This document shows, piece after piece, positions 1 to 64,000 of a DNA stretch of 64,000 nt. The stretch's first letter is position 1, and the number at the start of each line of letters is the position of its first letter. The DNA comes from Accumulibacter sp. (GTDB lineage: Bacteria > Pseudomonadota > Gammaproteobacteria > Burkholderiales > Rhodocyclaceae), in NCBI RefSeq assembly GCF_029255285.1, contig NZ_JAPUVI010000002.1, forward strand, positions 1 to 64,000, written 5' to 3'. Under the pieces are notes generated by a model, which ran no database searches, was not told the DNA's origin, and saw only the letters and a list, made by a program, of their open reading frames with translations. A program made the translations under genes and the position numbers.

Positions 1-2
1 CT

Positions 3-98
3 CGATCAGGAGGGGCAAGCAAGTTGTTTCGGGAATCCCAGGCGGCGCGCCCGGCGACCGGCATCGGCAGGGTGATTTCGGCTTTCGCAGGCCGCTGA
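3..98 (+). CDS. Possible C-terminal end of an upstream gene (partial)
   Basis: A reading frame is open from the window edge to a TGA at 96-98, one base before the ATG of the next gene. It would encode about 31 residues ending in VISAFAGR. Third codon positions are mostly G or C, as in the real genes nearby, and the tight spacing fits an upstream operon member. A second frame is also open to a TGA at 101-103, so the choice is not secure. No family can be recognised from so short a piece. Confidence 0.3.
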   Translation, partial: RSGGASKLFRESQAARPATGIGRVISAFAGR

Positions 99-99
99 G

Positions 100-1353
100 A
101 TGACTTCGCTCTCCCTGCTCCTCTGGATCGTCTCGGCGATCGTGCTGCAAGTGGCGATTTTTCTGGCGATCGGCTTCTGGCACCATTGGCGGAACTACCA
201 GTCCTTGCGCGGTTCGCTCGCCGCCGACCTGGCGGGCCCAGCCGCGCCGCCGGAACCGAACGACGTCGGAGCCGCCGCCTGGACGGGCTACCGGACGTTC
301 AGGGTGGACCGCAAGGTCGTCGAGGATGCCGCGCAGTCGGTCTGCTCGTTCTACCTCGTGCCCGAGGATGGGGAGGCGCTGCCGCCTTTTCTGCCCGGAC
401 AGTTTCTGACCTTTCGCCTCGAACTGCCGAAGGTGAGCGGCGACAGCGAACAGGTCGTGCGCTGCTACTCGCTTTCCGATGCGCCACGGCCGGAGGCCTA
501 CCGGGTGTCGATCAAGCGGCTGCCGCTCGGACGTTCGTCGAATTTCTTCCACGATCAGGTGCGGGTCGGCAGCCGGCTGCAGGTGCGCGCACCGGCCGGG
601 CACTTTTATCTGGATCGCAGCGACTCGCCGGTGGTCCTGATCGGCGGCGGGATCGGCATCACGCCGCTGTTGAGCATGCTCAACTGGTGCCTGGCGGAAC
701 AGCCGGGGCGCGAGATCTGGCTCTTCTACGGCTTGCGCCACGGCTGCGAACTGGTGATGGGGGCCGCCTTGAAGGAACTCGCGGCCGCCCACCCGAACTT
801 TCATCTGCACCTCTGCTACAGCGATCCGGAGCCGGCGGATCAGTTGCCGCACGAGTCTTCGCACCGAGGTCGCATCGACCTCAGCCTGCTGCGCCTGACC
901 TTGCCGCTCAAACCCTATCACTTCTACATTTGTGGTCCGGCGTCGCTGATGGAGAGCCTGGTGCCGGCACTCGAGGAATGGGGTGTGCCCGATTCGCGCA
1001 TCCATTTCGAGGCTTTCGGTCCGGCGTCGGTCAAGCCGCGGCCAGCCGCGGCAGGCCTTGGCGCCGTCCCGGCGCCACGCCGCGCGGTCGAAGCGGCCGA
1101 CATCGTCGTCACTTTTGCCCGCTCGGGGCGGCAGTTTGCGTGGCGACCCGGCGCCGGCAGCCTGCTCGAGTTCGCCGAGACGAACGGCGTCGCGGTCGAT
1201 TCCGGTTGCCGGGCCGGCGGCTGCGGCACCTGTCAGACGACGATCCGCGCGGGCGAGGTGGTCTACCGTCAGACGCCCGATTACGATCCCGACCCGGGCA
1301 GTTGCCTGCTCTGCGTGTGCGAGCCCAAGACCAGCGTTACCCTGGAGGTGTGA
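100..1353 (+). CDS. Membrane-anchored flavin/NAD(P) oxidoreductase with C-terminal 2Fe-2S ferredoxin domain
   Basis: This 417-residue protein has one N-terminal membrane segment (about residues 5-27), then a ferredoxin-NADP-reductase-like FAD domain with RCYSLS at 121-126, and a nucleotide-binding domain with GGGIGITPL at 182-190. At the C-terminus is a plant-type 2Fe-2S domain with Cys370, Cys375, Cys378 and the CLLC pair near 402-405. The family moves electrons between NAD(P)H, FAD and an iron-sulfur cluster, as in phenol hydroxylase or Nqr-type reductases. The anchor should hold the redox domains on the cytoplasmic face. It lies 3 bases before a heme-b-like membrane protein and is followed by an octaheme cytochrome, so an electron-transfer role across the membrane is inferred. 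The direction of flow and the donor are unknown. Confidence 0.85.
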   Translation: MTSLSLLLWIVSAIVLQVAIFLAIGFWHHWRNYQSLRGSLAADLAGPAAPPEPNDVGAAAWTGYRTFRVDRKVVEDAAQSVCSFYLVPEDGEALPPFLPGQFLTFRLELPKVSGDSEQVVRCYSLSDAPRPEAYRVSIKRLPLGRSSNFFHDQVRVGSRLQVRAPAGHFYLDRSDSPVVLIGGGIGITPLLSMLNWCLAEQPGREIWLFYGLRHGCELVMGAALKELAAAHPNFHLHLCYSDPEPADQLPHESSHRGRIDLSLLRLTLPLKPYHFYICGPASLMESLVPALEEWGVPDSRIHFEAFGPASVKPRPAAAGLGAVPAPRRAVEAADIVVTFARSGRQFAWRPGAGSLLEFAETNGVAVDSGCRAGGCGTCQTTIRAGEVVYRQTPDYDPDPGSCLLCVCEPKTSVTLEV

Positions 1354-1356
1354 ACG

Positions 1357-1932
1357 ATGAGTTCGCTCTGGCGCCAGCATGTCCTGCCCTTCACCTTTCT
1401 GCTCGGCCTGCTGGCCGCGGCGACGCTGACCGGCGATTACCTGCTGCATCGCCTGAATCTGGTCTGGGTCGGCCGCTATCTGGGAATTCCGGGAACGATC
1501 CTGATCATCGGTTCGCTGGTCTACTCCTTGCGCAAGCGCAAGTACATTCGGGCGGGCAACCCGAAATCGCTGCTCAATCTGCATGAGGTCAGCGCCTGGC
1601 TCGGCTCGCTGATGGTGCTGCTGCACGCCGGCATCCATTTCGACGCCATCCTGCCCTGGCTGGCGACGGTGGCCATGGGCGTCAACGTCATCAGCGGCAT
1701 GGTCGGCAAATTGTTGCTGGAGCGCGCGCGCCAACATGTGCAGGGGCGGCGCGAGCGCTTTCAGCTACGCGGTCTTTCGCGGCCGGAAGCCGAGCAGGCG
1801 GTTTTCTGGGACGCCGTGACGCTCGATGCGATGAGCCAGTGGCGCAAGGTGCATATTCCAATCTTCGTCGTTTTCGCGGTCCTTTCGATCGGCCACATCG
1901 TGAGCATCTTTCTCTTTTGGGGCTGGCTATGA
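1357..1932 (+). CDS. Heme-b-type (ferric-reductase-like) membrane protein
   Basis: A 191-residue protein with about four or five hydrophobic helices (roughly 10-29, 42-58, 78-98, 100-120 and 167-189). Histidines 76, 90, 94, 166 and 180 lie in or at the ends of helices, a spacing that suits b-heme ligation. I infer a membrane b cytochrome related to ferric-reductase-like or cytochrome b561-like proteins; no single signature settles the family. It starts 3 bases after the flavin reductase stop and its own TGA overlaps the ATG of the multiheme cytochrome (ATGA). The three are therefore very likely one transcript, with this protein as the transmembrane link between the cytoplasmic flavin/iron-sulfur protein and the periplasmic c hemes. 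Confidence 0.7.
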   Translation: MSSLWRQHVLPFTFLLGLLAAATLTGDYLLHRLNLVWVGRYLGIPGTILIIGSLVYSLRKRKYIRAGNPKSLLNLHEVSAWLGSLMVLLHAGIHFDAILPWLATVAMGVNVISGMVGKLLLERARQHVQGRRERFQLRGLSRPEAEQAVFWDAVTLDAMSQWRKVHIPIFVVFAVLSIGHIVSIFLFWGWL

Positions 1933-2696
1933 GCCGCTTCGTGAAGATCGTGCTGGCCGGCAATCTGATCGTTCTCGCGATTCTGGCCTTCGTCTATCCG
2001 CACCTGATGCTGGCACCCGGCAAGCTGATCCCCGGCCACCGGCAACTGGACGCCGACTGCTTTGCCTGCCACGCCGCGCTCAGGGGTGCCGACTCCGAGC
2101 GCTGCATCGGATGCCACAAGCCGGCCGATATCGGTCGTCTGACGACCCTCGGGCGGCCGCTCGCCAAACCGCTGACCACCACTCCCTTCCACCAGCAACT
2201 CGTCAGCGAGGACTGCGTCGCCTGTCACAGCGACCATGCCGGAGTGAAGCGCTTCCGATCTTCCGGGCGCTTCGACCATGCTTTGCTCAAGAAAGAGACG
2301 CTCGGCCAGTGCCAGGCTTGCCACAAAGCGCCCGGCGATGCGCTACACCAGCAGATCAGCGGTAACTGCCAGCAATGCCACAGCCAGGACAAATGGGTGC
2401 CGGCAAGCTTCGATCACGGCAAGTACTTCGTCCTCGACCGCGACCACAACACGCGCTGCGTGACCTGCCATACGAACAACGATTACCGCCGTTATACCTG
2501 CTACGGTTGCCACGAACACACACCGGCGAAGATCCGTCGCGAGCACATCGAGGAAGGCATCCGTAACTTCGAGCAGTGTGTCGAGTGCCACCGTAGCGCC
2601 GACAAGCACCAGATCAAGGGAGGTGACGGCGAACGGGGAGACAAGCGGCGCGACCAGCGTAAGGGAAAGCACGGTCGCCAAGCGGACGACGATTGA
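1929..2696 (+). CDS. Octaheme c-type cytochrome, membrane-anchored
   Basis: The chosen ATG overlaps the upstream stop by 4 bases and gives 255 residues. The start is followed by a hydrophobic stretch (about 6-24) that acts as signal anchor. Eight CXXCH heme-attachment motifs follow at residues 44, 59, 96, 128, 147, 177, 191 and 217, so the mature protein should carry eight c hemes in the periplasm. Many further histidines can serve as distal ligands. The C-terminal 30 residues are a charged tail rich in Lys, Arg, Asp and Gly. The spacing pattern is typical of class III/tetraheme-like multiheme proteins. With its two neighbours it looks like an electron outlet from, or inlet to, the inner membrane. 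The terminal partner is not in the window. Confidence 0.9.
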   Translation: MSRFVKIVLAGNLIVLAILAFVYPHLMLAPGKLIPGHRQLDADCFACHAALRGADSERCIGCHKPADIGRLTTLGRPLAKPLTTTPFHQQLVSEDCVACHSDHAGVKRFRSSGRFDHALLKKETLGQCQACHKAPGDALHQQISGNCQQCHSQDKWVPASFDHGKYFVLDRDHNTRCVTCHTNNDYRRYTCYGCHEHTPAKIRREHIEEGIRNFEQCVECHRSADKHQIKGGDGERGDKRRDQRKGKHGRQADDD

Positions 2697-2750
2697 AGCG
2701 CCGCGGCGAGGTGGCCTCGGGTGCCTGCCCGGGGGCTTCCGATGGCCATC

Positions 2751-2780
2751 CCGTCCGCATTCGACCCGTCCGCATTCGAC
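2751..2780 (+). repeat. Perfect tandem duplication of a 15-bp unit
   Basis: The unit CCGTCCGCATTCGAC occurs twice head to tail (2751-2765 and 2766-2780) just upstream of the putative promoter of the binding-protein gene. It could be a replication-slippage duplication or a doubled regulator site. Nothing in the sequence decides between these. Confidence 0.85.
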
Positions 2781-2781
2781 C

Positions 2782-2810
2782 TTGCGTGGGAAGCGGTTTT
2801 TGTATATAAG
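2782..2810 (+). promoter_or_regulatory. Candidate sigma-70 promoter for the binding-protein gene
   Basis: TTGCGT at 2782-2787 and TATAAG at 2805-2810 are separated by 17 bp, in an A/T-rich island within GC-rich DNA. The downstream ATG is at 2855, after a good AAAGGGA ribosome-binding site. Seen by eye only. Confidence 0.45.
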
Positions 2811-2854
2811 AAGAAGGTGATTGTTTTTTCCTTTCGCCTGAAAGGGACCTTCGA

Positions 2855-4564
2855 ATGCGCAAGCGTCTGCTGGCGGCCGCCCTTCTGGCGGCCTTGCTGT
2901 TTGGCTGCGGCGAATCCCAGCCGCCCGAACGAGTCCGGGTGAAGGAACCTGAAAAGGCCGTCCGGGCCGAAGCAGCGACATCGGAGGTGAAGGCCCCGGC
3001 TCGGCAGTCGGCCAGCATCATGCGGGCGTTTTACGATTGGCCGGCATGGATAGACCCGGCGGTCGGGAACTCTCTGTCCAGTTCGGTGGCCCTGGTGAAC
3101 ATCTACGATTCCCTGGTCTTTCCAAATGCTGCCGGCGGCGTCGATCCCTGGTTGGCCGAATCGTGGACGACCTCTCCCAACGGCTTGAGGTGGACCTTCA
3201 AGCTGCGCAAGGACGTTCGCTTCCATTCCGGCAATCCGCTGGGCGCCGGCGATGTGGTCTACAGCCTGAACCGCATCAAGGCGATCAAGAAGGGTTTTTC
3301 GCCGCTGTATGCCAATGTGGTCAGCGCCCGGGCGGTCGACGAATCGACCGTCGAGTTCCTGCTGGAGAAACCCTCCGCCCTGTTCCTGCCCAGCCTGATC
3401 CGGCTCTACATCCTCGACGAGAAGTTGGTGAAACAACACGCCGCGTCGGTCGGCGACTTCGGGGCGCAAGGGGACTACGGCCTGAACTGGCTGAAGACCC
3501 ACTCGGCGGGCTCCGGTCCCTATCGGGTGCAGGAGATGGCGGCCGACGAATACATTCTGCTCGAGAAGAACGCCGGCTGGTGGGGGAAATTCGTTCCTGA
3601 CGCTCCCAGCCTGTTCCGCATGATGGCGGTTCCGACGCCGCCCGAGATCGCCGGCCGGATGCTGGTCAACGGGCAGACCGAGTTTGGCCATCACCTCGAA
3701 AACCGGGAATACCTCGAGGCCCAATCCAAGACGAAGGGAATTCAGATCGGCCTGATGCCGACCCTGAAGTCCTTGTATTTTGCGGTTCACAACCGCCTTG
3801 CGCCGACCGACGACATTTTCCTCCGCAAGGCGATGGCTTACGCCATCGATTACGACGCGTTGCTGGCATTGACCTGGCCCGGCATCAAGCAGGCGCACGG
3901 TCCGGTCCCCAGCAATCTGGCCGGACACGACCCGGACGTGTTCACCTATCGACGGGACATGGCGAAGGCCCGGGAAGCCCTGGCCAAAAGCAAGTACGCC
4001 AAGGACCTGGACAGCCATCCGATCGATATCTATTGGGTCGCCGAAGCCGCTTTCGAGGAGAGGTTCGCCATGGTCTTCAAGGCCAACATGGCCGAACTCG
4101 GGATCACCGTGCGACCGGTCAAGGTCAGCTGGAAAGAGGCCATCAAGGCGACGGCCAACATGAACACCAGTCCGCACATTCTGATCGTCTATGTCGGCGC
4201 CGACATCCCGGAAGCCGGACAGATGCTCTACCAAAGGTACCATTCCAAGACGACCGGAAGCTGGATGCAGAACGAGTGGTTGCTCGACCCCAAACTCGAC
4301 AAGGAAATCGAGGACGCGCTGACGACGACCGACACCGCAAAGCGCTTCAAGAAATACGTCGCCCTGCAGCGGGAGATCGCGGAGCGCACGCCGTCGTTCT
4401 TCATCTATGATCTCGTCCATCCGATGCCTTATCGCGCGGACTACGTCGACTGGCCGATCGTGCGCGGCGAAATGAGTCCCGTGACCGGATATTTTCATTA
4501 CGCCGCACGGATCGGCATCAAGCAGAAGCCCGAGCCCGAGGGGAACAGTCAAGCGGCGAAGTGA
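2855..4564 (+). CDS. Family 5 extracellular solute-binding lipoprotein (oligopeptide-type)
   Basis: This 569-residue protein begins with a lipoprotein signal peptide (LLFGC lipobox, Cys18) and has the layout of ABC-transporter family 5 binding proteins: a segment around '[20 protein letters not shown]' and later 'DVRFHSG', the classic signature for DppA/OppA/YejA-like proteins. They bind peptides or other small solutes in the periplasm. No permease or ATPase genes follow. Instead the stop codon overlaps a possible GTG start of a membrane histidine kinase, so a sensing role with that kinase is a reasonable inference. The ligand cannot be told from sequence. The ATG at 2855 has a good AAAGGGA site upstream. 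Confidence 0.85.
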
Positions 4565-4623
4565 GATTCGGTCAGGGAACGGCATTGGGAGCCATCGATA
4601 GACTCCGGCCTGCCATCCACAGC

Positions 4624-7449
4624 ATGAAATCCGGCTTCGGTTTTCGTACGCGACAGTTGCGTTCGAAGCTCACGCTCTTGCTGCTGACCATGTCCCTGCT
4701 GCCTTTGATCGCCGCCGGATCGCTCTCCTTCTACCAGGCGCACAACTTCCTGCGCAAAGACGCTTTCAGTCGGCTGGAAGCGATCCGCAAGATGAAGGCC
4801 CAGCTTACCGAAAGTCGTTTTCGCAACATCGCGAGCGACATTCAGCTGCTGTCGGCCCAATCCCTGGTGGTCTACGCTACCCAGACCTTGCAGACCGCGG
4901 TCAAGAGCCAGGGCCTGAGTCGAATACGGGAACTGGGCTACCTGGGTCACCGCGAGCTGGTCATTTCGCAGAACTACACGCATTACGATTTCCTGCATCT
5001 GGAGCGCCATGCATTTTTTGCCGAGACCGCGCGCGCCAAGGGCTACGACGATATCCTGCTCGTCAATGAAGACGGCGACGTCATTTACAGCTACGCCAAG
5101 CAGGACGATTTTGCCAGCAACCTGCTGCGTGGCGCCTATGGCGACTCGGCGGCGGCGCAGCTCTTCCGCGAGTTGCAGGGCGCCGCCAACCCGGCCGAGA
5201 TCAGAATGACCGACTACTCCAGGTATCCGCCGGCCGGCAACACGACGGTCAATTTCATCGGTGCCCGGATTTTCAGCAATGGCCAGCCGGTCGGTGCCCT
5301 GATCGTCCGTTTACCGCTGGCGACGGTCAACGAGCTGATGCAGGATGCCACCGGTCTGGGTACCACTGGCGAGACCTACCTCGTGGGTCCGGACAAGCGT
5401 ATGCGCTCGGATTCGCTCTTCAGCAGCGAGCCGACCAGCTTGGTGAAGACGGTGGACACGCCCACCGTCAATCTGGCGTTGCGGGGTGAAGCCGGCGTCG
5501 AGCGCATCGCAGGCTACTGGGAGCACGAGGTTCTCAGCGCCTATCAGCCGCTGCACATCCTGGGGATCAACTGGGTTCTGATTTCCGAAATGGCCGAATC
5601 CGAGGCGTTGGAAAACGCCAGACGTCTGGGCAATCTGTTTCTCATGGTCATTCTGGCGGTGATTGCCATCACGACCGTGATCGGTTTCCGGGCGGCGAGA
5701 AGCGTCGCCCGGCCGGTGGCGGAATTGAGCCGGGTGGCGACCGGAATCGCCAAAGGCGAGGTCGATCAGCGGATCAGTGTCAGGTCCAAGGACGAGGTCG
5801 GCGTGTTGGCCGACGCTTTCCGGGAAATGATCGTCTACCTGCAAAACATGGCGGATGTGGCCAACAAGCTCGCCGCCGGCAATCTCTCGAGCGAAGTCAC
5901 CATTCAAGCGCAATCTCCGCGCGATACGCTGGGCGTCGCGTTCGCGCAGATGATCGTGGACTTGCGGCGACTGGTCAACGAACTGGGAGCCGCCAAGGAG
6001 CAGGCGGAAGGAGCCAACCGCGCGAAGAGCGTTTTCCTGGCCAACATGAGCCATGAATTGCGCACTCCCCTGAACAGCATTCTCGGGTTTTCCGAACTGA
6101 TGCAGCGCGAGGCGGCCTTGCATGAGCAGCCGCTGACCCTCGCGCAGCAGGAGAACCTGGCCATCATCCATCACAGCGGCAAGTCTCTCTTGACCCTGAT
6201 CGACGACATCCTGGAATTGTCGAAGATCGAGGCGGGCAAGGTGACGCTCAACGAGACCGCTTTCGACCTCCGGCAGTTGCTCGCCGAAGTCGAAGATCTG
6301 TTCCGCTTGCGGGCGCTCGACAAAGCGTTGAGCCTCGAGTTCGCCTGGTCGGAGGGTGTGCCGCAGTGTATCCGCAGCGATCGCGTCAGGGTGCGCCAGG
6401 TCATCGTCAACCTGGTTGGCAACGCCATCAAGTTCACCACCAAGGGACGCGTCAAGCTGACGGTCGCCGCCACGCGGGATGATCGTTCGCCGCCGCTGGT
6501 TCTCACCGTTCGGGTCGAAGATACCGGTCCGGGCATCGCTCCCAATGAAATCGGCCTGCTGTTTCAGCCGTTTTCGCAAACCGTGACGGGCGTCGCCTCG
6601 CAGGAGGGAACCGGTCTCGGCCTGGCGATCAGCCAGCAGAATGCCAGGATGCTGGGCGGAGAAATCCGTGTGCACAGCGTCGTCGCGCAAGGCAGTGTGT
6701 TCAGCTTCGAGTTCAGGGCCGTCGAGGATGTCCCCGAGGCCGCCGCGGCGGACTTGCCGGAACGACGGGTCGTCGGCCTGGCTCCCGGCCAGGAACAGTT
6801 GCGCATGGTGGTGGCCGACGACAACCTCAACAACCGTCGCTTGTTGGTGCGTCAGCTCAGTTCGCTGGGGATGGAGACCAAGCAGGCCTGCCACGGTGGC
6901 GAGGTGATGGAACTGTGGGAACAATGGCAACCGCACTTGATCTGGATGGATGTCCGCATGCCGGTGTTGGATGGCCTCGAAGCGACGCGCCGGATCAAGG
7001 CGTCGGAGCAGGGGAAAAACACGATCGTCATCGCGCTGACGGCGGGGGCTTACGCGGAAGACAGGGAGGCGGCCCTGGCCGCGGGATGCGATGGTTTTCT
7101 GAGCAAACCGGTCCACAGCGAAGAGTTGTTCGCCACCATCGGGCGCTTCCTGAACGTCCACTATGTTTATGCCGACTCGGCGAGCGAAGGCGAAGGCGCC
7201 GCCGGGCAAGCCTGCGAACTATCGGCGGATGCCCTTGCCCGGCTCGACCCGTCGCTACTCGGGCGCCTCGAAAGAGCGGCTGCGCGAGCCGACATGAAAG
7301 GGGTCGATGAACTGATCGCCGAGATCAGACGGTACGAACCGGCCGTTGCCGAAGTTCTGGCCAGCCTGGCAAGAGATTTCGAATACCCGGCAATCATTTC
7401 CCTGATTCGCCAGCCCTCGGTCTCTTCGACCACGGACAGCAGCGGCTAG
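4624..7449 (+). CDS. Hybrid sensor histidine kinase with periplasmic sensor, HAMP and receiver domain
   Basis: About 941 residues from the ATG at 4624. A GTG at 4561, overlapping the previous stop as GTGA, would add 21 residues; neither start has a good ribosome-binding site. Order of domains: first membrane helix (about 12-35), a large periplasmic Cache-like sensor region, second helix (near residues 335-355), HAMP, histidine kinase core with [11 protein letters not shown] (His477 as phosphoacceptor), ATPase motifs [15 protein letters not shown] and GTGLGLAIS, then a receiver domain with phosphoacceptor Asp776 (IWMDVRMP). A roughly 90-residue C-terminal tail resembles the tail of the next kinase. 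It sits directly after an orphan solute-binding lipoprotein, which could present the signal. The output regulator is not adjacent. Confidence 0.85.
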
Positions 7450-7770
7450 GAAAGGCGCGACGCTCGAACTTGTGGACCGTGTTGACGGCGCCTGATGACG
7501 GCACGTATCCTTCCGCCGGTAGCGTTGGCATCGCCGCCCGTGCGCCATCGGCGACGGGCAGGCCGCCGAGCCGGTATGAAAAGCGGCGGCGGCTCAAACT
7601 GATCCGGACGGAGACGGAATGCCATGACTGGAAGAAATGGACGTGATCTGGCGGTACTCGCCCACAGGTGCTAAGCAAACCTCGACTCCGGTACCCAGCG
7701 CAAGCGTGCGCGCGGCGCCGCGCGCCACCGGTGCTCGGCTTCCGGTGCCGGGTCGGACCAGGGTGATGAG
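7450..7770. other. 321-bp intergenic stretch between the two hybrid kinases
   Basis: No convincing gene, RNA or terminator. A minus-strand frame is open across it but has no ribosome-binding site, no family resemblance, and runs into both flanking genes. The fragment GCAAACC near 7673 recalled a c-di-GMP riboswitch but the rest of that motif is missing. The end of the stretch holds the AGGGTG ribosome-binding site of the second kinase. Confidence 0.6.
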
Positions 7771-10200
7771 ATGAACTCAACACCGGTCGAGCTTCCGGCC
7801 AGCATCCTGGTCGTCGACGACAACCGCGGGAGCTTGCGTTTGCTGGCCGGTTTGTTGCTCGAGCAGGGTTTTCGCGTTCACCCGGTGATCAGCGGCGAAG
7901 CCGCCCTGGCCGTCGCCGACGCCGAGCCGCCGGATCTGGTTCTGCTTGACGTAAATATGCCCGGCATCGACGGCTATGAGGTCTGCCGGCGCCTGAAGGC
8001 CAACGAACGCACCGCCGCCGTGCCGGTGATCTTTCTCAGCGCGGCCGACGAAACGATCAACAAGGTCCAGGCCTTTACTGTCGGCGGCGTCGATTTCGTC
8101 ACAAAGCCGTACAAGGCCGAGGAGGTGCTGGCGCGCATCGATGCGCAGCTCCGGCTGTATCGCCTGCAGGCTTGTATCGAAGCCCAGAACCGTGCCTTGC
8201 AGGCCGAGATCGTCGAACGGGAACGTGCCGAGGCGGCACTGGTGGAACTCAATCAACGGCTCGAAGGTCTGGTCGCCGAGCGCACCGCCGACCTGACGCG
8301 GGCCAACTCCGAACTCAAGGTCGAAGTTGCCGAGCGGCTGAGCGCCGAGGCGGCGCTCAGGGAAAGCGAGCAGAAGTATCGTTCCATCGTCTGGAATGCG
8401 CCGGTGGGCATCTTTCGCTCGACGCCGGAGGGTCGCTTTCTCGAGGTCAATTCGGCCATGGCGACCCTCTTCGGCTACCCGTCCACCGATGCCATGGCAG
8501 GCGAAATCGACGGTTTCGGCGCCGATCTGTTCGTCCGCCCGGAGGAGCATCGGCTTATCGTCGACGAACTGCGGCGCACTGGCCGCGTCAAGCAACGTAC
8601 CAACAGCTACCGCCGCCGCGACGGCACGGAGTTCGTCGCCAACCTCTACCTGGCGACGCTCGACGACGAAACCGGATCTCCCCGCTTTCTGGAAGGCATC
8701 GTCGAGGATATTACCGAACGCAAGCGGGCGGAGGCGGAACTGGTCGCCTACCGGGATCATCTGGAGGAACTGGTCGAACAGCGGACGGGGGAACTGGCGC
8801 AGGCCAAGGAAGCCGCCGAGATGGCCAATCGGGCAAAAAGCCTGTTTCTCGCCAACATGAGCCATGAACTGCGCACGCCGCTCAACGTGATTCTCGGCTT
8901 TTCTTCGCTGATGCGGCGCGACGCGCGCATGGCCGGCCGCGACCGGGAGCATCTCGACATCATCAACCGCGGCGGCTCGCACCTGCTCGGGTTGATCAAC
9001 GACATTCTCGACATGGCCAAAATCGAGGCTGGCCGTGTTCAGTTGGAGTCGGTGGCGTTCGATCTCGACACGCTGGTCAATGATGTGGTCGGCATGATGG
9101 ATCAGCGCGCCGTCGAGAAAGGCGTCGATTTGCGGCTGGAGCGCTCCGCGCGGACGATACGCTATGTGCGGGGCGATGAGACCCGGCTGCGGCAGGTGCT
9201 GGTCAACCTGCTGGGCAATGCGATTAAGTTTACTCCGCAGGGTTCGGTCACCCTGCGGCTCGACACTCTGCCGGGCCCGAATGGACCTCGTCTGACGATC
9301 GAAGTGGAGGACAGCGGTCCCGGCATCGCGTCGGGCGATCAAGCGCGGATTTTCGATCCGTTCGTGCAGGTGGGACAACCGGCTGCCCAGCAGGGCACCG
9401 GTCTGGGTTTGGCGATCACTCGTCAGTTCGTCGAACTGATGGGCGGTCGGATCGGTGTCAGCAGCCAGCCCGGACGCGGGAGTTGTTTCCGGGTCGAACT
9501 CCCCGCCGAACCGGCCAGCGAGTCGGAGGTCGCGGCCGAGCAGGATGAAGGGGGGGATGTCATGTGCCTGGCGCCCGACCAGACGGCCTACCGGATTCTG
9601 ATCGTCGAGGACCAGCCCGAAAGTGCCTTGCTGTTGAGCCGCTTGCTCGAGGAAGTGGGCTTCCAGGTGCAATGCGCGGAGAACGGCCTTCGGGGCGTCG
9701 AATCATTCCAGCACTGGCGGCCGCAGCTCATCTGGATGGACTTGCGGATGCCGAAAATGAACGGCCTCGAGGCAACCCGCCGTATCCGCGCCTTGCCAGG
9801 CGGTCGCGAGGTCAAGATCGTCGCGGTTACCGCATCCGTGTTTGCCGAAGAGCGGCGCGAGATTCTGGCCGCCGGCATGGACGACATCCTGCACAAACCC
9901 TATCGTCCGACAGAGATCTTCGAGTGTCTGAGCCGGCAGCTCGGCGTGCGTTACCTTTGTCACGCGAGCGACGCGGCGCGCCAAACGCCGCTAACGCTGG
10001 ATCCCACGGCCCTCGCGGCGCTGCCGGAAGACCTGCGGCGGCAATTCACGGAGGCTCTGGTCGTCCTCGACATCGCGCGCATCGAGGCCTTGATTGGCCG
10101 CGTCGCGGAAGCGGACGCCGCGATGGCCAAAATCTTGCGCCACCATGCCGATCGTTACGACTACACGGCGATTGAGGCGGCGTTTCGGGAGGCGGCATGA
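7771..10200 (+). CDS. Cytoplasmic hybrid histidine kinase: receiver-coiled coil-PAS-kinase-receiver
   Basis: 809 residues with no membrane segment. An N-terminal receiver domain (ILVVDDN; phosphoacceptor Asp60 in LLDVNMPG; TKPYK) is followed by a coiled coil (about 130-195), a PAS domain (about 200-320, with its closing 'EDITERKRAEAEL'), a second coiled coil, and the kinase core with [11 protein letters not shown] (His365), NLLGNAIKF, DSGPGIAS and [10 protein letters not shown] second receiver carries Asp657 (IWMDLRMPKMNG). The last 80 residues resemble the tail of the upstream kinase, so the two may share an origin. The leading receiver suggests input from another kinase, possibly the neighbouring one. 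AGGGTG precedes the ATG. Confidence 0.88.
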   Translation: MNSTPVELPASILVVDDNRGSLRLLAGLLLEQGFRVHPVISGEAALAVADAEPPDLVLLDVNMPGIDGYEVCRRLKANERTAAVPVIFLSAADETINKVQAFTVGGVDFVTKPYKAEEVLARIDAQLRLYRLQACIEAQNRALQAEIVERERAEAALVELNQRLEGLVAERTADLTRANSELKVEVAERLSAEAALRESEQKYRSIVWNAPVGIFRSTPEGRFLEVNSAMATLFGYPSTDAMAGEIDGFGADLFVRPEEHRLIVDELRRTGRVKQRTNSYRRRDGTEFVANLYLATLDDETGSPRFLEGIVEDITERKRAEAELVAYRDHLEELVEQRTGELAQAKEAAEMANRAKSLFLANMSHELRTPLNVILGFSSLMRRDARMAGRDREHLDIINRGGSHLLGLINDILDMAKIEAGRVQLESVAFDLDTLVNDVVGMMDQRAVEKGVDLRLERSARTIRYVRGDETRLRQVLVNLLGNAIKFTPQGSVTLRLDTLPGPNGPRLTIEVEDSGPGIASGDQARIFDPFVQVGQPAAQQGTGLGLAITRQFVELMGGRIGVSSQPGRGSCFRVELPAEPASESEVAAEQDEGGDVMCLAPDQTAYRILIVEDQPESALLLSRLLEEVGFQVQCAENGLRGVESFQHWRPQLIWMDLRMPKMNGLEATRRIRALPGGREVKIVAVTASVFAEERREILAAGMDDILHKPYRPTEIFECLSRQLGVRYLCHASDAARQTPLTLDPTALAALPEDLRRQFTEALVVLDIARIEALIGRVAEADAAMAKILRHHADRYDYTAIEAAFREAA

Positions 10201-10364
10201 AAGAGGCGTGGCAAGGCGGGCGTGCGAATCGCGCACCGGCAGGCCCAGGACGCGCCAGCGTTCGGCGGAATCCCGTCGCGTCGACAGCGCAGAGTGACCG
10301 CGTTTGATGGTGAAAACCGCCGCCGACGGCTGTCTCGGGATGGCCGTGCGGCGAGCGTAGGCCG

Positions 10365-12797
10365 ATGAAACCCGGTCGCAACGACCCCTGTCCGTGTGGC
10401 AGTGGCAAGAAGTACAAGAACTGCTGCCTGCCAGGCGATTTGACCAGGAAGCTGCCGCGCCGTGACTTCGGCGTCTCGCCGGTACCGGCCGACGCCGGCC
10501 GCTTGGTCGCCATGTTCAAGGCGGGCCGTTTCGCCGAGCTGGAGTCCGCGCTCGTGCTTCTCCTCGAACAGTCGCCGCCTGCGGGCTTCCTCTGGGGACT
10601 GCTCGGCGCCGCCAGGCAGGCTCAGGGTAAGGACGGTCTTGCCGCGTGGCAGCAGGCGACACGGCTGTCGCCCGAGGATTTCGACGCCCACACCGGCCTC
10701 GGTCGAGCTTTCCTTGCGCACGGGGGGCTGACGGAAGCGACGGACAGTTTCCGCCGGGCGCTTGCCCTGCAGCCCGAAAATCCGGCGGCGCTGTTCAATC
10801 TCGGCGATACGCTACGCATGCTTGGCAAGTTCGACGAGGCCGAAGCGTATCTGCGCCGCACTCTGGCTGGTGCTCCCGATTTCCTCGACGGACTCGTTTC
10901 ACTGGCCCTCACCTTGGGCGAGACCGGTCGGCTGGACGAAGCGGAGCGGCTGTGCCGTCGCGCCCTGGAGCACGCGCCGCAGGCGGTGGTGGCGCACTAC
11001 TGTCTGGGCAACGTGCTGCTCAGGTCCGCTCGCCTCGCCGAGGCCAGGGGCTGCTTTGTCACGGCCTTGCAGTTCGATCCCGCCTGGCTGCCGGCGCTCG
11101 AGAGCCTGGGCAACGTGCTGCAGGAAATGGGCAGTTCCATTGAGGCGGAAGAATGCTATCGCCGCTGCCTCGAATTGCGCCCGGGGCTGGCGAGCGCGAG
11201 TGCCAATCTGGGACGACTGCTTGTCGAGCAAAGCCGCTTCGCCGAAGCCGAGGCCTGCTATCGCGCGACCCTGCAAACGGATCCCGGTAACGCCGCTGTC
11301 CTGGAGCGACTCGGTGGCGTTCTCCAGGAACTGGGGCGTGCGGAAGAGGCCAAGAACTGCTACCGGCAGGCGCTCAGGGTGCAGCCCGAACGGGTGAGTG
11401 CGCGGCTGGCTGTGGCAACCGCGGTTCTGCCGGTCATCGTGCAGACGGCGGAAGAAGCGCTGGCCGTGCCGCGACAATTCGCCAGCGCCCTCGACGATCT
11501 TGCCGCCTGGCTCGACGCGGGCGGCGATCGGGTGGCCTCGCTCGACGACCTGGCGGGGGCGCAGCAGCCGTTCTTCCTGGCGTATCGCGAAGGAAACCAT
11601 GTCGCTCTGCTCGCGCGCTATGCCGATCTGCTGAGCCAATGGCTGCCTCCGCCCGTCCTGGCGCCGCGTCCGACGCGTCAGCGGATTCGCCTGTTGATCG
11701 TCTCGCATCACGTGCGTTGGCATTCGGTATGGAACATCGTGTTGCGCGGCCTCCTGCAGCATCTCGATCGGACGCGCTTCGAGGTCTTCGTCTATCACCT
11801 CGGCAACGTCGAGGACGAAGAAACCGCTTTTGCCCGCGCCCAGGTCGAGGGATGGCGCGACCGCCATACGATCGTCGATGCCGCCGGCTGGCTGGCGGCG
11901 GCGGCAGAGGACCGTCCCGACGTGATTTTCTACCCCGAGATCGGCATGTCGTCGATCTCGTACTTCCTCGCCGCCCATCGGCTGGCGCCTGTGCAGGCGG
12001 CCGGCTGGGGACACCCGATCAGCACCGGTCTGGCAACGATCGATCTGTTTCTGTCCGGGGAACTGCTGGAAGCTCCGGGGGCTGACGCCCACTATCGGGA
12101 GCGACTGGTTCGCTTGCCCGGTACCGGTTGCTGCACGTCGTCGCCGCCGATCCTTGGCGAGGCGATTCCCGACGTCGAGGCGATCCTGCGCGGCCGGCAG
12201 GGCTCCCGTTTCGTGATTGCGCAACGGGCCATCAAGTTCGATCCGTTGGACGACGACATCTACGCCCGGATAGCGGCCGCCGAAGAGAGCGTTTTCGTTC
12301 TGCTGAGGGACCCGGTGTGTCCTTGGGCGACCGATCTGATCGTCGCCCGGCTGGCATCGGCGTTCCGCAGGCATGGCGTCGACCCGGGCCAGCGTCTGTT
12401 GGCGATTCCCTGGCTGTCGCCGGGAAAGTTCATCACGCTGCTCGACGTGTGCGACGTCTATCTCGACTGTCCGGCGTTTTCCGGCTACACGACGGCTTGG
12501 CAGGCCATTCATCGCGGCTTGCCGATCGTCACCCTCGAAGGCGCTCAGATGCGACAGCGGCTGGCCGCCGGCCTGCTGCGCAAAGCGGGCTTGACCGACA
12601 CCATCGCTTCCTCGGTTGACGAGTACGTCGCCATTGCCGCACGCCTTGCCGCGGAGTGTCGCCAGCCGGCTCGCCGGGCGGCCCGGCGCTCGCTCGTCCT
12701 GGCCGCTGCGCCATCGGTCGACGGCGATGTCGAGGTCGTGAGATCGTTCGAGCAATGCCTGGCGACAGCCTTCGAAACGACCGAGCGAGGTCCATAA
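10365..12797 (+). CDS. SEC-C/TPR protein with GT41 (O-GlcNAc transferase/HMW1C-like) glycosyltransferase domain
   Basis: 810 residues in three parts. Residues 6-21 are a SEC-C zinc motif (NDPCPCGSGKKYKNCC; Cys9, 11, 20, 21) as found at the C-terminus of SecA. From about 60 to 350 there are seven to eight TPR repeats (for example 'NPAALFNLGDTLRMLGKFDEA'-type units). From about 435 the protein is a GT41-like glycosyltransferase: 'VQAAGWGHPISTGL', 'FLSGELLEAPGADAHYRERL' and 'CPAFSGYTTAWQAIHRGLP' match the bacterial SPINDLY/OGT and HMW1C group. Known members transfer sugars from UDP or GDP donors to proteins. SEC-C normally ends a protein or sits on SecA, so its place at the front of a TPR glycosyltransferase is notable. 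Substrates are unknown. Confidence 0.85.
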   Translation: MKPGRNDPCPCGSGKKYKNCCLPGDLTRKLPRRDFGVSPVPADAGRLVAMFKAGRFAELESALVLLLEQSPPAGFLWGLLGAARQAQGKDGLAAWQQATRLSPEDFDAHTGLGRAFLAHGGLTEATDSFRRALALQPENPAALFNLGDTLRMLGKFDEAEAYLRRTLAGAPDFLDGLVSLALTLGETGRLDEAERLCRRALEHAPQAVVAHYCLGNVLLRSARLAEARGCFVTALQFDPAWLPALESLGNVLQEMGSSIEAEECYRRCLELRPGLASASANLGRLLVEQSRFAEAEACYRATLQTDPGNAAVLERLGGVLQELGRAEEAKNCYRQALRVQPERVSARLAVATAVLPVIVQTAEEALAVPRQFASALDDLAAWLDAGGDRVASLDDLAGAQQPFFLAYREGNHVALLARYADLLSQWLPPPVLAPRPTRQRIRLLIVSHHVRWHSVWNIVLRGLLQHLDRTRFEVFVYHLGNVEDEETAFARAQVEGWRDRHTIVDAAGWLAAAAEDRPDVIFYPEIGMSSISYFLAAHRLAPVQAAGWGHPISTGLATIDLFLSGELLEAPGADAHYRERLVRLPGTGCCTSSPPILGEAIPDVEAILRGRQGSRFVIAQRAIKFDPLDDDIYARIAAAEESVFVLLRDPVCPWATDLIVARLASAFRRHGVDPGQRLLAIPWLSPGKFITLLDVCDVYLDCPAFSGYTTAWQAIHRGLPIVTLEGAQMRQRLAAGLLRKAGLTDTIASSVDEYVAIAARLAAECRQPARRAARRSLVLAAAPSVDGDVEVVRSFEQCLATAFETTERGP

Positions 12798-12891
12798 TTA
12801 TGAATTTCGCCAAGAGCGCCGAGGGTTTTTGATGTAAAATTCCTTGCCAGCTGCGAAGCCTCGACAGGCCCGCAAACCCTCAGGATCCTCC

Positions 12892-13443
12892 ATGCCGCTG
12901 CCCCCACCCACCGCCGAACGCACCCGCATGCATGTCCGCCGCGTGCAACTCTACGGGTACAAGCGCCAGGACGGCTATTGGGACATCGAGGCGCGACTTA
13001 CCGACGTCAAGGATCACGACTATCCGCTCTCGTCGGGTTTGCGCCGGCCGGGCGAGGCGGTGCATGACATGTGGCTGCGGGTGACCATCGACCACCAGAT
13101 GAACATCCTCGAGGCCGCTGCCTGTACCGATGCCATGCCCTACACCGGCTATTGCGATCGGATTACCCCGGATTACTTGCAGTTGGTCGGCCTCAACCTT
13201 TTTCATGGCTTCCGGACGGCGGTCAAGACCCTCTTCCGTAGCACGCGCGGCTGCTCGCACCTCAGCGAGCTGGCGACCTTCCTGCCGACCGCGGCGCTGC
13301 AGACTTTCGCCAGTGACGTGCGCGACAACGACGATAGCGGTCAGAAGCCCTATCAGCTCGACCGCTGTCACGCGCTGGAATCGCATTCGGACGCAGTCCA
13401 GCGCTATTACCCACGCTGGTACCGTGGCCAGAAGCCCGGGTAG
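12892..13443 (+). CDS. DUF2889 family protein
   Basis: The ATG at 12892 has an AGGAT site 5-8 bases upstream and gives 183 residues. A TTG 16 codons further up is in frame but has no site. The protein matches DUF2889 by its pattern: HVRRVQLYGY, GYWDIEARLTD, a 'DMWLRVTID' strand, 'GCSHLSELATFLPTAALQT' and a conserved 'KPYQLDRCHAL' near the C-terminus with the Cys/His residues. The family is common in Rhodocyclales and other betaproteobacteria; its function is not known to me. It is soluble, with no signal or membrane segment, and lies 56 bases before sucC on the same strand. Confidence 0.8.
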   Translation: MPLPPPTAERTRMHVRRVQLYGYKRQDGYWDIEARLTDVKDHDYPLSSGLRRPGEAVHDMWLRVTIDHQMNILEAAACTDAMPYTGYCDRITPDYLQLVGLNLFHGFRTAVKTLFRSTRGCSHLSELATFLPTAALQTFASDVRDNDDSGQKPYQLDRCHALESHSDAVQRYYPRWYRGQKPG

Positions 13444-13499
13444 GACGTTCTGCCTGTGGTTCGTTACGTTTTGCAACCTAACTCAAGCAAGGAAAGCGC

Positions 13500-14660
13500 A
13501 TGAAAATTCACGAATATCAGGGCAAGGAACTCCTGAAGAAGTTCGGCGTCGTGGTTCCGCGCGGGATGTTCTGTCCGACCGTCGATGATGCGGTCAAAGC
13601 CGCCGAAACCCTGGGCGGCAAGGTCTGGGTGGTAAAGGCCCAGATCCATGCCGGTGGCCGTGGAAAAGGCGGTGGCGTCAAGGTGGCCAAGTCGCTTGAC
13701 GAGGTTCGTCAATATGCGAGCCAGATTCTGGGCATGCAGCTCGTCACCCACCAGACCGGCCCGGCCGGCCAGAAAGTGCGTCGACTGCTGGTCGAAGAGG
13801 GCGCCGACATCCGCAAGGAGTACTACGTTGCCGCACTGACCGACCGCGCGTCGCAAAAAGTGGCGATGATGGCTTCGTCCGAGGGCGGCATGGATATCGA
13901 GGAAGTGGCCCACAAGACGCCGGAAAAGATCCTCAAGGTCTTCATCGACCCGGCAGACGGGCTGACCGACGCCCAGGCGACCGAATTGGCGACCGGCATC
14001 GGCGTTCCGGCCGAATCCGTCGCCAAGGCCGTGGCGACCTTCAAAGGTCTGTATCAGTGCTACATGGAAACCGACGCCTCGCTGGCCGAGATCAATCCGC
14101 TGATTCTCGAAGGCAACGGCGACATCAAGGCGCTCGACGCCAAGTTCAACTTCGATTCCAATTCGCTCTACCGACAACCCGAGATCGTCGCCTACCGCGA
14201 CCTCGACGAAGAGGATCCCGACGAACTCGAAGCGTCCAAGTTCGATCTCTCGTACATCTCGCTCGACGGTAACATTGGTTGTCTGGTCAACGGTGCCGGT
14301 TTGGCGATGGCGACCATGGATACCATCAAGCTGTTCGGTGCCGAGCCGGCCAACTTCCTCGACGTCGGCGGCGGGGCAACGACCGAAAAGGTCACCGAGG
14401 CCTTCCAGATCATGCTCAGGAATCCCAAGGTGAAGGGGATTCTGGTCAACATCTTCGGCGGCATCATGCGCTGCGACACGATCGCCACCGGCGTCGTCGC
14501 GGCCGCCCGGGAGACGCATCTCTCGGTGCCGCTGGTGGTGCGCATGAAGGGAACCAACGAAGATATCGGCAAGAAGATCCTCAGCGAGTCCGGCTTGCCG
14601 ATCATCACTGCGGATTCAATGGCCGAAGCCGCCACCAAGATCGTTGCTGCGGTTAGTTAA
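13500..14660 (+). CDS. sucC: Succinyl-CoA synthetase (ADP-forming), beta subunit
   Basis: 386 residues, the usual length. It opens with '[17 protein letters not shown]' and has the ATP-grasp region ('[18 protein letters not shown]'), '[12 protein letters not shown]' and the C-terminal '[10 protein letters not shown]' loop that faces the alpha-subunit active site. With SucD it converts succinyl-CoA, ADP and phosphate to succinate, CoA and ATP in the TCA cycle. AAGGAAAG lies 4-11 bases before the ATG. sucD follows after 9 bases, so the two are co-translated. The sucAB-lpd genes are not next to it here. Confidence 0.98.
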
Positions 14661-14669
14661 GGAGCCACC

Positions 14670-15563
14670 ATGTCGATTCTGATCAACAAAGACACCAAGA
14701 TCATCACGCAAGGGATCACCGGCAAGACCGGCCAGTTCCACACCGAGAAGTGCCAGGAGTACGCCAACGGCAAGAACTGCTTCGTCGCTGGCGTGAATCC
14801 CAAGAAAGCCGGCGAGAGCATTTTCGGTATTCCGATCTTCGGCTCGGTGAAGGATGCCGCCGCCGAAACCGGCGCCACGGTTTCCGTGATCTACGTACCG
14901 CCACCAGGCGCCGCCGCGGCGATCTGGGAAGCCGTCGAAGCCGACCTCGATCTGGTCGTTTGCATCACCGAAGGCATTCCCGTGCGCGACATGCTGATCG
15001 TGCGCAACAAGATGTTGCGCAAGGAAGCGGCAGGCGGCAAGAAGACCTTGCTGCTCGGCCCCAACTGTCCGGGCCTGATCACGCCGGACGAAGTCAAGAT
15101 CGGCATCATGCCGGGTCACATCCACCGCAAGGGGCGCATCGGGGTCGTCTCGCGTTCCGGTACGCTGACCTATGAAGCCGTCGGCCAGCTCACCGAAATC
15201 GGTCTTGGCCAGTCGTCGGCGGTGGGTACCGGCGGCGACCCGATCAACGGCCTGAAGCATATCGATATCATGCGCCTGTTCAACGACGATCCGGACACCG
15301 ATGCGGTGATCATGATCGGCGAGATCGGTGGTCCCGATGAAGCGGACGCCGCCGTATGGTGCAAGGCCAACATGAAGAAGCCGGTCGTCGGTTTCATTGC
15401 CGGCGTCACGGCTCCGGCCGGCAAGCGAATGGGGCACGCCGGCGCGCTGATTTCCGGTGGTGCGGATACCGCCGACGCCAAACTCGCCATCATGGAGGAA
15501 TGCGGTTTCACGGTGACGCGCGATCCGTCGGAGATGGGCAAGCTGATCAAGGCGCTGATCTAG
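14670..15563 (+). CDS. sucD: Succinyl-CoA synthetase (ADP-forming), alpha subunit
   Basis: 297 residues. The CoA-binding Rossmann part (ITQGITGKTGQFHT), 'LLGPNCPGLITP', 'SRSGTLTYEAV', and the phosphohistidine site in 'KRMGHAGALISGG' are all present. It forms the heterotetramer with SucC and carries the catalytic His. A GGAGCC ribosome-binding site precedes the ATG. A strong intrinsic terminator lies about 35 bases after the stop, so sucCD (perhaps with DUF2889) ends a transcript here. Confidence 0.98.
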   Translation: MSILINKDTKIITQGITGKTGQFHTEKCQEYANGKNCFVAGVNPKKAGESIFGIPIFGSVKDAAAETGATVSVIYVPPPGAAAAIWEAVEADLDLVVCITEGIPVRDMLIVRNKMLRKEAAGGKKTLLLGPNCPGLITPDEVKIGIMPGHIHRKGRIGVVSRSGTLTYEAVGQLTEIGLGQSSAVGTGGDPINGLKHIDIMRLFNDDPDTDAVIMIGEIGGPDEADAAVWCKANMKKPVVGFIAGVTAPAGKRMGHAGALISGGADTADAKLAIMEECGFTVTRDPSEMGKLIKALI

Positions 15564-15596
15564 TCCAGCGTAGTTGCCTGCCGGTGCAGCAGAAAG

Positions 15597-15620
15597 GGCA
15601 GACCGCGGTCTGCCTTTTTT
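15597..15620 (+). terminator. Intrinsic terminator after sucD
   Basis: GGCAGAC, loop CGCG, GTCTGCC (15597-15614), then six T residues to 15620. This is a textbook rho-independent terminator and an AAA run before the stem can pair with the T run. Confidence 0.92.
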
Positions 15621-15740
15621 GCGTTTGTCTTCGGCTGGTCCGATTTGCCGGTAAAATCGTTGACCAGACGGTCTGCTGAGTTGTCCCCCGGCCCGCCTAG
15701 GCCGAGCCGTGGCGATCGTTTGCTCTCGAGTCGAGGAAAT

Positions 15741-16700
15741 ATGGCCCTGTTTCTGAACGAAAAAGATGTCGAGCACTTGCTGACGATGCCGCTGGTGATC
15801 GAAGCCGTCGAGTCGGCGCATCGCGATCTGTCGTCCGGGCAGGCTTGCGACGTGCCACGGCAGCGCACACGCTTGCCGCAGACGACCCTGCACATTCTAC
15901 AGGGAGCGTTGCCGCGGCTCGATGCGATCGGCTACAAGGCTTACACCAGCAACCGCTCCGGCGTGCGTTTCCTGGTTCACCTCTACAGCGCCTCATCCGG
16001 CCGCCTGCGTGCGGTCATCGAAGCCGACCGGCTGGGGATGATGCGGACCGCGGCCGCATCGGCCGTCGCCACCCGCTGCTTGGCCCGCACCGACGCCGAG
16101 GTGGCGGGAGTGTTCGGCGCTGGTTGGCAGGCGGCGGGGCATATCGAGGCGATCGCGGCGGTGCGTCCGTTACGGCGGGTGAAGGTTCTTGCGCGTCGTC
16201 ACGATCGATTGGCCGCATTTTGTTCGCGGCTCTCCGAGCGTCTCGGGATCGAGGTCGTTGCGGCAACGTCGGCCGAAGAGGTCGTGCGTGGCAGCGATAT
16301 CGTCAGCACCGTGACCACGGCGGCGACACCGCTGTTCGACGCCGACTGGCTGTCTCCGGGCACACACGTCAATGCGGCCGGTTCGAATTCCCTGATTCGC
16401 CGCGAACTTGGCGAAGACGTTCTCAAACGCTGTTCGCCGATCGTTGTCGACAGCATCGAAACGGCGCTGCGTGAAGCGGGCGATCTGTTGCCCTGGCTCG
16501 AGAAAGGACGTTTGCAGGCGCGTCAGTTGCTCGAACTGGGAGACGTGGTCAGCGGTCGCCAGGCCGGGCGTTCGACGCGTGAGGAGATCACGCTGTTTGA
16601 GTCGCAGGGCATGGCCGTGCAGGATCTGGCGGTCGCCGTTCGCCTCGAGGAACTGGCGCGCGAGTGCGGAGTGGGTGTCGAATTGCCGTACGGTGGCTAG
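15741..16700 (+). CDS. Ornithine cyclodeaminase / mu-crystallin family protein
   Basis: The ATG at 15741 has GAGGAAA just upstream and gives 319 residues. Family features: 'MTMPLVIEAVESA'-like start, 'RSGVRFLVHLYSA', and a Rossmann NAD(P) fold with GVFGAGWQAAGHI around 125-137. The family includes ornithine cyclodeaminase, lysine cyclodeaminase, alanine dehydrogenase-like and ketimine reductase enzymes. The exact substrate cannot be read from sequence. It is followed by a short terminator-like hairpin and then a PP2C gene, so it may be its own transcript. The first hundred bases after the sucD terminator include TAAAAT at 15652 but no matching -35. Confidence 0.85.
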   Translation: MALFLNEKDVEHLLTMPLVIEAVESAHRDLSSGQACDVPRQRTRLPQTTLHILQGALPRLDAIGYKAYTSNRSGVRFLVHLYSASSGRLRAVIEADRLGMMRTAAASAVATRCLARTDAEVAGVFGAGWQAAGHIEAIAAVRPLRRVKVLARRHDRLAAFCSRLSERLGIEVVAATSAEEVVRGSDIVSTVTTAATPLFDADWLSPGTHVNAAGSNSLIRRELGEDVLKRCSPIVVDSIETALREAGDLLPWLEKGRLQARQLLELGDVVSGRQAGRSTREEITLFESQGMAVQDLAVAVRLEELARECGVGVELPYGG

Positions 16701-16714
16701 TGTGGGCACAATAC

Positions 16715-16732
16715 CTTCCATCGGAAGTTTTT
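16715..16732 (+). terminator. Short terminator-like hairpin after the cyclodeaminase-family gene
   Basis: CTTCC, loop ATC, GGAAG, followed by TTTTT (16715-16732). The 5-bp stem is weak but the T run is clean, and it sits 15 bases after a stop codon. Confidence 0.45.
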
Positions 16733-16802
16733 GACCGGTCGGCCTTTCTCGCTTGCGGGGGGCGCGCATCGGGCGGCAGGCGGGCGGTCATGTGGAGAAG
16801 AC

Positions 16803-17639
16803 GTGGCAAACAGTCTTTTGGGCGCGCTGGATATCGTCGTTCGTTCCGACCCCGGACTGGTGCGGGTTCAGAACGAAGATTCCGCGATGGCCGACGCCAG
16901 CCACGGGCTGGCGATCCTGGCCGACGGGATGGGCGGCTACAACGCCGGCGAAGTGGCCAGCAGCATGGCGACGAAGCTTCTGTCCTCCGGTCTGACGGCG
17001 GCTTTCGAGGTGACTGCCGGTCACCAGAAGGATGGTCGAACGGGGCAGCCGTTCGCCCTGCGCTGTTTGGTCGAGCAAATCTCGGCGGTGAACTCGGCGA
17101 TCTATCTCGCTTCGGCGAGTCAGTCGCAGTTCGGTGGCATGGGTACCACGCTGGTCGCCGCTGTTTTTTGCGACAACCAGATGATCGTCGCGCACGTTGG
17201 CGATTCGCGCCTGTATCGGCTGCGTGGCGAGGAGTTCGTGGCGATGACGCGCGATCACTCGCTGCTCCAGGAGCAGATCGACAGCGGCCTGATTTCGATC
17301 CAGGAGGCGCGCTACGCGGCCAACCGGAACCTGGTGACGCGTGCCGTCGGCGTGGACCCCGAAGTCGAAGCGGAGATCCATGTTCACCAGGTACGGCCGG
17401 GCGATGTGTATCTGCTCTGTTCCGACGGCCTGCACGACATGGTCGATGACGCCGATATCCAGCACGCATTGGAGATGTTCGGCGCCAATCTCGAGAGTGC
17501 CGCCGGGCAACTGATTCAGATGGCCAACGATCATGGCGGCGACGACAATATTTCGGTCATTGTAGTCAAAGTCTTGCGCCGCTTCCCTGCCGCCAGGGGG
17601 GGCTGGGCGAAGCTCTGGTCATGGTTCAGACAAGGATGA
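16803..17639 (+). CDS. PP2C-family protein serine/threonine phosphatase
   Basis: 278 residues from a GTG at 16803, which has GGAG five bases upstream. Upstream in-frame codons look less gene-like. The PP2C metal-site motifs are all there: NED at 24-26, LADGMGGYNAGE (Asp41, Gly42), 'MGTTLVAA', 'HVGDSRLYRLR', 'CSDGLHDMV' and 'DDNISVIVV' at the end. It should remove phosphate from Ser/Thr residues, using Mn or Mg. It is directly followed by an FHA protein, whose family reads phosphothreonine. No Ser/Thr kinase is nearby, so the partner kinase must lie elsewhere. Such phosphatase-FHA pairs are often tied to secretion or cell-envelope control. Confidence 0.9.
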   Translation: MANSLLGALDIVVRSDPGLVRVQNEDSAMADASHGLAILADGMGGYNAGEVASSMATKLLSSGLTAAFEVTAGHQKDGRTGQPFALRCLVEQISAVNSAIYLASASQSQFGGMGTTLVAAVFCDNQMIVAHVGDSRLYRLRGEEFVAMTRDHSLLQEQIDSGLISIQEARYAANRNLVTRAVGVDPEVEAEIHVHQVRPGDVYLLCSDGLHDMVDDADIQHALEMFGANLESAAGQLIQMANDHGGDDNISVIVVKVLRRFPAARGGWAKLWSWFRQG

Positions 17640-17648
17640 GGAAACACG

Positions 17649-18326
17649 ATGGCAAAGCTGATACTTAGCATGGATGGTCTGGTGCTCAAGGAGATCCCGC
17701 TGCTCAAGGATCGCATGAGCATCGGCCGCAAAGCGACCAACGACATTCAGATCGACAACATGGCGATTAGTGGCGAGCACGCGGCGGTGGTGACGATCCT
17801 CAACGATTCCTTCCTCGAGGACTTGAACAGTACGAACGGTACGATGGTCAATGGACAGGCGGTAAGGAAGCATTTCCTGAAGGACGGCGATGTCATCGAG
17901 CTGGGCAAGTACAAGATGAAATACCTTGCCGCTCCCGTGACGCCGGGAGAGACGACGGACTACGCAAAAAACATGCTGTTCGAGTCGATGCCAGTGCCCG
18001 AAGCCGTCAAGGCGAGCGATCCGGTCGGTGCCGGTCGAGCGCTGGCAGGCAAGGGGGCGCCGGCTGTCGCGGCTATCCAGTTGCTCAGCGGCTCGAACGC
18101 CGGCCGTGAATTGCAGTTGACCAAGACGCTGACGACGCTTGGCAAACCCGGCGTGCAAGTCGCGGTGATTGCCCGGCGACCGCAGGGATACTTCCTGACG
18201 CACGTCGAGGGAGCCAGCTTCCCTGTCCTCAATGGCAAGTCGCTCGATGCGCAGGCGCATCGTCTGGAGGACCACGACGTGATCGAGTTGGCTGGCGTGA
18301 AGATGGAGTTTTTCCTGAAGACGTGA
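17649..18326 (+). CDS. FHA-domain protein with a second, degenerate FHA-like half
   Basis: 225 residues, 9 bases after the phosphatase with an AGGA site. The N-terminal FHA domain (about 1-95) has the phosphothreonine-binding residues: SIGR (Arg27), SGEH (Ser41, His44) and STNGT with N68-G69. The C-terminal half (about 130-225) has the same strand pattern ('VLNGKSL', 'HRLEDHDVIELAGVKMEF') but lacks the Arg, Ser-x-x-His and Asn residues, so it probably does not bind phosphopeptide. It is soluble. In context it is the likely reader of a phosphosite that the adjacent PP2C protein erases. Confidence 0.88.
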   Translation: MAKLILSMDGLVLKEIPLLKDRMSIGRKATNDIQIDNMAISGEHAAVVTILNDSFLEDLNSTNGTMVNGQAVRKHFLKDGDVIELGKYKMKYLAAPVTPGETTDYAKNMLFESMPVPEAVKASDPVGAGRALAGKGAPAVAAIQLLSGSNAGRELQLTKTLTTLGKPGVQVAVIARRPQGYFLTHVEGASFPVLNGKSLDAQAHRLEDHDVIELAGVKMEFFLKT

Positions 18327-18420
18327 TGAATTTGCCAGCTCATTGTCAGGAGGCCGTGCCGAGCATTCGGCCGTTTGGCCGCCAGCCGAGCGAAACATCG
18401 GCACTGGCCGTGCAGCCGTC

Positions 18421-19188
18421 ATGAAAGTCAGGGTGCTCGGCTGCAGCGGAGGCATTGGCGGGAGCCATTTGCGGACCACCTCGATGCTGGTCGACGATGA
18501 CCTGCTGATCGATGCCGGAACGGGGGTAGCCGACCTTTCGCTGGGCGAACTGGCGCTCATCGACCACGTCTTCCTGACTCACTCGCACTTGGATCACATT
18601 GCCTCGCTACCGCTGCTGGTTGATTCGGTCAGCGACCTGCGCGACCGGCCCCTGACCGTGCATGCGACGGCGGCGACGCTGGCGATCATCGGCGAACACA
18701 TCTTCAACTGGGTTATCTGGCCCGATTTTCGCGTCATCCCGAGCCCGGAGAAGGCGCTGATTCACTATCAGGCGATGGCGCTTGGCGAATCGGTCCGTAT
18801 CGGTTCGAGGACGGTCACGGCGCTGCCCGCTGAGCATACCGTTCCGGCGGTCGGTTACCAGCTCGATTCCGGGGTTGCCAGCCTGGTTTTCACTGGCGAC
18901 ACGACGGTCAATGACTCCTTCTGGCCGGTGGTCAACCGCATCGCCAACTTGCGCTACCTGCTGATCGAAACCGCCTTCCCCAACCATGAACGGCGCTTGG
19001 CGGATGTCTCCAAGCATCTCTGTCCGAGCATGCTGGCCGAGGAACTGGCGAAGCTCGAAAGGGAGGCCGAGGTCTATGTCAGTCATCTGAAACCCGGCCA
19101 GAGCGAACTGACGATGTTGGAAATCGAACGCTGCGCCGGCCGCTTCAAGCCGCGCATGCTGCAGCACAACCAGATTTTCGAGTTTTGA
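18421..19188 (+). CDS. Metallo-beta-lactamase-fold hydrolase (class II cyclic-nucleotide phosphodiesterase-like)
   Basis: The ATG at 18421 gives 255 residues. The zinc motif THSHLDH (His54, His56, Asp58, His59), 'PAEHTVPAVGY', 'FTGDT' and the C-terminal 'VYVSHLKP' form the binuclear metal site. The 'GCSGGIGG' start and 'HNWVIWPDF' region resemble class II cAMP phosphodiesterases (CpdP/PDE1 type), so breakdown of cAMP or another cyclic nucleotide is a reasonable guess but other phosphodiester substrates are possible. Its stop overlaps a TTG that could start the next gene. Membership in the PP2C-FHA cluster suggests a joint signalling role. Confidence 0.8.
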   Translation: MKVRVLGCSGGIGGSHLRTTSMLVDDDLLIDAGTGVADLSLGELALIDHVFLTHSHLDHIASLPLLVDSVSDLRDRPLTVHATAATLAIIGEHIFNWVIWPDFRVIPSPEKALIHYQAMALGESVRIGSRTVTALPAEHTVPAVGYQLDSGVASLVFTGDTTVNDSFWPVVNRIANLRYLLIETAFPNHERRLADVSKHLCPSMLAEELAKLEREAEVYVSHLKPGQSELTMLEIERCAGRFKPRMLQHNQIFEF

Positions 19189-19202
19189 GCGCGAGACAAG
19201 GA

Positions 19203-21569
19203 ATGGCAGCCAACTGGCCGATCGACAGCAGCCTGGGCGACATGAGTCGGCGCCTGGGTTTCTTCAAGAATCTTCAGCGTGTGACGAACAAGATCCACGC
19301 CACAAATAACGCCGACGAGATCCTGCTCGAGATGTCGGAGGACATTTGCGAACTCTTTCACAGCGATCGGCTGACCATTTATCTGCTCAGCGACGACCGG
19401 CAGAGCATCGTCTCGAAACTGAAGACCGGGCTCGCCTCGCATAAGGACATTCGGCTGCCGATTTCCGAAAAGAGTATTGCCGGCTATGTCGCCGCGACCG
19501 GCAAGATGCTCAATATCCGCGATGTGTACGATGATCGCGAACTCGCGAGCCACAGTCCGAGCTTGCGTTTTCTCAAGGAGATCGACCGGCGTACCGGTTA
19601 TCGTTCCAAGCAGATGCTGGTGGCGCCGATCGTCAACGTCCAGAGCAACGAGTTGCTGGGCGTCGTACAACTGATCAACAGTCGTTCAGACGCACCGTTT
19701 CCGGCGGTCGCCGAGGAGGGTATCCAGGCCCTCGCGCAGACCTTGGCCGTCGCTTTCGCGCAGCGCCAGAAGACTCCCGAGCTTCGGCGGACGCGCTACG
19801 ATGCCCTGGTCAGCGAGGCGATCATTTCGGCCGCCGAGTTCGATCTGGCCCAGCGCTCGGCACGCCGCAAGAACGCCGACATCGAACACGTGCTGTGTAG
19901 CGAGTTCCAGGTTCCGCTGCCGGCCATTGGTGCCGCGCTGTCGACCTATTTCGCGGTTCCCTATGAGCCTTTCCAGCCTGATCGTGTGAAACCGGTCGAT
20001 CTGCTGAAGAATCTCAAGCGCGACTACGTCGAGGCCAATCAGTGGCTACCGATCGAAGAGGCGGCGGAAGGGGTCGTCGTGGTGGCCATCGATCCCGAGC
20101 GGGTCAGGAGTTCGCGGACTGTCAACAACGTTTTTCCGAAGAGCCGGATTGTTTATCGTGTGACCACCCGGCGCGAATTCTCGCTCGCTGTCGACCGCTT
20201 CTTCGCGGCGACGGCCGATCTCGATTCGGTGGGCGATCTGTTGTCCGGTCTCGACGACGACGAACTGGGCGATGGCGGCGGAAGCCATTCCGAGGTGCTC
20301 AGTGCGGCCGCCGACAATGAACTGGTTCGTCTGGTCAACAAGATCATCGTCGATGCTTGTCAGCAAGGGGCTTCCGATATCCACATCGAACCGCGGCCGG
20401 GCAAGGCCAAGACCCTGGTCCGCTTGCGTCGTGATGGTTCGCTGACGCCTTACATCGAGGTTCCCGCGGCCTACCGCAACGCCTTGATCGCCCGCCTCAA
20501 GATCATGTCCGATCTCGACATCTCGGAGAAGCGCCGGCCGCAGGATGGCAAGATTCAGTTCAAGAAGTGGGGGCCGCTGGACATCGAGTTGCGAGTTGCG
20601 ACGTTGCCGACCGCTGGCGGCATGGAAGACGTGGTGCTGCGCATTCTCGCCGCCGGCGAGCCGATCCCGCTCGATCAGCTCGGCGTCACACCACACAACC
20701 TCGAACGCCTGAAGGCCGTGGTCGACAAACCCTACGGCTTGTTTTTCGTCTGCGGCCCAACCGGTTCGGGAAAGACGACTACGCTGCACTCGATCCTGAG
20801 TTACCTCAACCGTCCGGAAACCAAGATCTGGACCGCCGAGGATCCGGTCGAGATTAGTCAGAAGGGTCTGCGGCAGGTGCAGGTTAACAAGAAGGCCGGG
20901 CTCGACTTCGCCACGGTAATGCGCGCCTTTTTGCGCGCTGACCCGGATGTCATCATGGTTGGCGAAATGCGTGACCGGGAAACCGTTTCGATCGGCATCG
21001 AAGCGTCACTCACCGGCCACTTGGTCCTGGCGACGCTGCATACCAACAGCGCGCCCGAGTCGATCAACCGCCTGCTCGACATGGGCATGGACCCGTTCAA
21101 CTTCGCCGATGCGCTACTCGGCGTTCTGGCCCAGCGTCTCGCTAAGCGCTTGTGCCTGTCGTGCCGGGAGGAGTACCAACCGGCAGAGGAAGAGATCGAC
21201 CACCTGCTGGTCGAGTACAGTGCGGAAATGAAGCATACGACGACGTGGCAGGAGGATCCGCTGTCCGCCGCCGAGCGGGTGAAACAGGAATGGCTGAAGC
21301 GCTACGCCAGCGGCGGCAAGTTCACGCTCTACCGCGCCAAAGGCTGTCCAGCCTGTGCCGGAAGTGGTTACAAGGGACGGGTCGGCCTACACGAACTGCT
21401 GACCGGCAGCGATCTTCTCAAGAAGCAGATTCAGGAGCGTGCGCGTGCGGCTGACCTGCTAGCCACTGCGCTCAACGAAGGCATGCGTACGCTACGCATG
21501 GACGGTATCGAAAAAGTTCTGGCCGGCCTCACCGACCTCAAGCAGGTACGTATCGTCTGCGTCAAGTAG
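19203..21569 (+). CDS. GspE/PilB-family secretion ATPase with N-terminal GAF domain
   Basis: About 788 residues from the ATG at 19203; a TTG at 19185, overlapping the previous stop, would add six. Neither start has an ideal ribosome-binding site. Domains: GAF (about 15-180), a GspE-II/MshEN-like region (about 190-330), and the type II/IV secretion ATPase core with Walker A GPTGSGKTTT (Lys524), 'AEDPVEI', and 'RAFLRADPDVIMVGEMRD' (Asp box and Walker B), 'HTNSA' and a zinc site CxxC at 651/654 and 715/718. Such ATPases drive pilus or pseudopilus assembly. A GAF front end is unusual. The cyclic-di-GMP motif of MshEN (RLG...LL...G) is not clear. No pilus genes flank it. Confidence 0.88.
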   Translation: MAANWPIDSSLGDMSRRLGFFKNLQRVTNKIHATNNADEILLEMSEDICELFHSDRLTIYLLSDDRQSIVSKLKTGLASHKDIRLPISEKSIAGYVAATGKMLNIRDVYDDRELASHSPSLRFLKEIDRRTGYRSKQMLVAPIVNVQSNELLGVVQLINSRSDAPFPAVAEEGIQALAQTLAVAFAQRQKTPELRRTRYDALVSEAIISAAEFDLAQRSARRKNADIEHVLCSEFQVPLPAIGAALSTYFAVPYEPFQPDRVKPVDLLKNLKRDYVEANQWLPIEEAAEGVVVVAIDPERVRSSRTVNNVFPKSRIVYRVTTRREFSLAVDRFFAATADLDSVGDLLSGLDDDELGDGGGSHSEVLSAAADNELVRLVNKIIVDACQQGASDIHIEPRPGKAKTLVRLRRDGSLTPYIEVPAAYRNALIARLKIMSDLDISEKRRPQDGKIQFKKWGPLDIELRVATLPTAGGMEDVVLRILAAGEPIPLDQLGVTPHNLERLKAVVDKPYGLFFVCGPTGSGKTTTLHSILSYLNRPETKIWTAEDPVEISQKGLRQVQVNKKAGLDFATVMRAFLRADPDVIMVGEMRDRETVSIGIEASLTGHLVLATLHTNSAPESINRLLDMGMDPFNFADALLGVLAQRLAKRLCLSCREEYQPAEEEIDHLLVEYSAEMKHTTTWQEDPLSAAERVKQEWLKRYASGGKFTLYRAKGCPACAGSGYKGRVGLHELLTGSDLLKKQIQERARAADLLATALNEGMRTLRMDGIEKVLAGLTDLKQVRIVCVK

Positions 21570-21579
21570 GGCGGAACAG

Positions 21580-21606
21580 GCCAGGCCCCCGCGCCGGGGG
21601 CCTGGC
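21580..21606. terminator. Hairpin between convergent genes (likely bidirectional terminator)
   Basis: A perfect 11-bp stem, GCCAGGCCCCC (21580-21590) and GGGGGCCTGGC (21596-21606), with a 5-base loop, fills the 44 bases between the ATPase stop and the end of icd on the other strand. No T run follows on either strand, so it may act with Rho or as an RNA-end stabiliser. Confidence 0.65.
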
Positions 21607-21613
21607 TCGAGAC

Positions 21614-22843
21614 TTACATGCGTTCGATCATTGCATCGCCGAATGCCGAGCAGGACACCTCGGTGGCGCCCTCCATCAGGCGGGCGAAATCGTAGGTCAC
21701 GACCTTGTCGCCGATCGCCGCTTCCATCGACTTGATGATCAGGTCGGCCGCTTCGACCCAGCCCAGGTGGCGCAGCATCATTTCGGCCGAGAGGATCAGC
21801 GAACCCGGATTGACCTTGTCCAGCCCGGCATACTTCGGCGCCGTACCGTGCGTCGCCTCAAAACAGGCGTACTGGTCGGAAATGTTGGCGCCAGGTGCGA
21901 TGCCAATACCGCCCACCTGAGCGGCCAGCGCGTCGGAGATGTAATCGCCGTTCAGGTTGGTGGTGCAGATGACATCGTATTCGGCCGGGCGGAGCAGGAT
22001 TTGCTGCAGGAAGGCGTCGGCGATTGAGTCCTTGATGACGATACCGTTCGGCAGCTTGAGCCATGGTCCGCCATCGATCTCGACACCGCCGAATTCGCTC
22101 TTCGCCAGCGCATAGGCCCAGTCGCGGAAGGAGCCTTCGGTGAACTTCATGATGTTGCCCTTGTGCACGATGGTCACCGAGCGCCGCTTGTTGGTGATCG
22201 CATACTTGATGGCCGCCCGCACCAGACGCTCGGTACCTTCCCGCGAAATCGGCTTGATGCCGATGCCGGAACTCGCCGGAAAACGGATCTTGGTGACACC
22301 CATCTCTTCCTGCAGGAACTTGATGACCTTGTTGCAGCCATCGGAGCCAGCCAGCCACTCGATGCCAGCGTAAATGTCTTCCGTGTTTTCACGGAAAATG
22401 ACCATGTTGGTTTTCGCCGGATCCTTGAGCGGCGAAGGGACACCACGAAAATACTGAATCGGCCGGACGCACTGGTAGAGGTCGAGTTCCTGGCGCAGTG
22501 CGACGTTCAGCGACCGGATGCCGCCGCCGACCGGTGTCGTCATCGGGCCCTTGATCGAAACCGAATACTCCTTCAGCGTATCGAGCGTCTCGGTCGACAA
22601 CCAGACATCGGAGCCGTACATCTGCGTCGATTTCTCGCCAGCGTAGACTTCCATCCAGTAGATCTTCTTGCTGCCGCCGTAGGCCTTGGCGACGGCGGCG
22701 TCGACGACCTTGATCATCACCGGCGTGATGTCTATGCCGATACCGTCGCCTTCGATGTAAGGGATGATCGGGTTGTCCGGGATCGCTTGCCCCGGGATGA
22801 TTTTCGCGCCGCCTTGCGGAACCTTGATCAGACTTTCGCTCAT
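21614..22843 (-). CDS. icd: Isocitrate dehydrogenase (NADP-dependent)
   Basis: 409 residues, very close to the E. coli Icd pattern: '[14 protein letters not shown]', '[20 protein letters not shown]', '[14 protein letters not shown]', '[12 protein letters not shown]' and '[11 protein letters not shown]'. It makes 2-oxoglutarate and NADPH from isocitrate. Ser111 lies in GGGIRS, the site that AceK phosphorylates in E. coli, and aceK is divergent from this gene. A TAGGAG ribosome-binding site sits at 22849-22854, five bases before the ATG. The product stays active or is switched off by AceK, which would divert carbon through the glyoxylate bypass. Confidence 0.97.
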
Positions 22844-23194
22844 GCCAACTCCTAATTGTGTGGTTGTCGCCGATACGGGTGCCGGCGCCGGTGCCCTGCA
22901 GCGCCACGCGCCGGCTCAGAAGCTGCAGATCGGACGATGCTGCTTACCTGGGCCCGAAGGAAGCTCGTGCGAAGCCAGATTTCCCTGCGGCACCACCCGC
23001 GATTATGTCGTAAATTCATGTGTTCTGCAGTAATTCTCGGGCTTTCGCCCTTGCCTGGTCCAGCCTCCGGGTGGAACGTCTGGCGCGACAACCAGAGCTT
23101 CGCGAGGCGGCTGCCGGAGTGGCAGTGACGAGCCGGATAGCCATCCCCGGAGGATGCTAAAATCCTTTCGCATCGCATTGCCTGAGCGCTCACC
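22844..23194. promoter_or_regulatory. 351-bp divergent regulatory region between icd and aceK
   Basis: The region has the icd ribosome-binding site near one end and the putative aceK promoter near the other. In between lies an A/T-rich patch around 22990-23040 that reads CATAAT as a possible -10 on the minus strand, with no -35 at correct spacing. No RNA gene, terminator or open gene is convincing. Confidence 0.5.
23155..23163 (+). promoter_or_regulatory. aceK: Candidate extended -10 promoter for aceK
   Basis: TGCTAAAAT at 23155-23163 fits an extended -10 element, 31 bases before the aceK ATG. A -35 is not evident. The short leader implied would be about 25 bases. Confidence 0.5.
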
Positions 23195-24961
23195 ATGGAC
23201 ATTTCGACGATCGAAAACTTGCTCGCCCAACGTATTGTCGAGGCCATGATCGATGGCTTCAATCGGCATTACCGTCTGATTCGAAGCTATGGCCAGCGGG
23301 CTAAAGAGCTCTTCGAGGCCGGCGACTGGCGGGGCGTTCATGATGCCGTCCGGGAGCGCATCCGGTCCTACGATGACCGCGTTCGTGAAACCGCCGACCT
23401 GCTGTCGGCGGAGTTCGGCGCTGCCGCGATCGACGACGCTACCTGGCAGCAGGTCAAGTTGTTCTACATCGGGCAACTGATCAACCACAAGCAACCGGAA
23501 CTTGCCGAAACCTTCTTCAATTCGGTCTGCTCGAAGATCCTGCATCGCACGTATTTCCACAACGACTACATCTTTGCCCGGCCGGCCGTGTCCACCGAAT
23601 ATATCCAGTCGGATCCGCCGTCGTATCGCAGTTACTATCCGGCGCAGCACGGCCTGCGTACGACGATCAAGCAGATCATCATCGACTTCGGCTGGCGGCG
23701 ACCTTTCGAAAGTCTCGATCGCGACATCGACTATGTCCTGCGCAGCGTCAAGGCGCGCTTCGGCAGTTGGCCGGCCGCGGAGGCCAACGCCCAGATCCAG
23801 GTTCTGCACTCTGCCTTCTATCGCAACAAGGGCGCCTACATTTTCGGCAAGGCGATCAACGGCCACCACGAGTACGCCTTCGCCGTGCCGGTTCTACACT
23901 CGCCGGAGGGCAAACTGGTGCTCGATACGATACTGCTTGACAGTTGGCTGATCAGCGTCCTGTTTTCGCTGTCGCGTGCCTATTTCATGGTCGATATGGA
24001 GGTGCCGTCAGCCTATGTGCAGTTCCTGCGCAGCATCATGCCGAACAAACCGGCTTCCGAGCTGTACACCATGCTGGGTCTCGGCAAGCAAGGCAAGACC
24101 CTGTTCTTTCGAGATCTCAAGCAGCACCTGCGGCATTCCGAAGACCAGTTCGTCATCGCACCGGGAATCGCCGGTTTGGTCATGCTGGTTTTCACGCTGC
24201 CCTCGTATCCCTACGTCTTCAAACTCATCAAGGATGTCTTTGGTGCTTCGAAGGAGATGGACCGGGCGACCGTCAAGCGCAAGTACCTGCTCGTCAAGCA
24301 GGTTGACCGGGTTGGCCGCATGGCCGACACACTCGAGTTTTCGCAGGTCGCGCTGCCGCGCAAGCGTTTCTCGGTCGAACTGCTCGAGGCGCTGAAGACG
24401 CTGGCGCCGTCATTGATCGAGGAGGAGGCCGACGATCTGGTGATCAAGCACCTCTACATCGAACGTCGGCTGACGCCGCTCAATATCTACCTCGACACGG
24501 CGACGCCGGAGCAGATAGACCACGCCGTTCTCGAATACGGCAACGCCATCAAGGAACTCGCCTGTGCCAATATCTTTCCGGGCGACATGCTGTGGAAGAA
24601 CTTCGGCGTCACGCGCTACAACAGAGTCGTTTTCTACGACTACGACGAAATCGAGCTGATGACCGATACCAACTTTCGAGTCATTCCCGAGGCGCCGTAC
24701 CCGGAAATGGAAATGGCCAGTGAGCCCTGGTATTCCGTCGCCCGGCACGATGTCTTTCCGGAAGAGTTCGCCAGCTTCCTGCTCGGTTCGCCGAAAGTGC
24801 GCTCGGCTTTCCTCAAGTACCATCGAGCCTTGCTGAGCGTGAAGTTCTGGCAGAGCGCGCAGGAGAAAATCCGCGCCGGCCATGTCGAGGATTTTTTCCC
24901 CTACCCCGAAGAATTGCGGTTTTGCCGAAGGTTTGATGTCGCCCCGGCCGGCGTTGCCTGA
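23195..24961 (+). CDS. aceK: Isocitrate dehydrogenase kinase/phosphatase
   Basis: 588 residues, close to the 578 of E. coli. It begins 'DISTIENLLAQRIVEAMIDGF' and has the family's central block 'PGIAGLVMLVFTLPSYPYVF', 'HLYIERRLTPLNIYL', and the metal/ATP site region 'DMLWKNFGVTRYNRVVFYDYDE'. AceK phosphorylates and dephosphorylates isocitrate dehydrogenase, gating flow between the TCA cycle and the glyoxylate shunt. Its target icd is its divergent neighbour and keeps the target serine. The shunt genes themselves (aceA, aceB) are not in the window. The ribosome-binding site is weak. Confidence 0.97.
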   Translation: MDISTIENLLAQRIVEAMIDGFNRHYRLIRSYGQRAKELFEAGDWRGVHDAVRERIRSYDDRVRETADLLSAEFGAAAIDDATWQQVKLFYIGQLINHKQPELAETFFNSVCSKILHRTYFHNDYIFARPAVSTEYIQSDPPSYRSYYPAQHGLRTTIKQIIIDFGWRRPFESLDRDIDYVLRSVKARFGSWPAAEANAQIQVLHSAFYRNKGAYIFGKAINGHHEYAFAVPVLHSPEGKLVLDTILLDSWLISVLFSLSRAYFMVDMEVPSAYVQFLRSIMPNKPASELYTMLGLGKQGKTLFFRDLKQHLRHSEDQFVIAPGIAGLVMLVFTLPSYPYVFKLIKDVFGASKEMDRATVKRKYLLVKQVDRVGRMADTLEFSQVALPRKRFSVELLEALKTLAPSLIEEEADDLVIKHLYIERRLTPLNIYLDTATPEQIDHAVLEYGNAIKELACANIFPGDMLWKNFGVTRYNRVVFYDYDEIELMTDTNFRVIPEAPYPEMEMASEPWYSVARHDVFPEEFASFLLGSPKVRSAFLKYHRALLSVKFWQSAQEKIRAGHVEDFFPYPEELRFCRRFDVAPAGVA

Positions 24962-24979
24962 CGGTTCATCCCACTCGTC

Positions 24980-25879
24980 ATGCGCCTGTCGCGCCGCAGT
25001 CGTTTCTGGCTGGCCAGCCTCCTGATTCTCGTCCTCGGCCTTGGTGCGCATCACCTGCGCCTGGATGCGCGCGCGCTGTTGTGGCTGGAAGAGTCGCGCC
25101 GTACCTCCGAAGAGCGCGCCGCCAGCCTTTGGTTGCCCGGCTACCGGACGGTGCTACAGGTCGGCGTGACGGGCTATGAGAAGGAGGAATTCTCCGACCT
25201 GGCCTATAACCCGGCGACCGGAACGCTGTTCACCGTCAGCAGCAAGCAGCCGCTGCTCATCGAGTTGTCACGTGAAGGCGGGGTGTTGCGCCGTATACCG
25301 GTACGTGGCGCGTCCGATCTCGAGGGCGTCGCGGTGTTGGAAGGCGGCTGCATGGCGATCACCGACGAACGCCAGCATCGGCTGTCGATCTTCCGCATCG
25401 ACCCCGGAACTCAAGAGTTGCGCGCCGAGCATTTCATCCAGCAGGTCGATCTCGGCCACGCGGAGGAACCGAACAAGGGCTTCGAAGGTTTGGCCTGGGA
25501 TCCTCGCCACCGGCGCCTGCTGTTGGGCAAGGAGAAGTACCCGGTGATGCTCTACGGCCTGCCTTCGGACGGCTGCCGCGTCACCGGCGAGTTGCAGGAA
25601 CTGCAGGATCTCGGCGGCTACATGACCGATCTGGCGGCGCTCACCGTCGATCCACGCAGCGGCTACATCCTGGCGCTATCGCAGGAGTCGCATCTGCTGG
25701 TGGAATTGAACGAGACCTATCAGCCGCACAGTTTCATTACCCTGCTGCGCGGCCTGAACGGTCTCGAGCACTCTATCCCTCAGGCCGAGGGACTCGCTCT
25801 CGATGAGGCCGGTAATCTGTACGTGGTCAGCGAACACAATCTGTTCTACGTGTTTCGCAAGGCGCCAGTCGATCCATAG
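24980..25879 (+). CDS. SdiA-regulated (YjiK-like) beta-propeller protein, membrane-anchored
   Basis: 299 residues with an N-terminal membrane segment (about 10-24), then a repeat-rich domain matching the SdiA-regulated family. Motifs: 'EKEEFSDLAYNPATGTLFTV', 'GASDLEGVAVLEGGCMAITDE', 'NKGFEGLAWDPRHRRLLLGKE', 'DLAALTVDPRSGYILALSQES' and 'QAEGLALDEAGNLYVVSE'. These short repeats form a propeller, probably periplasmic. The biochemical role is not known; related proteins are sometimes called esterase-like or phytase-like. It lies 19 bases after aceK and ends one base from the convergent hyi stop, with no terminator visible between them. Confidence 0.85.
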   Translation: MRLSRRSRFWLASLLILVLGLGAHHLRLDARALLWLEESRRTSEERAASLWLPGYRTVLQVGVTGYEKEEFSDLAYNPATGTLFTVSSKQPLLIELSREGGVLRRIPVRGASDLEGVAVLEGGCMAITDERQHRLSIFRIDPGTQELRAEHFIQQVDLGHAEEPNKGFEGLAWDPRHRRLLLGKEKYPVMLYGLPSDGCRVTGELQELQDLGGYMTDLAALTVDPRSGYILALSQESHLLVELNETYQPHSFITLLRGLNGLEHSIPQAEGLALDEAGNLYVVSEHNLFYVFRKAPVDP

Positions 25880-25880
25880 T

Positions 25881-26735
25881 CTAGGACCGACAAGCCAGCG
25901 TTGGCCGCGCAACATCTCGGCCCGTCGCCGGCTGGTGAAGCCACTCCTCTGCCCAGCCCAGGCCGCTCTCGGTGCCCGCACCTGCCAATAGCGGTTGGTA
26001 TTCGCAACCCAACCAGCCTTCGTAGCCGAGCCGCTCGAGAAGACGGAAAAGGAAACGGTAGTTGATTTCACCGGTTCCCGGCTCGTGACGTCCCGGATTG
26101 TCCGCCAGCTGGAAGTGCGCAATGCGCCCGATGTGGGTCTCGATCGTCCTTGCCAGGTCGCCTTCCATGACCTGCGCGTGGTAAATGTCGTATTGCAACC
26201 AGAGGTTGTCGGATGCGATTTCGTCGATCAACGCCAGGGCTTTCGTCGGTGTGTCGAGCCAGAAACCTGGGATGTCGACACGGCTGTTGATCGGTTCGAT
26301 GAGCAGGCGGATACCGTTCGCCGCCAGGCGTTGCGAGGCATGCCGGAGGTTGGCGGCGAACGTCGCTCGGATCTCCGCTTCCGGTACTTCGGCGGGTGCC
26401 ACTCCGGCGAGACAGTTGAGTTGCGTACAGCCGAGACGGCGCGCGTAGTCGATCCCCAGTTCGACACCGTCGCGGAACTCGGCCTCGCGGCCAGGCAGAC
26501 AGGCGATACCGCGCTCGCCGCCTGCCCAGTCGCCCGCCGGCAGGTTGTGCAGAACCTGCCGCAACCCGTTTTCGATGAGCAGTCGAACAAGCTCTTCTGC
26601 CTCGCAGGCGTAGGGAAACAGGTACTCGACGCCACGGAATCCGGCCCGCGCGGCACGCGCGAAGCGGTCCGCAAACGGCGAGTCGGTGAAGAGAAAGCTG
26701 AGGTTGGCGCTGAGCTGCAGAGATCGGCCGGGCAC
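25881..26735 (-). CDS. hyi: Hydroxypyruvate isomerase (TIM-barrel family)
   Basis: 284 residues. The match to Hyi is strong by pattern: 'LSANLSFLF', 'AGFRGVEYLFPY', 'LHNLPAGDWAGGERGIACLP', 'REAEFRDGVELGIDYARRLG', 'LLIEPINSRVDIPGFW', 'QYDIYHAQVMEGDLA', 'HFQLADNPGRHEPGTGEINY' and 'GCEYQP'. It interconverts hydroxypyruvate and tartronate semialdehyde in glyoxylate metabolism. The C-terminal 30 residues ('LHQPATGRDVA...') go beyond the usual end. It is divergent from the cobalamin adenosyltransferase gene with only 49 bases between the starts. The usual partner glxR or gcl is absent. Confidence 0.93.
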   Translation of the reverse strand: MPGRSLQLSANLSFLFTDSPFADRFARAARAGFRGVEYLFPYACEAEELVRLLIENGLRQVLHNLPAGDWAGGERGIACLPGREAEFRDGVELGIDYARRLGCTQLNCLAGVAPAEVPEAEIRATFAANLRHASQRLAANGIRLLIEPINSRVDIPGFWLDTPTKALALIDEIASDNLWLQYDIYHAQVMEGDLARTIETHIGRIAHFQLADNPGRHEPGTGEINYRFLFRLLERLGYEGWLGCEYQPLLAGAGTESGLGWAEEWLHQPATGRDVARPTLACRS

Positions 26736-26750
26736 GGACCCTCCTTCGGC

Positions 26751-26756
26751 TATAAT
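26751..26756 (+). promoter_or_regulatory. Candidate -10 element (TATAAT) for the adenosyltransferase gene
   Basis: A perfect TATAAT at 26751-26756 stands out in GC-rich DNA, 29 bases before the ATG at 26785. No -35 hexamer at 16-18 bp spacing is convincing, so an activator may be needed. Confidence 0.45.
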
Positions 26757-26784
26757 TCCTTATATTCTGACCAGGAAAACGAGC

Positions 26785-27345
26785 ATGGGCAATCGCCTTT
26801 CGAAAATTGTCACGCGTACCGGTGACGCTGGCACGACCGGCTTGGGCGACGGTTCGCGAGTCGGCAAGGACAGCCTGCGGGTCGAGACCATGGGCCAGGT
26901 CGACGAACTCAACTCGACGATCGGTCTGCTGTTGACTGAGGAATTGCCGGACGACATCCGGCAGGCCTTGACCGGCATTCAGCATGACCTGTTCGATCTC
27001 GGCGGCGAGTTGTGCATTCCAGGAAGCAAGACGATCAACGAGGCGCAGGTCATGCGGCTCGAGACGCTGGTCGAACGGTTCAACGCGGATCTTGCGCCGC
27101 TCAAGGACTTCATCCTGCCTGGCGGCACGCGCGCCGCCGCCGTAGCGCATGTGGCGCGCACCGTGTGCCGTCGCGCCGAGCGTCAGATCGTCCATTTGGC
27201 GAGTACCGAAACGGTCTCCGAGTTTTCTCGCAAGTATCTGAATAGACTGTCGGATCTGTTGTTTGTCGTGGGCCGTTCGTTGAACCGGGCGACGGGGCGC
27301 GGCGACGTGTTATGGGTGCAGGGGAAGAACCGTGGGCCCGACTGA
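26785..27345 (+). CDS. Cob(I)alamin adenosyltransferase, PduO type
   Basis: The ATG at 26785 follows an AGGAAAA site and gives 186 residues. The motifs 'TRTGDAGTTGLGDGSRVGKD' (ATP and cobalamin), 'VDELNSTIGLL', 'LFDLGGELCIPG', 'LPGGTRAAAVAHVARTVCRR', and 'YLNRLSDLLFVVGR' with its Arg/Asn residues define the PduO-type family (also called ATR or CobO-equivalent). It transfers the adenosyl group of ATP to cobalamin to make adenosylcobalamin. No dependent mutase is in the window. The unknown protein starting at 27390 follows closely and may be co-transcribed. Confidence 0.93.
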   Translation: MGNRLSKIVTRTGDAGTTGLGDGSRVGKDSLRVETMGQVDELNSTIGLLLTEELPDDIRQALTGIQHDLFDLGGELCIPGSKTINEAQVMRLETLVERFNADLAPLKDFILPGGTRAAAVAHVARTVCRRAERQIVHLASTETVSEFSRKYLNRLSDLLFVVGRSLNRATGRGDVLWVQGKNRGPD

Positions 27346-27389
27346 CTGCGCTCGGTGAGACCCACTCACCGTTCTTGAGGAGCATCGCC

Positions 27390-27947
27390 ATGGCGATCAG
27401 CATTACCGTCATTACCACTGCTAGCCGCGCCAGACGCTTTTTGCAGACCGACGCGGCGAGCGTCGAACAGATTCTCGAGAGCCTCAAGCGCAGCAGTCAG
27501 ATCTTTGCGGGCAAGCCACTGATCGTCGGTTCGGCCGGCCAGACGGAGGTCTTCTCGCCAGGCTCGATCGCTTGCGTCGAGATCGAAGCCAGTCGTGACC
27601 TGAACGCTTACGTGCCGACGTCTCAGAATCTGACATTGACTGCGCTGACGCCCGAGCAGGTCGGGATGCCTTTCACGGGCGCCACCGATGGCGAGCACGT
27701 CAGGGCGCGCATTGATTTCTTCTTTACCGGCGGCCATGTGCTTCATACCCGCGCCGAGGGAGTGCGTAAGGCGGCATTGGCCGAGCGGCTGATGAACCTG
27801 ACGAGTCTCTTCGAACGTCCGGTCATCAGTTATCACCTCGCACAGGGCGGCATCGGCCTCATGAATCCGCAGGCGATGACGCGCTTTCTGATCAGCCCAG
27901 GCGTTCCCGACCTGCCGCGCGACGCTTGGTTGGCGGATTCGGTCTAG
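27390..27947 (+). CDS. Conserved-looking protein of unknown function
   Basis: 185 residues from an ATG at 27390 that has GAGGAG upstream. I do not recognise a family. It is soluble, with no signal peptide or membrane segment. It shows regular alternation of hydrophobic residues ('ISITVITTASRARRFL', 'FTGGHVLHTRAEGVRKAALAERLM', 'GGIGLMNPQAMTRFLISPG') like an alpha/beta protein. It starts 45 bases after the PduO-type adenosyltransferase. Coding potential is good: codon third positions are GC-rich and the reading frame is the only long one. What it does cannot be said from the window. Confidence 0.7.
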   Translation: MAISITVITTASRARRFLQTDAASVEQILESLKRSSQIFAGKPLIVGSAGQTEVFSPGSIACVEIEASRDLNAYVPTSQNLTLTALTPEQVGMPFTGATDGEHVRARIDFFFTGGHVLHTRAEGVRKAALAERLMNLTSLFERPVISYHLAQGGIGLMNPQAMTRFLISPGVPDLPRDAWLADSV

Positions 27948-28180
27948 GCGCTCTGCGGAGGTCACGCCAAGCTCTGCCACTGGCCTGAACGTAGGACTCC
28001 CCGTCCTTCGCCCAAACAGCCCCAACGGGCGCCAGATCGGTAGTAAACTCCGCGGCTCGCCGCCATGCCGCCAGGGCGTCGCCGCCCCGGTGTCGCTCGC
28101 GTAGCCGTCCTGGGTAGGCAAGGTGTGCTCTGTGGCCGCCGTTTTCAGGCGCTGGGCAGCCTGCTGGAGAGATCAAGACC

Positions 28181-30130
28181 GTGAGCTATACCGCCGAATC
28201 GATTGCCGTCCTCAAGGGACTCGAGCCGGTGCGCCATCGCCCTGGGATGTATACGCGTACCGATTGCCCTTTGCACATCATCCAGGAAGCGATCGACAAC
28301 GCGGCCGACGAAGCGCTCGGCGGCCACTGCAAGCGGATCAGCGTGATCCTGCACCGCGATCAGTCAGTGACGGTGCAGGACGACGGCCGAGGCATTCCGG
28401 TCGAGATGCATCCGCTTGAAAAGGTGCCGACGGTCGAAGTGGTGTTCACCCGTCTGCACGCCGGCGGCAAGTTCAACAAAGAGGTCGTCGACTCGGCATA
28501 CCGCTTCTCAGGCGGCTTGCACGGCGTTGGCGTTTCGGTGACCAACGCTTTGTCGACCAGGCTGGAAGTCGAGGTCGTTCGCGACGGTGCGCGGCATCGG
28601 ATGGCTTTCGCCGCAGGTGCCGTCGTCGAACCGCTGCAGCGTGTCGGCGATGCTCCGAAAAAAACGACCGGCACGCGGCTGCGCGCCTGGCCAGACCCGA
28701 CCTTCTTCGATACGTCGACGATCCCGCTGGCGCAGCTCGAACGTCTGCTGCGCAGCAAGGCGTTGCTGTTGCCCGGTCTGCAGGTCTCACTGAGCGTCGA
28801 GGACGGATCGACGAGCGACTGGTGCTTCGCCGACGGCATGCGGCAGTATCTGGCCGAGCAACTCGACGGCGAGGCCGTGGCGCCGATCTTCAGTGGCGAG
28901 AAGTACGCCGCCAAGGGCGACGACACTTTCCCGGCCGGCTCGGGCGCCGCCTGGGCGATCTGCTGGACGGCCGAAGGGAGCCTGGCACGCGAGTCTTATG
29001 TCAACCTTATTCCGACGACCGCTGGCGGCACGCACGAGGCCGGCCTGCGGCAAGCGACCCTGGACGCCATCCGGAGTTTTGCCGAGCACCATGCGCTGTT
29101 GCCCAAGGGGGTCAAACTGGCGGCCGAGGATGTTTTCTCGCGCGCCAGCTTCGTTCTCGCCGTACGCCTGCTCGATCCGTCGTTTCAGGGCCAGACCAAG
29201 GAGCGCCTCAATTCGCGCGATGCCGTGGCGCTCGTCGGACGCATGCTGCGCGATCCGCTCGAGTTGTGGCTCAACGAGCACCCGGACGCCGCCAAGCGAA
29301 TTGCCGAACTGGCTATCCGCGCCGCACAGGCGCGCAGCCGGGCTGGTCAAAAGGTCGAGAAGCGCAAGCAGTCGGCTGTCGCGATCCTGCCCGGCAAGCT
29401 CTCCGATTGCCAGAGCGAAGACGTGAGCCGCAACGAAATCTTTCTCGTCGAGGGCGATTCCGCTGGCGGCTCGGCGAAAGCCGGGCGCGACAAGGAGTTG
29501 CAGGCGATCCTGCCGCTTCGCGGCAAGGTCTTGAATACCTGGGAAATCGAACCCGGAAGCCTGTTTGCCAACCGTGAAGTGCATGATATCGCCGTTGCGC
29601 TCGGCATCGATCCACATGCGGCGGGCGCGCCCGATTCGGTGTTGGCCAATCTGCGCTACGGCAAGGTGGTGATCATGACGGACGCCGATGTCGATGGTTC
29701 GCACATCCGTGTCCTGCTGTGCACGCTGTTCTACCGCCATTTCCCGCGGCTGATCGCGCGCGGCCATCTGTACTTCGCGCAACCTCCGCTCTATCGGCTG
29801 GACGTGCCCGGCCAGGGGAAGAACCGCCCGCCGCGCAAGATCTACGCGCTGGACAACGCCGAGCGCGAAGCGTCGATCGATCGCCTGCGCTTGGAAGGGG
29901 TCAAGCCGGAAGCGATATCGATTTCGCGCTTCAAGGGGCTGGGCGAAATGAATCCCGAGCAACTGTGGGAGACGACCATGTCGCCCGATACGCGCCGTCT
30001 GATGCGCATACGCCTGCCGGGTGCCGAAGCCGCGAAGCCGGTGATGAACATGTTGATGGGCAAGAGCGAGTCGGCTGGCCGGCGGGCGTGGATGGAAGAG
30101 AACGGCGCCATGATCGGCGCGGAGATTTGA
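28181..30130 (+). CDS. parE: DNA topoisomerase IV subunit B
   Basis: 649 residues from a GTG with GGAGAG about ten bases upstream. The GHKL ATPase region has '[16 protein letters not shown]', '[12 protein letters not shown]', and '[25 protein letters not shown]'; the TOPRIM part has '[14 protein letters not shown]' and '[11 protein letters not shown]'. ParE binds ATP and forms topoisomerase IV with ParC, which decatenates daughter chromosomes. parC starts 2 bases after the stop. This is the ParE rather than GyrB type, judged by length and lack of the GyrB insertion. Confidence 0.97.
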
Positions 30131-30132
30131 TC

Positions 30133-32469
30133 TTGAAGAACGACCCGACTCCCGACCTCTTCGCCGACTCGCCACCGCCGGCACCGCCTGCCGCGCCGAC
30201 GGCGCCGCTGGCCGAAGACGACGACAGCATCCTGCTGCACGATTCGGCGGCACGCGACTACCTCGAGTACGCCGTCGCCGTGGTCAAAGGCCGTGCGCTG
30301 CCGGATGTCAAGGACGGGCTGAAGCCGGTGCAACGCCGTGTCCTGTTCGCGATGCGCGAGTTGGGCTTGTCGGCTACCGCCAAGCCGGTGAAATCGGCGC
30401 GCGTCGTGGGCGACGTGATCGGCAAGTATCACCCGCACGGTGACACCTCGGCCTACGACGCGATGGTGCGCGTTGCCCAGTCCTTCATGCTGCGTTATCC
30501 GCTGGTCGATGGCCAGGGCAACTTCGGCTCGCGCGACGGCGACAACGCGGCGGCGATGCGCTACACCGAGGCGCGTTTGACGGCGATCGCCGAATTGCTG
30601 CTCAACGAACTTGGCGAAGGGACCGTCGATTTTCAGCCGAACTACGACGGCTCTTTCGACGAACCGGCTTTCCTGCCGGCGCGACTGCCTTTCGCGCTGC
30701 TCAACGGGGCTTCCGGGATTGCCGTCGGCATGGCCACCGAAATCCCCTCGCACAACCTGCGCGAGGTGGCTGCCGCCGCGATCCACAAGATCGAGCACCC
30801 GGCGGCCGGCCTCACCGAGCTCATGGAGCACATTCCCGGTCCCGACTATCCTGGCGGCGGCCAGATCATTTCTTCGCCGGCTGACATCGCCGCCGCTTAC
30901 GCCAGTGGACGCGGCAGCCTGCGTGTGCGCGCGCGCTACGAATTCGAGGAGATGGCACGCGGTGCCTGGCAGGTGGTGTTCCGGGAATTGCCGCCAGGGG
31001 TTTCGACGGCCAAAGTGCTGTTCGAGATCGGTGCCCTGCTCAACCCGCAACCCCGGCCGGGCAAGAAAGTCGTCGAACAGCACGCGGCGCAGCTCAAGGC
31101 ATTGATGGCCTCGCAGCTCGACCGGGCGCGTGACGAGTCAGGCAAGGACGACGACATTCGGCTGGTCTTCGAACCGACCAGTTCGCGCATCGACCGCAAC
31201 GACTTCGTCGCGCTGTTGCTGGCTCATACCAGTCTCGAGACGTCGGCACCGATCAACCTGGTGGCGGTCGGCATCGACGGCCGGCCGCGCCAGAAGTCGT
31301 TGACCGACCTGATCGGCGAGTGGTGCACCTTCCGCATCCGTACCGTGCACCGTCGTACCGAGTTCCGTCTGCAGAAGGCCGACGACCGCATTCATATCCT
31401 GGAAGGCCGCCACATCGTCTTCCTCAACATCGACGAGGTGATTCGCATCATTCGCCACTCCGACGATGCGAAGGCGGCACTGATTGCCCGCTTCACGTTG
31501 TCTGACCGTCAGGCCGAGGACATCCTCGAAATCCGTCTGCGTCAGTTGGCACGCCTCGAAGGGCTACGCATCGAGCAGGAGCTCGAGAAGCTGCGCGGCG
31601 AGCGCGAGGGTTTGCTGAAGCTTCTCGGCAGCGACGCCCTGTTGCGCCGACAGGTGATCCGCGAGATTCGCGCCGACGTCGAGAAGCACGGTGACGCGCG
31701 GCGCACGATCATTCTTGCCGCGGCGACCGCGGCGCGCTCGGAAGTCGCCAGCGTTGCCGACGAGCCGGTGACCGTCATCATTTCCGAGAAGGGGTGGGCA
31801 CGTGTCAGACAGGGCCATGGCCTGGATCTCTCCAGCGTCGTCTTCAAGGACGGCGACCGTGCGGGTTCGGCGCAGGAGTGCCGTTCGGTCGACTCCCTGG
31901 TGATCCTGTCGACCGAAGGACGGGCGTTTACCGTGGCGATCGCCAGTCTTCCCGACGGCCGTGGTTTGGGAGCGCCGCTGTCGTCGTTCGTGGACCTGGG
32001 AAGCGGCAAGATCGCGCACGTCATCACTGGTCGTCCGGAGGATGAATTGCTGGTCGCCAAGACCTCGGGTTACGGCTTTATCTGTACCTACGGTGATTTG
32101 CTGTCGCGACAGAGAGCGGGCAAGGCGTTTCTGAGCATCGAAGACGGGGCGAGCATCCTGCCTCCCGTGCCGATTGCCGGTCGCGATCACCTTGCCGCTT
32201 TGTCAGAAGACGGAAGACTGCTCGTTTTTCCGCTTGAGCAGATGAAGCGTTTGGCGAGCGGCAAGGGTGTCCAGATCATCGGACTGCGCGATGGCGAGAC
32301 GCTGCGCGCGGTCGTGGCGGTACGGGGGACACGAGTGATGATCCGCGGAACGGCTCGCAACCGGGTCAAGACCCTGCTTTCCGAGGACCGCCATCTGGCT
32401 CAGCGGGCGCGCCGCGGGTCACCCGTCGGTCAGATCAGCCAGGTGACGCTGGAAGCGTGCCCGGAGTGA
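30133..32469 (+). CDS. parC: DNA topoisomerase IV subunit A
   Basis: 778 residues. The start is a TTG at 30133 with GGAG nine bases before it; the frame stays open upstream inside parE but that part is not ParC. The active-site tyrosine is Tyr144 in MRYTEARLT. The quinolone-target region reads [15 protein letters not shown], with Thr105 at the position of E. coli Ser80 and Asp109 at Glu84. The C-terminus has the beta-pinwheel repeats typical of ParC/GyrA. It cuts and reseals DNA with ParE. The N-terminal 25 residues are proline and alanine rich and not conserved. Confidence 0.96.
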
Positions 32470-32548
32470 TCGGCGGCGAAACCACCTGTTCCTTGAGCGA
32501 ACGCCGTGTCGGCTTCGCGCCTCGGGGTCGACTGTCTGGGAGAAACGC

Positions 32549-33040
32549 GTGATAAATGGCAGGAAACGGATTGTTTGGGCGAGTGCAAGTGCAAGTGCTT
32601 TCCTTGCGCTGGCTCTGTGGGGAGAGCCGGTGCCGGCCGAGCCGATCGGCTGCGTGACCACCGAGTGGAAACTGCTCGGGGCCAATCACCGGATTTGCGT
32701 CGAGAGTTTCGCCGACCCCAAGGTGTCGGGTGTGACCTGTCACGTCAGCCAGGCGAGAACCGGCGGCGTCAGCGGATCCTTCGGTCTGGCACAGGATCCG
32801 TCGCAGTTTTCGCTGGCCTGTCGGCAGACCGGGCCAATCATCTTGCCGGCCAAGCTGCCCAAGGAAGCCACGGTATTCTCCGACGACACGTCGATCATGT
32901 TCAAGGAAACCCGGGTCATCAGACTCTGGGACGAAACCAACAAGACGCTCGTCTATTTGGCGATCAGCCGCAAGCTGATCGACGGCGCGCCGACGAACAG
33001 CCTGTCGACGGTTCCGGTGATGCCCTGGGGGGGGCGCTGA
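32549..33040 (+). CDS. creA: CreA family periplasmic protein
   Basis: 163 residues from a GTG with GGGAG eight bases upstream. A signal peptide (cleavage near residue 31, 'PVPAEP') is followed by the CreA pattern: 'IGCVTTEWKLLGANHRICVE', 'DPKVSGVTCHVSQARTGGVSG', 'SLACRQTGP', 'NKTLVYLAISRKLIDGAP' and 'TVPVMPW'. Cysteine pairs may form disulfides. The name comes from the E. coli creABCD locus, but the function of CreA is not known. It stands 80 bases after parC and 2 bases before a DNA methyltransferase gene. Confidence 0.9.
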   Translation: MINGRKRIVWASASASAFLALALWGEPVPAEPIGCVTTEWKLLGANHRICVESFADPKVSGVTCHVSQARTGGVSGSFGLAQDPSQFSLACRQTGPIILPAKLPKEATVFSDDTSIMFKETRVIRLWDETNKTLVYLAISRKLIDGAPTNSLSTVPVMPWGGR

Positions 33041-33042
33041 CG

Positions 33043-34305
33043 GTGCTCGGCTGGCCAACGGTCGAGCCGCCCATGCCGCAGGTAGCGGCCGAGTGCGATG
33101 TCGGCCGCTTCGGCCAGGTGTTCACCCCGCCGCAGATCGTCGATACCATGCTCTCGCTGGTTCGCCACTGCGGCCGGGTGCTCGAACCGGCCTGCGGCGA
33201 CGGCGCCTTCTTGCGGCATTTTCCGTTCGCGGTCGGCATCGAGATCGATCCGCGGCATGCGCCGCCAGGCGCGCGGGTGATGGATTTCTTCGATCTGCCC
33301 GAGCACGAGTCCTTCGTGACGATCATCGGCAATCCGCCCTATGTGCGTTACCAGGACATCCAGCCGGGGACACGCCAGCGCGTCAGGCGCAGCGTTCTCG
33401 ATGGACGCGCCAACCTCTACCTGTTCTTCATGGAGAAGTGCCTGCGTCACCTCGCGCCAAGCGCGGAACTCATCTTCATCACGCCGCGCGATTTCGTCAA
33501 GGCGACCTCGGCTGTGCCGCTCAACCGGCTCTTGCACGCCACGGGGACGATCACCGATTTCATCGAGCTTGGCGATTCACGCGTGTTCGACGGTGCAACG
33601 CCGAACTGCGCCATCTGGCGTTTCGAACACGGGAACTTCTCGCGCCTGACGCGCTTCGCGACGCTCGGCGTCGCCGACGGAATCGCCGGTTTGCGCCGCT
33701 TGCGCTGGGAAGAGCGGCACTTCGTCGAAAGCGGCGGTCATTTGCTATTTACTCGTGGCGATTATGCTCTGCACCTGGCCGATCTGGCTTTCGTGAGGGT
33801 TGGCGCGGTGTCCGGAGCCGACGATCTGTACGCCAACGACCATTACGGCAGTCGTGACTTCGTCTGCTCGGCGACCGTGGCCAGCGGAAGGACGCGACGA
33901 ATGCTCTGGTGTGAACCTGGCGAACCGCCACCGGCCGCCTTGTTGGCGCACAAGGCGAGGCTGATCGCGCGTCGTATTCGGCCTTTCGACGAGTCCAACT
34001 GGTGGCATTGGGGACGTGGCTATCATCAATCGGCGCAGGCACGTGTGTACGTAAATAACAAGACGCGCCGGCCGCAGCCGTTCTTCGTCCACGCCTGCCC
34101 GCATTACGACGGATCGGTGCTGGCGATCTTCCCGCGCGATCCGGCGACCGACGTGCAGGCTCTGGCGGCAGCGCTGAATGCCGTCGACTGGGCCGACCTC
34201 GGCTTCGTCTGCGACGGCCGTTTTCTGTTCACCCAGCGCAGCCTGGAGCAGACGCCGCTACCCGAGTCGTGCCGCGTCTTCCTGCCGCGCAGCGGGGTAC
34301 AATAG
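33043..34305 (+). CDS. N6-adenine-specific DNA methyltransferase (TaqI/Eco57I-like), apparently orphan
   Basis: 420 residues from a GTG at 33043, two bases after the creA stop; an ATG at 33073 is the alternative. It has 'FGQVFTPPQIVDTM' near the start, SAM motif I 'VLEPACGDGAF', 'GIEIDP', and the catalytic motif IV NPPYVRYQ, all typical of gamma-class N6-adenine methylases. Later 'FITPRDFVKAT' is also in the family. The C-terminal 150 residues hold the target-recognition part ('NNKTRRPQPFFVHACPHYDGS'). No restriction endonuclease is adjacent: creA is before and gshA after. It may be an orphan methylase that marks DNA for regulation or repair, or the restriction partner lies elsewhere. Confidence 0.85.
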   Translation: MLGWPTVEPPMPQVAAECDVGRFGQVFTPPQIVDTMLSLVRHCGRVLEPACGDGAFLRHFPFAVGIEIDPRHAPPGARVMDFFDLPEHESFVTIIGNPPYVRYQDIQPGTRQRVRRSVLDGRANLYLFFMEKCLRHLAPSAELIFITPRDFVKATSAVPLNRLLHATGTITDFIELGDSRVFDGATPNCAIWRFEHGNFSRLTRFATLGVADGIAGLRRLRWEERHFVESGGHLLFTRGDYALHLADLAFVRVGAVSGADDLYANDHYGSRDFVCSATVASGRTRRMLWCEPGEPPPAALLAHKARLIARRIRPFDESNWWHWGRGYHQSAQARVYVNNKTRRPQPFFVHACPHYDGSVLAIFPRDPATDVQALAAALNAVDWADLGFVCDGRFLFTQRSLEQTPLPESCRVFLPRSGVQ

Positions 34306-34400
34306 CCCGGTTCGCTGAACAGCCGCGCCTCGCCGTCCCGGCAGGCTTCATCACCGCACACTCCCGGCAACACTGCTGTCGGAGTGGAGGAGACAAGCTC

Positions 34401-35711
34401 ATGGTTCCACGTCTTACCACGGCCTTCAGTGGTCCACTGCTCGAGATCGAGCGCTGTTTTCTGGATGCCATGTCCGAGATCGAGTGCTGGTTGCGCGCCC
34501 AGTGGCAAGAGCATACGCCACCCTTCTACGGGTCGGTCGATCTGCGTAATGCGGGCTTCAAGCTGGCGCCGGTCGACATGAATCTCTTTCCCGGCGGCTT
34601 CAACAATCTCGACCAGAGTTTCCGGCCACTTTGCGTCCAGGCGGCACTTACCCTGGTCGACCGCATTTGTCCGGATGCCAGGAGGCTGCTGCTGATTCCC
34701 GAGAACCACACGCGTAACCTGTTTTATCTGCAGAACGTGGCGCAGATCGCCGCCATCCTGCGCCTGACCGGCCTCGAAGTCCGCATCGGTTCGCTGCTGC
34801 CGGAGATCGATCAGCCGACACCGGTCGAGCTGCCGGATGGCACGACGCTGCTTCTCGAGCCGCTGTTGCGCAACCGCCAACGGCTCGGGCTCAAGGGCTT
34901 CGAGCCTTGTGCCATATTGCTCAACAACGATCTGTCGGCCGGCATTCCGGAGATCCTGCGCCATCTCGACGAGCAGGTGCTGCTGCCCCCATTGCACGCC
35001 GGCTGGGCGGTGCGTCGCAAATCCAATCACTTCGCTGCCTACGACGAAGTGGCGGGCGATTTCGCCAGATTGGTGGGCATCGATCCGTGGCGAATCAACC
35101 CCTATTTTTCGGTCTGCGACAGCGTCAACTTCCATGAGCGGCAGGGTGAGGACTGCCTAGCGGCCAACGTCGATGCGGTGCTCGAGCTGATCCGCGAGAA
35201 GTACCGGCAGTACGGCATCGACGAGACGCCCTACGTCGTCGTCAAGGCGGATGCCGGCACCTACGGCATGGGCGTCATGACGGTCAAGGACGCGTCCCAG
35301 GTGACTGGCCTCAATCGCCGGCAGCGCAACAAGATGTCGGTGATCAAGGAAGGCCTGTCGGTGTCGCAGGTGATCATCCAGGAAGGCGTACATAGCTACG
35401 AGGTGGTCGGCAGCGGCAAGGAGGAGGGTGTCGCCGAGCCGGTGGTTTACATGATCGACCGCTTCGTGGTCGGTGGTTTCTACCGCGTGCATAGCGGCCG
35501 CGGCCGCGACGAAAACCTGAACGCACCGGGAATGCATTTCGAGCGGCTGGCCTTCGAGACCAGTTGTTCGCTGCCCGACCAGTGCCAGACTCCCGACGCG
35601 GCGCCGAACCGCTTCTACGCTTACGGCGTGGTCGCACGTCTGGCGCATCTGGCCGCGTCGCTGGAACTCGAACGTACGGCACCTGTGAAGGAACAACTGG
35701 CATGCGCATAG
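34401..35711 (+). CDS. gshA: Glutamate-cysteine ligase, betaproteobacterial GshA type
   Basis: 436 residues from an ATG at 34401, with GGAGGAG upstream. This is not the E. coli GshA fold family; it is the separate GshA family of many betaproteobacteria, recognised by 'SVDLRNAGFKLAPVDMNLFPGGFNNL', 'LLIPENHTRNLFYL' and 'KADAGTYGMGVMTV' (an ATP-grasp-like part). It joins glutamate and cysteine in the first step of glutathione synthesis. gshB overlaps its end by 10 bases, so they are co-translated. A 95-base gap with no clear promoter precedes it. Confidence 0.93.
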   Translation: MVPRLTTAFSGPLLEIERCFLDAMSEIECWLRAQWQEHTPPFYGSVDLRNAGFKLAPVDMNLFPGGFNNLDQSFRPLCVQAALTLVDRICPDARRLLLIPENHTRNLFYLQNVAQIAAILRLTGLEVRIGSLLPEIDQPTPVELPDGTTLLLEPLLRNRQRLGLKGFEPCAILLNNDLSAGIPEILRHLDEQVLLPPLHAGWAVRRKSNHFAAYDEVAGDFARLVGIDPWRINPYFSVCDSVNFHERQGEDCLAANVDAVLELIREKYRQYGIDETPYVVVKADAGTYGMGVMTVKDASQVTGLNRRQRNKMSVIKEGLSVSQVIIQEGVHSYEVVGSGKEEGVAEPVVYMIDRFVVGGFYRVHSGRGRDENLNAPGMHFERLAFETSCSLPDQCQTPDAAPNRFYAYGVVARLAHLAASLELERTAPVKEQLACA

Positions 35712-36655
35712 CTTTTGTCGTAGACCCGCTCGAGTCGCTCAAGGCGTACAAGGATACGAGCATCGCACTGATGCGTGCCGCGCAGGCGCGTGGCCATGCG
35801 ATCTGGGCCGTGCAGCAGGGAGCGATTCATCTGTCGGCCCTGCACGGCGTGTGTGCCGAAGCGGTGCATCTGGAGATGCTTGCCGACGACCACGACTGGT
35901 TCGTCGAGATCGATCGCCACGTCGTCGCCCTGCGCGATTTCGGCGCCGTCCTGATGCGCAAGGATCCGCCGTTCGACGTCGAATACGTCACCACGACCTG
36001 GTTGCTTGGACGGGCCGAGGCGGAGGGCGCGCGCGTCTTCAATCGACCGCAGGCGCTACGCGATCACTCTGAAAAACTGGCGATCGCCGAGTTTTCCCGC
36101 TTTGCGGCGCCGACCGTGGTGGCGCGCGACGCGGCACTGATCCATTCCTTCATCGACCGCGAACGCGACACGATTTTGAAGCCGCTCGACGGCATGGGTG
36201 GCAGCCAGATCTTTCGCGTCCGGGACGAGGATCCGAACCGCAACGTCATCGTCGAAACGCTCACCCGCCACGGCACGCGCACGATCATGGCGCAGCGTTA
36301 TATTCCGGAGATCGTCGATGGCGACAAGCGCATCCTGCTGATCGGCGGCGAGGTCGTACCGTGGTGTCTGGCGCGCATCCCAAAAGCCGGCGAGACGCGC
36401 GGCAATCTGGCTGCCGGTGGCAGCGGTGTGGCGCGCCGGTTGACGGCGCGCGACCGGGAGATCGCTGATACGCTGGCCCCTGTGCTGGCCGCGCGCGGGC
36501 TGCTGCTGGTCGGTCTCGACGTGATCGGCGACTGGCTGACCGAGATCAACGTCACCAGCCCGACCTGCCTGGTCGAAATCGCCGAGCAGACGGGCTTCGA
36601 TGCTGCCGAGGTGTTCGTTGCCGCGCTGGAGCGTGCGTGCACGCGAGCCGTCTAG
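35702..36655 (+). CDS. gshB: Glutathione synthetase
   Basis: 317 residues from an ATG at 35702, ten bases inside the end of gshA. ATP-grasp enzyme with 'FVVDPLESLKAYKDTSIALM', 'VLMRKDPPFDVEY', 'KPLDGMGGSQIFRV', 'MAQRYIPEIVDGDKRILLIGG' and 'TEINVTSPTCLVEI'. It adds glycine to gamma-glutamylcysteine. The length equals that of E. coli GshB. The apbE start overlaps its end by 19 bases. Confidence 0.96.
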   Translation: MRIAFVVDPLESLKAYKDTSIALMRAAQARGHAIWAVQQGAIHLSALHGVCAEAVHLEMLADDHDWFVEIDRHVVALRDFGAVLMRKDPPFDVEYVTTTWLLGRAEAEGARVFNRPQALRDHSEKLAIAEFSRFAAPTVVARDAALIHSFIDRERDTILKPLDGMGGSQIFRVRDEDPNRNVIVETLTRHGTRTIMAQRYIPEIVDGDKRILLIGGEVVPWCLARIPKAGETRGNLAAGGSGVARRLTARDREIADTLAPVLAARGLLLVGLDVIGDWLTEINVTSPTCLVEIAEQTGFDAAEVFVAALERACTRAV

Positions 36656-37674
36656 GCCTTCTGATCCTTCTTGTCGGCCTGCTCGCCGCCTGTCGTCCGG
36701 CGCCGCTTTATCATCAGGAAGCCTTCGTTTTTGGTACCCGAGTCGAAGTCCTGATTGCCGGCTTGCCCGAAACAGCGGCACGCCCGGCAGCCGCCGCCGT
36801 GCTGCGGGAGTTCGACCGCCTGCATCGCAGCTACCACGCCTGGCAGCCTTCCGAGCTCAGTGAGCTCAACGCCGCGTTGGCGGCCGGCCGGCCGCAGGTC
36901 GTGACGGCGGAAATGGCCGCACTGCTCGCCGATGCCCAGCGCCTGGCGCTGGCCAGCGAGCAGCTCTTCGACCCGGGAATCGGCCGTCTGGTGAGCCTGT
37001 GGGGGTTTCACGCCGACGAGCTGCCAGCCCTCCTGCCCGATGCCGGCGCCATCGCTGCCTGGCGCGCGGCACGTCCGAGTATCGCCGACCTGCAGGTAGA
37101 CGGATTTTCGGTTGCCAGCCGAAAACGTGACGTGGCGCTGGACTTCGGAGGTTACCTGAAAGGTGTCGCGCTTGACCGCGCGGCGGCGATTCTCAAAGCG
37201 CAAGGGGTGAACAATGCGTTGCTCAACATTGGCGGCAATGTCATGGCACTCGGCAGCAGGAATGGCCAGCCCTGGCGGGTCGGCATTCAGCATCCGCGGC
37301 AGCCGGGCCCGCTGGCCACGCTCGAGCTCGACGACGGTGAAGCCATCGGTACGTCCGGTGACTATCAGCGTTATTTCGAGGTCGATGGCCGGCGCTACTG
37401 CCACGTGCTCGACCCGCGCAGTGCTTGGCCGGTAGCACATACGCAGGCGCTCAGCGTGTTGATCACGCCACGCGCTGCCGCCGGGACGCTGTCCGACGTC
37501 GCCTCGAAGCCGTTGTTCATTGCTGGCGGCGACTGGCCGCGCCTGGCACGTCGCCTGCAGGTCGAGCATGTGCTGAGGGTCGACGAGCAGGGCCACCTGC
37601 AGGTCAGCAATGCCATGCAGCGCCGGTTGACCTACGTCGGAGCTCAGCCGGCGGCGCTCGAAATCGTTCCCTGA
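36637..37674 (+). CDS. apbE: FAD:protein FMN transferase, lipoprotein
   Basis: 345 residues from a GTG that overlaps gshB by 19 bases and has GGAG at a good distance. The lipobox LLAAC (Cys19) marks it as a lipoprotein at the periplasmic face. Family motifs: 'DLSELSELNAAL'-like opening, 'DFGGYLKGVALDRA', 'NIGGNVMALG', 'GTSGDYQRYFEVDGRRY' and 'HVLDPRSAWP'. ApbE moves FMN from FAD to a threonine of target proteins such as the Nqr and Rnf subunits. No target gene is in the window. It closes a glutathione/flavin group and precedes the PTS genes by about 70 bases. Confidence 0.94.
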   Translation: MHASRLGLLILLVGLLAACRPAPLYHQEAFVFGTRVEVLIAGLPETAARPAAAAVLREFDRLHRSYHAWQPSELSELNAALAAGRPQVVTAEMAALLADAQRLALASEQLFDPGIGRLVSLWGFHADELPALLPDAGAIAAWRAARPSIADLQVDGFSVASRKRDVALDFGGYLKGVALDRAAAILKAQGVNNALLNIGGNVMALGSRNGQPWRVGIQHPRQPGPLATLELDDGEAIGTSGDYQRYFEVDGRRYCHVLDPRSAWPVAHTQALSVLITPRAAAGTLSDVASKPLFIAGGDWPRLARRLQVEHVLRVDEQGHLQVSNAMQRRLTYVGAQPAALEIVP

Positions 37675-37711
37675 AGTGTGCGCCTATGCTGCCGCAGGAC
37701 ATGGAATCCCT

Positions 37712-37717
37712 TAGAAT
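37712..37717 (+). promoter_or_regulatory. Candidate -10 element before the PTS genes
   Basis: TAGAAT at 37712-37717 lies 27 bases before the EIIA ATG; CTGCCG 17 bp further up is a poor -35. It is plausible but not strong. Confidence 0.3.
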
Positions 37718-37744
37718 GGCGGCCTGTGACAAGGGGTGAAAGTA

Positions 37745-38137
37745 ATGATCGGTATTTTGCTGGTGACGCACGGCACTTTCGGTGAAAGCCTGATTCAGAA
37801 CGTGTGTCATGTTCTGAACAAACGCCCGCCGCTGGTCGCGCAACTCGGCGTCGCCGCGCAGGACGATCCGCTCGACATCCTGTCGCTGGCGCGCCTGCTG
37901 CTGAAGGAGGTCGATGGTGGCGAAGGAGTCCTGGTGATGACCGACATCTTTGGCGCGACGCCGGCCAACTTGGCACTCAAGCTGCTCGAGCCGGGGCGTG
38001 TCGAGGGTGTTGCCGGAGCCAGTCTGCCAATGCTGTTGCGCGCCCTGACCTACCGCGAACGAGGGATGGAAACGATGTTGCAGAAAGCGATCAGCGGCGC
38101 CCACGATGGCGTCATCAAGCTGCCGGCGGTGATCTAG
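37745..38137 (+). CDS. PTS EIIA component, mannose/sorbose family
   Basis: The ATG at 37745 (AAGGGG site, about 8 bases upstream) gives 130 residues; a GTG three codons up is possible. It is the EIIA-man fold: 'IGILLVTHGTFGESL' with the phosphohistidine His9, 'GEGVLVMTDIFGATPANLAL' and 'GASLPMLLRAL'. It should take phosphate from HPr, encoded 22 bases downstream. No EIIB, EIIC or EIID genes follow, so it probably does not drive sugar uptake here but serves in regulation, as in many betaproteobacteria. Confidence 0.93.
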   Translation: MIGILLVTHGTFGESLIQNVCHVLNKRPPLVAQLGVAAQDDPLDILSLARLLLKEVDGGEGVLVMTDIFGATPANLALKLLEPGRVEGVAGASLPMLLRALTYRERGMETMLQKAISGAHDGVIKLPAVI

Positions 38138-38159
38138 AATCCGATGAAGGGAATGCGGC

Positions 38160-38429
38160 ATGGTACGTGCTGAAGCACCGATCCTCAACAAACTCGGCTT
38201 GCATGCCCGCGCCTCGGCCAAGCTGACGCAGCTGGCCAGCCGTTTCTCGAGCGAAGTCTGGATGGAGAAGGGCGAGCGCCGGATCAACGCCAAGAGCATC
38301 ATGGGTGTCATGATGCTGGCGGCGGGCAAGGGCTCGGTGGTGGTCGTCGAAACCGTCGGGGAAGACGAGCAGGCGGCCAGTGAGGCGATCGTCGCACTGA
38401 TCGCCGACCGCTTCGGCGAGGCCGAGTGA
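38160..38429 (+). CDS. ptsH: Phosphocarrier protein HPr
   Basis: 89 residues. His15 in LGLHARA is the phosphorylation site that EI uses, and Ser46 in NAKSIMG is the position that HPr kinase modifies in organisms that have it. No hprK is in the window. AAGGGAA lies upstream. It sits between EIIA and EI with gaps of 22 and 7 bases and so belongs to the same transcript. Confidence 0.96.
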   Translation: MVRAEAPILNKLGLHARASAKLTQLASRFSSEVWMEKGERRINAKSIMGVMMLAAGKGSVVVVETVGEDEQAASEAIVALIADRFGEAE

Positions 38430-38436
38430 GGACATC

Positions 38437-40179
38437 ATGAGCTTTACGCTGCATGGGCTGCCTGTCTCCGGCGGCATCGCGATCGGCCAGGCGCATCTCA
38501 TGTCGCACGCGACACTTGAGGTGTCGCATCTGGTCATCGCTCCTCGCTTGGTCGACAGGGAGGTGGCTCGTTTCGAAGCGGCGGTGGCGCGCGTACGCGA
38601 GGAATTTGCCAACCTCAAGGAGCGCATGCAGCACGCCTCGACGGAGTTCGGAGCGTTTATCGACCTGCATACGATGATCCTTTCCGATCCGGAACTGGCC
38701 GAGACCCCCAAGCAACTGATCCGCGAGCGTCGCTGCAACGCCGAATGGGCGCTGGTGCAGCAAATGGAGATCCTGGTCGGCCAGTTCGAACGTTTCGACG
38801 ACCAGTATCTGCGCGAGCGCAGTTACGACGTACGCCAAGTCGTCGAGCGCGTGATCAAGGAACTCGTTGGCCAGCCCGGCCGGATGTCGCTCAGAACGGG
38901 CAAGGGGATCAAGGAAGAAAATCTGATCGTCGTGGCGCACGATCTCTCGCCGGCCGATGTGATTGCCTACAAAGAGCACCATTTCGCCGCCTTCGTCACC
39001 GATGTCGGCGGGTCTACCTCGCACACGGCGATTCTTGCCCGTAGCCTGCGCATTCCGGCAGTCCTCGGTCTGGTCAACGCGCGGCAGCTGATCCGCGACA
39101 AGGAAGTCCTGATCGTCGACGGGACACGCGGCGTGCTGATCGTCAACCCGGACGTGCGCGTGCTCGAGGAGTACCGCCTCCGCAAGAGCCAGATCGAGCT
39201 CGAGCGCAGCAAGCTCCGGCGTCTCAAGACCGCCAGGTCGGTGACGTTGGATGGCGTCGATATCGACCTGCATGCCAATATCGAGCTGCCGGGCGATGTG
39301 GCCAACGCGCTCGACGGCGGTGCCGAAGGTATCGGTCTGTTTCGCACCGAGTTTCTCTTTCTCGACCGCGGCGACATGCCGACCGAGGACGAGCAGTTCG
39401 AAGCCTACCGGGCGGTGGTCAAGGGGATGGGCGGGAGGCCTGTCACCATACGGACTTTCGATCTCGGTTACGACAAGGACCTGCATCCGGAGAAAGTTCA
39501 GGGGGACCGGCTGCAAAGCAATCCGGCGCTCGGCTTGCGGGCTATCCGCCTGTCGCTCGCCGAGCCCAAGATGTTCCAGACGCAGTTGCGGGCGATCCTG
39601 CGAGCATCCAAGTACGGCAAGATCAAGCTCTTGATTCCCATGCTTTCGCAAGCGCACGAGATCGACCAGACCTTGGCCGCGATCGAGCGTGCCAAGTCGA
39701 GCCTGCGCAGCGAGCGGGTCGGCTTCGACGAAGCGACGCCGGTCGGCGCGATGATCGAGATCCCGGCGGCGGCGCTGGCCGTCGGCCTGTTCCTACGGCG
39801 TGTCAATTTTCTGTCGATCGGCACCAACGACCTGATCCAGTACACACTGGCGATCGATCGGAGTGACGAGCAGGTGGCGCACCTCTATGATCCGCTGCAC
39901 CCGGCGGTGCTGATGCTGCTGGCGCATACCATCGCAAGCGCCGAAAAGGTCAACATCCCGGTTTCGATCTGTGGCGAGTTGGCCGGCGACCCATCGCTGA
40001 CGCGCCTGCTGCTCGGCATGGGTTTGCGCCAGTTCTCGATGCATCCGGCGCATGTTCTGCTGGTCAAGCAGCGAATCATGCAGAGCAACTGCGCCGAACT
40101 GGCGCCCATTGTTCGTCGCCTGCTCCGCCACGAGGAGCCAACCAAGATCCGTGAGCAACTCGAGAAGCTGAACGCCTGA
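38437..40179 (+). CDS. ptsI: PTS enzyme I (phosphoenolpyruvate-protein phosphotransferase)
   Basis: 580 residues. His196 in [12 protein letters not shown] accepts phosphate from phosphoenolpyruvate. The PEP-binding barrel has '[15 protein letters not shown]', '[10 protein letters not shown]', '[13 protein letters not shown]', '[11 protein letters not shown]', '[16 protein letters not shown]' and '[13 protein letters not shown]'. It passes phosphate to HPr and then EIIA. With no membrane permease it forms a signalling relay from PEP level. The stop TGA overlaps the metX ATG by one base. Confidence 0.97.
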
Positions 40180-41306
40180 TGTCACCAAGTAATTCCGTCG
40201 GCGTTGTCGTGCCGCGCAGCGTGGACTTCGACGAGCCGTTGACTCTCAAGAGTGGCGCTTCTTTGCCGGGGTTCTCGCTGGCTTTCGAAACCTACGGCAC
40301 GCTCAATGCCGAGCACTCGAATGCGGTTCTTGTCTGCCACGCCCTTTCCGGCAGCCATCACGTTGCCGGCGTGTATGCCGACGATCCCGAGAGCGTCGGC
40401 TGGTGGGACAACCTGGTCGGTCCGGGCAAGCCGCTCGATACGCGAAAGTTCTTCGTTGTCGGGGTGAACAATCTCGGTGGCTGCTACGGTTCGACCGGAC
40501 CGCTGTCGATCAACCCGCAAACCGGAAAGCGCTACGGGGCCGACTTTCCACTGGTCACGGTCGAAGACTGGGTGGCGGCACAGGCCAGATTGGCCGACCA
40601 CCTGGAAATCCGGACTTGGGCGGCGGTGATCGGCGGCAGCCTCGGCGGCATGCAGGCCATCGAGTGGTCTCTGCAGTATCCTGATCGTATCCGCCACGCC
40701 GTGGTGATCGCTTCGGCGCCCAAACTGTCGGCGCAGAACATCGCTTTCAACGAGGTCGCCCGGCAGGCGATCCTCTCAGATCCCGATTTCCATGGCGGTT
40801 ACTACGCCGACTACGGTGTCGTTCCGACCCGAGGTTTACGTCTGGCGCGAATGGTTGGCCACATCACCTATCTTTCGGATAGTCAGATGGCCGAAAAATT
40901 TGGCCGACAACTACGTCACGGCGAGCACAAGTTCAGCTATGACGTCGATTTCGAGATCGAGTCCTACCTGCGCTACCAAGGGAACAAGTTTGCCGGCTTT
41001 TTCGATGCCAATACCTATCTGATGATGACCAAGGCGCTCGACTACTTCGACCCGGCCTATGGTTACGACGGCAATCTGGCTGCGGCTTTCGCGCGTGCGC
41101 GTGCCAGTTTCTTCGTCGCCAGTTTCTCGACCGACTGGCGCTTCGCGCCGTCGCGTTCGCGAGAGATCGTCTTTGCTCTGCTGCACAACCGACTGCACGT
41201 CGTTTACGCGGAGATCGACTGTGACGCGGGGCATGACTCCTTTCTGCTCGACGACCAGCACTATCATGCTCTCCTTCGCGCCTACCTGGAGAACATCAGC
41301 GTATGA
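40179..41306 (+). CDS. metX: Homoserine O-acyltransferase MetX
   Basis: 375 residues, alpha/beta-hydrolase fold with the nucleophile in GGSLGGMQ, preceded by '[14 protein letters not shown]' and followed by '[12 protein letters not shown]', the Asp and His of the triad. It acylates homoserine to start methionine synthesis. MetX proteins use acetyl-CoA or succinyl-CoA and sequence alone does not settle which; many beta- and gammaproteobacterial enzymes that pair with MetW have been shown to use succinyl-CoA. The start overlaps ptsI by one base and metW overlaps its end by four. Confidence 0.94.
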
Positions 41307-41926
41307 CCGAGCAAGAAAGGAGAATCCGGGCCGAGCAGCGAGAGCGCTTCGACTTCGCCGTCATCGCGAACTGGATTCCGCCGGGCGAACGCGTACTCGA
41401 CCTCGGCTGCGGCGACGGACGGCTTCTGCGATACCTGAACGAGACGCGCGACGTTTCCGGCTACGGCGTCGAGATCGATCACGACAGCGTTCTCGGTTGT
41501 ATCCGCAACGGTGTGGACGTGATCCAGATGGACATCGAATGCGGGCTTTCCGGTTTTGAGGACCAGTCTTTCAATCACGTGATCATTTCGCAAGCGTTGC
41601 AGACGATGCACGCCACCGAGCGCATTCTGGGCGAGATGTTGCGGGTGGCCGAGGAGGCGGTGGTCAGCTTCCCCAATTTTGCCTACCGCACCAATCGCGT
41701 TGCGATCGCTGAGGGGCATATGCCGGTTTCGGAAGACCTGCCTTACGACTGGTTCGATACGCCGAACGTGCGTTTCTTTACGATCGTCGATTTCGAGCAA
41801 CTCTGCGCCCGACTCGGCATCGAGATCCGCGAACGCCTGGCCTTCGATGAGGCAGGACACGAAGTGTCCGATGATCCCAACCTGAACGGCAGTCTCGCAT
41901 TCTATCGGCTGGGGCGAGAAGCCTGA
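41303..41926 (+). CDS. metW: Methionine biosynthesis protein MetW
   Basis: 207 residues with a SAM-methyltransferase fold: '[15 protein letters not shown]', '[14 protein letters not shown]', '[19 protein letters not shown]', '[11 protein letters not shown]' and '[15 protein letters not shown]'. MetW is encoded next to MetX in many proteobacteria and supports its activity. Whether it methylates anything is not known to me. It overlaps metX by 4 bases (ATGA) and ampG by 1 (TGATG). Confidence 0.95.
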
Positions 41927-43185
41927 TGCCCGGCGCACTGCGTCTGCTGCTTACCCGGCGGATGCTGATCTGTGTGTTTACCGGCTTCAGCTCGGGTTTG
42001 CCGCTGTACCTGCTGCTCAATCTGCTGCCGGCCTGGTTGCGCAGCGACGGCGTCGATCTCAAGACCATCGGCTTCTTTGCCTTGATCCAGTTTCCCTATA
42101 CGTGGAAGTTTCTCTGGTCGCCGCTGCTTGATCGCTACCACCTGCCGCTCGGTCGCCGGCGGGGCTGGACGCTGCTGTCACAAATCGGTCTGCTGGTTTC
42201 GATCGGCTTGCTCGGCGGTTTCTCGCCGGCCAGCCATCTGACGCCGGTAGTCTGGCTGTCCGTGCTCCTGGCTTTTCTGTCGGCAACGCAGGACGTGGCA
42301 CTGGACGCCTTTCGGCGCGAAATACTTAGCGACGAGGAACTGGGTCTCGGCAATTCGGTGCACGTCAATGCGTACCGGATTGCTGGCCTGGTACCCGGGT
42401 CGCTGTCCTTGATCCTGGCCGATCTGCTTCCCTGGTCGCAGGTTTTCTGGATTACCGCCGCATTCATGCTGCCGGGCATGGTGATGGTGCTGGCGGTTGG
42501 CGAACCACCGCCGGTCGGCGCACCCAAGAACCTGCGCCAGGCGGTCGTCGAGCCTTTTCGCGAGTTCATCGGCCGCCAAGGCTGGCGCGGGGCGCTACTG
42601 GTGCTGGGTTTTATTTTCCTGTACAAGCTCGGCGATTCGTTGGCGACGGCGCTGTCGACGCCGTTCTATCTCGATCTTGGCTACAGCAAGACCGACATCG
42701 GCGTAATCGCCAAGCACGCCGGCCTCTGGCCAGCGGTTTTCGGTGGCCTGCTCGGCGGACTGTGGATGGTTCGCTTGGGAATCAACCGCGGGCTATGGCT
42801 GTTCGGCCTGGTCCAGTGGGTGACCATCCTCGGTTTCGCCTGGCTGGCGTGGCGTGGCGCCCAGCCGACCATCGACAGTTTGGACCGGGCAGCGCTGGCT
42901 GGGGTGATCTCGGCCGAGTATCTGGGGGTCGGACTCGGTACGGCGGCTTTCACCGCGTTTATCGCGCGCGCGACCAATCCGGCGTTCACGGCGACTCAGT
43001 TCGCCCTGTTTACCAGCCTGGCCGCGGTTCCACGAACGTTCATCAACGCCAGTGCCGGCGCGCTGGTCGAATCGGTCGGCTGGGTCAGTTTTTTCCTGCT
43101 CTGTTTCCTGCTTGCCGTCCCCGGCATGCTGCTGCTTCTGAAGGTTGCGCCATGGAACGAGACGCCTCCGTCGCCGCCGCACTGA
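41926..43185 (+). CDS. ampG: Muropeptide permease AmpG (MFS transporter)
   Basis: 419 residues with about 12 membrane helices. The AmpG pattern 'FSSGLPLYLLLNLLPAWLR', 'LIQFPYTWKFLWSPLLDRY', 'FLSATQDVALDAFRREIL' and 'FIFLYKLGDSLATALSTPFYLDLGYS' is clear. It imports anhydromuropeptides for cell-wall recycling, which in some species signals beta-lactamase induction; no ampC or ampR is in the window. It overlaps both metW and the glycosylase gene, so it is read from the upstream transcript. Confidence 0.94.
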   Translation: MPGALRLLLTRRMLICVFTGFSSGLPLYLLLNLLPAWLRSDGVDLKTIGFFALIQFPYTWKFLWSPLLDRYHLPLGRRRGWTLLSQIGLLVSIGLLGGFSPASHLTPVVWLSVLLAFLSATQDVALDAFRREILSDEELGLGNSVHVNAYRIAGLVPGSLSLILADLLPWSQVFWITAAFMLPGMVMVLAVGEPPPVGAPKNLRQAVVEPFREFIGRQGWRGALLVLGFIFLYKLGDSLATALSTPFYLDLGYSKTDIGVIAKHAGLWPAVFGGLLGGLWMVRLGINRGLWLFGLVQWVTILGFAWLAWRGAQPTIDSLDRAALAGVISAEYLGVGLGTAAFTAFIARATNPAFTATQFALFTSLAAVPRTFINASAGALVESVGWVSFFLLCFLLAVPGMLLLLKVAPWNETPPSPPH

Positions 43186-43883
43186 TCGACGCTGCCCAAG
43201 CGTTGTCTGCCCGACTTGCCACTCTCCGCTTCGCGCCGCCGGTGAGCCACGTCTACAACCCGCTGACCTATGCCTGGGCGGCGCACGAAACGTATTTGCG
43301 GCGCTATGCGGCAAGCGGTCGGCGAGTCCTGTTTCTCGGCATGAACCCCGGCCCTTTCGGAATGCTTCAGTCCGGTGTGCCTTTCGGCGAAATCGCGGCG
43401 GTTCGCGACTGGTTGGGAATCGCCTGCGCCGTCAGACGGCCCGTCTTGGAAAATCCTGCGCGGCCGATCGAAGGCTTTGCCTGTGCGCGCTCCGAAGTCA
43501 GTGGGCGACGCCTGTGGGGACTGTTTCGGGAGCGTTTTGGAACGGCCGACGCGTTTTTTGCCGAGCATTTCGTTGCCAACTATTGTCCGCTGGCTTTTTT
43601 CGATGGCGCGCGCAACCTGACGCCGGACAAGCTGCCGTCCGCCGAGGCGGCGCCGCTCCAAGCCGTCTGTGACGCGCATCTGCAAGCCGTGGTCGACGCG
43701 ATGCAGCCGGAGTGGGTGATCGGCCTGGGCGGCTTCGCCGAAGCGCGTGCCCGGTCCGCGCTGGCCGGCAAAAAGCCAATAATCGGCCGCGTTTTGCATC
43801 CCAGTCCGGCAAGCCCGCTGGCCAACCGCGGCTGGGCTGAAGCGGCGACCAAACAACTCTGCGCGTTGGGGGTCTGGGAGTAG
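43152..43883 (+). CDS. SMUG-type uracil-DNA glycosylase
   Basis: 243 residues from an ATG that overlaps ampG by 34 bases. The family motifs are present: 'FLGMNPGPFGMLQSGVPFGE' (uracil pocket), 'NYCPLAFFD', and 'VLHPSPASPLANRGWAEAA' (the His-containing catalytic loop). SMUG-like enzymes remove uracil and some oxidised pyrimidines from DNA. The large overlap with ampG suggests coupled translation. It ends the co-directional run that began with gshA. Confidence 0.88.
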   Translation: MERDASVAAALIDAAQALSARLATLRFAPPVSHVYNPLTYAWAAHETYLRRYAASGRRVLFLGMNPGPFGMLQSGVPFGEIAAVRDWLGIACAVRRPVLENPARPIEGFACARSEVSGRRLWGLFRERFGTADAFFAEHFVANYCPLAFFDGARNLTPDKLPSAEAAPLQAVCDAHLQAVVDAMQPEWVIGLGGFAEARARSALAGKKPIIGRVLHPSPASPLANRGWAEAATKQLCALGVWE

Positions 43884-43941
43884 TAGAGTCGGGCGGCTCG
43901 CCAGCGTCCTGTGGAACGACGGTCGCGGTCGCTTTGGCCGG

Positions 43942-44262
43942 CTACGGTGGCGAGGCCAGGCCAAGCGCGTGGAGTTGTCGGCGCAGCAGGCGCCAAGTAC
44001 GCCAAAAGAAGAAACCGCGTCTTGTCCATCGCCAGAGGCGCTTCGGCTGCAACACGACCAGCGCGGCGGCACCGGCGACGACAATTTCCGGGTGTTGCCC
44101 GAGGTAGTCGCGTCCTCTACGCACGCCAGCGAGGCCGCGATCGACCGTGCGCAGGGCGTCGCCCACGGGCTGTAGTTGCTGGCCAAGCGTCCCGCGCTGC
44201 ATGCTGATCCGTTCGAGCAGCCGGCCACGCCGGACGGCCAGATCAATTTCCTCTTGTTTCAT
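43942..44262 (-). CDS. YqjK-like small protein
   Basis: 106 residues from an ATG at 44262, which overlaps the end of the next upstream gene by 20 bases. It resembles the YqjK family: 'KQEEIDLAVRRGRLLERI', a 'GRDYLGQHPEIVVAGAAALV' segment and a basic, aromatic C-terminus with 'RRGFFFWRTWRLLRRQL'. Function is not known. Together with the two upstream genes it repeats the E. coli yqjD-yqjE-yqjK order. Confidence 0.7.
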   Translation of the reverse strand: MKQEEIDLAVRRGRLLERISMQRGTLGQQLQPVGDALRTVDRGLAGVRRGRDYLGQHPEIVVAGAAALVVLQPKRLWRWTRRGFFFWRTWRLLRRQLHALGLASPP

Positions 44263-44650
44263 CGCGGGCAACCGCCTGCAGTTCGTCGAGGTCGTTGCCG
44301 ATCTCCGCCAGGCTGGCCGAGAACATGTGGTCCCGGCTCACAATGGCGCGTCGCAGGAGTGAGTAGGCCACGCCGGCTATGGCAAAGAAGAAGGCGCAGA
44401 AACCGCCCAGTACGGCGACGCGATCGTCCCAGAACACGACGACGAGCAAGGCTACGCCGATAATCGTGCCGAGCGCCAAGCAAAAGGCGAGGAGTTGCGA
44501 GACGAGCAACAGGCGGATAGCCCGCAGCTTTTCCTCCTTGAGTTCGATACCGAGGAGTTCGAGCCGCGTTCGTCCGGCAGAGAGCAGCGTTGCGGCGCTG
44601 TTCTTGGCGGCGGCGAACAGGCCGCCGCCACTGCCGCGAGGTTCGCTCAT
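44243..44650 (-). CDS. YqjE/DUF1469-like membrane protein (phage holin-like fold)
   Basis: 135 residues from an ATG at 44650. An amphipathic N-terminal part ('AAAKNSAATLLSAGRTRLEL', 'LLGIELKEEK') is followed by two close membrane helices (about 48-72 and 76-98), the pattern of DUF1469/YqjE proteins in the holin superfamily. Their role is tied to stationary phase and stress in E. coli. It lies between the YqjD-like and YqjK-like genes and overlaps the latter. Confidence 0.8.
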   Translation of the reverse strand: MSEPRGSGGGLFAAAKNSAATLLSAGRTRLELLGIELKEEKLRAIRLLLVSQLLAFCLALGTIIGVALLVVVFWDDRVAVLGGFCAFFFAIAGVAYSLLRRAIVSRDHMFSASLAEIGNDLDELQAVARDETRGN

Positions 44651-44665
44651 CAAATCGTTGGCAAT

Positions 44666-44986
44666 CTAGCGGCGACCGATGATTACACCGAGAAGCAGGC
44701 CGACCGCCGCGGCCACGCCAACGGCGCGCCACGGATTCTCGTGCACAAAATCATCGGTCGCGCGCGCCGCCGCCTTGGTTCGGTCGACCAGCGCCGCTTC
44801 GGCATCGGCCAGGCGCAGTTTGGCGTCGCGCAAGCGTTCGCCAATACGTTCGCGCAGGTCGCCCATCTTCTCGCCGGCAACTCCAGCGGTGGCGCGCAGG
44901 ATTTCCTCGGCGTCGGCGACCACGACCTTCATGTCGGAGACGAGTTTTTGCTTGTTGGCGTTGGAGAGTTCGGAAACTTCGGACAT
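44666..44986 (-). CDS. YqjD/ElaB-family (DUF883) membrane-anchored protein
   Basis: 106 residues from the ATG at 44986, with an AGG site upstream. The long helical part ('DMKVVVADAEEILRATAG', 'MGDLRERIGERLRDAKLRLA') is followed by a C-terminal helix with the typical FVHENPWRAVG and a GLLLGVIIGRR end. In E. coli such proteins anchor ribosomes to the membrane in stationary phase. It is the first gene of the three-gene set; a perfect TATAAT lies about 80 bases upstream. Confidence 0.9.
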   Translation of the reverse strand: MSEVSELSNANKQKLVSDMKVVVADAEEILRATAGVAGEKMGDLRERIGERLRDAKLRLADAEAALVDRTKAAARATDDFVHENPWRAVGVAAAVGLLLGVIIGRR

Positions 44987-45063
44987 GACGGACCTCACAA
45001 TGGAAGATGATGACGGGAAGAGCGGCGATGCAACAGGAAAGACGACTTCCAGGAGACGCTCAG

Positions 45064-45069
45064 ATTATA
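45064..45069 (-). promoter_or_regulatory. Candidate -10 element for the yqjDEK-like operon
   Basis: Minus-strand TATAAT (plus strand ATTATA at 45064-45069). TTGATC lies 15 bp and TTGCAT 20 bp further upstream; neither spacing is ideal. It sits about 80 bases before the ATG at 44986. Confidence 0.45.
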
Positions 45070-45124
45070 GAAATCCCGAGTCGAGATCAATGCAAACGAT
45101 GAAAAGGCTCATGACGAAAGGCGC

Positions 45125-45925
45125 TCAGTCGCTATTGTCGGCCGGCAGCGCGTAATCGTAGTCGATGGTCAGCGGAGCATGGTCGCTGAAGCGTTGCGCC
45201 TTGTAGACGGCGGCACGTCTGGCCTTGTCGGCCATGCCTGCGCTTGCCAACTGGTAGTCGAGTCGCCAGCCGACGTTCTTGGCCCACGCCTGACCACGAT
45301 TCGACCACCAGGTGTAGGATTCCTCGGTGCTGTCCGGATGCAGCTTGCGGTACACGTCGTGCCAGCCACCCGCTTCGAGCAGCCGGCTTACCCAGGCGCG
45401 TTCTTCAGGCAGAAATCCCGAATTCCGTCCGTTGCTTCGCCAGTTCTTGAGGTCGATTTCTCGATGGGCGATGTTCCAGTCAGCGCAGACGACCAACTCG
45501 CGTCCGCTGTTCGCCAGTCCGACGAGATGCGGGTACATAAACTCCATGAATCGAAACTTGGCTTCCTGCCGTTGTTCCGAGCTGGAGCCTGACGGCAGAT
45601 AGAGCGAGATGACCGAGAGGGGGCCGAAATCGGCGCGCAGATAACGCCCTTCGCGGTCGAACTCAGCGCTTTCCAGAACGTCGATCACCCGGTCGGGTTT
45701 CCTTCGGCACCACAGTCCAACACCACTGTATCCTCGCCTGTCGGCACAGCGGTAGTAGGTGTGGAGGCCGTCGGGGGCGCTCATTTCATCGGTCAGGTCG
45801 GCTGCCTGAGCCTTCAGTTCCTGTAGGCAGACGACATCGGCCTTCTGCGCGAGGAGCCACGGCAGGAAGCCCTTTCGCCATGCCGATCGAATACCATTGA
45901 GGTTGCAGGTAATGATGCGTAACAT
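45125..45925 (-). CDS. xthA: Exodeoxyribonuclease III / AP endonuclease
   Basis: 266 residues with the exonuclease III motifs 'ITCNLNGIRSAWRKG', 'VCLQELKAQ', 'GYSGVGLW', 'ADWNIAHREIDLKN', 'WWSNRGQAWAKNVGWRLDYQ' and 'FSDHAPLTIDY' at the end. It nicks DNA at abasic sites and trims 3' ends. It acts in the same base-excision pathway as the SMUG glycosylase two kilobases away. It is divergent from pyrE with 43 bases between the starts. Confidence 0.95.
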   Translation of the reverse strand: MLRIITCNLNGIRSAWRKGFLPWLLAQKADVVCLQELKAQAADLTDEMSAPDGLHTYYRCADRRGYSGVGLWCRRKPDRVIDVLESAEFDREGRYLRADFGPLSVISLYLPSGSSSEQRQEAKFRFMEFMYPHLVGLANSGRELVVCADWNIAHREIDLKNWRSNGRNSGFLPEERAWVSRLLEAGGWHDVYRKLHPDSTEESYTWWSNRGQAWAKNVGWRLDYQLASAGMADKARRAAVYKAQRFSDHAPLTIDYDYALPADNSD

Positions 45926-45968
45926 AGAAGACTATCCTTGAGATAATCAGGGTCGAGAAACGGTTTTT

Positions 45969-46628
45969 ATGGACTTTCGTCAGGAATTTATTGCGTTTGC
46001 GGTCGCGCAGGACGTACTTCGCTTTGGTGCTTTCCGAACCAAGGCGGGGCGTTTGTCACCTTATTTTTTTGATACCGGTGGCTTCGCCGATGGCCGGTCG
46101 CTGGACCGATTGGCCGAATTCTACGCCAAGGCGATCTGCGCCAGCGGGATTGCCTTCGACGCACTGTTCGGCCCGGCCTACAAAGGGATCCCGCTGGTCG
46201 CGGCAACCGCTGTCGCCTTGGCAAGGAGCGGGCGCAATCTGCCCTACTCGTTCAATCGCAAGGAGGCTAAGGACCATGGCGAAGGCGGCACGGTGGTGGG
46301 CGCACCGCTGTCGGGACGGGTTTTGATCGTCGACGACGTGATCTCGGCCGGAACATCGGTTCGCGAATCGGTCGAACTGATTCGCGCCGCCGGGGCGACG
46401 CCCTGCGGTGTGGTGATCGCTCTCGATCGCATGGAAAGGGGGAGCGGCGAGCTGTCCGCCGTGCAAGAGGTTAGGCGCGACTACGGTATGCCGGTTCTTG
46501 CCGTCGCCACGCTCGACGATCTGCTGGCTTTTCTGCACCAGGAAGGCGCGCCGAGCGACGAACTGCGCGCGAGGGCCGCTTCGGTGGCACGCTATCGGCG
46601 GGAGTACGGCGTTGCGCCGAACACCTGA
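45969..46628 (+). CDS. pyrE: Orotate phosphoribosyltransferase
   Basis: 219 residues. '[21 protein letters not shown]', '[21 protein letters not shown]', '[15 protein letters not shown]' and the PRPP loop '[17 protein letters not shown]' define PyrE. It makes OMP from orotate and PRPP. The gene after it starts 17 bases inside its end with a TTG. No attenuator-like hairpin is seen upstream, and the gap to xthA is short. Confidence 0.96.
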
Positions 46629-47241
46629 AGCCCTTCTTCTCTTGCTGCTCAGCTTGGCCGCTGCCGGAGCGAGCAGCGCTGGCCCGCGGATTTTCTGCTG
46701 TCACGATGAGTCGGGCAAACAACTGTGCGGCGATATTTTGCCGTCTGCCTGTTATGGGCGTGCCTATCGGGAACTGGGTGATTCCGGCCGCACGGCGCGC
46801 CAGGTGGACGCGCCGCTGACCGCCGAGCAGCGTGCTCAGCGAGCAGCGGAGGAACAACGGCGCAAGGAGCAGGAGCGCGTGCTCAACGAGCAGAAGCGGA
46901 AGGATCTGGCGCTGCTCAACACCTACTCCAGTGAGAAGGACATCGAATTGATGCGCGGCCGCGCCGAGCGCGACCTGGCGGCGGCGATCAAGGCGGCCGA
47001 AGACCGCATCGTCGAAATTCGCCGACAGCGCAAGAAGTACGAGGACGAGGCGGAGTTCTACCGGAATCGGCAGTTGCCGGCGGAGGTGGCCAAGGGCTTG
47101 CGCGATGCCGATTTCGAGATCGGCGCGCAGGAGTCGGTGATCGAATCGAAGAAGCGCGACCAGGAAACAATGCGCGCGAAGTACGACGAGGATTTGCGCC
47201 GTTACCGCGAACTCTCCAGGCGGCCCACGGCGCGTCCCTGA
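46612..47241 (+). CDS. Secreted coiled-coil protein of unknown function
   Basis: 209 residues if it starts at the TTG at 46612, which overlaps pyrE by 17 bases and has GGGAG about eight bases upstream. A signal peptide (about 5-22, '[16 protein letters not shown]') leads to a Cys-rich patch '[20 protein letters not shown]' like the N-terminus of DUF4124-type proteins. From about 65 to the end it is charged and helical with long runs of Glu, Arg, Lys, so a coiled coil is likely. It should reside in the periplasm. Function unknown. Confidence 0.7.
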
Positions 47242-47284
47242 GTCAGCCTGCGCCGCGGGCGGCGGATATCCTGGCGCACAGCGG

Positions 47285-48745
47285 CTAGGAAGTTGAGGTC
47301 AGTTTTCGCCGCAACAGTTCGCTGATCCGCTGTGGGTTGGCCTTGCCCCGGGTCGCTTTCATGGCTTGACCGATAAGCGCGTTGAACGCCTTTTCCTTGC
47401 CCGCCCGGTATTCGGTGACCATCGCCGGGTTGGCGGAGACGACCTCGTCGATCAGCGTTTCCAGGGCGTCCTGGTCCGTGATCTGCTGCAGACCCTGCCG
47501 GGCAATGATCTCGTCGGCTGACTCGCCTTCGCCGTTCCACAGGGCATCGAAAACCTTCTTCGCGAGGCTGTTCGAAATCGTCCCGTCGCCGATGCGCGCT
47601 ATCAGGCCACCGAGTTGTTGCGCCGAGACCGGCGACTGGCCAATGTCGTAGTCCTCCCTGTTGAGGCGGGCGGCCAGGTCGACCATTACCCAGTTGGCGC
47701 AGAGCTTGGCATTCGCGCTGCCGGCAGCGGCGACGACAGCTTCGTAGTAGCGCGCGGAGTCGAGCGATGCCGTCAAAATCCTCGCGTCGTAGGCCGAGAG
47801 ACCGTAATCGGAGACCAACTGATCGCGTTTGGCGGCCGGCAACACGGGCATTTGCAGGCGTACCCGGTCGATCCACGGCTGATCGATGACCAGCGGCAAG
47901 AGATCGGGATCGGGGAAATAGCGATAGTCGTGCGCGTCTTCCTTGCTGCGCATGGCTCGTGTTTCGCCGCTCAGCGGGTCGAACAGCACTGTCGCTTGCT
48001 CGATGTGGCCGCCCTCTTCGAGCGTCGCGATCTGCCACTGTACCTCGTAGTCGATCGCCTGCTGCATGAAGCGAAACGAGTTCAGATTCTTGATTTCGCG
48101 TCGGGTTCCGAAGGCGGTCCGGCCGCGCGGGCGTACCGAGACGTTGGCGTCGCAGCGGAACGAGCCCTCCTGCATATTGCCGTCGCAGATCCCGATCCAG
48201 CGCACCAGGGCATGCAAGGCTCGTGCGTAAGCGACGGCTTCGGCCGCCGAGCGCATGTCGGGTTCGCTGACGATTTCCAGCAAAGGGGTTCCGGCACGGT
48301 TGAGATCGATGCCCGACTTGCCGCGGAACTGAGGACCCAATTCCTCATGCAGCGACTTGCCGGCATCTTCCTCGAGGTGGGCTCGCGTCAGGTGAACGAC
48401 CTTCTCCGTTTCTGCTACCTGAATCGCCAGCCGGCCGCCGATGACCACCGGCAGTTCGTATTGGCTGATCTGATAACCCTTCGGCAGATCGGGGTAAAAG
48501 TAGTTCTTGCGCGCAAAGACCGATCGTGGAGCGATTTCGGCATCGACGGCAAGGCCGAAGCGGATGGCGCACTCGACCGCCGCCCGGTTGAGAACCGGCA
48601 GGACGCCGGGCAGCGCAATGTCGACCGCGTTGGCCTGAACGTTCGGTACGGCGCCGAAGGCCGTCGGACTACCCGAGAATATCTTGGATTGGGTAGACAA
48701 TTGCGCGTGCGTCTCGATGCCGATGACGACTTCCCATTGTTTCAT
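47285..48745 (-). CDS. gatB: Aspartyl/glutamyl-tRNA amidotransferase subunit B
   Basis: 486 residues from an ATG at 48745 with GAGAAAG upstream. The pattern '[20 protein letters not shown]', '[17 protein letters not shown]', '[10 protein letters not shown]', '[17 protein letters not shown]' and '[18 protein letters not shown]' is diagnostic. GatB activates and holds the mischarged tRNA while GatA supplies ammonia, giving Gln-tRNA(Gln) or Asn-tRNA(Asn). It is the last gene of gatCAB, 93 bases after gatA. Confidence 0.97.
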
Positions 48746-48838
48746 CGCGGCTTTCTCGCTATTCAAGGACAGACTATGCCGGCCGGTGCACGCCGGTACG
48801 AGCGGGCACGGGAGCGGTGCTGACGAGACTCCGCCGGA

Positions 48839-50323
48839 TCACGTGGCCGAGCACTCGCCGAAACCGGTCGGCGATTTCAGGTGCCAGTCGCTGGCTTGCT
48901 GATAACGGTGTGCCACGTCGAGCAGTCTGGCCTCGTCGAAATAGTTGCCGATCAGTTGCAGTCCGACCGGCAGCTCGCCGGCTAAGCCGCAGGGAATCGA
49001 AATTCCCGGCAGGCCGGCCAGGTTGACGGCAATAGTGTAAATGTCCGAGAGGTACATCTGCACCGGATCAGCCGCTTTTTCCCCGAGTCGGAAAGCGGTG
49101 CTGGGGCTCGTCGGCCCGGCAATCACGTCGCATTGCCGGAAGGCCTCGACGAAGTCGTTCGCAATCAGGCGGCGAATGCGCTGCGCCTGCAGGTAGTAGG
49201 CGTCGTAGTAGCCATGCGACAGGACATACGTGCCGATCAGGATGCGCCGCTTGACCTCGGCGCCAAACCCTTGAGCGCGAGTCTTGCAATACATGTCGTC
49301 GAGATCACGATAATCGCTGGCTCGATGGCCGTAGCGAACACCATCGAAGCGCGCCAGATTGGAACTGGCTTCGGCCGGTGCGATCACGTAGTACGCGGCG
49401 ACCGAAAGCGACATGTTCGGCAGGCGGATGGCGACCGTATCGGCACCCAGTGAGCGGTACTCGGCGAGCGCGGCATCGACCTGCTTCATCACTTCCGGAT
49501 GACAACCGTCGCCAAAGAACTCCGCTGGCAGACCGATCTTCAGTCCGGCCAGGGGCCGCGCGCCGGAGGCGGTGTTGATTGCCCGGCTGTAGTCCTCGGT
49601 CGGCCGGTCGAGGCTGGTCGAATCGCGTTCGTCGAAGCCGGCCATGGCGTTGAGCAGTATGGCGCAATCGGCTGCCGAACGACCCAGAGGGCCCGCCTGG
49701 TCGAGTGAAGAGGCAAAAGCAATCATTCCGTAGCGGGAAACGACGCCATAAGTGGGCTTCATCCCCGTCAGGCCGCATAGCGCGGCCGGTTGCCGGATCG
49801 AGCCGCCGGTATCGGTACCGGTCGCCGCTGGTGCGAGACGGGCGGCGACGGCGGCCGCTGAGCCGCCGGAGGAGCCGCCAGGAACACATTCCGGCTGCCA
49901 GGGGTTTCTGACCGCTCCATAGAACGACGTTTCGTTCGACGAACCCATGGCGAACTCATCCATGTTCGTCTTGCCGAGCAACACCGCGCCCGCCGCCTTG
50001 AAGCGGGCGATCACCGTCGCATCGTAGGGGCTGACGAAGTTGCTCAGCATTTTCGACCCGCAGGTGGTGAGCCAGTCCTTGGCGCAAAAGATGTCCTTGT
50101 GTGCCAGCGGGATTCCGGTCAGCGGGCCGCCATCGCCACGCGCCAGTCGCTCGTCGGCGGCACGTGCCTGAGCCAGGCTGGCGGCCGGGTCGACGGTGAT
50201 GAAGGCATTGAGTTGCGGATTGTGGCGGCTGATGCGGTCGAGATACAGTCGAGTCAGCTCGACGCTGGAAATCCGCTTCGTGGCCAGCGCGCGTGCGAGA
50301 TCAGTGAGGTTGCGTTCGATCAT
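48839..50323 (-). CDS. gatA: Aspartyl/glutamyl-tRNA amidotransferase subunit A
   Basis: 494 residues. The amidase signature holds the Ser-Ser-Lys triad: 'PLAHKDIF', '[15 protein letters not shown]', '[16 protein letters not shown]' and '[19 protein letters not shown]'. It hydrolyses glutamine to supply ammonia to GatB. It overlaps gatC by 4 bases. Confidence 0.97.
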
Positions 50324-50616
50324 TCGATAACCTTCGGCACGAGATAGAGGCCCGCCTCGGTTTCCGGTGCCACGGCCTGAAAGGTGGTCCGCTGTTCAAG
50401 TTGATCAGTTTCGCTGACACGGTCGGGACGCAGGCGTTGCGCGACATCCTGCGCATGTGCCATCGGCTCGACACCCTGGGTATCGACCGCCTGCATCGTT
50501 TCGATCAGGGCGAAAATCTCGTTCAGGTGGCAGAGCGTGTCGTGTGCCTCGGCTTCGCTGAGTTCGATCCGCGCCAGGTGGGCGACGCGATGGACCTGTT
50601 CTGGGGTGAGCGACAT
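50320..50616 (-). CDS. gatC: Aspartyl/glutamyl-tRNA amidotransferase subunit C
   Basis: 98 residues from the ATG at 50616. '[19 protein letters not shown]', '[20 protein letters not shown]' and 'LRPDRVSE' identify GatC, the small chaperone subunit that clamps GatA to GatB. It is the first gene of the operon and is divergent from mreB, with 104 bases between the two starts. Confidence 0.95.
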
Positions 50617-50637
50617 GGTGGCCAAATCACTGAGGTG

Positions 50638-51764
<1,127 letters not shown>

Positions 51765-51812
51765 CCTCGAGCGGCGCCTTCGCCGCGCGTCGCCAGCTTC
51801 GATGTCTGACTG

Positions 51813-52745
51813 ATGGATCACCAGCCGCCACCGTTCTTCAAGCGCGGGCCGGCACCCGTGGCATTGCTCTCGTTCTACGTCGCTCTGTCGGCTGTGCTGC
51901 TGATTGTCGATGCGCGTCTGCAGACCCTGGAAGTGCTGCGCCAGGCCTTGTCGATGTTTACCCACCCGGCGCAGCAGTTCGCTCACCTGCCGGCACAGGT
52001 GATCGACAATGCTACTGACTACTTTGTCAGCCTGGCGCGCCTGCAGGAAGAAAATGCCCAGTTGAAGCGTGGTCGGCTCGACAACGTCACCACCTTGCTT
52101 CGAACCCGGCAACTCGAGGTCGAGAACGAGCGCTTGCGCAAACTGCTTGGCGTCAAAGAACGCCAGCAGGCAAGCGGCCAAGTGGCACAGATTCTTTACG
52201 CGGCGCGTGATCCGTACTCGCGGCGCATCGTCGTCGACAAAGGTCAGCAGGACAAGGTGGTCGCCGGGCAGCCGGTCATCGATGATGCCGGTATCGTCGG
52301 CCAGGTGACTCGGGTATACCCCTTCGTCGCCGAAGTGACCCTGATTACCGACAAGGAACAGGCGGTCCCGGTGCAGATCGTGCGTACCGGTTTGCGTTCG
52401 GTCGTCTTCGGTCTCGGGAACGGACAACTCGAGTTACGTTTTCTGCCGGCCAACGCCGACGTCCAGAATGGCGATGTCCTGGTGACATCAGGTCTCGATG
52501 GCGTTTTCCTGCCCGGTTTCCCGGTCGCCAAGGTGGTGCACATCGAACGCGACACCTCCTACTCGTTCGCCAGGATCTTCTGTATGCCGCTCGCCGGCGT
52601 CGAGAATTTCAGCGAAGTCATGGTCCTCGAGCCGCGCCCGGCTCTTGCCTTGCCCGAGGAACTGGCGCGCGAGGCCGCGCGTCGGGATGCCAAGCCCGGG
52701 GCGAAGTCGGGGCCGGCGAAGAAGAAGCGCATAAAAAGGGATTGA
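51813..52745 (+). CDS. mreC: Cell shape-determining protein MreC
   Basis: 310 residues with an N-terminal helix (about 14-33), a coiled coil (about 65-110, 'LQEENAQLKRGRLDN', 'LEVENERLRKLLGV'), then the beta-barrel part with 'YSRRIVVDKGQQDKV', 'GQPVIDDAGIVGQVTRV' and 'GDVLVTSGLDGVFLPGFPV'. MreC is the periplasmic scaffold that activates PBP2-RodA. The charged tail is rich in Lys and Arg. It lies 48 bases after mreB. Confidence 0.96.
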   Translation: MDHQPPPFFKRGPAPVALLSFYVALSAVLLIVDARLQTLEVLRQALSMFTHPAQQFAHLPAQVIDNATDYFVSLARLQEENAQLKRGRLDNVTTLLRTRQLEVENERLRKLLGVKERQQASGQVAQILYAARDPYSRRIVVDKGQQDKVVAGQPVIDDAGIVGQVTRVYPFVAEVTLITDKEQAVPVQIVRTGLRSVVFGLGNGQLELRFLPANADVQNGDVLVTSGLDGVFLPGFPVAKVVHIERDTSYSFARIFCMPLAGVENFSEVMVLEPRPALALPEELAREAARRDAKPGAKSGPAKKKRIKRD

Positions 52746-52749
52746 GCAA

Positions 52750-53271
52750 GTGCAGACCAGTTACTCATCGTCGCGTATCCTGCTGCCGGTTCGGCCGTGG
52801 TTCATCGGTGTCAGCCTGCTGATCGCACTGCTGCTGAATTTTCTGCCCACGGTCGCGTCGCCCGGCGTGCCCGACTGGCTGGCCCTGGTGATCGTTTTCT
52901 GGAGCGTTCGCGAGCCGCGCCGCGTGGGCATGGGTCTGGCCTTTCTGTTCGGTCTGGCGATGGACGTTGCCGACGCCAGTCTGCTTGGGCAGCACGCACT
53001 GGCCTATGTTCTCGCGGCTTACGGCGGGTCGTCACTGTCAAGGCGAATTCTGTGGTTTCCGCTCGGACAGCAAGCCTTGCACGTCTTTCCCTTGCTGCTG
53101 CTGGTGCAGTTTGTTCAGCTTTGCGTGCGCACCCTGGTCGGTGCCGATTTTCCAGGCTTGGTCTACTTTCTCGGACCCTTGCTGGCCGCACTGTTGTGGC
53201 CCTTGCTGACCTTCCTTCTCCTGCTGCCGCAGCACCAACCGGTGGATCGCGATGCCAATCGGCCTCTGTAG
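52750..53271 (+). CDS. mreD: Rod shape-determining protein MreD
   Basis: 173 residues, mostly membrane helices (about five). It starts with a GTG four bases after mreC, without an obvious ribosome-binding site, so translation is probably coupled. Motifs 'DWLALVIVFWSVREPRRVGMG' (split across residues) and 'GLAMDVADASLLGQHALAY' are typical of MreD. It forms a complex with MreC. Confidence 0.94.
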   Translation: MQTSYSSSRILLPVRPWFIGVSLLIALLLNFLPTVASPGVPDWLALVIVFWSVREPRRVGMGLAFLFGLAMDVADASLLGQHALAYVLAAYGGSSLSRRILWFPLGQQALHVFPLLLLVQFVQLCVRTLVGADFPGLVYFLGPLLAALLWPLLTFLLLLPQHQPVDRDANRPL

Positions 53272-53360
53272 TCCGCTAAACCTGCTTCGCGCCGGCCGAC
53301 TTCGGCGGCGGGTTTCGTATCGGCGGTCGCCGGTGCCTTGCCGTCCTTGAGGGTCCAGGC

Positions 53361-55256
53361 TTGCGCGCTGGTCAATCGTCGCTCAACGCACCGGATCGGG
53401 AACTCGACCGTTTCCGCTTCCGGGTCGCGCTGGCCGGAGTCGCGGTGGTCGCTGCGTTCGTCCTGCTCGTCAGCCGCTTTTTCCACCTGCAGGTCGTTCA
53501 GCACGACTATTACACGACGCGCGCCGAGGACAATCGGATCTCACTCGTTCCCATCGTTCCCAATCGGGGGGTGATCGTCGACAGCAAGGGAGTCGTCCTG
53601 GCGCGCAACTACTCGGCCTTTACGCTCGAGATCACGCCGTCCAAGGTCGACGATCTCGATGCCACGATCGATGGCCTGAGCAAGGTGATCGAAATCCAGC
53701 CCAAGGATCGCAAACGTTTCCGCCGGTTGCTCGAAGAGAGCAAGACGTTCGAAAGCCTGCCGATTCGCTCGCGCCTCAGTGAGGAAGAAGTGGCCCGCTT
53801 TGCCGCTCATCGTTACCGTTTTCCCGGCGTCGAGGTCAAGGCGCGCCTCTTCCGCCAGTACCCGCTTGGCGCGGTAGCGTCGCACGCCATCGGTTATATC
53901 AGCCGAATCAACAAGCGTGACATGGAAGTCATCGAAGAAAGCGAGCAGGCAGCAAACTACAAGGGCACCGACCACATTGGCAAGACCGGTATCGAGCAGA
54001 AGTATGAATTCGAGTTGCACGGCGAGACGGGCTACGAGCAGGTCGAGATCGACGCCGGCGGCAGGGCGATCAGGAACCTCTCGCGGACAGCACCGGTGCA
54101 GGGCAACAACTTGACGTTGACGCTCGACAGTCGTTTGCAGGAGATGGCCGAAAAGGCATTCGGCGACCGTCGCGGCGCCTTGGTGGCGATCGAGCCGTCG
54201 ACCGGTGGCATCCTGGCGCTCGTGTCCACGCCCACTTTCGACCCCAATCTCTTCATCGACGGCATTCGCACCGACGACTGGGATGCACTCAACAACTCGC
54301 CCGACAGACCCTTGCTCAACCGCGCACTCAACGGGGCGTATCCGCCGGGCTCGACCTTCAAACCATTCATGGCGCTGGCGGCACTCGAGACCGGCAAGCG
54401 CACACCCGGACAAACGATCTCCGACCCCGGCTTCTTCAACTTCGGTGGACATCAGTTTCGCGACGACAAGAAAGGCGGCCACGGACAGGTCGACATGTAC
54501 AAGTCGATCGTCCATTCCTGCGATACCTACTACTACGTGCTGGCCAACGACATGGGGATCGACAGCATCGCACGTTTCATGGGCCAGCTGGGTTTCGGAC
54601 AGCGCACCGGGGTGGACATCGAGGGCGAATCGGAGGGAGTCCTGCCTTCGCCCGAATGGAAGAAGCGCCGTTTCAGGCGACCCGAGCAACAGAAGTGGTT
54701 CGCCGGCGAAACGGTGTCGATCGGCATCGGTCAGGGCTACAACGCGTACACGCCGATTCAGCTGGCGCAGGCGATGGCCACCGTCGCCAACAACGGCGTG
54801 ATGTTTCGCCCGCACCTTGTGCGCTACATTACGGATAGCCGTAGCGGCGAGAAAACGATGATCGAGCCCGAGCCGTTACGTGTTCTGCCGTGGAAGCGTC
54901 AGCATGTAGAGGTGATCAAGAAGGCAATGGTTGGAGTCAATACCCAGGGTACTGGCGCGCGCGCCTTTGCCGGTGCTGGCTATGTATCCGGCGGCAAGAC
55001 CGGAACGGCGCAGGTTTTCAGCCTCAAGGGCGCCGACTACAAGGCTTCGAGGGTGAAGAAGGAGTTGCGTGATCATGCGCTGTTCATCGCTTTCGCGCCG
55101 GTCGATCAGCCGAAAATAGCGCTTGCCGTGCTGGTCGAAAACGGCGGCTTCGGTGCCCAGTCGGCGGCGCCGATCGCGCGCATGGTTTTCGATTACTACC
55201 TGCTGGGTAAACTGCCCAAGGGCGCCGCTCCCGAAGACGATGTGGAGGACGATTAG
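53361..55256 (+). CDS. mrdA: Penicillin-binding protein 2 (elongation transpeptidase)
   Basis: 631 residues. The start appears to be a TTG at 53361 with GAGGG upstream; no ATG is near. A signal-anchor helix (about 22-42) is followed by the dimerisation part ('NRISLVPIVPNRGVIVDSKG') and the transpeptidase domain with SxxK (Ser331-Thr-Phe-Lys334), SCD for the second motif, and KTG in 'GGKTGTAQV'. PBP2 cross-links peptidoglycan during elongation with RodA, whose gene follows 3 bases later. Confidence 0.95.
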   Translation: MRAGQSSLNAPDRELDRFRFRVALAGVAVVAAFVLLVSRFFHLQVVQHDYYTTRAEDNRISLVPIVPNRGVIVDSKGVVLARNYSAFTLEITPSKVDDLDATIDGLSKVIEIQPKDRKRFRRLLEESKTFESLPIRSRLSEEEVARFAAHRYRFPGVEVKARLFRQYPLGAVASHAIGYISRINKRDMEVIEESEQAANYKGTDHIGKTGIEQKYEFELHGETGYEQVEIDAGGRAIRNLSRTAPVQGNNLTLTLDSRLQEMAEKAFGDRRGALVAIEPSTGGILALVSTPTFDPNLFIDGIRTDDWDALNNSPDRPLLNRALNGAYPPGSTFKPFMALAALETGKRTPGQTISDPGFFNFGGHQFRDDKKGGHGQVDMYKSIVHSCDTYYYVLANDMGIDSIARFMGQLGFGQRTGVDIEGESEGVLPSPEWKKRRFRRPEQQKWFAGETVSIGIGQGYNAYTPIQLAQAMATVANNGVMFRPHLVRYITDSRSGEKTMIEPEPLRVLPWKRQHVEVIKKAMVGVNTQGTGARAFAGAGYVSGGKTGTAQVFSLKGADYKASRVKKELRDHALFIAFAPVDQPKIALAVLVENGGFGAQSAAPIARMVFDYYLLGKLPKGAAPEDDVEDD

Positions 55257-55259
55257 CCG

Positions 55260-56366
55260 ATGCTCCATTCGTTTCTGCTGCGTGCTCGAAAGCGTCTGGT
55301 CGAACATCTGGACGTGCCCTTGCTGCTGGTGACTGCAGCATTGATGGCCACCGGGCTGGCGACGGTCTATAGCGCCACTTACGATGCCAGCAATCGCGTC
55401 CTGGGGCAAGCGCTGAACATGGCGGTGGGGCTTTGCGCGATGTGGGCTGTGGCGCAGTTGCCGCCGCAGAAACTGATGCGCTTCGGTGTCCCGCTCTACA
55501 TCCTCGGCGTGATCCTGCTGATTCTCGTCTTCATTTTCGGGGTCAAGGTGAATGGTGCGCGGCGCTGGTTGTCGCTCGGTTTCACGCGCATCCAGCCGTC
55601 CGAACTCCTGAAACTCGGCGTGCCGCTGATGCTTGCCTGGTACTTTCATAAGCACGAGGCGCTGTTGACGTTTCGCCACTATGTAGTCGCCGGCCTGTTG
55701 CTCCTGCTGCCGTTTGCGCTGATCGCCAAGCAACCTGACCTTGGAACGGCGATTCTCGTCGGCGCGGCCGGCTTCTACGTCCTTTTTTTTGCCGGCCTGC
55801 CATGGCGGGTGATCATCGGACTCGCCGGCGCTGCCGCTGCCGCGGCGCCTTTCGTGTGGACCCTGCTGCACGACTATCAGCGCAAACGCATTCTGACCTT
55901 GATCGATCCGAGCAGCGATCCGCTGGGTTCGGGCTATCACATCATTCAGTCGACCATTGCCATAGGGTCCGGTGGTAGTTTCGGCAAGGGCTGGCTGGCC
56001 GGTACCCAGACGCACCTCGAGTTCATCCCCGAGCGGCACACCGACTTCATCTTTGCCGTTTTTGCCGAAGAGCGCGGTTTGCTCGGCAACGCCGTCCTGG
56101 TCATGCTGTACCTTCTGCTGGTCGGTCGTGGCCTGATGATCACCGCCAATGCTTCGACGCTTTTCGCCCGCGTGATGGCCGGATCGATCACCCTGAGCCT
56201 GTTTACCTACGCTTTTGTCAACATGGGGATGGTGAGTGGCATTCTGCCCGTGGTCGGCGTTCCCCTGCCGTTCATGAGTTACGGTGGAACCGCACTGGTA
56301 ACGCTGTCGATCGGCATCGGGATCCTGATGAGCATCCAGACGCATCGCATGCTGGTCAGGCAATGA
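55260..56366 (+). CDS. rodA: Peptidoglycan glycosyltransferase RodA (SEDS family)
   Basis: 368 residues with about ten membrane helices. SEDS motifs: 'LVKVNGARRWLSLGFTRIQPS'-type block (here GVKVNGARRW), 'EFIPERHTDFIFAVFAEERG' and 'PVVGVPLPFMSYGGTALVTL'. RodA polymerises glycan strands with PBP2. It overlaps rlpA by 4 bases. Confidence 0.97.
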   Translation: MLHSFLLRARKRLVEHLDVPLLLVTAALMATGLATVYSATYDASNRVLGQALNMAVGLCAMWAVAQLPPQKLMRFGVPLYILGVILLILVFIFGVKVNGARRWLSLGFTRIQPSELLKLGVPLMLAWYFHKHEALLTFRHYVVAGLLLLLPFALIAKQPDLGTAILVGAAGFYVLFFAGLPWRVIIGLAGAAAAAAPFVWTLLHDYQRKRILTLIDPSSDPLGSGYHIIQSTIAIGSGGSFGKGWLAGTQTHLEFIPERHTDFIFAVFAEERGLLGNAVLVMLYLLLVGRGLMITANASTLFARVMAGSITLSLFTYAFVNMGMVSGILPVVGVPLPFMSYGGTALVTLSIGIGILMSIQTHRMLVRQ

Positions 56367-57421
56367 GGCACCGGCAAGCGCGTTTCGCCGCTCACTGGCG
56401 CTGCGGGGTGGCGTGGCTGTCTGCCAGCTTGCTCGTCGCCTGCGGCGGCCAGCCGCCGAGGCCGCCGGAACCGTCGGCGCGGACGGCAGAGGCGCCACCC
56501 ACCGTCGGCAAGACGGCCAGAAAGTCGACGGTCGTTCAAAAACGCGGCGGCGCCTATTACAAGGACGACGGACCGGGCGACCAGATTCCCGACAACTTGG
56601 ACGAAATTCCCGATGCCCAGCCGAGATTGGAGCCGCTGCACCGCTTCGCCAATCGTCCATATATCGTTCTGGGCAAGGCCTATGAACCGCAGACCAGCCT
56701 CAGACCACATCGGGAGCGCGGCGTGGCGAGTTGGTACGGGAAGAAATTCCATGGCCAGAAGACGTCGATCGGCGAGCCCTACGACATGTTCTCGATGACC
56801 GCCGCTCACCCGACTTTGGCCATCCCCTCGTACGCGCGGGTGACCAACGTCGGCAACGGCAAGTCCGTGGTTGTGCGTGTCACCGACCGTGGCCCTTTCC
56901 ACGCCGATCGCGTCATCGACCTCTCCTACCTCGCTGCCTATCGCCTCGGCTACGTGGACAATGGCAGCGCCCTGGTCGACGTCGAGTCGATCTTGCCGGA
57001 AGGAGGATCGACGATGAGCTACGCCCAGTTGGCGCCGCTCGCCGGTTCGCTCAAGACTGTCGGTGCGTCGACGGAGCGCGACGAGATAGGGCTTCTGGCA
57101 ACGCAGCTGGGACTTGACAAGGCGGCCGCGCCGTCTGCAGCGCGGGAATCGACGTCAACGCCCGCGGCAGCGTCGTCATCGGCTGCCGCGCGGGGAGTCT
57201 TCCTGCAACTCGGCGCTTTCGCCAGTGTCGAGAACGCCGAAAGTTTGCGTTCCCATCTGACGCGCGAACTGGAGTGGCTCAGCGAGGGAATTCTGATCCA
57301 TGCCGGTGGCGGCATGCACCGTGTTCATCTGGGCCCTTACCCGAGTCGTGTCGAGGCCGAAAAAGTGGCCGAGCGGATTCGCCTGGCGCTGGGCTACAAG
57401 CCGACTTTCGTAACGCGCTGA
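56363..57421 (+). CDS. rlpA: Septal ring lytic transglycosylase RlpA with SPOR domain, lipoprotein
   Basis: 352 residues with a lipobox (LLVAC, Cys27) for an outer-membrane lipoprotein. The double-psi beta-barrel domain (about 115-200) has 'GVASWYGKKFHGQKTSIGE', 'FSMTAAHPTLAIPS', 'VRVTDRGPFHADRVIDLS' and 'AAYRLG', with the Asp and His used for catalysis. A linker leads to a C-terminal SPOR domain (about 275-352, 'GVFLQLGAFASVENAESLR') that binds denuded glycan at the septum. It cuts glycan strands. It overlaps rodA by 4 bases. Confidence 0.95.
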   Translation: MRHRQARFAAHWRCGVAWLSASLLVACGGQPPRPPEPSARTAEAPPTVGKTARKSTVVQKRGGAYYKDDGPGDQIPDNLDEIPDAQPRLEPLHRFANRPYIVLGKAYEPQTSLRPHRERGVASWYGKKFHGQKTSIGEPYDMFSMTAAHPTLAIPSYARVTNVGNGKSVVVRVTDRGPFHADRVIDLSYLAAYRLGYVDNGSALVDVESILPEGGSTMSYAQLAPLAGSLKTVGASTERDEIGLLATQLGLDKAAAPSAARESTSTPAAASSSAAARGVFLQLGAFASVENAESLRSHLTRELEWLSEGILIHAGGGMHRVHLGPYPSRVEAEKVAERIRLALGYKPTFVTR

Positions 57422-58345
57422 TCAGGCGCCGCTGGTCGCCGAATCCAGTGGCCGGAAGACTCCCTGGACGATCGCTTTGCCTTTTTGGAGCTCGACGATC
57501 TGGCCCGTGAACTCGACCGGGATCGCTTTGCCCTCGCCATTGATGATCTCGCTGAGGACGGCTTCGCTGCGCTCCTTCCCGACCAGTAGCCGGCACAGCT
57601 CGCGCATGTCGTCCCCGTCACCAGCTGAATGCAGCTCGCTCTGCAGAACGCCGAGGAGTTCCTGCAGTTGTCGTCCGAACAGTTTCTCCGCCTGCGGGTT
57701 GGCGTCGAGCACATGCCCGGTACTGGCGTCTGAGATCAGGATCGCATCACGCGTGCCGTTGAACAAGGCGCGCCGTAGATGCTTGACGTCACACAGTTCC
57801 TCTTCCATCAGTGCCAGTTGGGATTGCAGCAGCGCCAGGCTCACCAGGCTGGCGATGGCGTGTGAGAACAGCCGCTGGACCGATGTCCAGGCCGAATGCG
57901 GGCCAACACGCTCGATGGAGAGCACGCCTTGCAATTCACCGTTGACGTGAATCGGTGAGTTGATCACGGCGCTGATGCCGTTCATCAGCAGGTAGTCTTC
58001 GCCGAATTCCTGCGTCGATGGGTGTTTCATCGCATCGTCGGCGACGATCGGCTCGCCACGTACCAGCGCCCGGAAGTACTCGGGGTAGCGTGCCGCGTGT
58101 AGCGTCACCCCGCTGCTGTGGCGGTCGCGGGAGAGTTCGTAGAGGTCGATGCACTCGAGGCTGGCGCGCCGCGCCGTCAGGCCCCACAGACCGACCCGCT
58201 CAACGTTGAGCATGCGCGCTGTCGCGGCGGTCAACTGGCGAAGGGTTTCGTCCAGGCTGCAACTGGCAAATCCGTCCCGCGATAGCTGTGCAAACGCGCC
58301 CTGCAGGTCAAGGGAACTCGAAAGAGGTCGAAAAGGCGGCAACAT
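57422..58345 (-). CDS. GAF-PAS sensory protein without an output domain
   Basis: 307 residues from an ATG at 58345 with GGAG upstream. The N-terminal GAF domain (about 20-185) has 'LNVERVGLWGLTARRASLEC', 'ISAVINSPIHVNGELQGVLS'. The C-terminal PAS domain (about 205-300) has 'ALFNGTRDAILISDASTGHV', 'DANPQAEKLFGRQLQELLG' and 'GEGKAIPVEFTGQIVELQKG'. No kinase, GGDEF, EAL or DNA-binding part follows. It ends one base from the convergent rlpA stop and is divergent from the carboxypeptidase gene. It may act by binding another protein. Confidence 0.8.
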   Translation of the reverse strand: MLPPFRPLSSSLDLQGAFAQLSRDGFASCSLDETLRQLTAATARMLNVERVGLWGLTARRASLECIDLYELSRDRHSSGVTLHAARYPEYFRALVRGEPIVADDAMKHPSTQEFGEDYLLMNGISAVINSPIHVNGELQGVLSIERVGPHSAWTSVQRLFSHAIASLVSLALLQSQLALMEEELCDVKHLRRALFNGTRDAILISDASTGHVLDANPQAEKLFGRQLQELLGVLQSELHSAGDGDDMRELCRLLVGKERSEAVLSEIINGEGKAIPVEFTGQIVELQKGKAIVQGVFRPLDSATSGA

Positions 58346-58505
58346 TGACACTCCGCGCCGCGCCACCGGCGGGTAGGCGCGCAAGCCATAAACAGCATTA
58401 ATCGTAAGCTCCAGGGCCGCTGCCAGAGTAGGCAGTATGTCACGGAAGGCAGGAATCTCGCGTCGGAAGTCGTCACAAACGCGTACAGGCCACCTTGTTC
58501 CCGCT

Positions 58506-58514
58506 TGCTATAAT
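58506..58514 (+). promoter_or_regulatory. Extended -10 promoter before the carboxypeptidase gene
   Basis: TGCTATAAT is a perfect extended -10 element 25 bases before the first candidate ATG (58539). It implies a leader of about 20 bases. No -35 is clear, as is usual for extended -10 promoters. Confidence 0.65.
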
Positions 58515-58538
58515 CTGCCCTTTGTTAAAAATGCCGTC

Positions 58539-59678
58539 ATGGTCATGACTATCTTCCGCCGCCTGCTGGTCGCCGTTCTCTACCTTCCCGTTCTGGCTCT
58601 TGCCCAGCAGGCTCCGAGCGCGCCGGTGCTCGCGGCGCGCTCGTGGTTGTTGATCGAGGCCGCGTCCGGACAGGAACTGGCGTCGCAGGCCCCAGACCAG
58701 CGTCTGGAACCGGCATCCCTGACCAAGTTGATGACTGCCTACCTGAGCTTCGCGGCGCTCAAGCAGGGTACGCTGAAGCTCGACCAGACCGTGCCGGTGT
58801 CGCAGAAAGCGTGGAAGACCGGCGGTTCGCGGATGTTCATTCAGGTTGGTACCCAGGTCAGGGTCGAGGACTTGCTCAAGGGAATGATTGTGCAGTCGGG
58901 GAACGACGCCTGCGTTGCTCTGGCCGAAGCGATTGCTGGTGACGAGGAGAATTTCGCGCAATTGATGAATCGCGAGGCCCAGCGATTGGGCATGAAAGAC
59001 TCCAGTTTCCGCAACGCGAGCGGTCTGCCTGACCCGCAACACTACACCACGGCACGCGACCTCGCCACCCTCGCGGGCGCGCTGATTCGCGACTTTCCCG
59101 AAGAGTACGCCAAGTACTACTCGCTGAAGGATTTTCGCTACAACAACATCACGCAGCCGAATCGCAATCGTCTGTTGTGGATCGATCCGACGGTCGACGG
59201 TCTGAAGACCGGCCATACCGAGGCGGCTGGATACTGTCTCGTCTCGTCGGCCAAACGCGGTCCGCGGCGCCTTGTGTCGGTGGTTCTCGGCGCGGCATCG
59301 GACAAGGTTCGTGCTCAGGAGTCGCTCAAACTGCTCAGTTTTGGCTTCCAGTTCTACGATGCGGTACAGGTCTATGCGAAGAACGAAGCGGTATCCTCGC
59401 TGAGGGTCTGGAAGGGGGTGGCAAGTTCGGTAAAGCTCGGGTTCGTGAACGATCTGGTGATCGCGGTACCCAAGGGATTCGGTCCCAAGATCAGGACCGA
59501 GCTGGTTTCGCAGCAGCCCTTGATGGCACCGGTGGCGCAGGGTCAGGCGCTTGGCACCTTGAAGGTCAGTGTCGACGGCAAGCCGTTCGGGGATTATCCG
59601 GTCCTGGCGCTCGAGGCGGTACCGAGCGCCGGAATCGTCGGGCGCCTGATCGACACCGTTCGTCTGTGGTTCAACTAA
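58539..59678 (+). CDS. D-alanyl-D-alanine carboxypeptidase (PBP5/6 type)
   Basis: About 379 residues from the ATG at 58539 (58545 is the alternative). A signal peptide (about 8-20, 'VAVLYLPVLALAQQ') precedes the penicillin-binding domain with SxxK (Ser60-Leu-Thr-Lys63), SGN in 'IVQSGNDACVALAE', and KTG in 'GLKTGHTEAAGYC'. The beta-sandwich and amphipathic C-terminus ('VGRLIDTVRLWFN') hold it to the inner-membrane face. It trims the terminal D-Ala of peptidoglycan stems. No Shine-Dalgarno is visible; a five-codon frame (58531-58548) ends across the second ATG. Its dacA-versus-dacC identity is not settled. Confidence 0.93.
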   Translation: MVMTIFRRLLVAVLYLPVLALAQQAPSAPVLAARSWLLIEAASGQELASQAPDQRLEPASLTKLMTAYLSFAALKQGTLKLDQTVPVSQKAWKTGGSRMFIQVGTQVRVEDLLKGMIVQSGNDACVALAEAIAGDEENFAQLMNREAQRLGMKDSSFRNASGLPDPQHYTTARDLATLAGALIRDFPEEYAKYYSLKDFRYNNITQPNRNRLLWIDPTVDGLKTGHTEAAGYCLVSSAKRGPRRLVSVVLGAASDKVRAQESLKLLSFGFQFYDAVQVYAKNEAVSSLRVWKGVASSVKLGFVNDLVIAVPKGFGPKIRTELVSQQPLMAPVAQGQALGTLKVSVDGKPFGDYPVLALEAVPSAGIVGRLIDTVRLWFN

Positions 59679-59688
59679 CGTCCGCCCG

Positions 59689-59958
59689 ATGGTTGATGAA
59701 AGTTCGGACCTGTTCGAATTTCCCTGTGCCTTTCCGCTCAAGATCATGGGGCTGGCCGGCGGCGAACTGGCGCAGGCAGTGCTCGAGATCGTCCTGCGAC
59801 ACGCACCGGATTTCGACGGGGCGACGATGGAGATGCGCTCTTCGTCGGCTGGCAAGTACGTCAGCCTGACCTGTACGATCAGCGCCACCAGCCGAGAACA
59901 ACTCGACGCGCTCTACCGGGAACTGAGCAGCCATCCGCTGGTCAGGATCCTATTTTGA
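59689..59958 (+). CDS. ybeD: DUF493/YbeD family protein
   Basis: 89 residues. '[18 protein letters not shown]', '[21 protein letters not shown]', '[20 protein letters not shown]' and '[11 protein letters not shown]' match YbeD. It is a small alpha/beta protein commonly encoded between dacA and lipB and its function is not firmly known. The stop overlaps a TTG that starts lipB. Confidence 0.93.
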
Positions 59959-60635
59959 GTCCTTCGGCGAACGGGGCGCCCGGTGCGACGACCGTGGCCC
60001 CGGCCGATGGGCGGGGCCGGGTGAAAATCCGGGTGCGCCATCTGGGGCGAACCGATTACCGGCAGACGTGGGCCGCGATGGTCGAGTTTACCGCGGCGCG
60101 CACCGACGAAACGGCTGACGAACTGTGGTGCTGCGAGCATTCACCGGTGTTCACGCTGGGTCAGGCGGGTAAGCGCGAGCACTTGCTTAGCGACCGCGGG
60201 ATACCCCTGGTGCCGTCTGATCGCGGCGGTCAGATTACCTACCACGGGCCCGGCCAGGTGGTGGTTTATCTCTTGCTCGATCTGGCCAGGCGAAGGCTCG
60301 CGGTGCGTGAGTTGGTTTTCTCGATCGAGCAGGCGGTGATCGACCTCCTGGCGGAGCACGGTACGGTCGCCCGGCGGCAGAGCGGCGCGCCGGGAGTCTA
60401 CGTCGGTTCGGCCAAGGTCGCGGCCCTTGGTCTGCGAGTGCGCCGGGGGTGCTGCTACCACGGCGTCAGTCTCAACGTCGCGATGGACCTCTCCCCGTTT
60501 GCGGCGATCAATCCCTGCGGCTATCCCGGTATGCCGGTGACGCAGACGCGCGACCTCGGCATCTCCTTGACGCCGGCGGCCGCTGAGGTGGCACTGGCGA
60601 GGTGCCTCGAAAGACAACTGGAGCGCTGGCCATGA
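59955..60635 (+). CDS. lipB: Octanoyltransferase LipB
   Basis: 226 residues from a TTG at 59955, with AGGAT upstream and a 4-base overlap with ybeD. A GTG at 60021 could be an alternative start and gives a shorter, more usual N-terminus. Motifs: '[19 protein letters not shown]', '[20 protein letters not shown]', Lys154 in GSAKVAALG and Cys188 in NPCGYPGM, the acyl-thioester residue. It moves octanoyl groups from ACP to lipoyl domains. It overlaps lipA by 4 bases. Confidence 0.96.
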
Positions 60636-61624
60636 GCCGTGAGAGTGAGGATGGTGGGCGTCTGCTCCTACCCAGAGCGACGTCCCCGGTCGCTGGAATC
60701 AAGGAAAAGGGCGAGCTGAAGACGGCGCGCATCCCGATCAAGATCGTCCCGCAAGCCGCGCAGCGCAAGCCCGACTGGATTCGCGTCAAGGCCGGCAACG
60801 ACGCCGGCCGTTTCGGCGAGATCAAGAAAATGCTGCGCGAGCAGAAGCTGCATACGGTTTGCGAGGAGGCGGCTTGCCCCAACATCGGCGAGTGTTTTGG
60901 GCGCGGTACGGCGACCTTCATGATTCTCGGCGACATTTGCACCCGTCGCTGTCCCTTCTGCGATGTCGGACATGGCAAGCCGCTGCCGCCCGACCTTGAC
61001 GAACCGGCTCATCTTGCCGACAGCGTTGCCCGACTCGAACTGCGCTACGTGGTGATCACGAGCGTCGACCGGGACGATCTGCGTGATGGCGGCGCGCAGC
61101 ATTTTGTTGACGTCATCAGGGCGGTACGCGAAAAGTCGCCGGCGACGACCATTGAGACGCTCGTTCCCGATTTCCGAGGCCGCCTTGAGGTGGCCATCGA
61201 GTTGCTCGGGCAGTCGCTGCCCGATGTCCTCAACCACAATCTGGAGACCGTACCGCGGCTCTATCGGCAGGCTCGTCCGGGCGCCGACTACGCGCACTCA
61301 CTGGCCTTCATGAGGGCTTTCAAGGCTCGTTATCCGCAGGTGCCGACCAAGTCGGGGCTGATGGTCGGCCTCGGCGAAACCGATGACGAGATCCTGGAGG
61401 TTTTGCGCGATCTGCGGGCCAATAACGTGGAGATGCTGACCATCGGCCAGTACCTGGCGCCGTCACCGCACCACCTGCCGGTGGCGCGTTACGTCCATCC
61501 GGAGGTTTTCCGGATGTACGAGCAGCAGGCGATCGACCTCGGTTTCACCGGCGCCGCCTGCGGACCGATGGTCCGTTCGAGCTACTGGGCCGATGCCCAG
61601 GCGCACCGGGCAGGCGTCGCCTGA
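60632..61624 (+). CDS. lipA: Lipoyl synthase LipA
   Basis: 330 residues from the ATG at 60632 (ATGA overlap with lipB; GGAG upstream). It has both iron-sulfur sites: '[12 protein letters not shown]' for the auxiliary cluster and radical-SAM 'CTRRCPFC'. '[20 protein letters not shown]' and 'PLPPDLDEP' are also typical. It inserts sulfur into octanoyl groups to make lipoate, using SAM. The run dacA/C-ybeD-lipB-lipA is a standard proteobacterial order. Confidence 0.97.
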
Positions 61625-61643
61625 CGGCGCTTCGTGTTGCCAT

Positions 61644-62162
61644 TCAGTTGTAGCGAATGAAGCGCGCCGGGTAGCGCGCCGTCGCCCAGGCCAGAAACAG
61701 GTATTTGACCGTCTTGCCGATTCCGACGGCGACCAGGATGCCGGGCGTCGATACGTTGGCCAAAGCGCAGAAGAGCAGCGCCGGGGTCTGCGGCATGGGC
61801 GAGCCGGCAATGATCAGGATGGCCAGCAGGCCCCAGCGTTGCAGCCATTCGCTGGTCAACCGCCAGGCTTCGGTCTGTACGAGTGATGGGTAATGGGCAA
61901 AGACGAACTCGTAGCCGAGGTACTGGAAGATCTCGACCAGTACCGCGGCGCCGCAGCCGCTAGCAATCCCGCTGAGCAGGCCAAGCGTGCGCCAGCGCCG
62001 TGGAGAAAGCAGAACCGCCGGGACCAACACGGCGACGAAGGGGAAGCTGAAGGTGATCGTGGCGCCAAAAGCGATCGCCGTGACGACGAGGCTATAGTAG
62101 CGATGCGCGACGCTGCGCATCAGTAGCTGGCGTAACCAGTCGGGAAGGACGTGAGTTTTCAT
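61644..62162 (-). CDS. DedA/VTT-type (YqaA-like) small membrane protein
   Basis: 172 residues with about four to five helices. 'SFPFVAVLVPAVLLS', 'GLLSGIASGCGAAVLVEIFQ' and 'LAILIIAGSPMPQTPALLFC' follow the SNARE-associated/VTT pattern seen in YqaA and related proteins. The role may be in membrane homeostasis. AGGAAAG lies upstream of the ATG. A near-perfect FNR-type box with a matching -10 is found about 105 bases upstream, so expression may rise at low oxygen. Confidence 0.8.
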   Translation of the reverse strand: MKTHVLPDWLRQLLMRSVAHRYYSLVVTAIAFGATITFSFPFVAVLVPAVLLSPRRWRTLGLLSGIASGCGAAVLVEIFQYLGYEFVFAHYPSLVQTEAWRLTSEWLQRWGLLAILIIAGSPMPQTPALLFCALANVSTPGILVAVGIGKTVKYLFLAWATARYPARFIRYN

Positions 62163-62233
62163 GTCTGTAGCAGCTTTCCTGGCCTTCTGGCGGCCGGCCC
62201 GGCCGGCGAAGGCTTGTACGACCGGTGCTTGGC

Positions 62234-62239
62234 AGGATA
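62234..62239 (-). promoter_or_regulatory. Candidate -10 for the YqaA-like gene, with FNR box upstream
   Basis: TATCCT on the minus strand (62239 to 62234) would put the start of transcription near 62227. The FNR-type box centre at 62267.5 is then about 41 bases upstream, which is the class II activator position. Confidence 0.4.
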
Positions 62240-62260
62240 TGCTTATGCGGCTACAAAGTA

Positions 62261-62274
62261 TTGATCAATCTCAA
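62261..62274. promoter_or_regulatory. FNR/Anr-type binding site
   Basis: TTGATCAATCTCAA has the perfect TTGA-N6-TCAA core and differs from the TTGAT-N4-ATCAA consensus at one base. It lies in a non-coding, divergent region. Confidence 0.55.
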
Positions 62275-62595
62275 CGGCGACGGAGGTATCGTCAACATGC
62301 CATGCGCGACGTTTCAGCAAGCACCGGAATCGTCGACACTCTCTTGGCCAGCGTGCGCCAGCCGGTGGTGCTGCGCCGCCTTCTCCTCTAAGCCGCCGGT
62401 CAGCGTCTGAGCCGTGCTTAGCGCCGGTCCCGATTGTCGCCCATGTCCGCCTTACTCGGTTGCCGCCGTGGGGCTCGTTGGTTTGCCGGGTGTCGGGATC
62501 GCAGTACGCCACAACTAACGAGACACCCATGTTGACCATTGCACCGCAGGACCAGGGTGTCTCGCCCTGGTGGCCACCTTGACGAGTCCAGTTCT

Positions 62596-63072
62596 GTGAA
62601 GATCTTTCTCGTGCTGTTGATTTCGCTCCTGTGCGGCACCGTCGTTGGCGAACCGGCTGTCGGCGAGCACCCTCTCGGCCTGGGGGTGTCGCGTATGGCG
62701 CCGGAGCCACCGCCCATCGTCTCGGGACGAGCGAGCTTTTATAGTTCATCCTTTCACGGACGCAAGACCGCCTCCGGCGAGCGCTATGATCATCAGACGA
62801 TTTCGGCAGCAAGCAGTCGTTTTCCTCTCGGGACCACGGTGGCCGTACGCCGCGTTCTTTCGGCACGCTGTATCGTCGTCAGAATCAACGATCGGATGGG
62901 CCATCGGAGCCGCGTGATTGACCTGTCGCGCGAGGCCGCCGTACGCCTGGGCATGATTGACGCTGGCGTTACCGATGTCGAAGTCACTCCTTTGCCCAAG
63001 TATCTGGTTGGCCACGAGCATGCCTGTGCGCTCGCCTTCGCGCCGCCGCCCTACCTGCACACCGACCCGTAG
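62596..63072 (+). CDS. Second RlpA-like double-psi beta-barrel protein, without SPOR
   Basis: 158 residues from a GTG at 62596 with only a weak ribosome-binding site. A signal peptide (about 2-18, 'IFLVLLISLLCGTVVG') is followed by the RlpA barrel: 'VSGRASFYSSSFHGRKTASG', 'ERYDHQTISAASSRFPLGT', 'VVRINDRMGHRSRVIDLS' and 'AAVRLGMI'. There is no lipobox and no SPOR domain. It should be a periplasmic peptidoglycan-acting or -binding protein. It is a paralog of rlpA 6 kb upstream. Confidence 0.85.
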   Translation: MKIFLVLLISLLCGTVVGEPAVGEHPLGLGVSRMAPEPPPIVSGRASFYSSSFHGRKTASGERYDHQTISAASSRFPLGTTVAVRRVLSARCIVVRINDRMGHRSRVIDLSREAAVRLGMIDAGVTDVEVTPLPKYLVGHEHACALAFAPPPYLHTDP

Positions 63073-63259
63073 CCGGAGGCGTTCGCTAGCGATACCGGTG
63101 TATGGCGGAGGGTCGAAGCCCCGGTCGCTTGGCGACCGGCCGGAACGCTTGGCGCGCCCATTGCTTATTGGATCCGGGCTGGGCGGCTTGGTCCCGGCCG
63201 AGAATTGATGCGGCAGGCCGCTGTGCCTGGATTCGGCTGCGGCTTTTACTGGCCGGTGC

Positions 63260-64000
63260 TCAAGTCCGTGCCAGCGTTTCAACCATTCTTGCCCGTTGCC
63301 GAGCATCGGGCAAGCGGCCACGGCCTGCCGCCAGATTATCCTCCAGATGCGGCTGCTTGCTGGTCGCCGGAATGACGCAGCTTACGGCCGGCTGGGCGAG
63401 GATGAACTTGAGGAAGAACTGCGCCCAGCTTGCGCAATCGAACTCCGCCGCCCAGGCGGGCAGCGGCTGGCCGCGCACCTGCGAGAACAGCGAGGCTTTG
63501 GCGAAGGGGCGGTTGACGATCACAGCGATACCTAGGTCCTGGGCCAGAGGCAGCAGCCGGGCTTCTGCTTCGCGTTCGGCCATGCTGTAGTTGATCTGAA
63601 GGAAATCCGGTTTTTCGGCCCGCAGCACGGCCTCGACCTCGCGGTAGGCGCTGGCGTGATAATGCGTTACGCCGACATGGCGAATCCGTCCCTGATTCCG
63701 CCATTCGCGCAGGGTCGGCAGATGCACCCGCCAGTCGACCAGGTTGTGAACCTGCATGAGCTCCAGACGCATCGTCCGCAACCGGCTGAACGAGGTTTCC
63801 ATCTGTCGAACACCTTCAGCGTGCCCGCGGGTCCACACCTTGGTGGCCAGGAACAGGCGATTGCGCACACCGAGCCTTGCCGCCAGTTCACCGATCACCG
63901 CTTCGGAATGGCCGTACATCGGCGAGCTGTCCACCAACTCTCCACCGAGTGCCACGAAGCGCGCCAGCACCGCTTCCAGTGCAGAACTGGCCGCATCGAC
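63260..64000 (-). CDS. Aldo/keto reductase family protein (5' end beyond window)
   Basis: The frame is open to the right edge, so the N-terminus is missing; 246 residues are seen. 'GGELVDSSPMYGHSE' holds the catalytic Asp and Tyr, 'LFLATKVW', 'LMQVHNLVDW', 'IRHVGVTHY' and 'AVSCVIPATSK' follow the AKR fold. It reduces a carbonyl with NADPH; the substrate is not known. No neighbour relation is visible at this end. Confidence 0.9.
   Translation of the reverse strand, partial: VDAASSALEAVLARFVALGGELVDSSPMYGHSEAVIGELAARLGVRNRLFLATKVWTRGHAEGVRQMETSFSRLRTMRLELMQVHNLVDWRVHLPTLREWRNQGRIRHVGVTHYHASAYREVEAVLRAEKPDFLQINYSMAEREAEARLLPLAQDLGIAVIVNRPFAKASLFSQVRGQPLPAWAAEFDCASWAQFFLKFILAQPAVSCVIPATSKQPHLEDNLAAGRGRLPDARQRARMVETLART

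Follow-up and report, generated by a model that had tools for sequence, protein, structure and literature searches.

The 64,000-nucleotide stretch of Accumulibacter sp. DNA analyzed here (the window) opens on base 1 of its contig (G000:C2); the upstream side is absent from it. At this edge lie three plus-strand open reading frames (ORFs) of 417, 191, and 255 amino acids (positions 100 to 1353, 1357 to 1932, and 1929 to 2696) spaced by +3 and −4 bases, coordinates that bear out the tight packing described in the earlier note. The start of the third gene was taken to be the ATG at 1929; a GTG-started ORF at 1839 is the longer, mechanical reading. The features of the trio are as follows.

100 to 1353, plus strand: predicted membrane-anchored NAD(P)H reductase, 417 amino acids, with FAD-binding, NAD-binding, and C-terminal plant-type 2Fe-2S domains (Pfam, helix)
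385 to 957, plus strand: FAD- and NAD(P)-binding domains, residues 96 to 286 (Pfam FAD_binding_6 and NAD_binding_1, above the cutoff)
1117 to 1329, plus strand: 2Fe-2S domain, residues 340 to 410, with C370, C375, C378, and C405 (Pfam Fer2, 1e-11)
1357 to 1932, plus strand: inner-membrane protein, 191 amino acids, predicted to bind two hemes b, a short relative of PCC3 proteins (conservation, model, hhalign)
1582 to 1626, plus strand: first HX13H motif (H76, H90), helix 3 (invariant in 87 of 87 sequences)
1852 to 1896, plus strand: second HX13H motif (H166, H180), helix 5, preceded by W162 to give WX3HX13H (invariant in 87 of 87)
1929 to 2696, plus strand: octaheme c-type cytochrome, 255 amino acids, with an N-terminal membrane anchor at residues 4 to 22 (Pfam, CXXCH motifs)
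2058 to 2591, plus strand: heme-binding region with eight CXXCH motifs and nine other histidines (44-sequence alignment)

Together, these genes appear to encode an uncharacterized electron wire from NAD(P)H to the periplasm, via a two-heme membrane protein and an eight-heme cytochrome. The first protein does combine its own anchor with FAD, NAD, and 2Fe-2S domains, as had been claimed: the Pfam domains are accompanied by an N-terminal helix (residues 6 to 24), and since net positive charge follows this helix, the catalytic part is predicted to be cytoplasmic. The cluster cysteines are conserved (C370, C375, and C378 each in 84 of 85 sequences and C405 in 85 of 85), and the best matches among solved proteins are flavohemoproteins (residues 57 to 308) and phthalate dioxygenase reductase (residues 75 to 411). 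Two sets of longer reductase-like proteins were set aside. Frames of 750 amino acids occur in six genomes of the same genus and are 37 to 39% identical, but the one examined (L145) has no cytochrome portion and, as read, resembles a fusion of pyridoxamine-oxidase-like and FNR parts. In L089, a 745-amino-acid protein proved to be a fusion with a fatty acid desaturase.

The middle protein has no Pfam match above the cutoff (DUF4405 matches at 0.0016, below it), and its AlphaFold model, of moderate quality (pLDDT of 70.3, pTM of 0.60), consists of five long helices. The earlier note had counted five helix-associated histidines. Across 87 sequences, this is corrected to six invariant histidines (residues 31, 76, 90, 94, 166, and 180), and H8 is present in 85 of the sequences. 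Four of the six form the two HX13H pairs. A tryptophan precedes the motif in helix 5, whereas helix 3 has a leucine at residue 72. An SGXXG motif (S113, G114, and G117) is also present and invariant.

The eight CXXCH motifs ascribed to the third protein are confirmed by motif count and by three Pfam matches above the cutoff (Cytochrom_c3_2, Cytochrome_C7, and Cytochrom_CIII). Eight such motifs are found in 82 of 86 cytochromes; the other four comprise two contig-cut sequences with 3, one with 9, and one with 10. Nine histidines outside these motifs are invariant in the 44-sequence alignment (residues 37, 88, 103, 117, 140, 163, 173, 197, and 206), which together with the eight motifs is enough for bis-His ligation. 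The AlphaFold model of the cytochrome is poor (pLDDT of 50.1), and fold searches gave no clear match. Within the window, whose upstream side lies beyond it, no other ORF has three or more CXXCH motifs.

Whether the genes co-occur in order was the check proposed with the original claim, and they are not mostly found apart: all three stand in the same order at 77 of the 80 loci kept out of 104 confirmed relatives. Two of the remaining loci (L103 and L105) have no reductase gene, and one (L079) ends at a contig edge. The reductase gene is directly upstream of the membrane gene at 78 of 80 loci, and the overlap between the membrane gene and the cytochrome gene is −4 in 85 of 86 cases. Among 150 relatives, including the window's own genome, 13 close membrane-gene places were found in 11 genomes; these same places account for all of the full-length cytochrome places (65 to 100%) and for 13 of the 14 reductase matches of at least 51%. 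One reductase relative (51%, in G148) has no membrane gene, and a 47-residue piece that is 68% identical to the cytochrome stands apart in G014 (C110). Seven more relatives (56 to 61% identity) came from a class-wide sample, with the reductase gene adjoining in six, and G240 holds a far more distant trio (24 to 30% identity) in which the order is kept. Over 77 loci, the three proteins have correlated pairwise distances (r of 0.75 to 0.79), although related sequences correlate anyway. The trio is thus kept together, in the same order, across many environmental proteobacteria. Searches that spanned open-license literature returned no paper that we recognized as describing it.

One of the closest known counterparts is the PCC3 conduit, and the trio looks like its inner half equipped with an NAD(P)H reductase of its own. 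A profile of the membrane protein (A1, 49 rows) aligned by hhalign with eight PCC3-type proteins gave a probability of 97.1 and an E value of 7e-11 over residues 1 to 131; judged by this profile comparison, the protein is homologous to the PCC3 inner-membrane protein. Both have SGXXG and two HX13H motifs, and in both a multiheme cytochrome gene follows the membrane gene. In the PCC3 pattern of five helices, SGXXG stands on helix 4 and a tryptophan precedes HX13H on helix 3 as well as on helix 5 (WX3HX13H); the trio protein has this tryptophan on helix 5 only. The PCC3-side cytochromes match that of the trio at 28% for L013 and L014 and at 26% (E value of 3e-18) for L123. The differences are also considerable. 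The membrane protein of the trio has 191 residues rather than about 300, its adjacent cytochrome has 8 hemes rather than 18 to 27, and no second, extracellular-type multiheme cytochrome is seen in the window or conserved at the 80 related loci, of which L078 alone has another ORF with five or more CXXCH motifs. Four loci (L124, L125, L126, and L131) were called PCC3 clusters on motifs and layout; in three of these, a divergently transcribed neighbor encodes a flavoprotein with 4Fe-4S and Pyr_redox domains (by Pfam in L124 and L131 and by reading in L125). The reductase of the trio, in contrast, belongs to another family (FAD_binding_6/NAD_binding_1/Fer2) and shares an operon with the membrane gene.

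PCC3 and PCC4 inner-membrane proteins are proposed to be quinone active in the relevant passages of He et al. 2017 (PMC5566968), which raises a quinone-linked alternative for the trio, in which the membrane protein would exchange electrons with the quinone pool and the reductase would only add or remove its electrons or reduce quinone. The pair of membrane protein and cytochrome does occur without the reductase in three genomes (L103, L105, and L115), where the best reductase-like matches in the drafts are 24 to 29% identical, or 36 to 42% over two short ferredoxin stretches; thus, a different electron donor can serve the pair. Two of these three pairs are flanked by cbb3-oxidase-type genes on one side and by a Crp/Fnr-type regulator gene on the other. 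The near-constant position of the reductase gene directly upstream nevertheless fits a direct handover, and we consider the quinone-linked arrangement unlikely.

The same paper describes, in passing, short HX13H proteins encoded near multiheme cytochromes and "another redox protein," mostly without a porin. The likeness to the trio includes five helices, the third and fifth of which carry HX13H, an adjacent multiheme cytochrome, and a redox protein, as at the 77 complete loci. The trio may well be among these proteins, although it is not named in the main-text passages on them. Two points differ: the genes described there lie immediately downstream of the cytochrome gene, whereas that of the trio lies immediately upstream, and most of the short proteins are said there to lack significant homology to PCC3/PCC4 proteins, whereas homology to PCC3 is seen for the trio family by profile comparison. 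As for a known complex with the same three subunits in the same order, which the earlier note had named as a refuting finding, similar parts are on record in those passages, there with the membrane gene placed after the cytochrome gene. No porin was named among the trio neighbors scanned with Pfam.

Members of the NOX/FRD family take electrons from NAD(P)H through FAD and two stacked hemes b outward across the membrane. Their hemes b are held on HX13H helices (PMC5566968), so that the trio would share the donor, the flavin, the heme arrangement, and the outward movement; it differs in having separate chains, an extra 2Fe-2S cluster, and eight hemes c as its exit. The membrane protein of the window has no Pfam Ferric_reduct match at an E value of 0.1, and a remote relative (L132) reaches 20.4 bits, below the cutoff of 28. 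The earlier note had also mentioned, as perhaps related, an unusual Accumulibacter cytochrome b fused to flavin and NAD(P) domains. This protein, said to unite all three domain types in one chain, was proposed as a novel quinol reductase and is credited to Garcia Martin and colleagues (2006); we know of no octaheme partner for it. The shared genus and similar cofactors (flavin, NAD, and heme b) would favor an identity with the trio, but the trio has separate chains plus an octaheme cytochrome and occurs in 5 of 28 genomes of the genus, while a passage of PMC4930944 reports the quinol reductase in most Accumulibacter genomes. A fused Ferric_reduct-FAD-NAD protein of another family, found in 24 of the 28 genomes (E values below 1e-180), is probably the better candidate, judged by distribution. 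That the trio is the quinol reductase is rejected on distribution and architecture and is considered very improbable; the suggested link to the fused protein is not supported.

The sequence data directly give the makeup, order, overlap, and conservation of the trio, its neighborhood, and its homology to PCC3 parts; heme and flavin content, assembly, direction, and acceptor are predicted. The three proteins probably assemble at the inner membrane into a single electron-exporting complex, with NAD(P)H as donor and the periplasm as destination. Cytosolic NADH or NADPH would pass hydride to the FAD of the reductase, from which electrons would move singly through the 2Fe-2S cluster to the two hemes b of the middle protein, first the one on the cytoplasmic side (H76/H166) and next the one on the periplasmic side (H90/H180). 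A chain of eight hemes c with bis-His ligation in the anchored cytochrome would carry them into the periplasm, where candidate partners are a diheme/monoheme DHC-SHP pair or oxidized metal species. The earlier idea of a transmembrane module from NAD(P)H to a multiheme cytochrome is well supported by the domains, the conserved ligand residues, and the conserved gene order. Such export would run downhill and dissipate rather than build the membrane potential, and so would serve redox balancing or the supply of periplasmic reductant rather than energy conservation.

The neighborhood was tallied over 36 loci with 6 kb on both sides of the membrane gene; tblastn was used for these counts because a simple gene caller had missed the membrane gene in 11 of 81 stretches (it called no gene at all in L064 and L091). 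No partner gene is universal, but the neighbors offer hints of redox chemistry in the periplasm and of metal chemistry. Genes for DHC, SHP, and b561 lie within 6 kb at 8, 8, and 5 of the 36 loci, respectively. DHC is present in 11 of 11 trio genomes versus 63 of 139 others; however, most of the genus has DHC anyway, and therefore only physical closeness was counted, with DHC within about 3 kb at 3 of 13 trio loci (G035, G049, and G057). FNR-like boxes with at most two mismatches were found within 250 bases upstream of 14 of 71 reductase genes, versus about 6.3 in shuffles, but several come from near-identical loci and they were not counted as evidence. Fur- and CRP-like boxes were not enriched upstream of these genes.

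Reduction of NAD+ requires about −320 mV. This bears on a reading in which Fe(II) or other outside donors feed the octaheme cytochrome and electrons run inward to reduce NAD(P)+. Such uptake would suit the many carriers that belong to Gallionella, Ferrigenium, Sideroxyarcus, Thiobacillus, and Rhodoferax, as well as the DHC, SHP, and b561 neighbors, since passages of two papers describe an Fe(II)-responsive irc cluster with these genes (PMC12442390, PMC8788666), matched to the trio neighbors by description. Named strains among the carriers include Rhodoferax antarcticus ANT.BR, Zoogloea oleivorans Buc, and Dechloromonas sp. CZR5. Yet electrons would have to move against the membrane potential with no visible proton-coupled part, and no second multiheme cytochrome is conserved, as only L078 among the 80 related loci (1.15 Mb) has another ORF with at least five CXXCH motifs. 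We regard inward uptake as improbable, and operation in reverse, which had been floated in the earlier note, would be thermodynamically poor.

Equally doubtful, in our estimate, is a role in metal stress, in which the trio would reduce metal ions in the periplasm alongside a CDF metal exporter. At 17 of the 36 loci, a gene for CDF cation efflux is found no more than 6 kb away from the membrane gene, on either side and either strand; by our own estimate, the 87 CDF matches counted in 31 genomes would lead one to expect about 0.3. These loci are related, however, and the counts are not independent. A divergent trio (L143) has a different CDF gene (29 to 31% identical) directly downstream, and a far relative (L127) stands between a multicopper oxidase gene and a gene for a protein with a Metal_resist match below the cutoff. 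In the other 19 loci, no such CDF gene lies within 6 kb, and in the window the gene downstream of the trio encodes a family-5 solute-binding protein (Pfam), while the three CDF matches of its genome are all on other contigs.

A bolder reading, which we consider rather less likely than not, sees the trio as a "wired NOX": a widespread, patchily inherited operon that would couple a PCC3-type inner half with an NAD(P)H reductase of its own and feed periplasmic cytochromes and metal chemistry while bypassing quinones. If so, PCC3-type membrane proteins generally could be fed by NAD(P)H rather than being quinone active as proposed, and in PCC3 itself the feed would run through the 4Fe-4S/Pyr_redox flavoprotein beside it. 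With its three genes, the system is compact and amenable to expression and testing. Bacteria at oxic-anoxic boundaries must shuttle electrons between cofactors in the cytosol and partners in the periplasm or in minerals, and the routes known best run via quinones. A route that is conserved and independent of quinones, leading from NAD(P)H to a periplasmic multiheme cytochrome, would give such organisms a means of redox balancing and would cast doubt on the electron partner proposed for the PCC3 family of iron-cycling bacteria.

The earlier note described a compact three-gene layout with gaps of 3 and -4 bases, and the ORF coordinates bear it out, with +3 bases between the reductase and membrane-protein genes and -4 between the membrane-protein and cytochrome genes. 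Base 1 of the window is also the first base of contig C2. The three genes (the trio) are as follows.

100-1353, + strand, reductase, ORF of 417 aa
1357-1932, + strand, membrane protein, ORF of 191 aa
1929-2696, + strand, octaheme cytochrome, ORF of 255 aa

The FAD-, NAD-, and 2Fe-2S-binding domains of the reductase exceed Pfam cut-offs, and its top matches among solved proteins are flavohemoproteins. C370, C375, and C378, conserved in 84 of 85 sequences, and C405, conserved in 85 of 85, form the predicted plant-type 2Fe-2S site. A single N-terminal helix is followed by net positive charge. The membrane protein has no Pfam family above the cut-off, and H31, H76, H90, H94, H166, and H180 are invariant in 87 sequences. 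Two HX13H pairs, predicted to bind heme b (H76/H90 and H166/H180), lie in helices 3 and 5 of a predicted model with five long helices (residues 4-32, 43-58, 69-93, 98-138, and 142-188), the structure models used being of moderate or poor quality; S113, G114, and G117 make up an SGXXG motif. The cytochrome has eight CXXCH motifs, an N-terminal anchor, and matches to class III cytochrome c (Pfam) and is the only ORF in the 64-kb window with at least three CXXCH motifs. Nine of its non-CXXCH histidines are invariant among 44 aligned sequences, enough to permit bis-His ligation at each of the eight hemes. Charge and hydropathy would place the reductase body in the cytoplasm and the cytochrome outside, with H76/H166 near the cytoplasm and H90/H180 near the periplasm.

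Scanning the genome collection with a sequence pattern yielded 104 confirmed relatives of the membrane protein, and the best 80 were retained. The retained set spans the Rhodocyclaceae, Azonexus, Zoogloea, Rhodoferax and other Comamonadaceae, Gallionellaceae, Thiobacillus, and Sulfuritalea, along with methanotrophs (Methylococcales, Crenothrix) and one Moraxellaceae genome. The co-occurrence check proposed in the earlier note came out positive: in 77 of these best 80 of 104 loci, the membrane gene is flanked immediately upstream by the reductase gene and immediately downstream by the cytochrome gene. Among the same 80, L079 has the reductase and stops at a contig edge, and L103 and L105 have the membrane gene and cytochrome without the reductase. 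Spacing varies little among 87 sequences, which include one duplicate record (L021 = L028): the reductase and membrane genes are -1 to +3 bases apart in 83 of 85, with 6 and 12 bases in the two exceptions, and the membrane and cytochrome genes overlap at -4 in 85 of 86 (151 in the remaining one). Eight heme motifs are found in 82 of 86 cytochromes; two contig-cut sequences have 3, one has 9, and one has 10.

Close copies of the membrane gene (75 to 100% identity) number 13, in 11 of 150 related genomes (own genome included), and 13 full-length cytochrome matches (65 to 100%) occupy the same 13 places; the match in genome G030 contains an internal TGA. Of 14 reductase matches at 51% or more, 13 are at these places, and the fourteenth (genome G148, 51%) has no membrane gene beside it and is clustered with other multiheme cytochromes. 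That orphan (L140:8597-18622) sits among 3-, 4-, and 10-heme cytochromes and a cyclic-nucleotide-binding 4Fe-4S protein, adjoining genes that by reading resemble cytochrome c maturation genes. Two genomes hold two trio copies each, G014 (L005, L021) and G049 (L009, L022). In G014, a match to a cation-efflux exporter (CDF) follows both copies, the one on contig C85 being only partial, and a 47-residue fragment 68% identical to the cytochrome lies away from the trio. Of 369 genomes sampled across the class, 8 (own included) have a close relative of the membrane protein and 6 a distant one; the 7 other close relatives (56 to 61% identity) keep the reductase in 6 cases, and L115 lacks it. Searching the rest of the L103, L105, and L115 draft genomes turned up no close reductase. 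A divergent trio in genome G248 (L144:3501-4482) has a cytochrome with at least 12 CXXCH motifs that reaches the contig end.

Distant relatives of the membrane protein (25 to 40% identity in the 150-genome sample, with more in the class-wide sample) link the trio to the porin-cytochrome cluster type PCC3 of He et al. 2017 (PMC5566968). At the four distant loci whose surroundings were retrieved for this comparison (L124, L125, L126, and L131), membrane proteins of ~300 aa are followed by 18- to 27-heme and then 17- to 54-heme cytochromes, which by motifs and gene layout is the PCC3 layout as described in the accessible text of that paper. PCC3 inner-membrane proteins are defined there by WX3HX13H, SGXXG, and WX3HX13H, and all three motifs are present in eight aligned long proteins. 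Profile comparison matches the short family to these eight at a probability of 97.1% (E 7e-11), with helices 1 to 4 aligned. The trio cytochrome is 28% identical to those of L013 and L014 (within clusters L125 and L124) and 26% to that of L123 (within L131; E 3e-18). A divergently transcribed flavoprotein adjoins the cluster in L124, L125, and L131, with Pfam 4Fe-4S and Pyr_redox domains in L124 and L131 and by reading in L125. L132 departs from the PCC3 layout: its 287-aa protein adjoins a 10-heme protein and cytochrome c maturation genes. The PCC3-type cluster in G034, of the same family (L126:8813-13387), includes a 1524-aa ORF with 54 CXXCH motifs beside a 24-heme protein.

The trio differs from PCC3 in that its unit lacks a second, extracellular-type multiheme cytochrome, since L078 alone among the best 80 of 104 loci has a further ORF with at least five CXXCH motifs. 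Section 18 of He et al. 2017 describes short HX13H proteins with five helices that accompany multiheme cytochromes in clusters where "another redox protein" is present and a porin is mostly absent. In the clusters described in that section, the membrane gene is downstream of the cytochrome gene, whereas in the trio it is upstream; the trio may be in Supplementary Table 6 of that paper.

The earlier note also raised a possible relation to a fused Accumulibacter cytochrome b, which is not supported: 5 of 28 Accumulibacter genomes carry the trio, versus 24 of 28 for a separate fused Ferric_reduct-FAD-NAD family (E below 1e-180; domains by Pfam from L040). At 0.001, all 28 match the fused protein, many of the matches being other reductases. 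A "novel quinol reductase" has been reported in most Accumulibacter genomes (PMC4930944), and going by that report, the trio's distribution rules it out as this enzyme; the fused family may be the one reported. In the window's genome, the fused protein match (C105:206448-207767) lies ~70 bases from a match to a diheme cytochrome (DHC; 207837-208190). In a quick tree of 79 concatenated trios, the seven Accumulibacter rows fall in three places: the window groups with A. necessarius and A. phosphatis SBR_S, G020 and G026 lie beside an uncultured beta proteobacterium, and UBA704 joins Propionivibrio. Its starred branches require at least two label changes, and tree and distribution together fit transfer or repeated loss.

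Neighbors were counted up to 6 kb from the membrane gene, in those 36 of the best 80 loci with at least 6 kb on both sides. A CDF is near the trio in 17 of 36, against a chance expectation that we estimate at ~0.3 per 36 windows (from 87 CDF matches in 31 genomes). SHP (a monoheme cytochrome), DHC, and a response regulator each occur in 8 of 36; lower counts come from histidine kinases (7), cytochrome b561 (5), and the fused Ferric_reduct protein (4). Because these neighbors differ in position and strand from locus to locus, a single inherited arrangement is less likely, although the loci share ancestry and their counts cannot be treated as independent. In G388, the gene directly downstream of a divergent trio encodes a different CDF (29 to 31% identical). 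Among solved proteins, 1dw0 and 1e8e match the SHP-type protein of L034. By description only, the DHC, SHP, and b561 neighbors resemble the irc cluster, reported as Fe(II) responsive (PMC8788666, PMC12442390, PMC10734462). The reductase-less pair at L103 and L105 lies between cbb3-oxidase-type genes (named by reading) and a Crp/Fnr-type regulator gene (by Pfam for L103); a HemN-like gene (by reading) and a DsbD_2-family gene then follow (L103:5116-14278, L105:2-8936). A far relative (L127:4327-11463), with a 7-heme cytochrome, a 247-aa five-helix protein, and a 693-aa reductase with an extra N-terminal part, has a multicopper oxidase on one side and, on the other, a protein that matches Metal_resist below the cut-off. 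In the window, a solute-binding protein gene is next downstream, and none of the neighbors counted among the 36 loci is directly downstream; two large ORFs resembling hybrid sensor kinases by reading follow (4561-10200).

The best reading is a predicted path from NAD(P)H to the periplasm. Electrons would pass from NAD(P)H to the FAD and then the 2Fe-2S cluster of the reductase, from there to the inner and then the outer heme b of the membrane protein, and on through the eight hemes c of the cytochrome to periplasmic partners. By textbook energetics, redox potential and membrane potential would both favor outward flow. Such flow would dissipate rather than store energy, so redox balancing or the supply of reductant to the periplasm would be a likelier role than respiration proper. 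Metals are a candidate acceptor in view of the CDF and copper-type contexts, and the DHC/SHP context points to periplasmic c-type cytochromes or iron as further candidates. Judged against the accessible text of He et al. 2017 (PMC5566968), the system is known in outline as a kind; what is added here is the conservation of a trio that includes an NAD(P)H reductase, together with how widely it occurs and its homology to PCC3.
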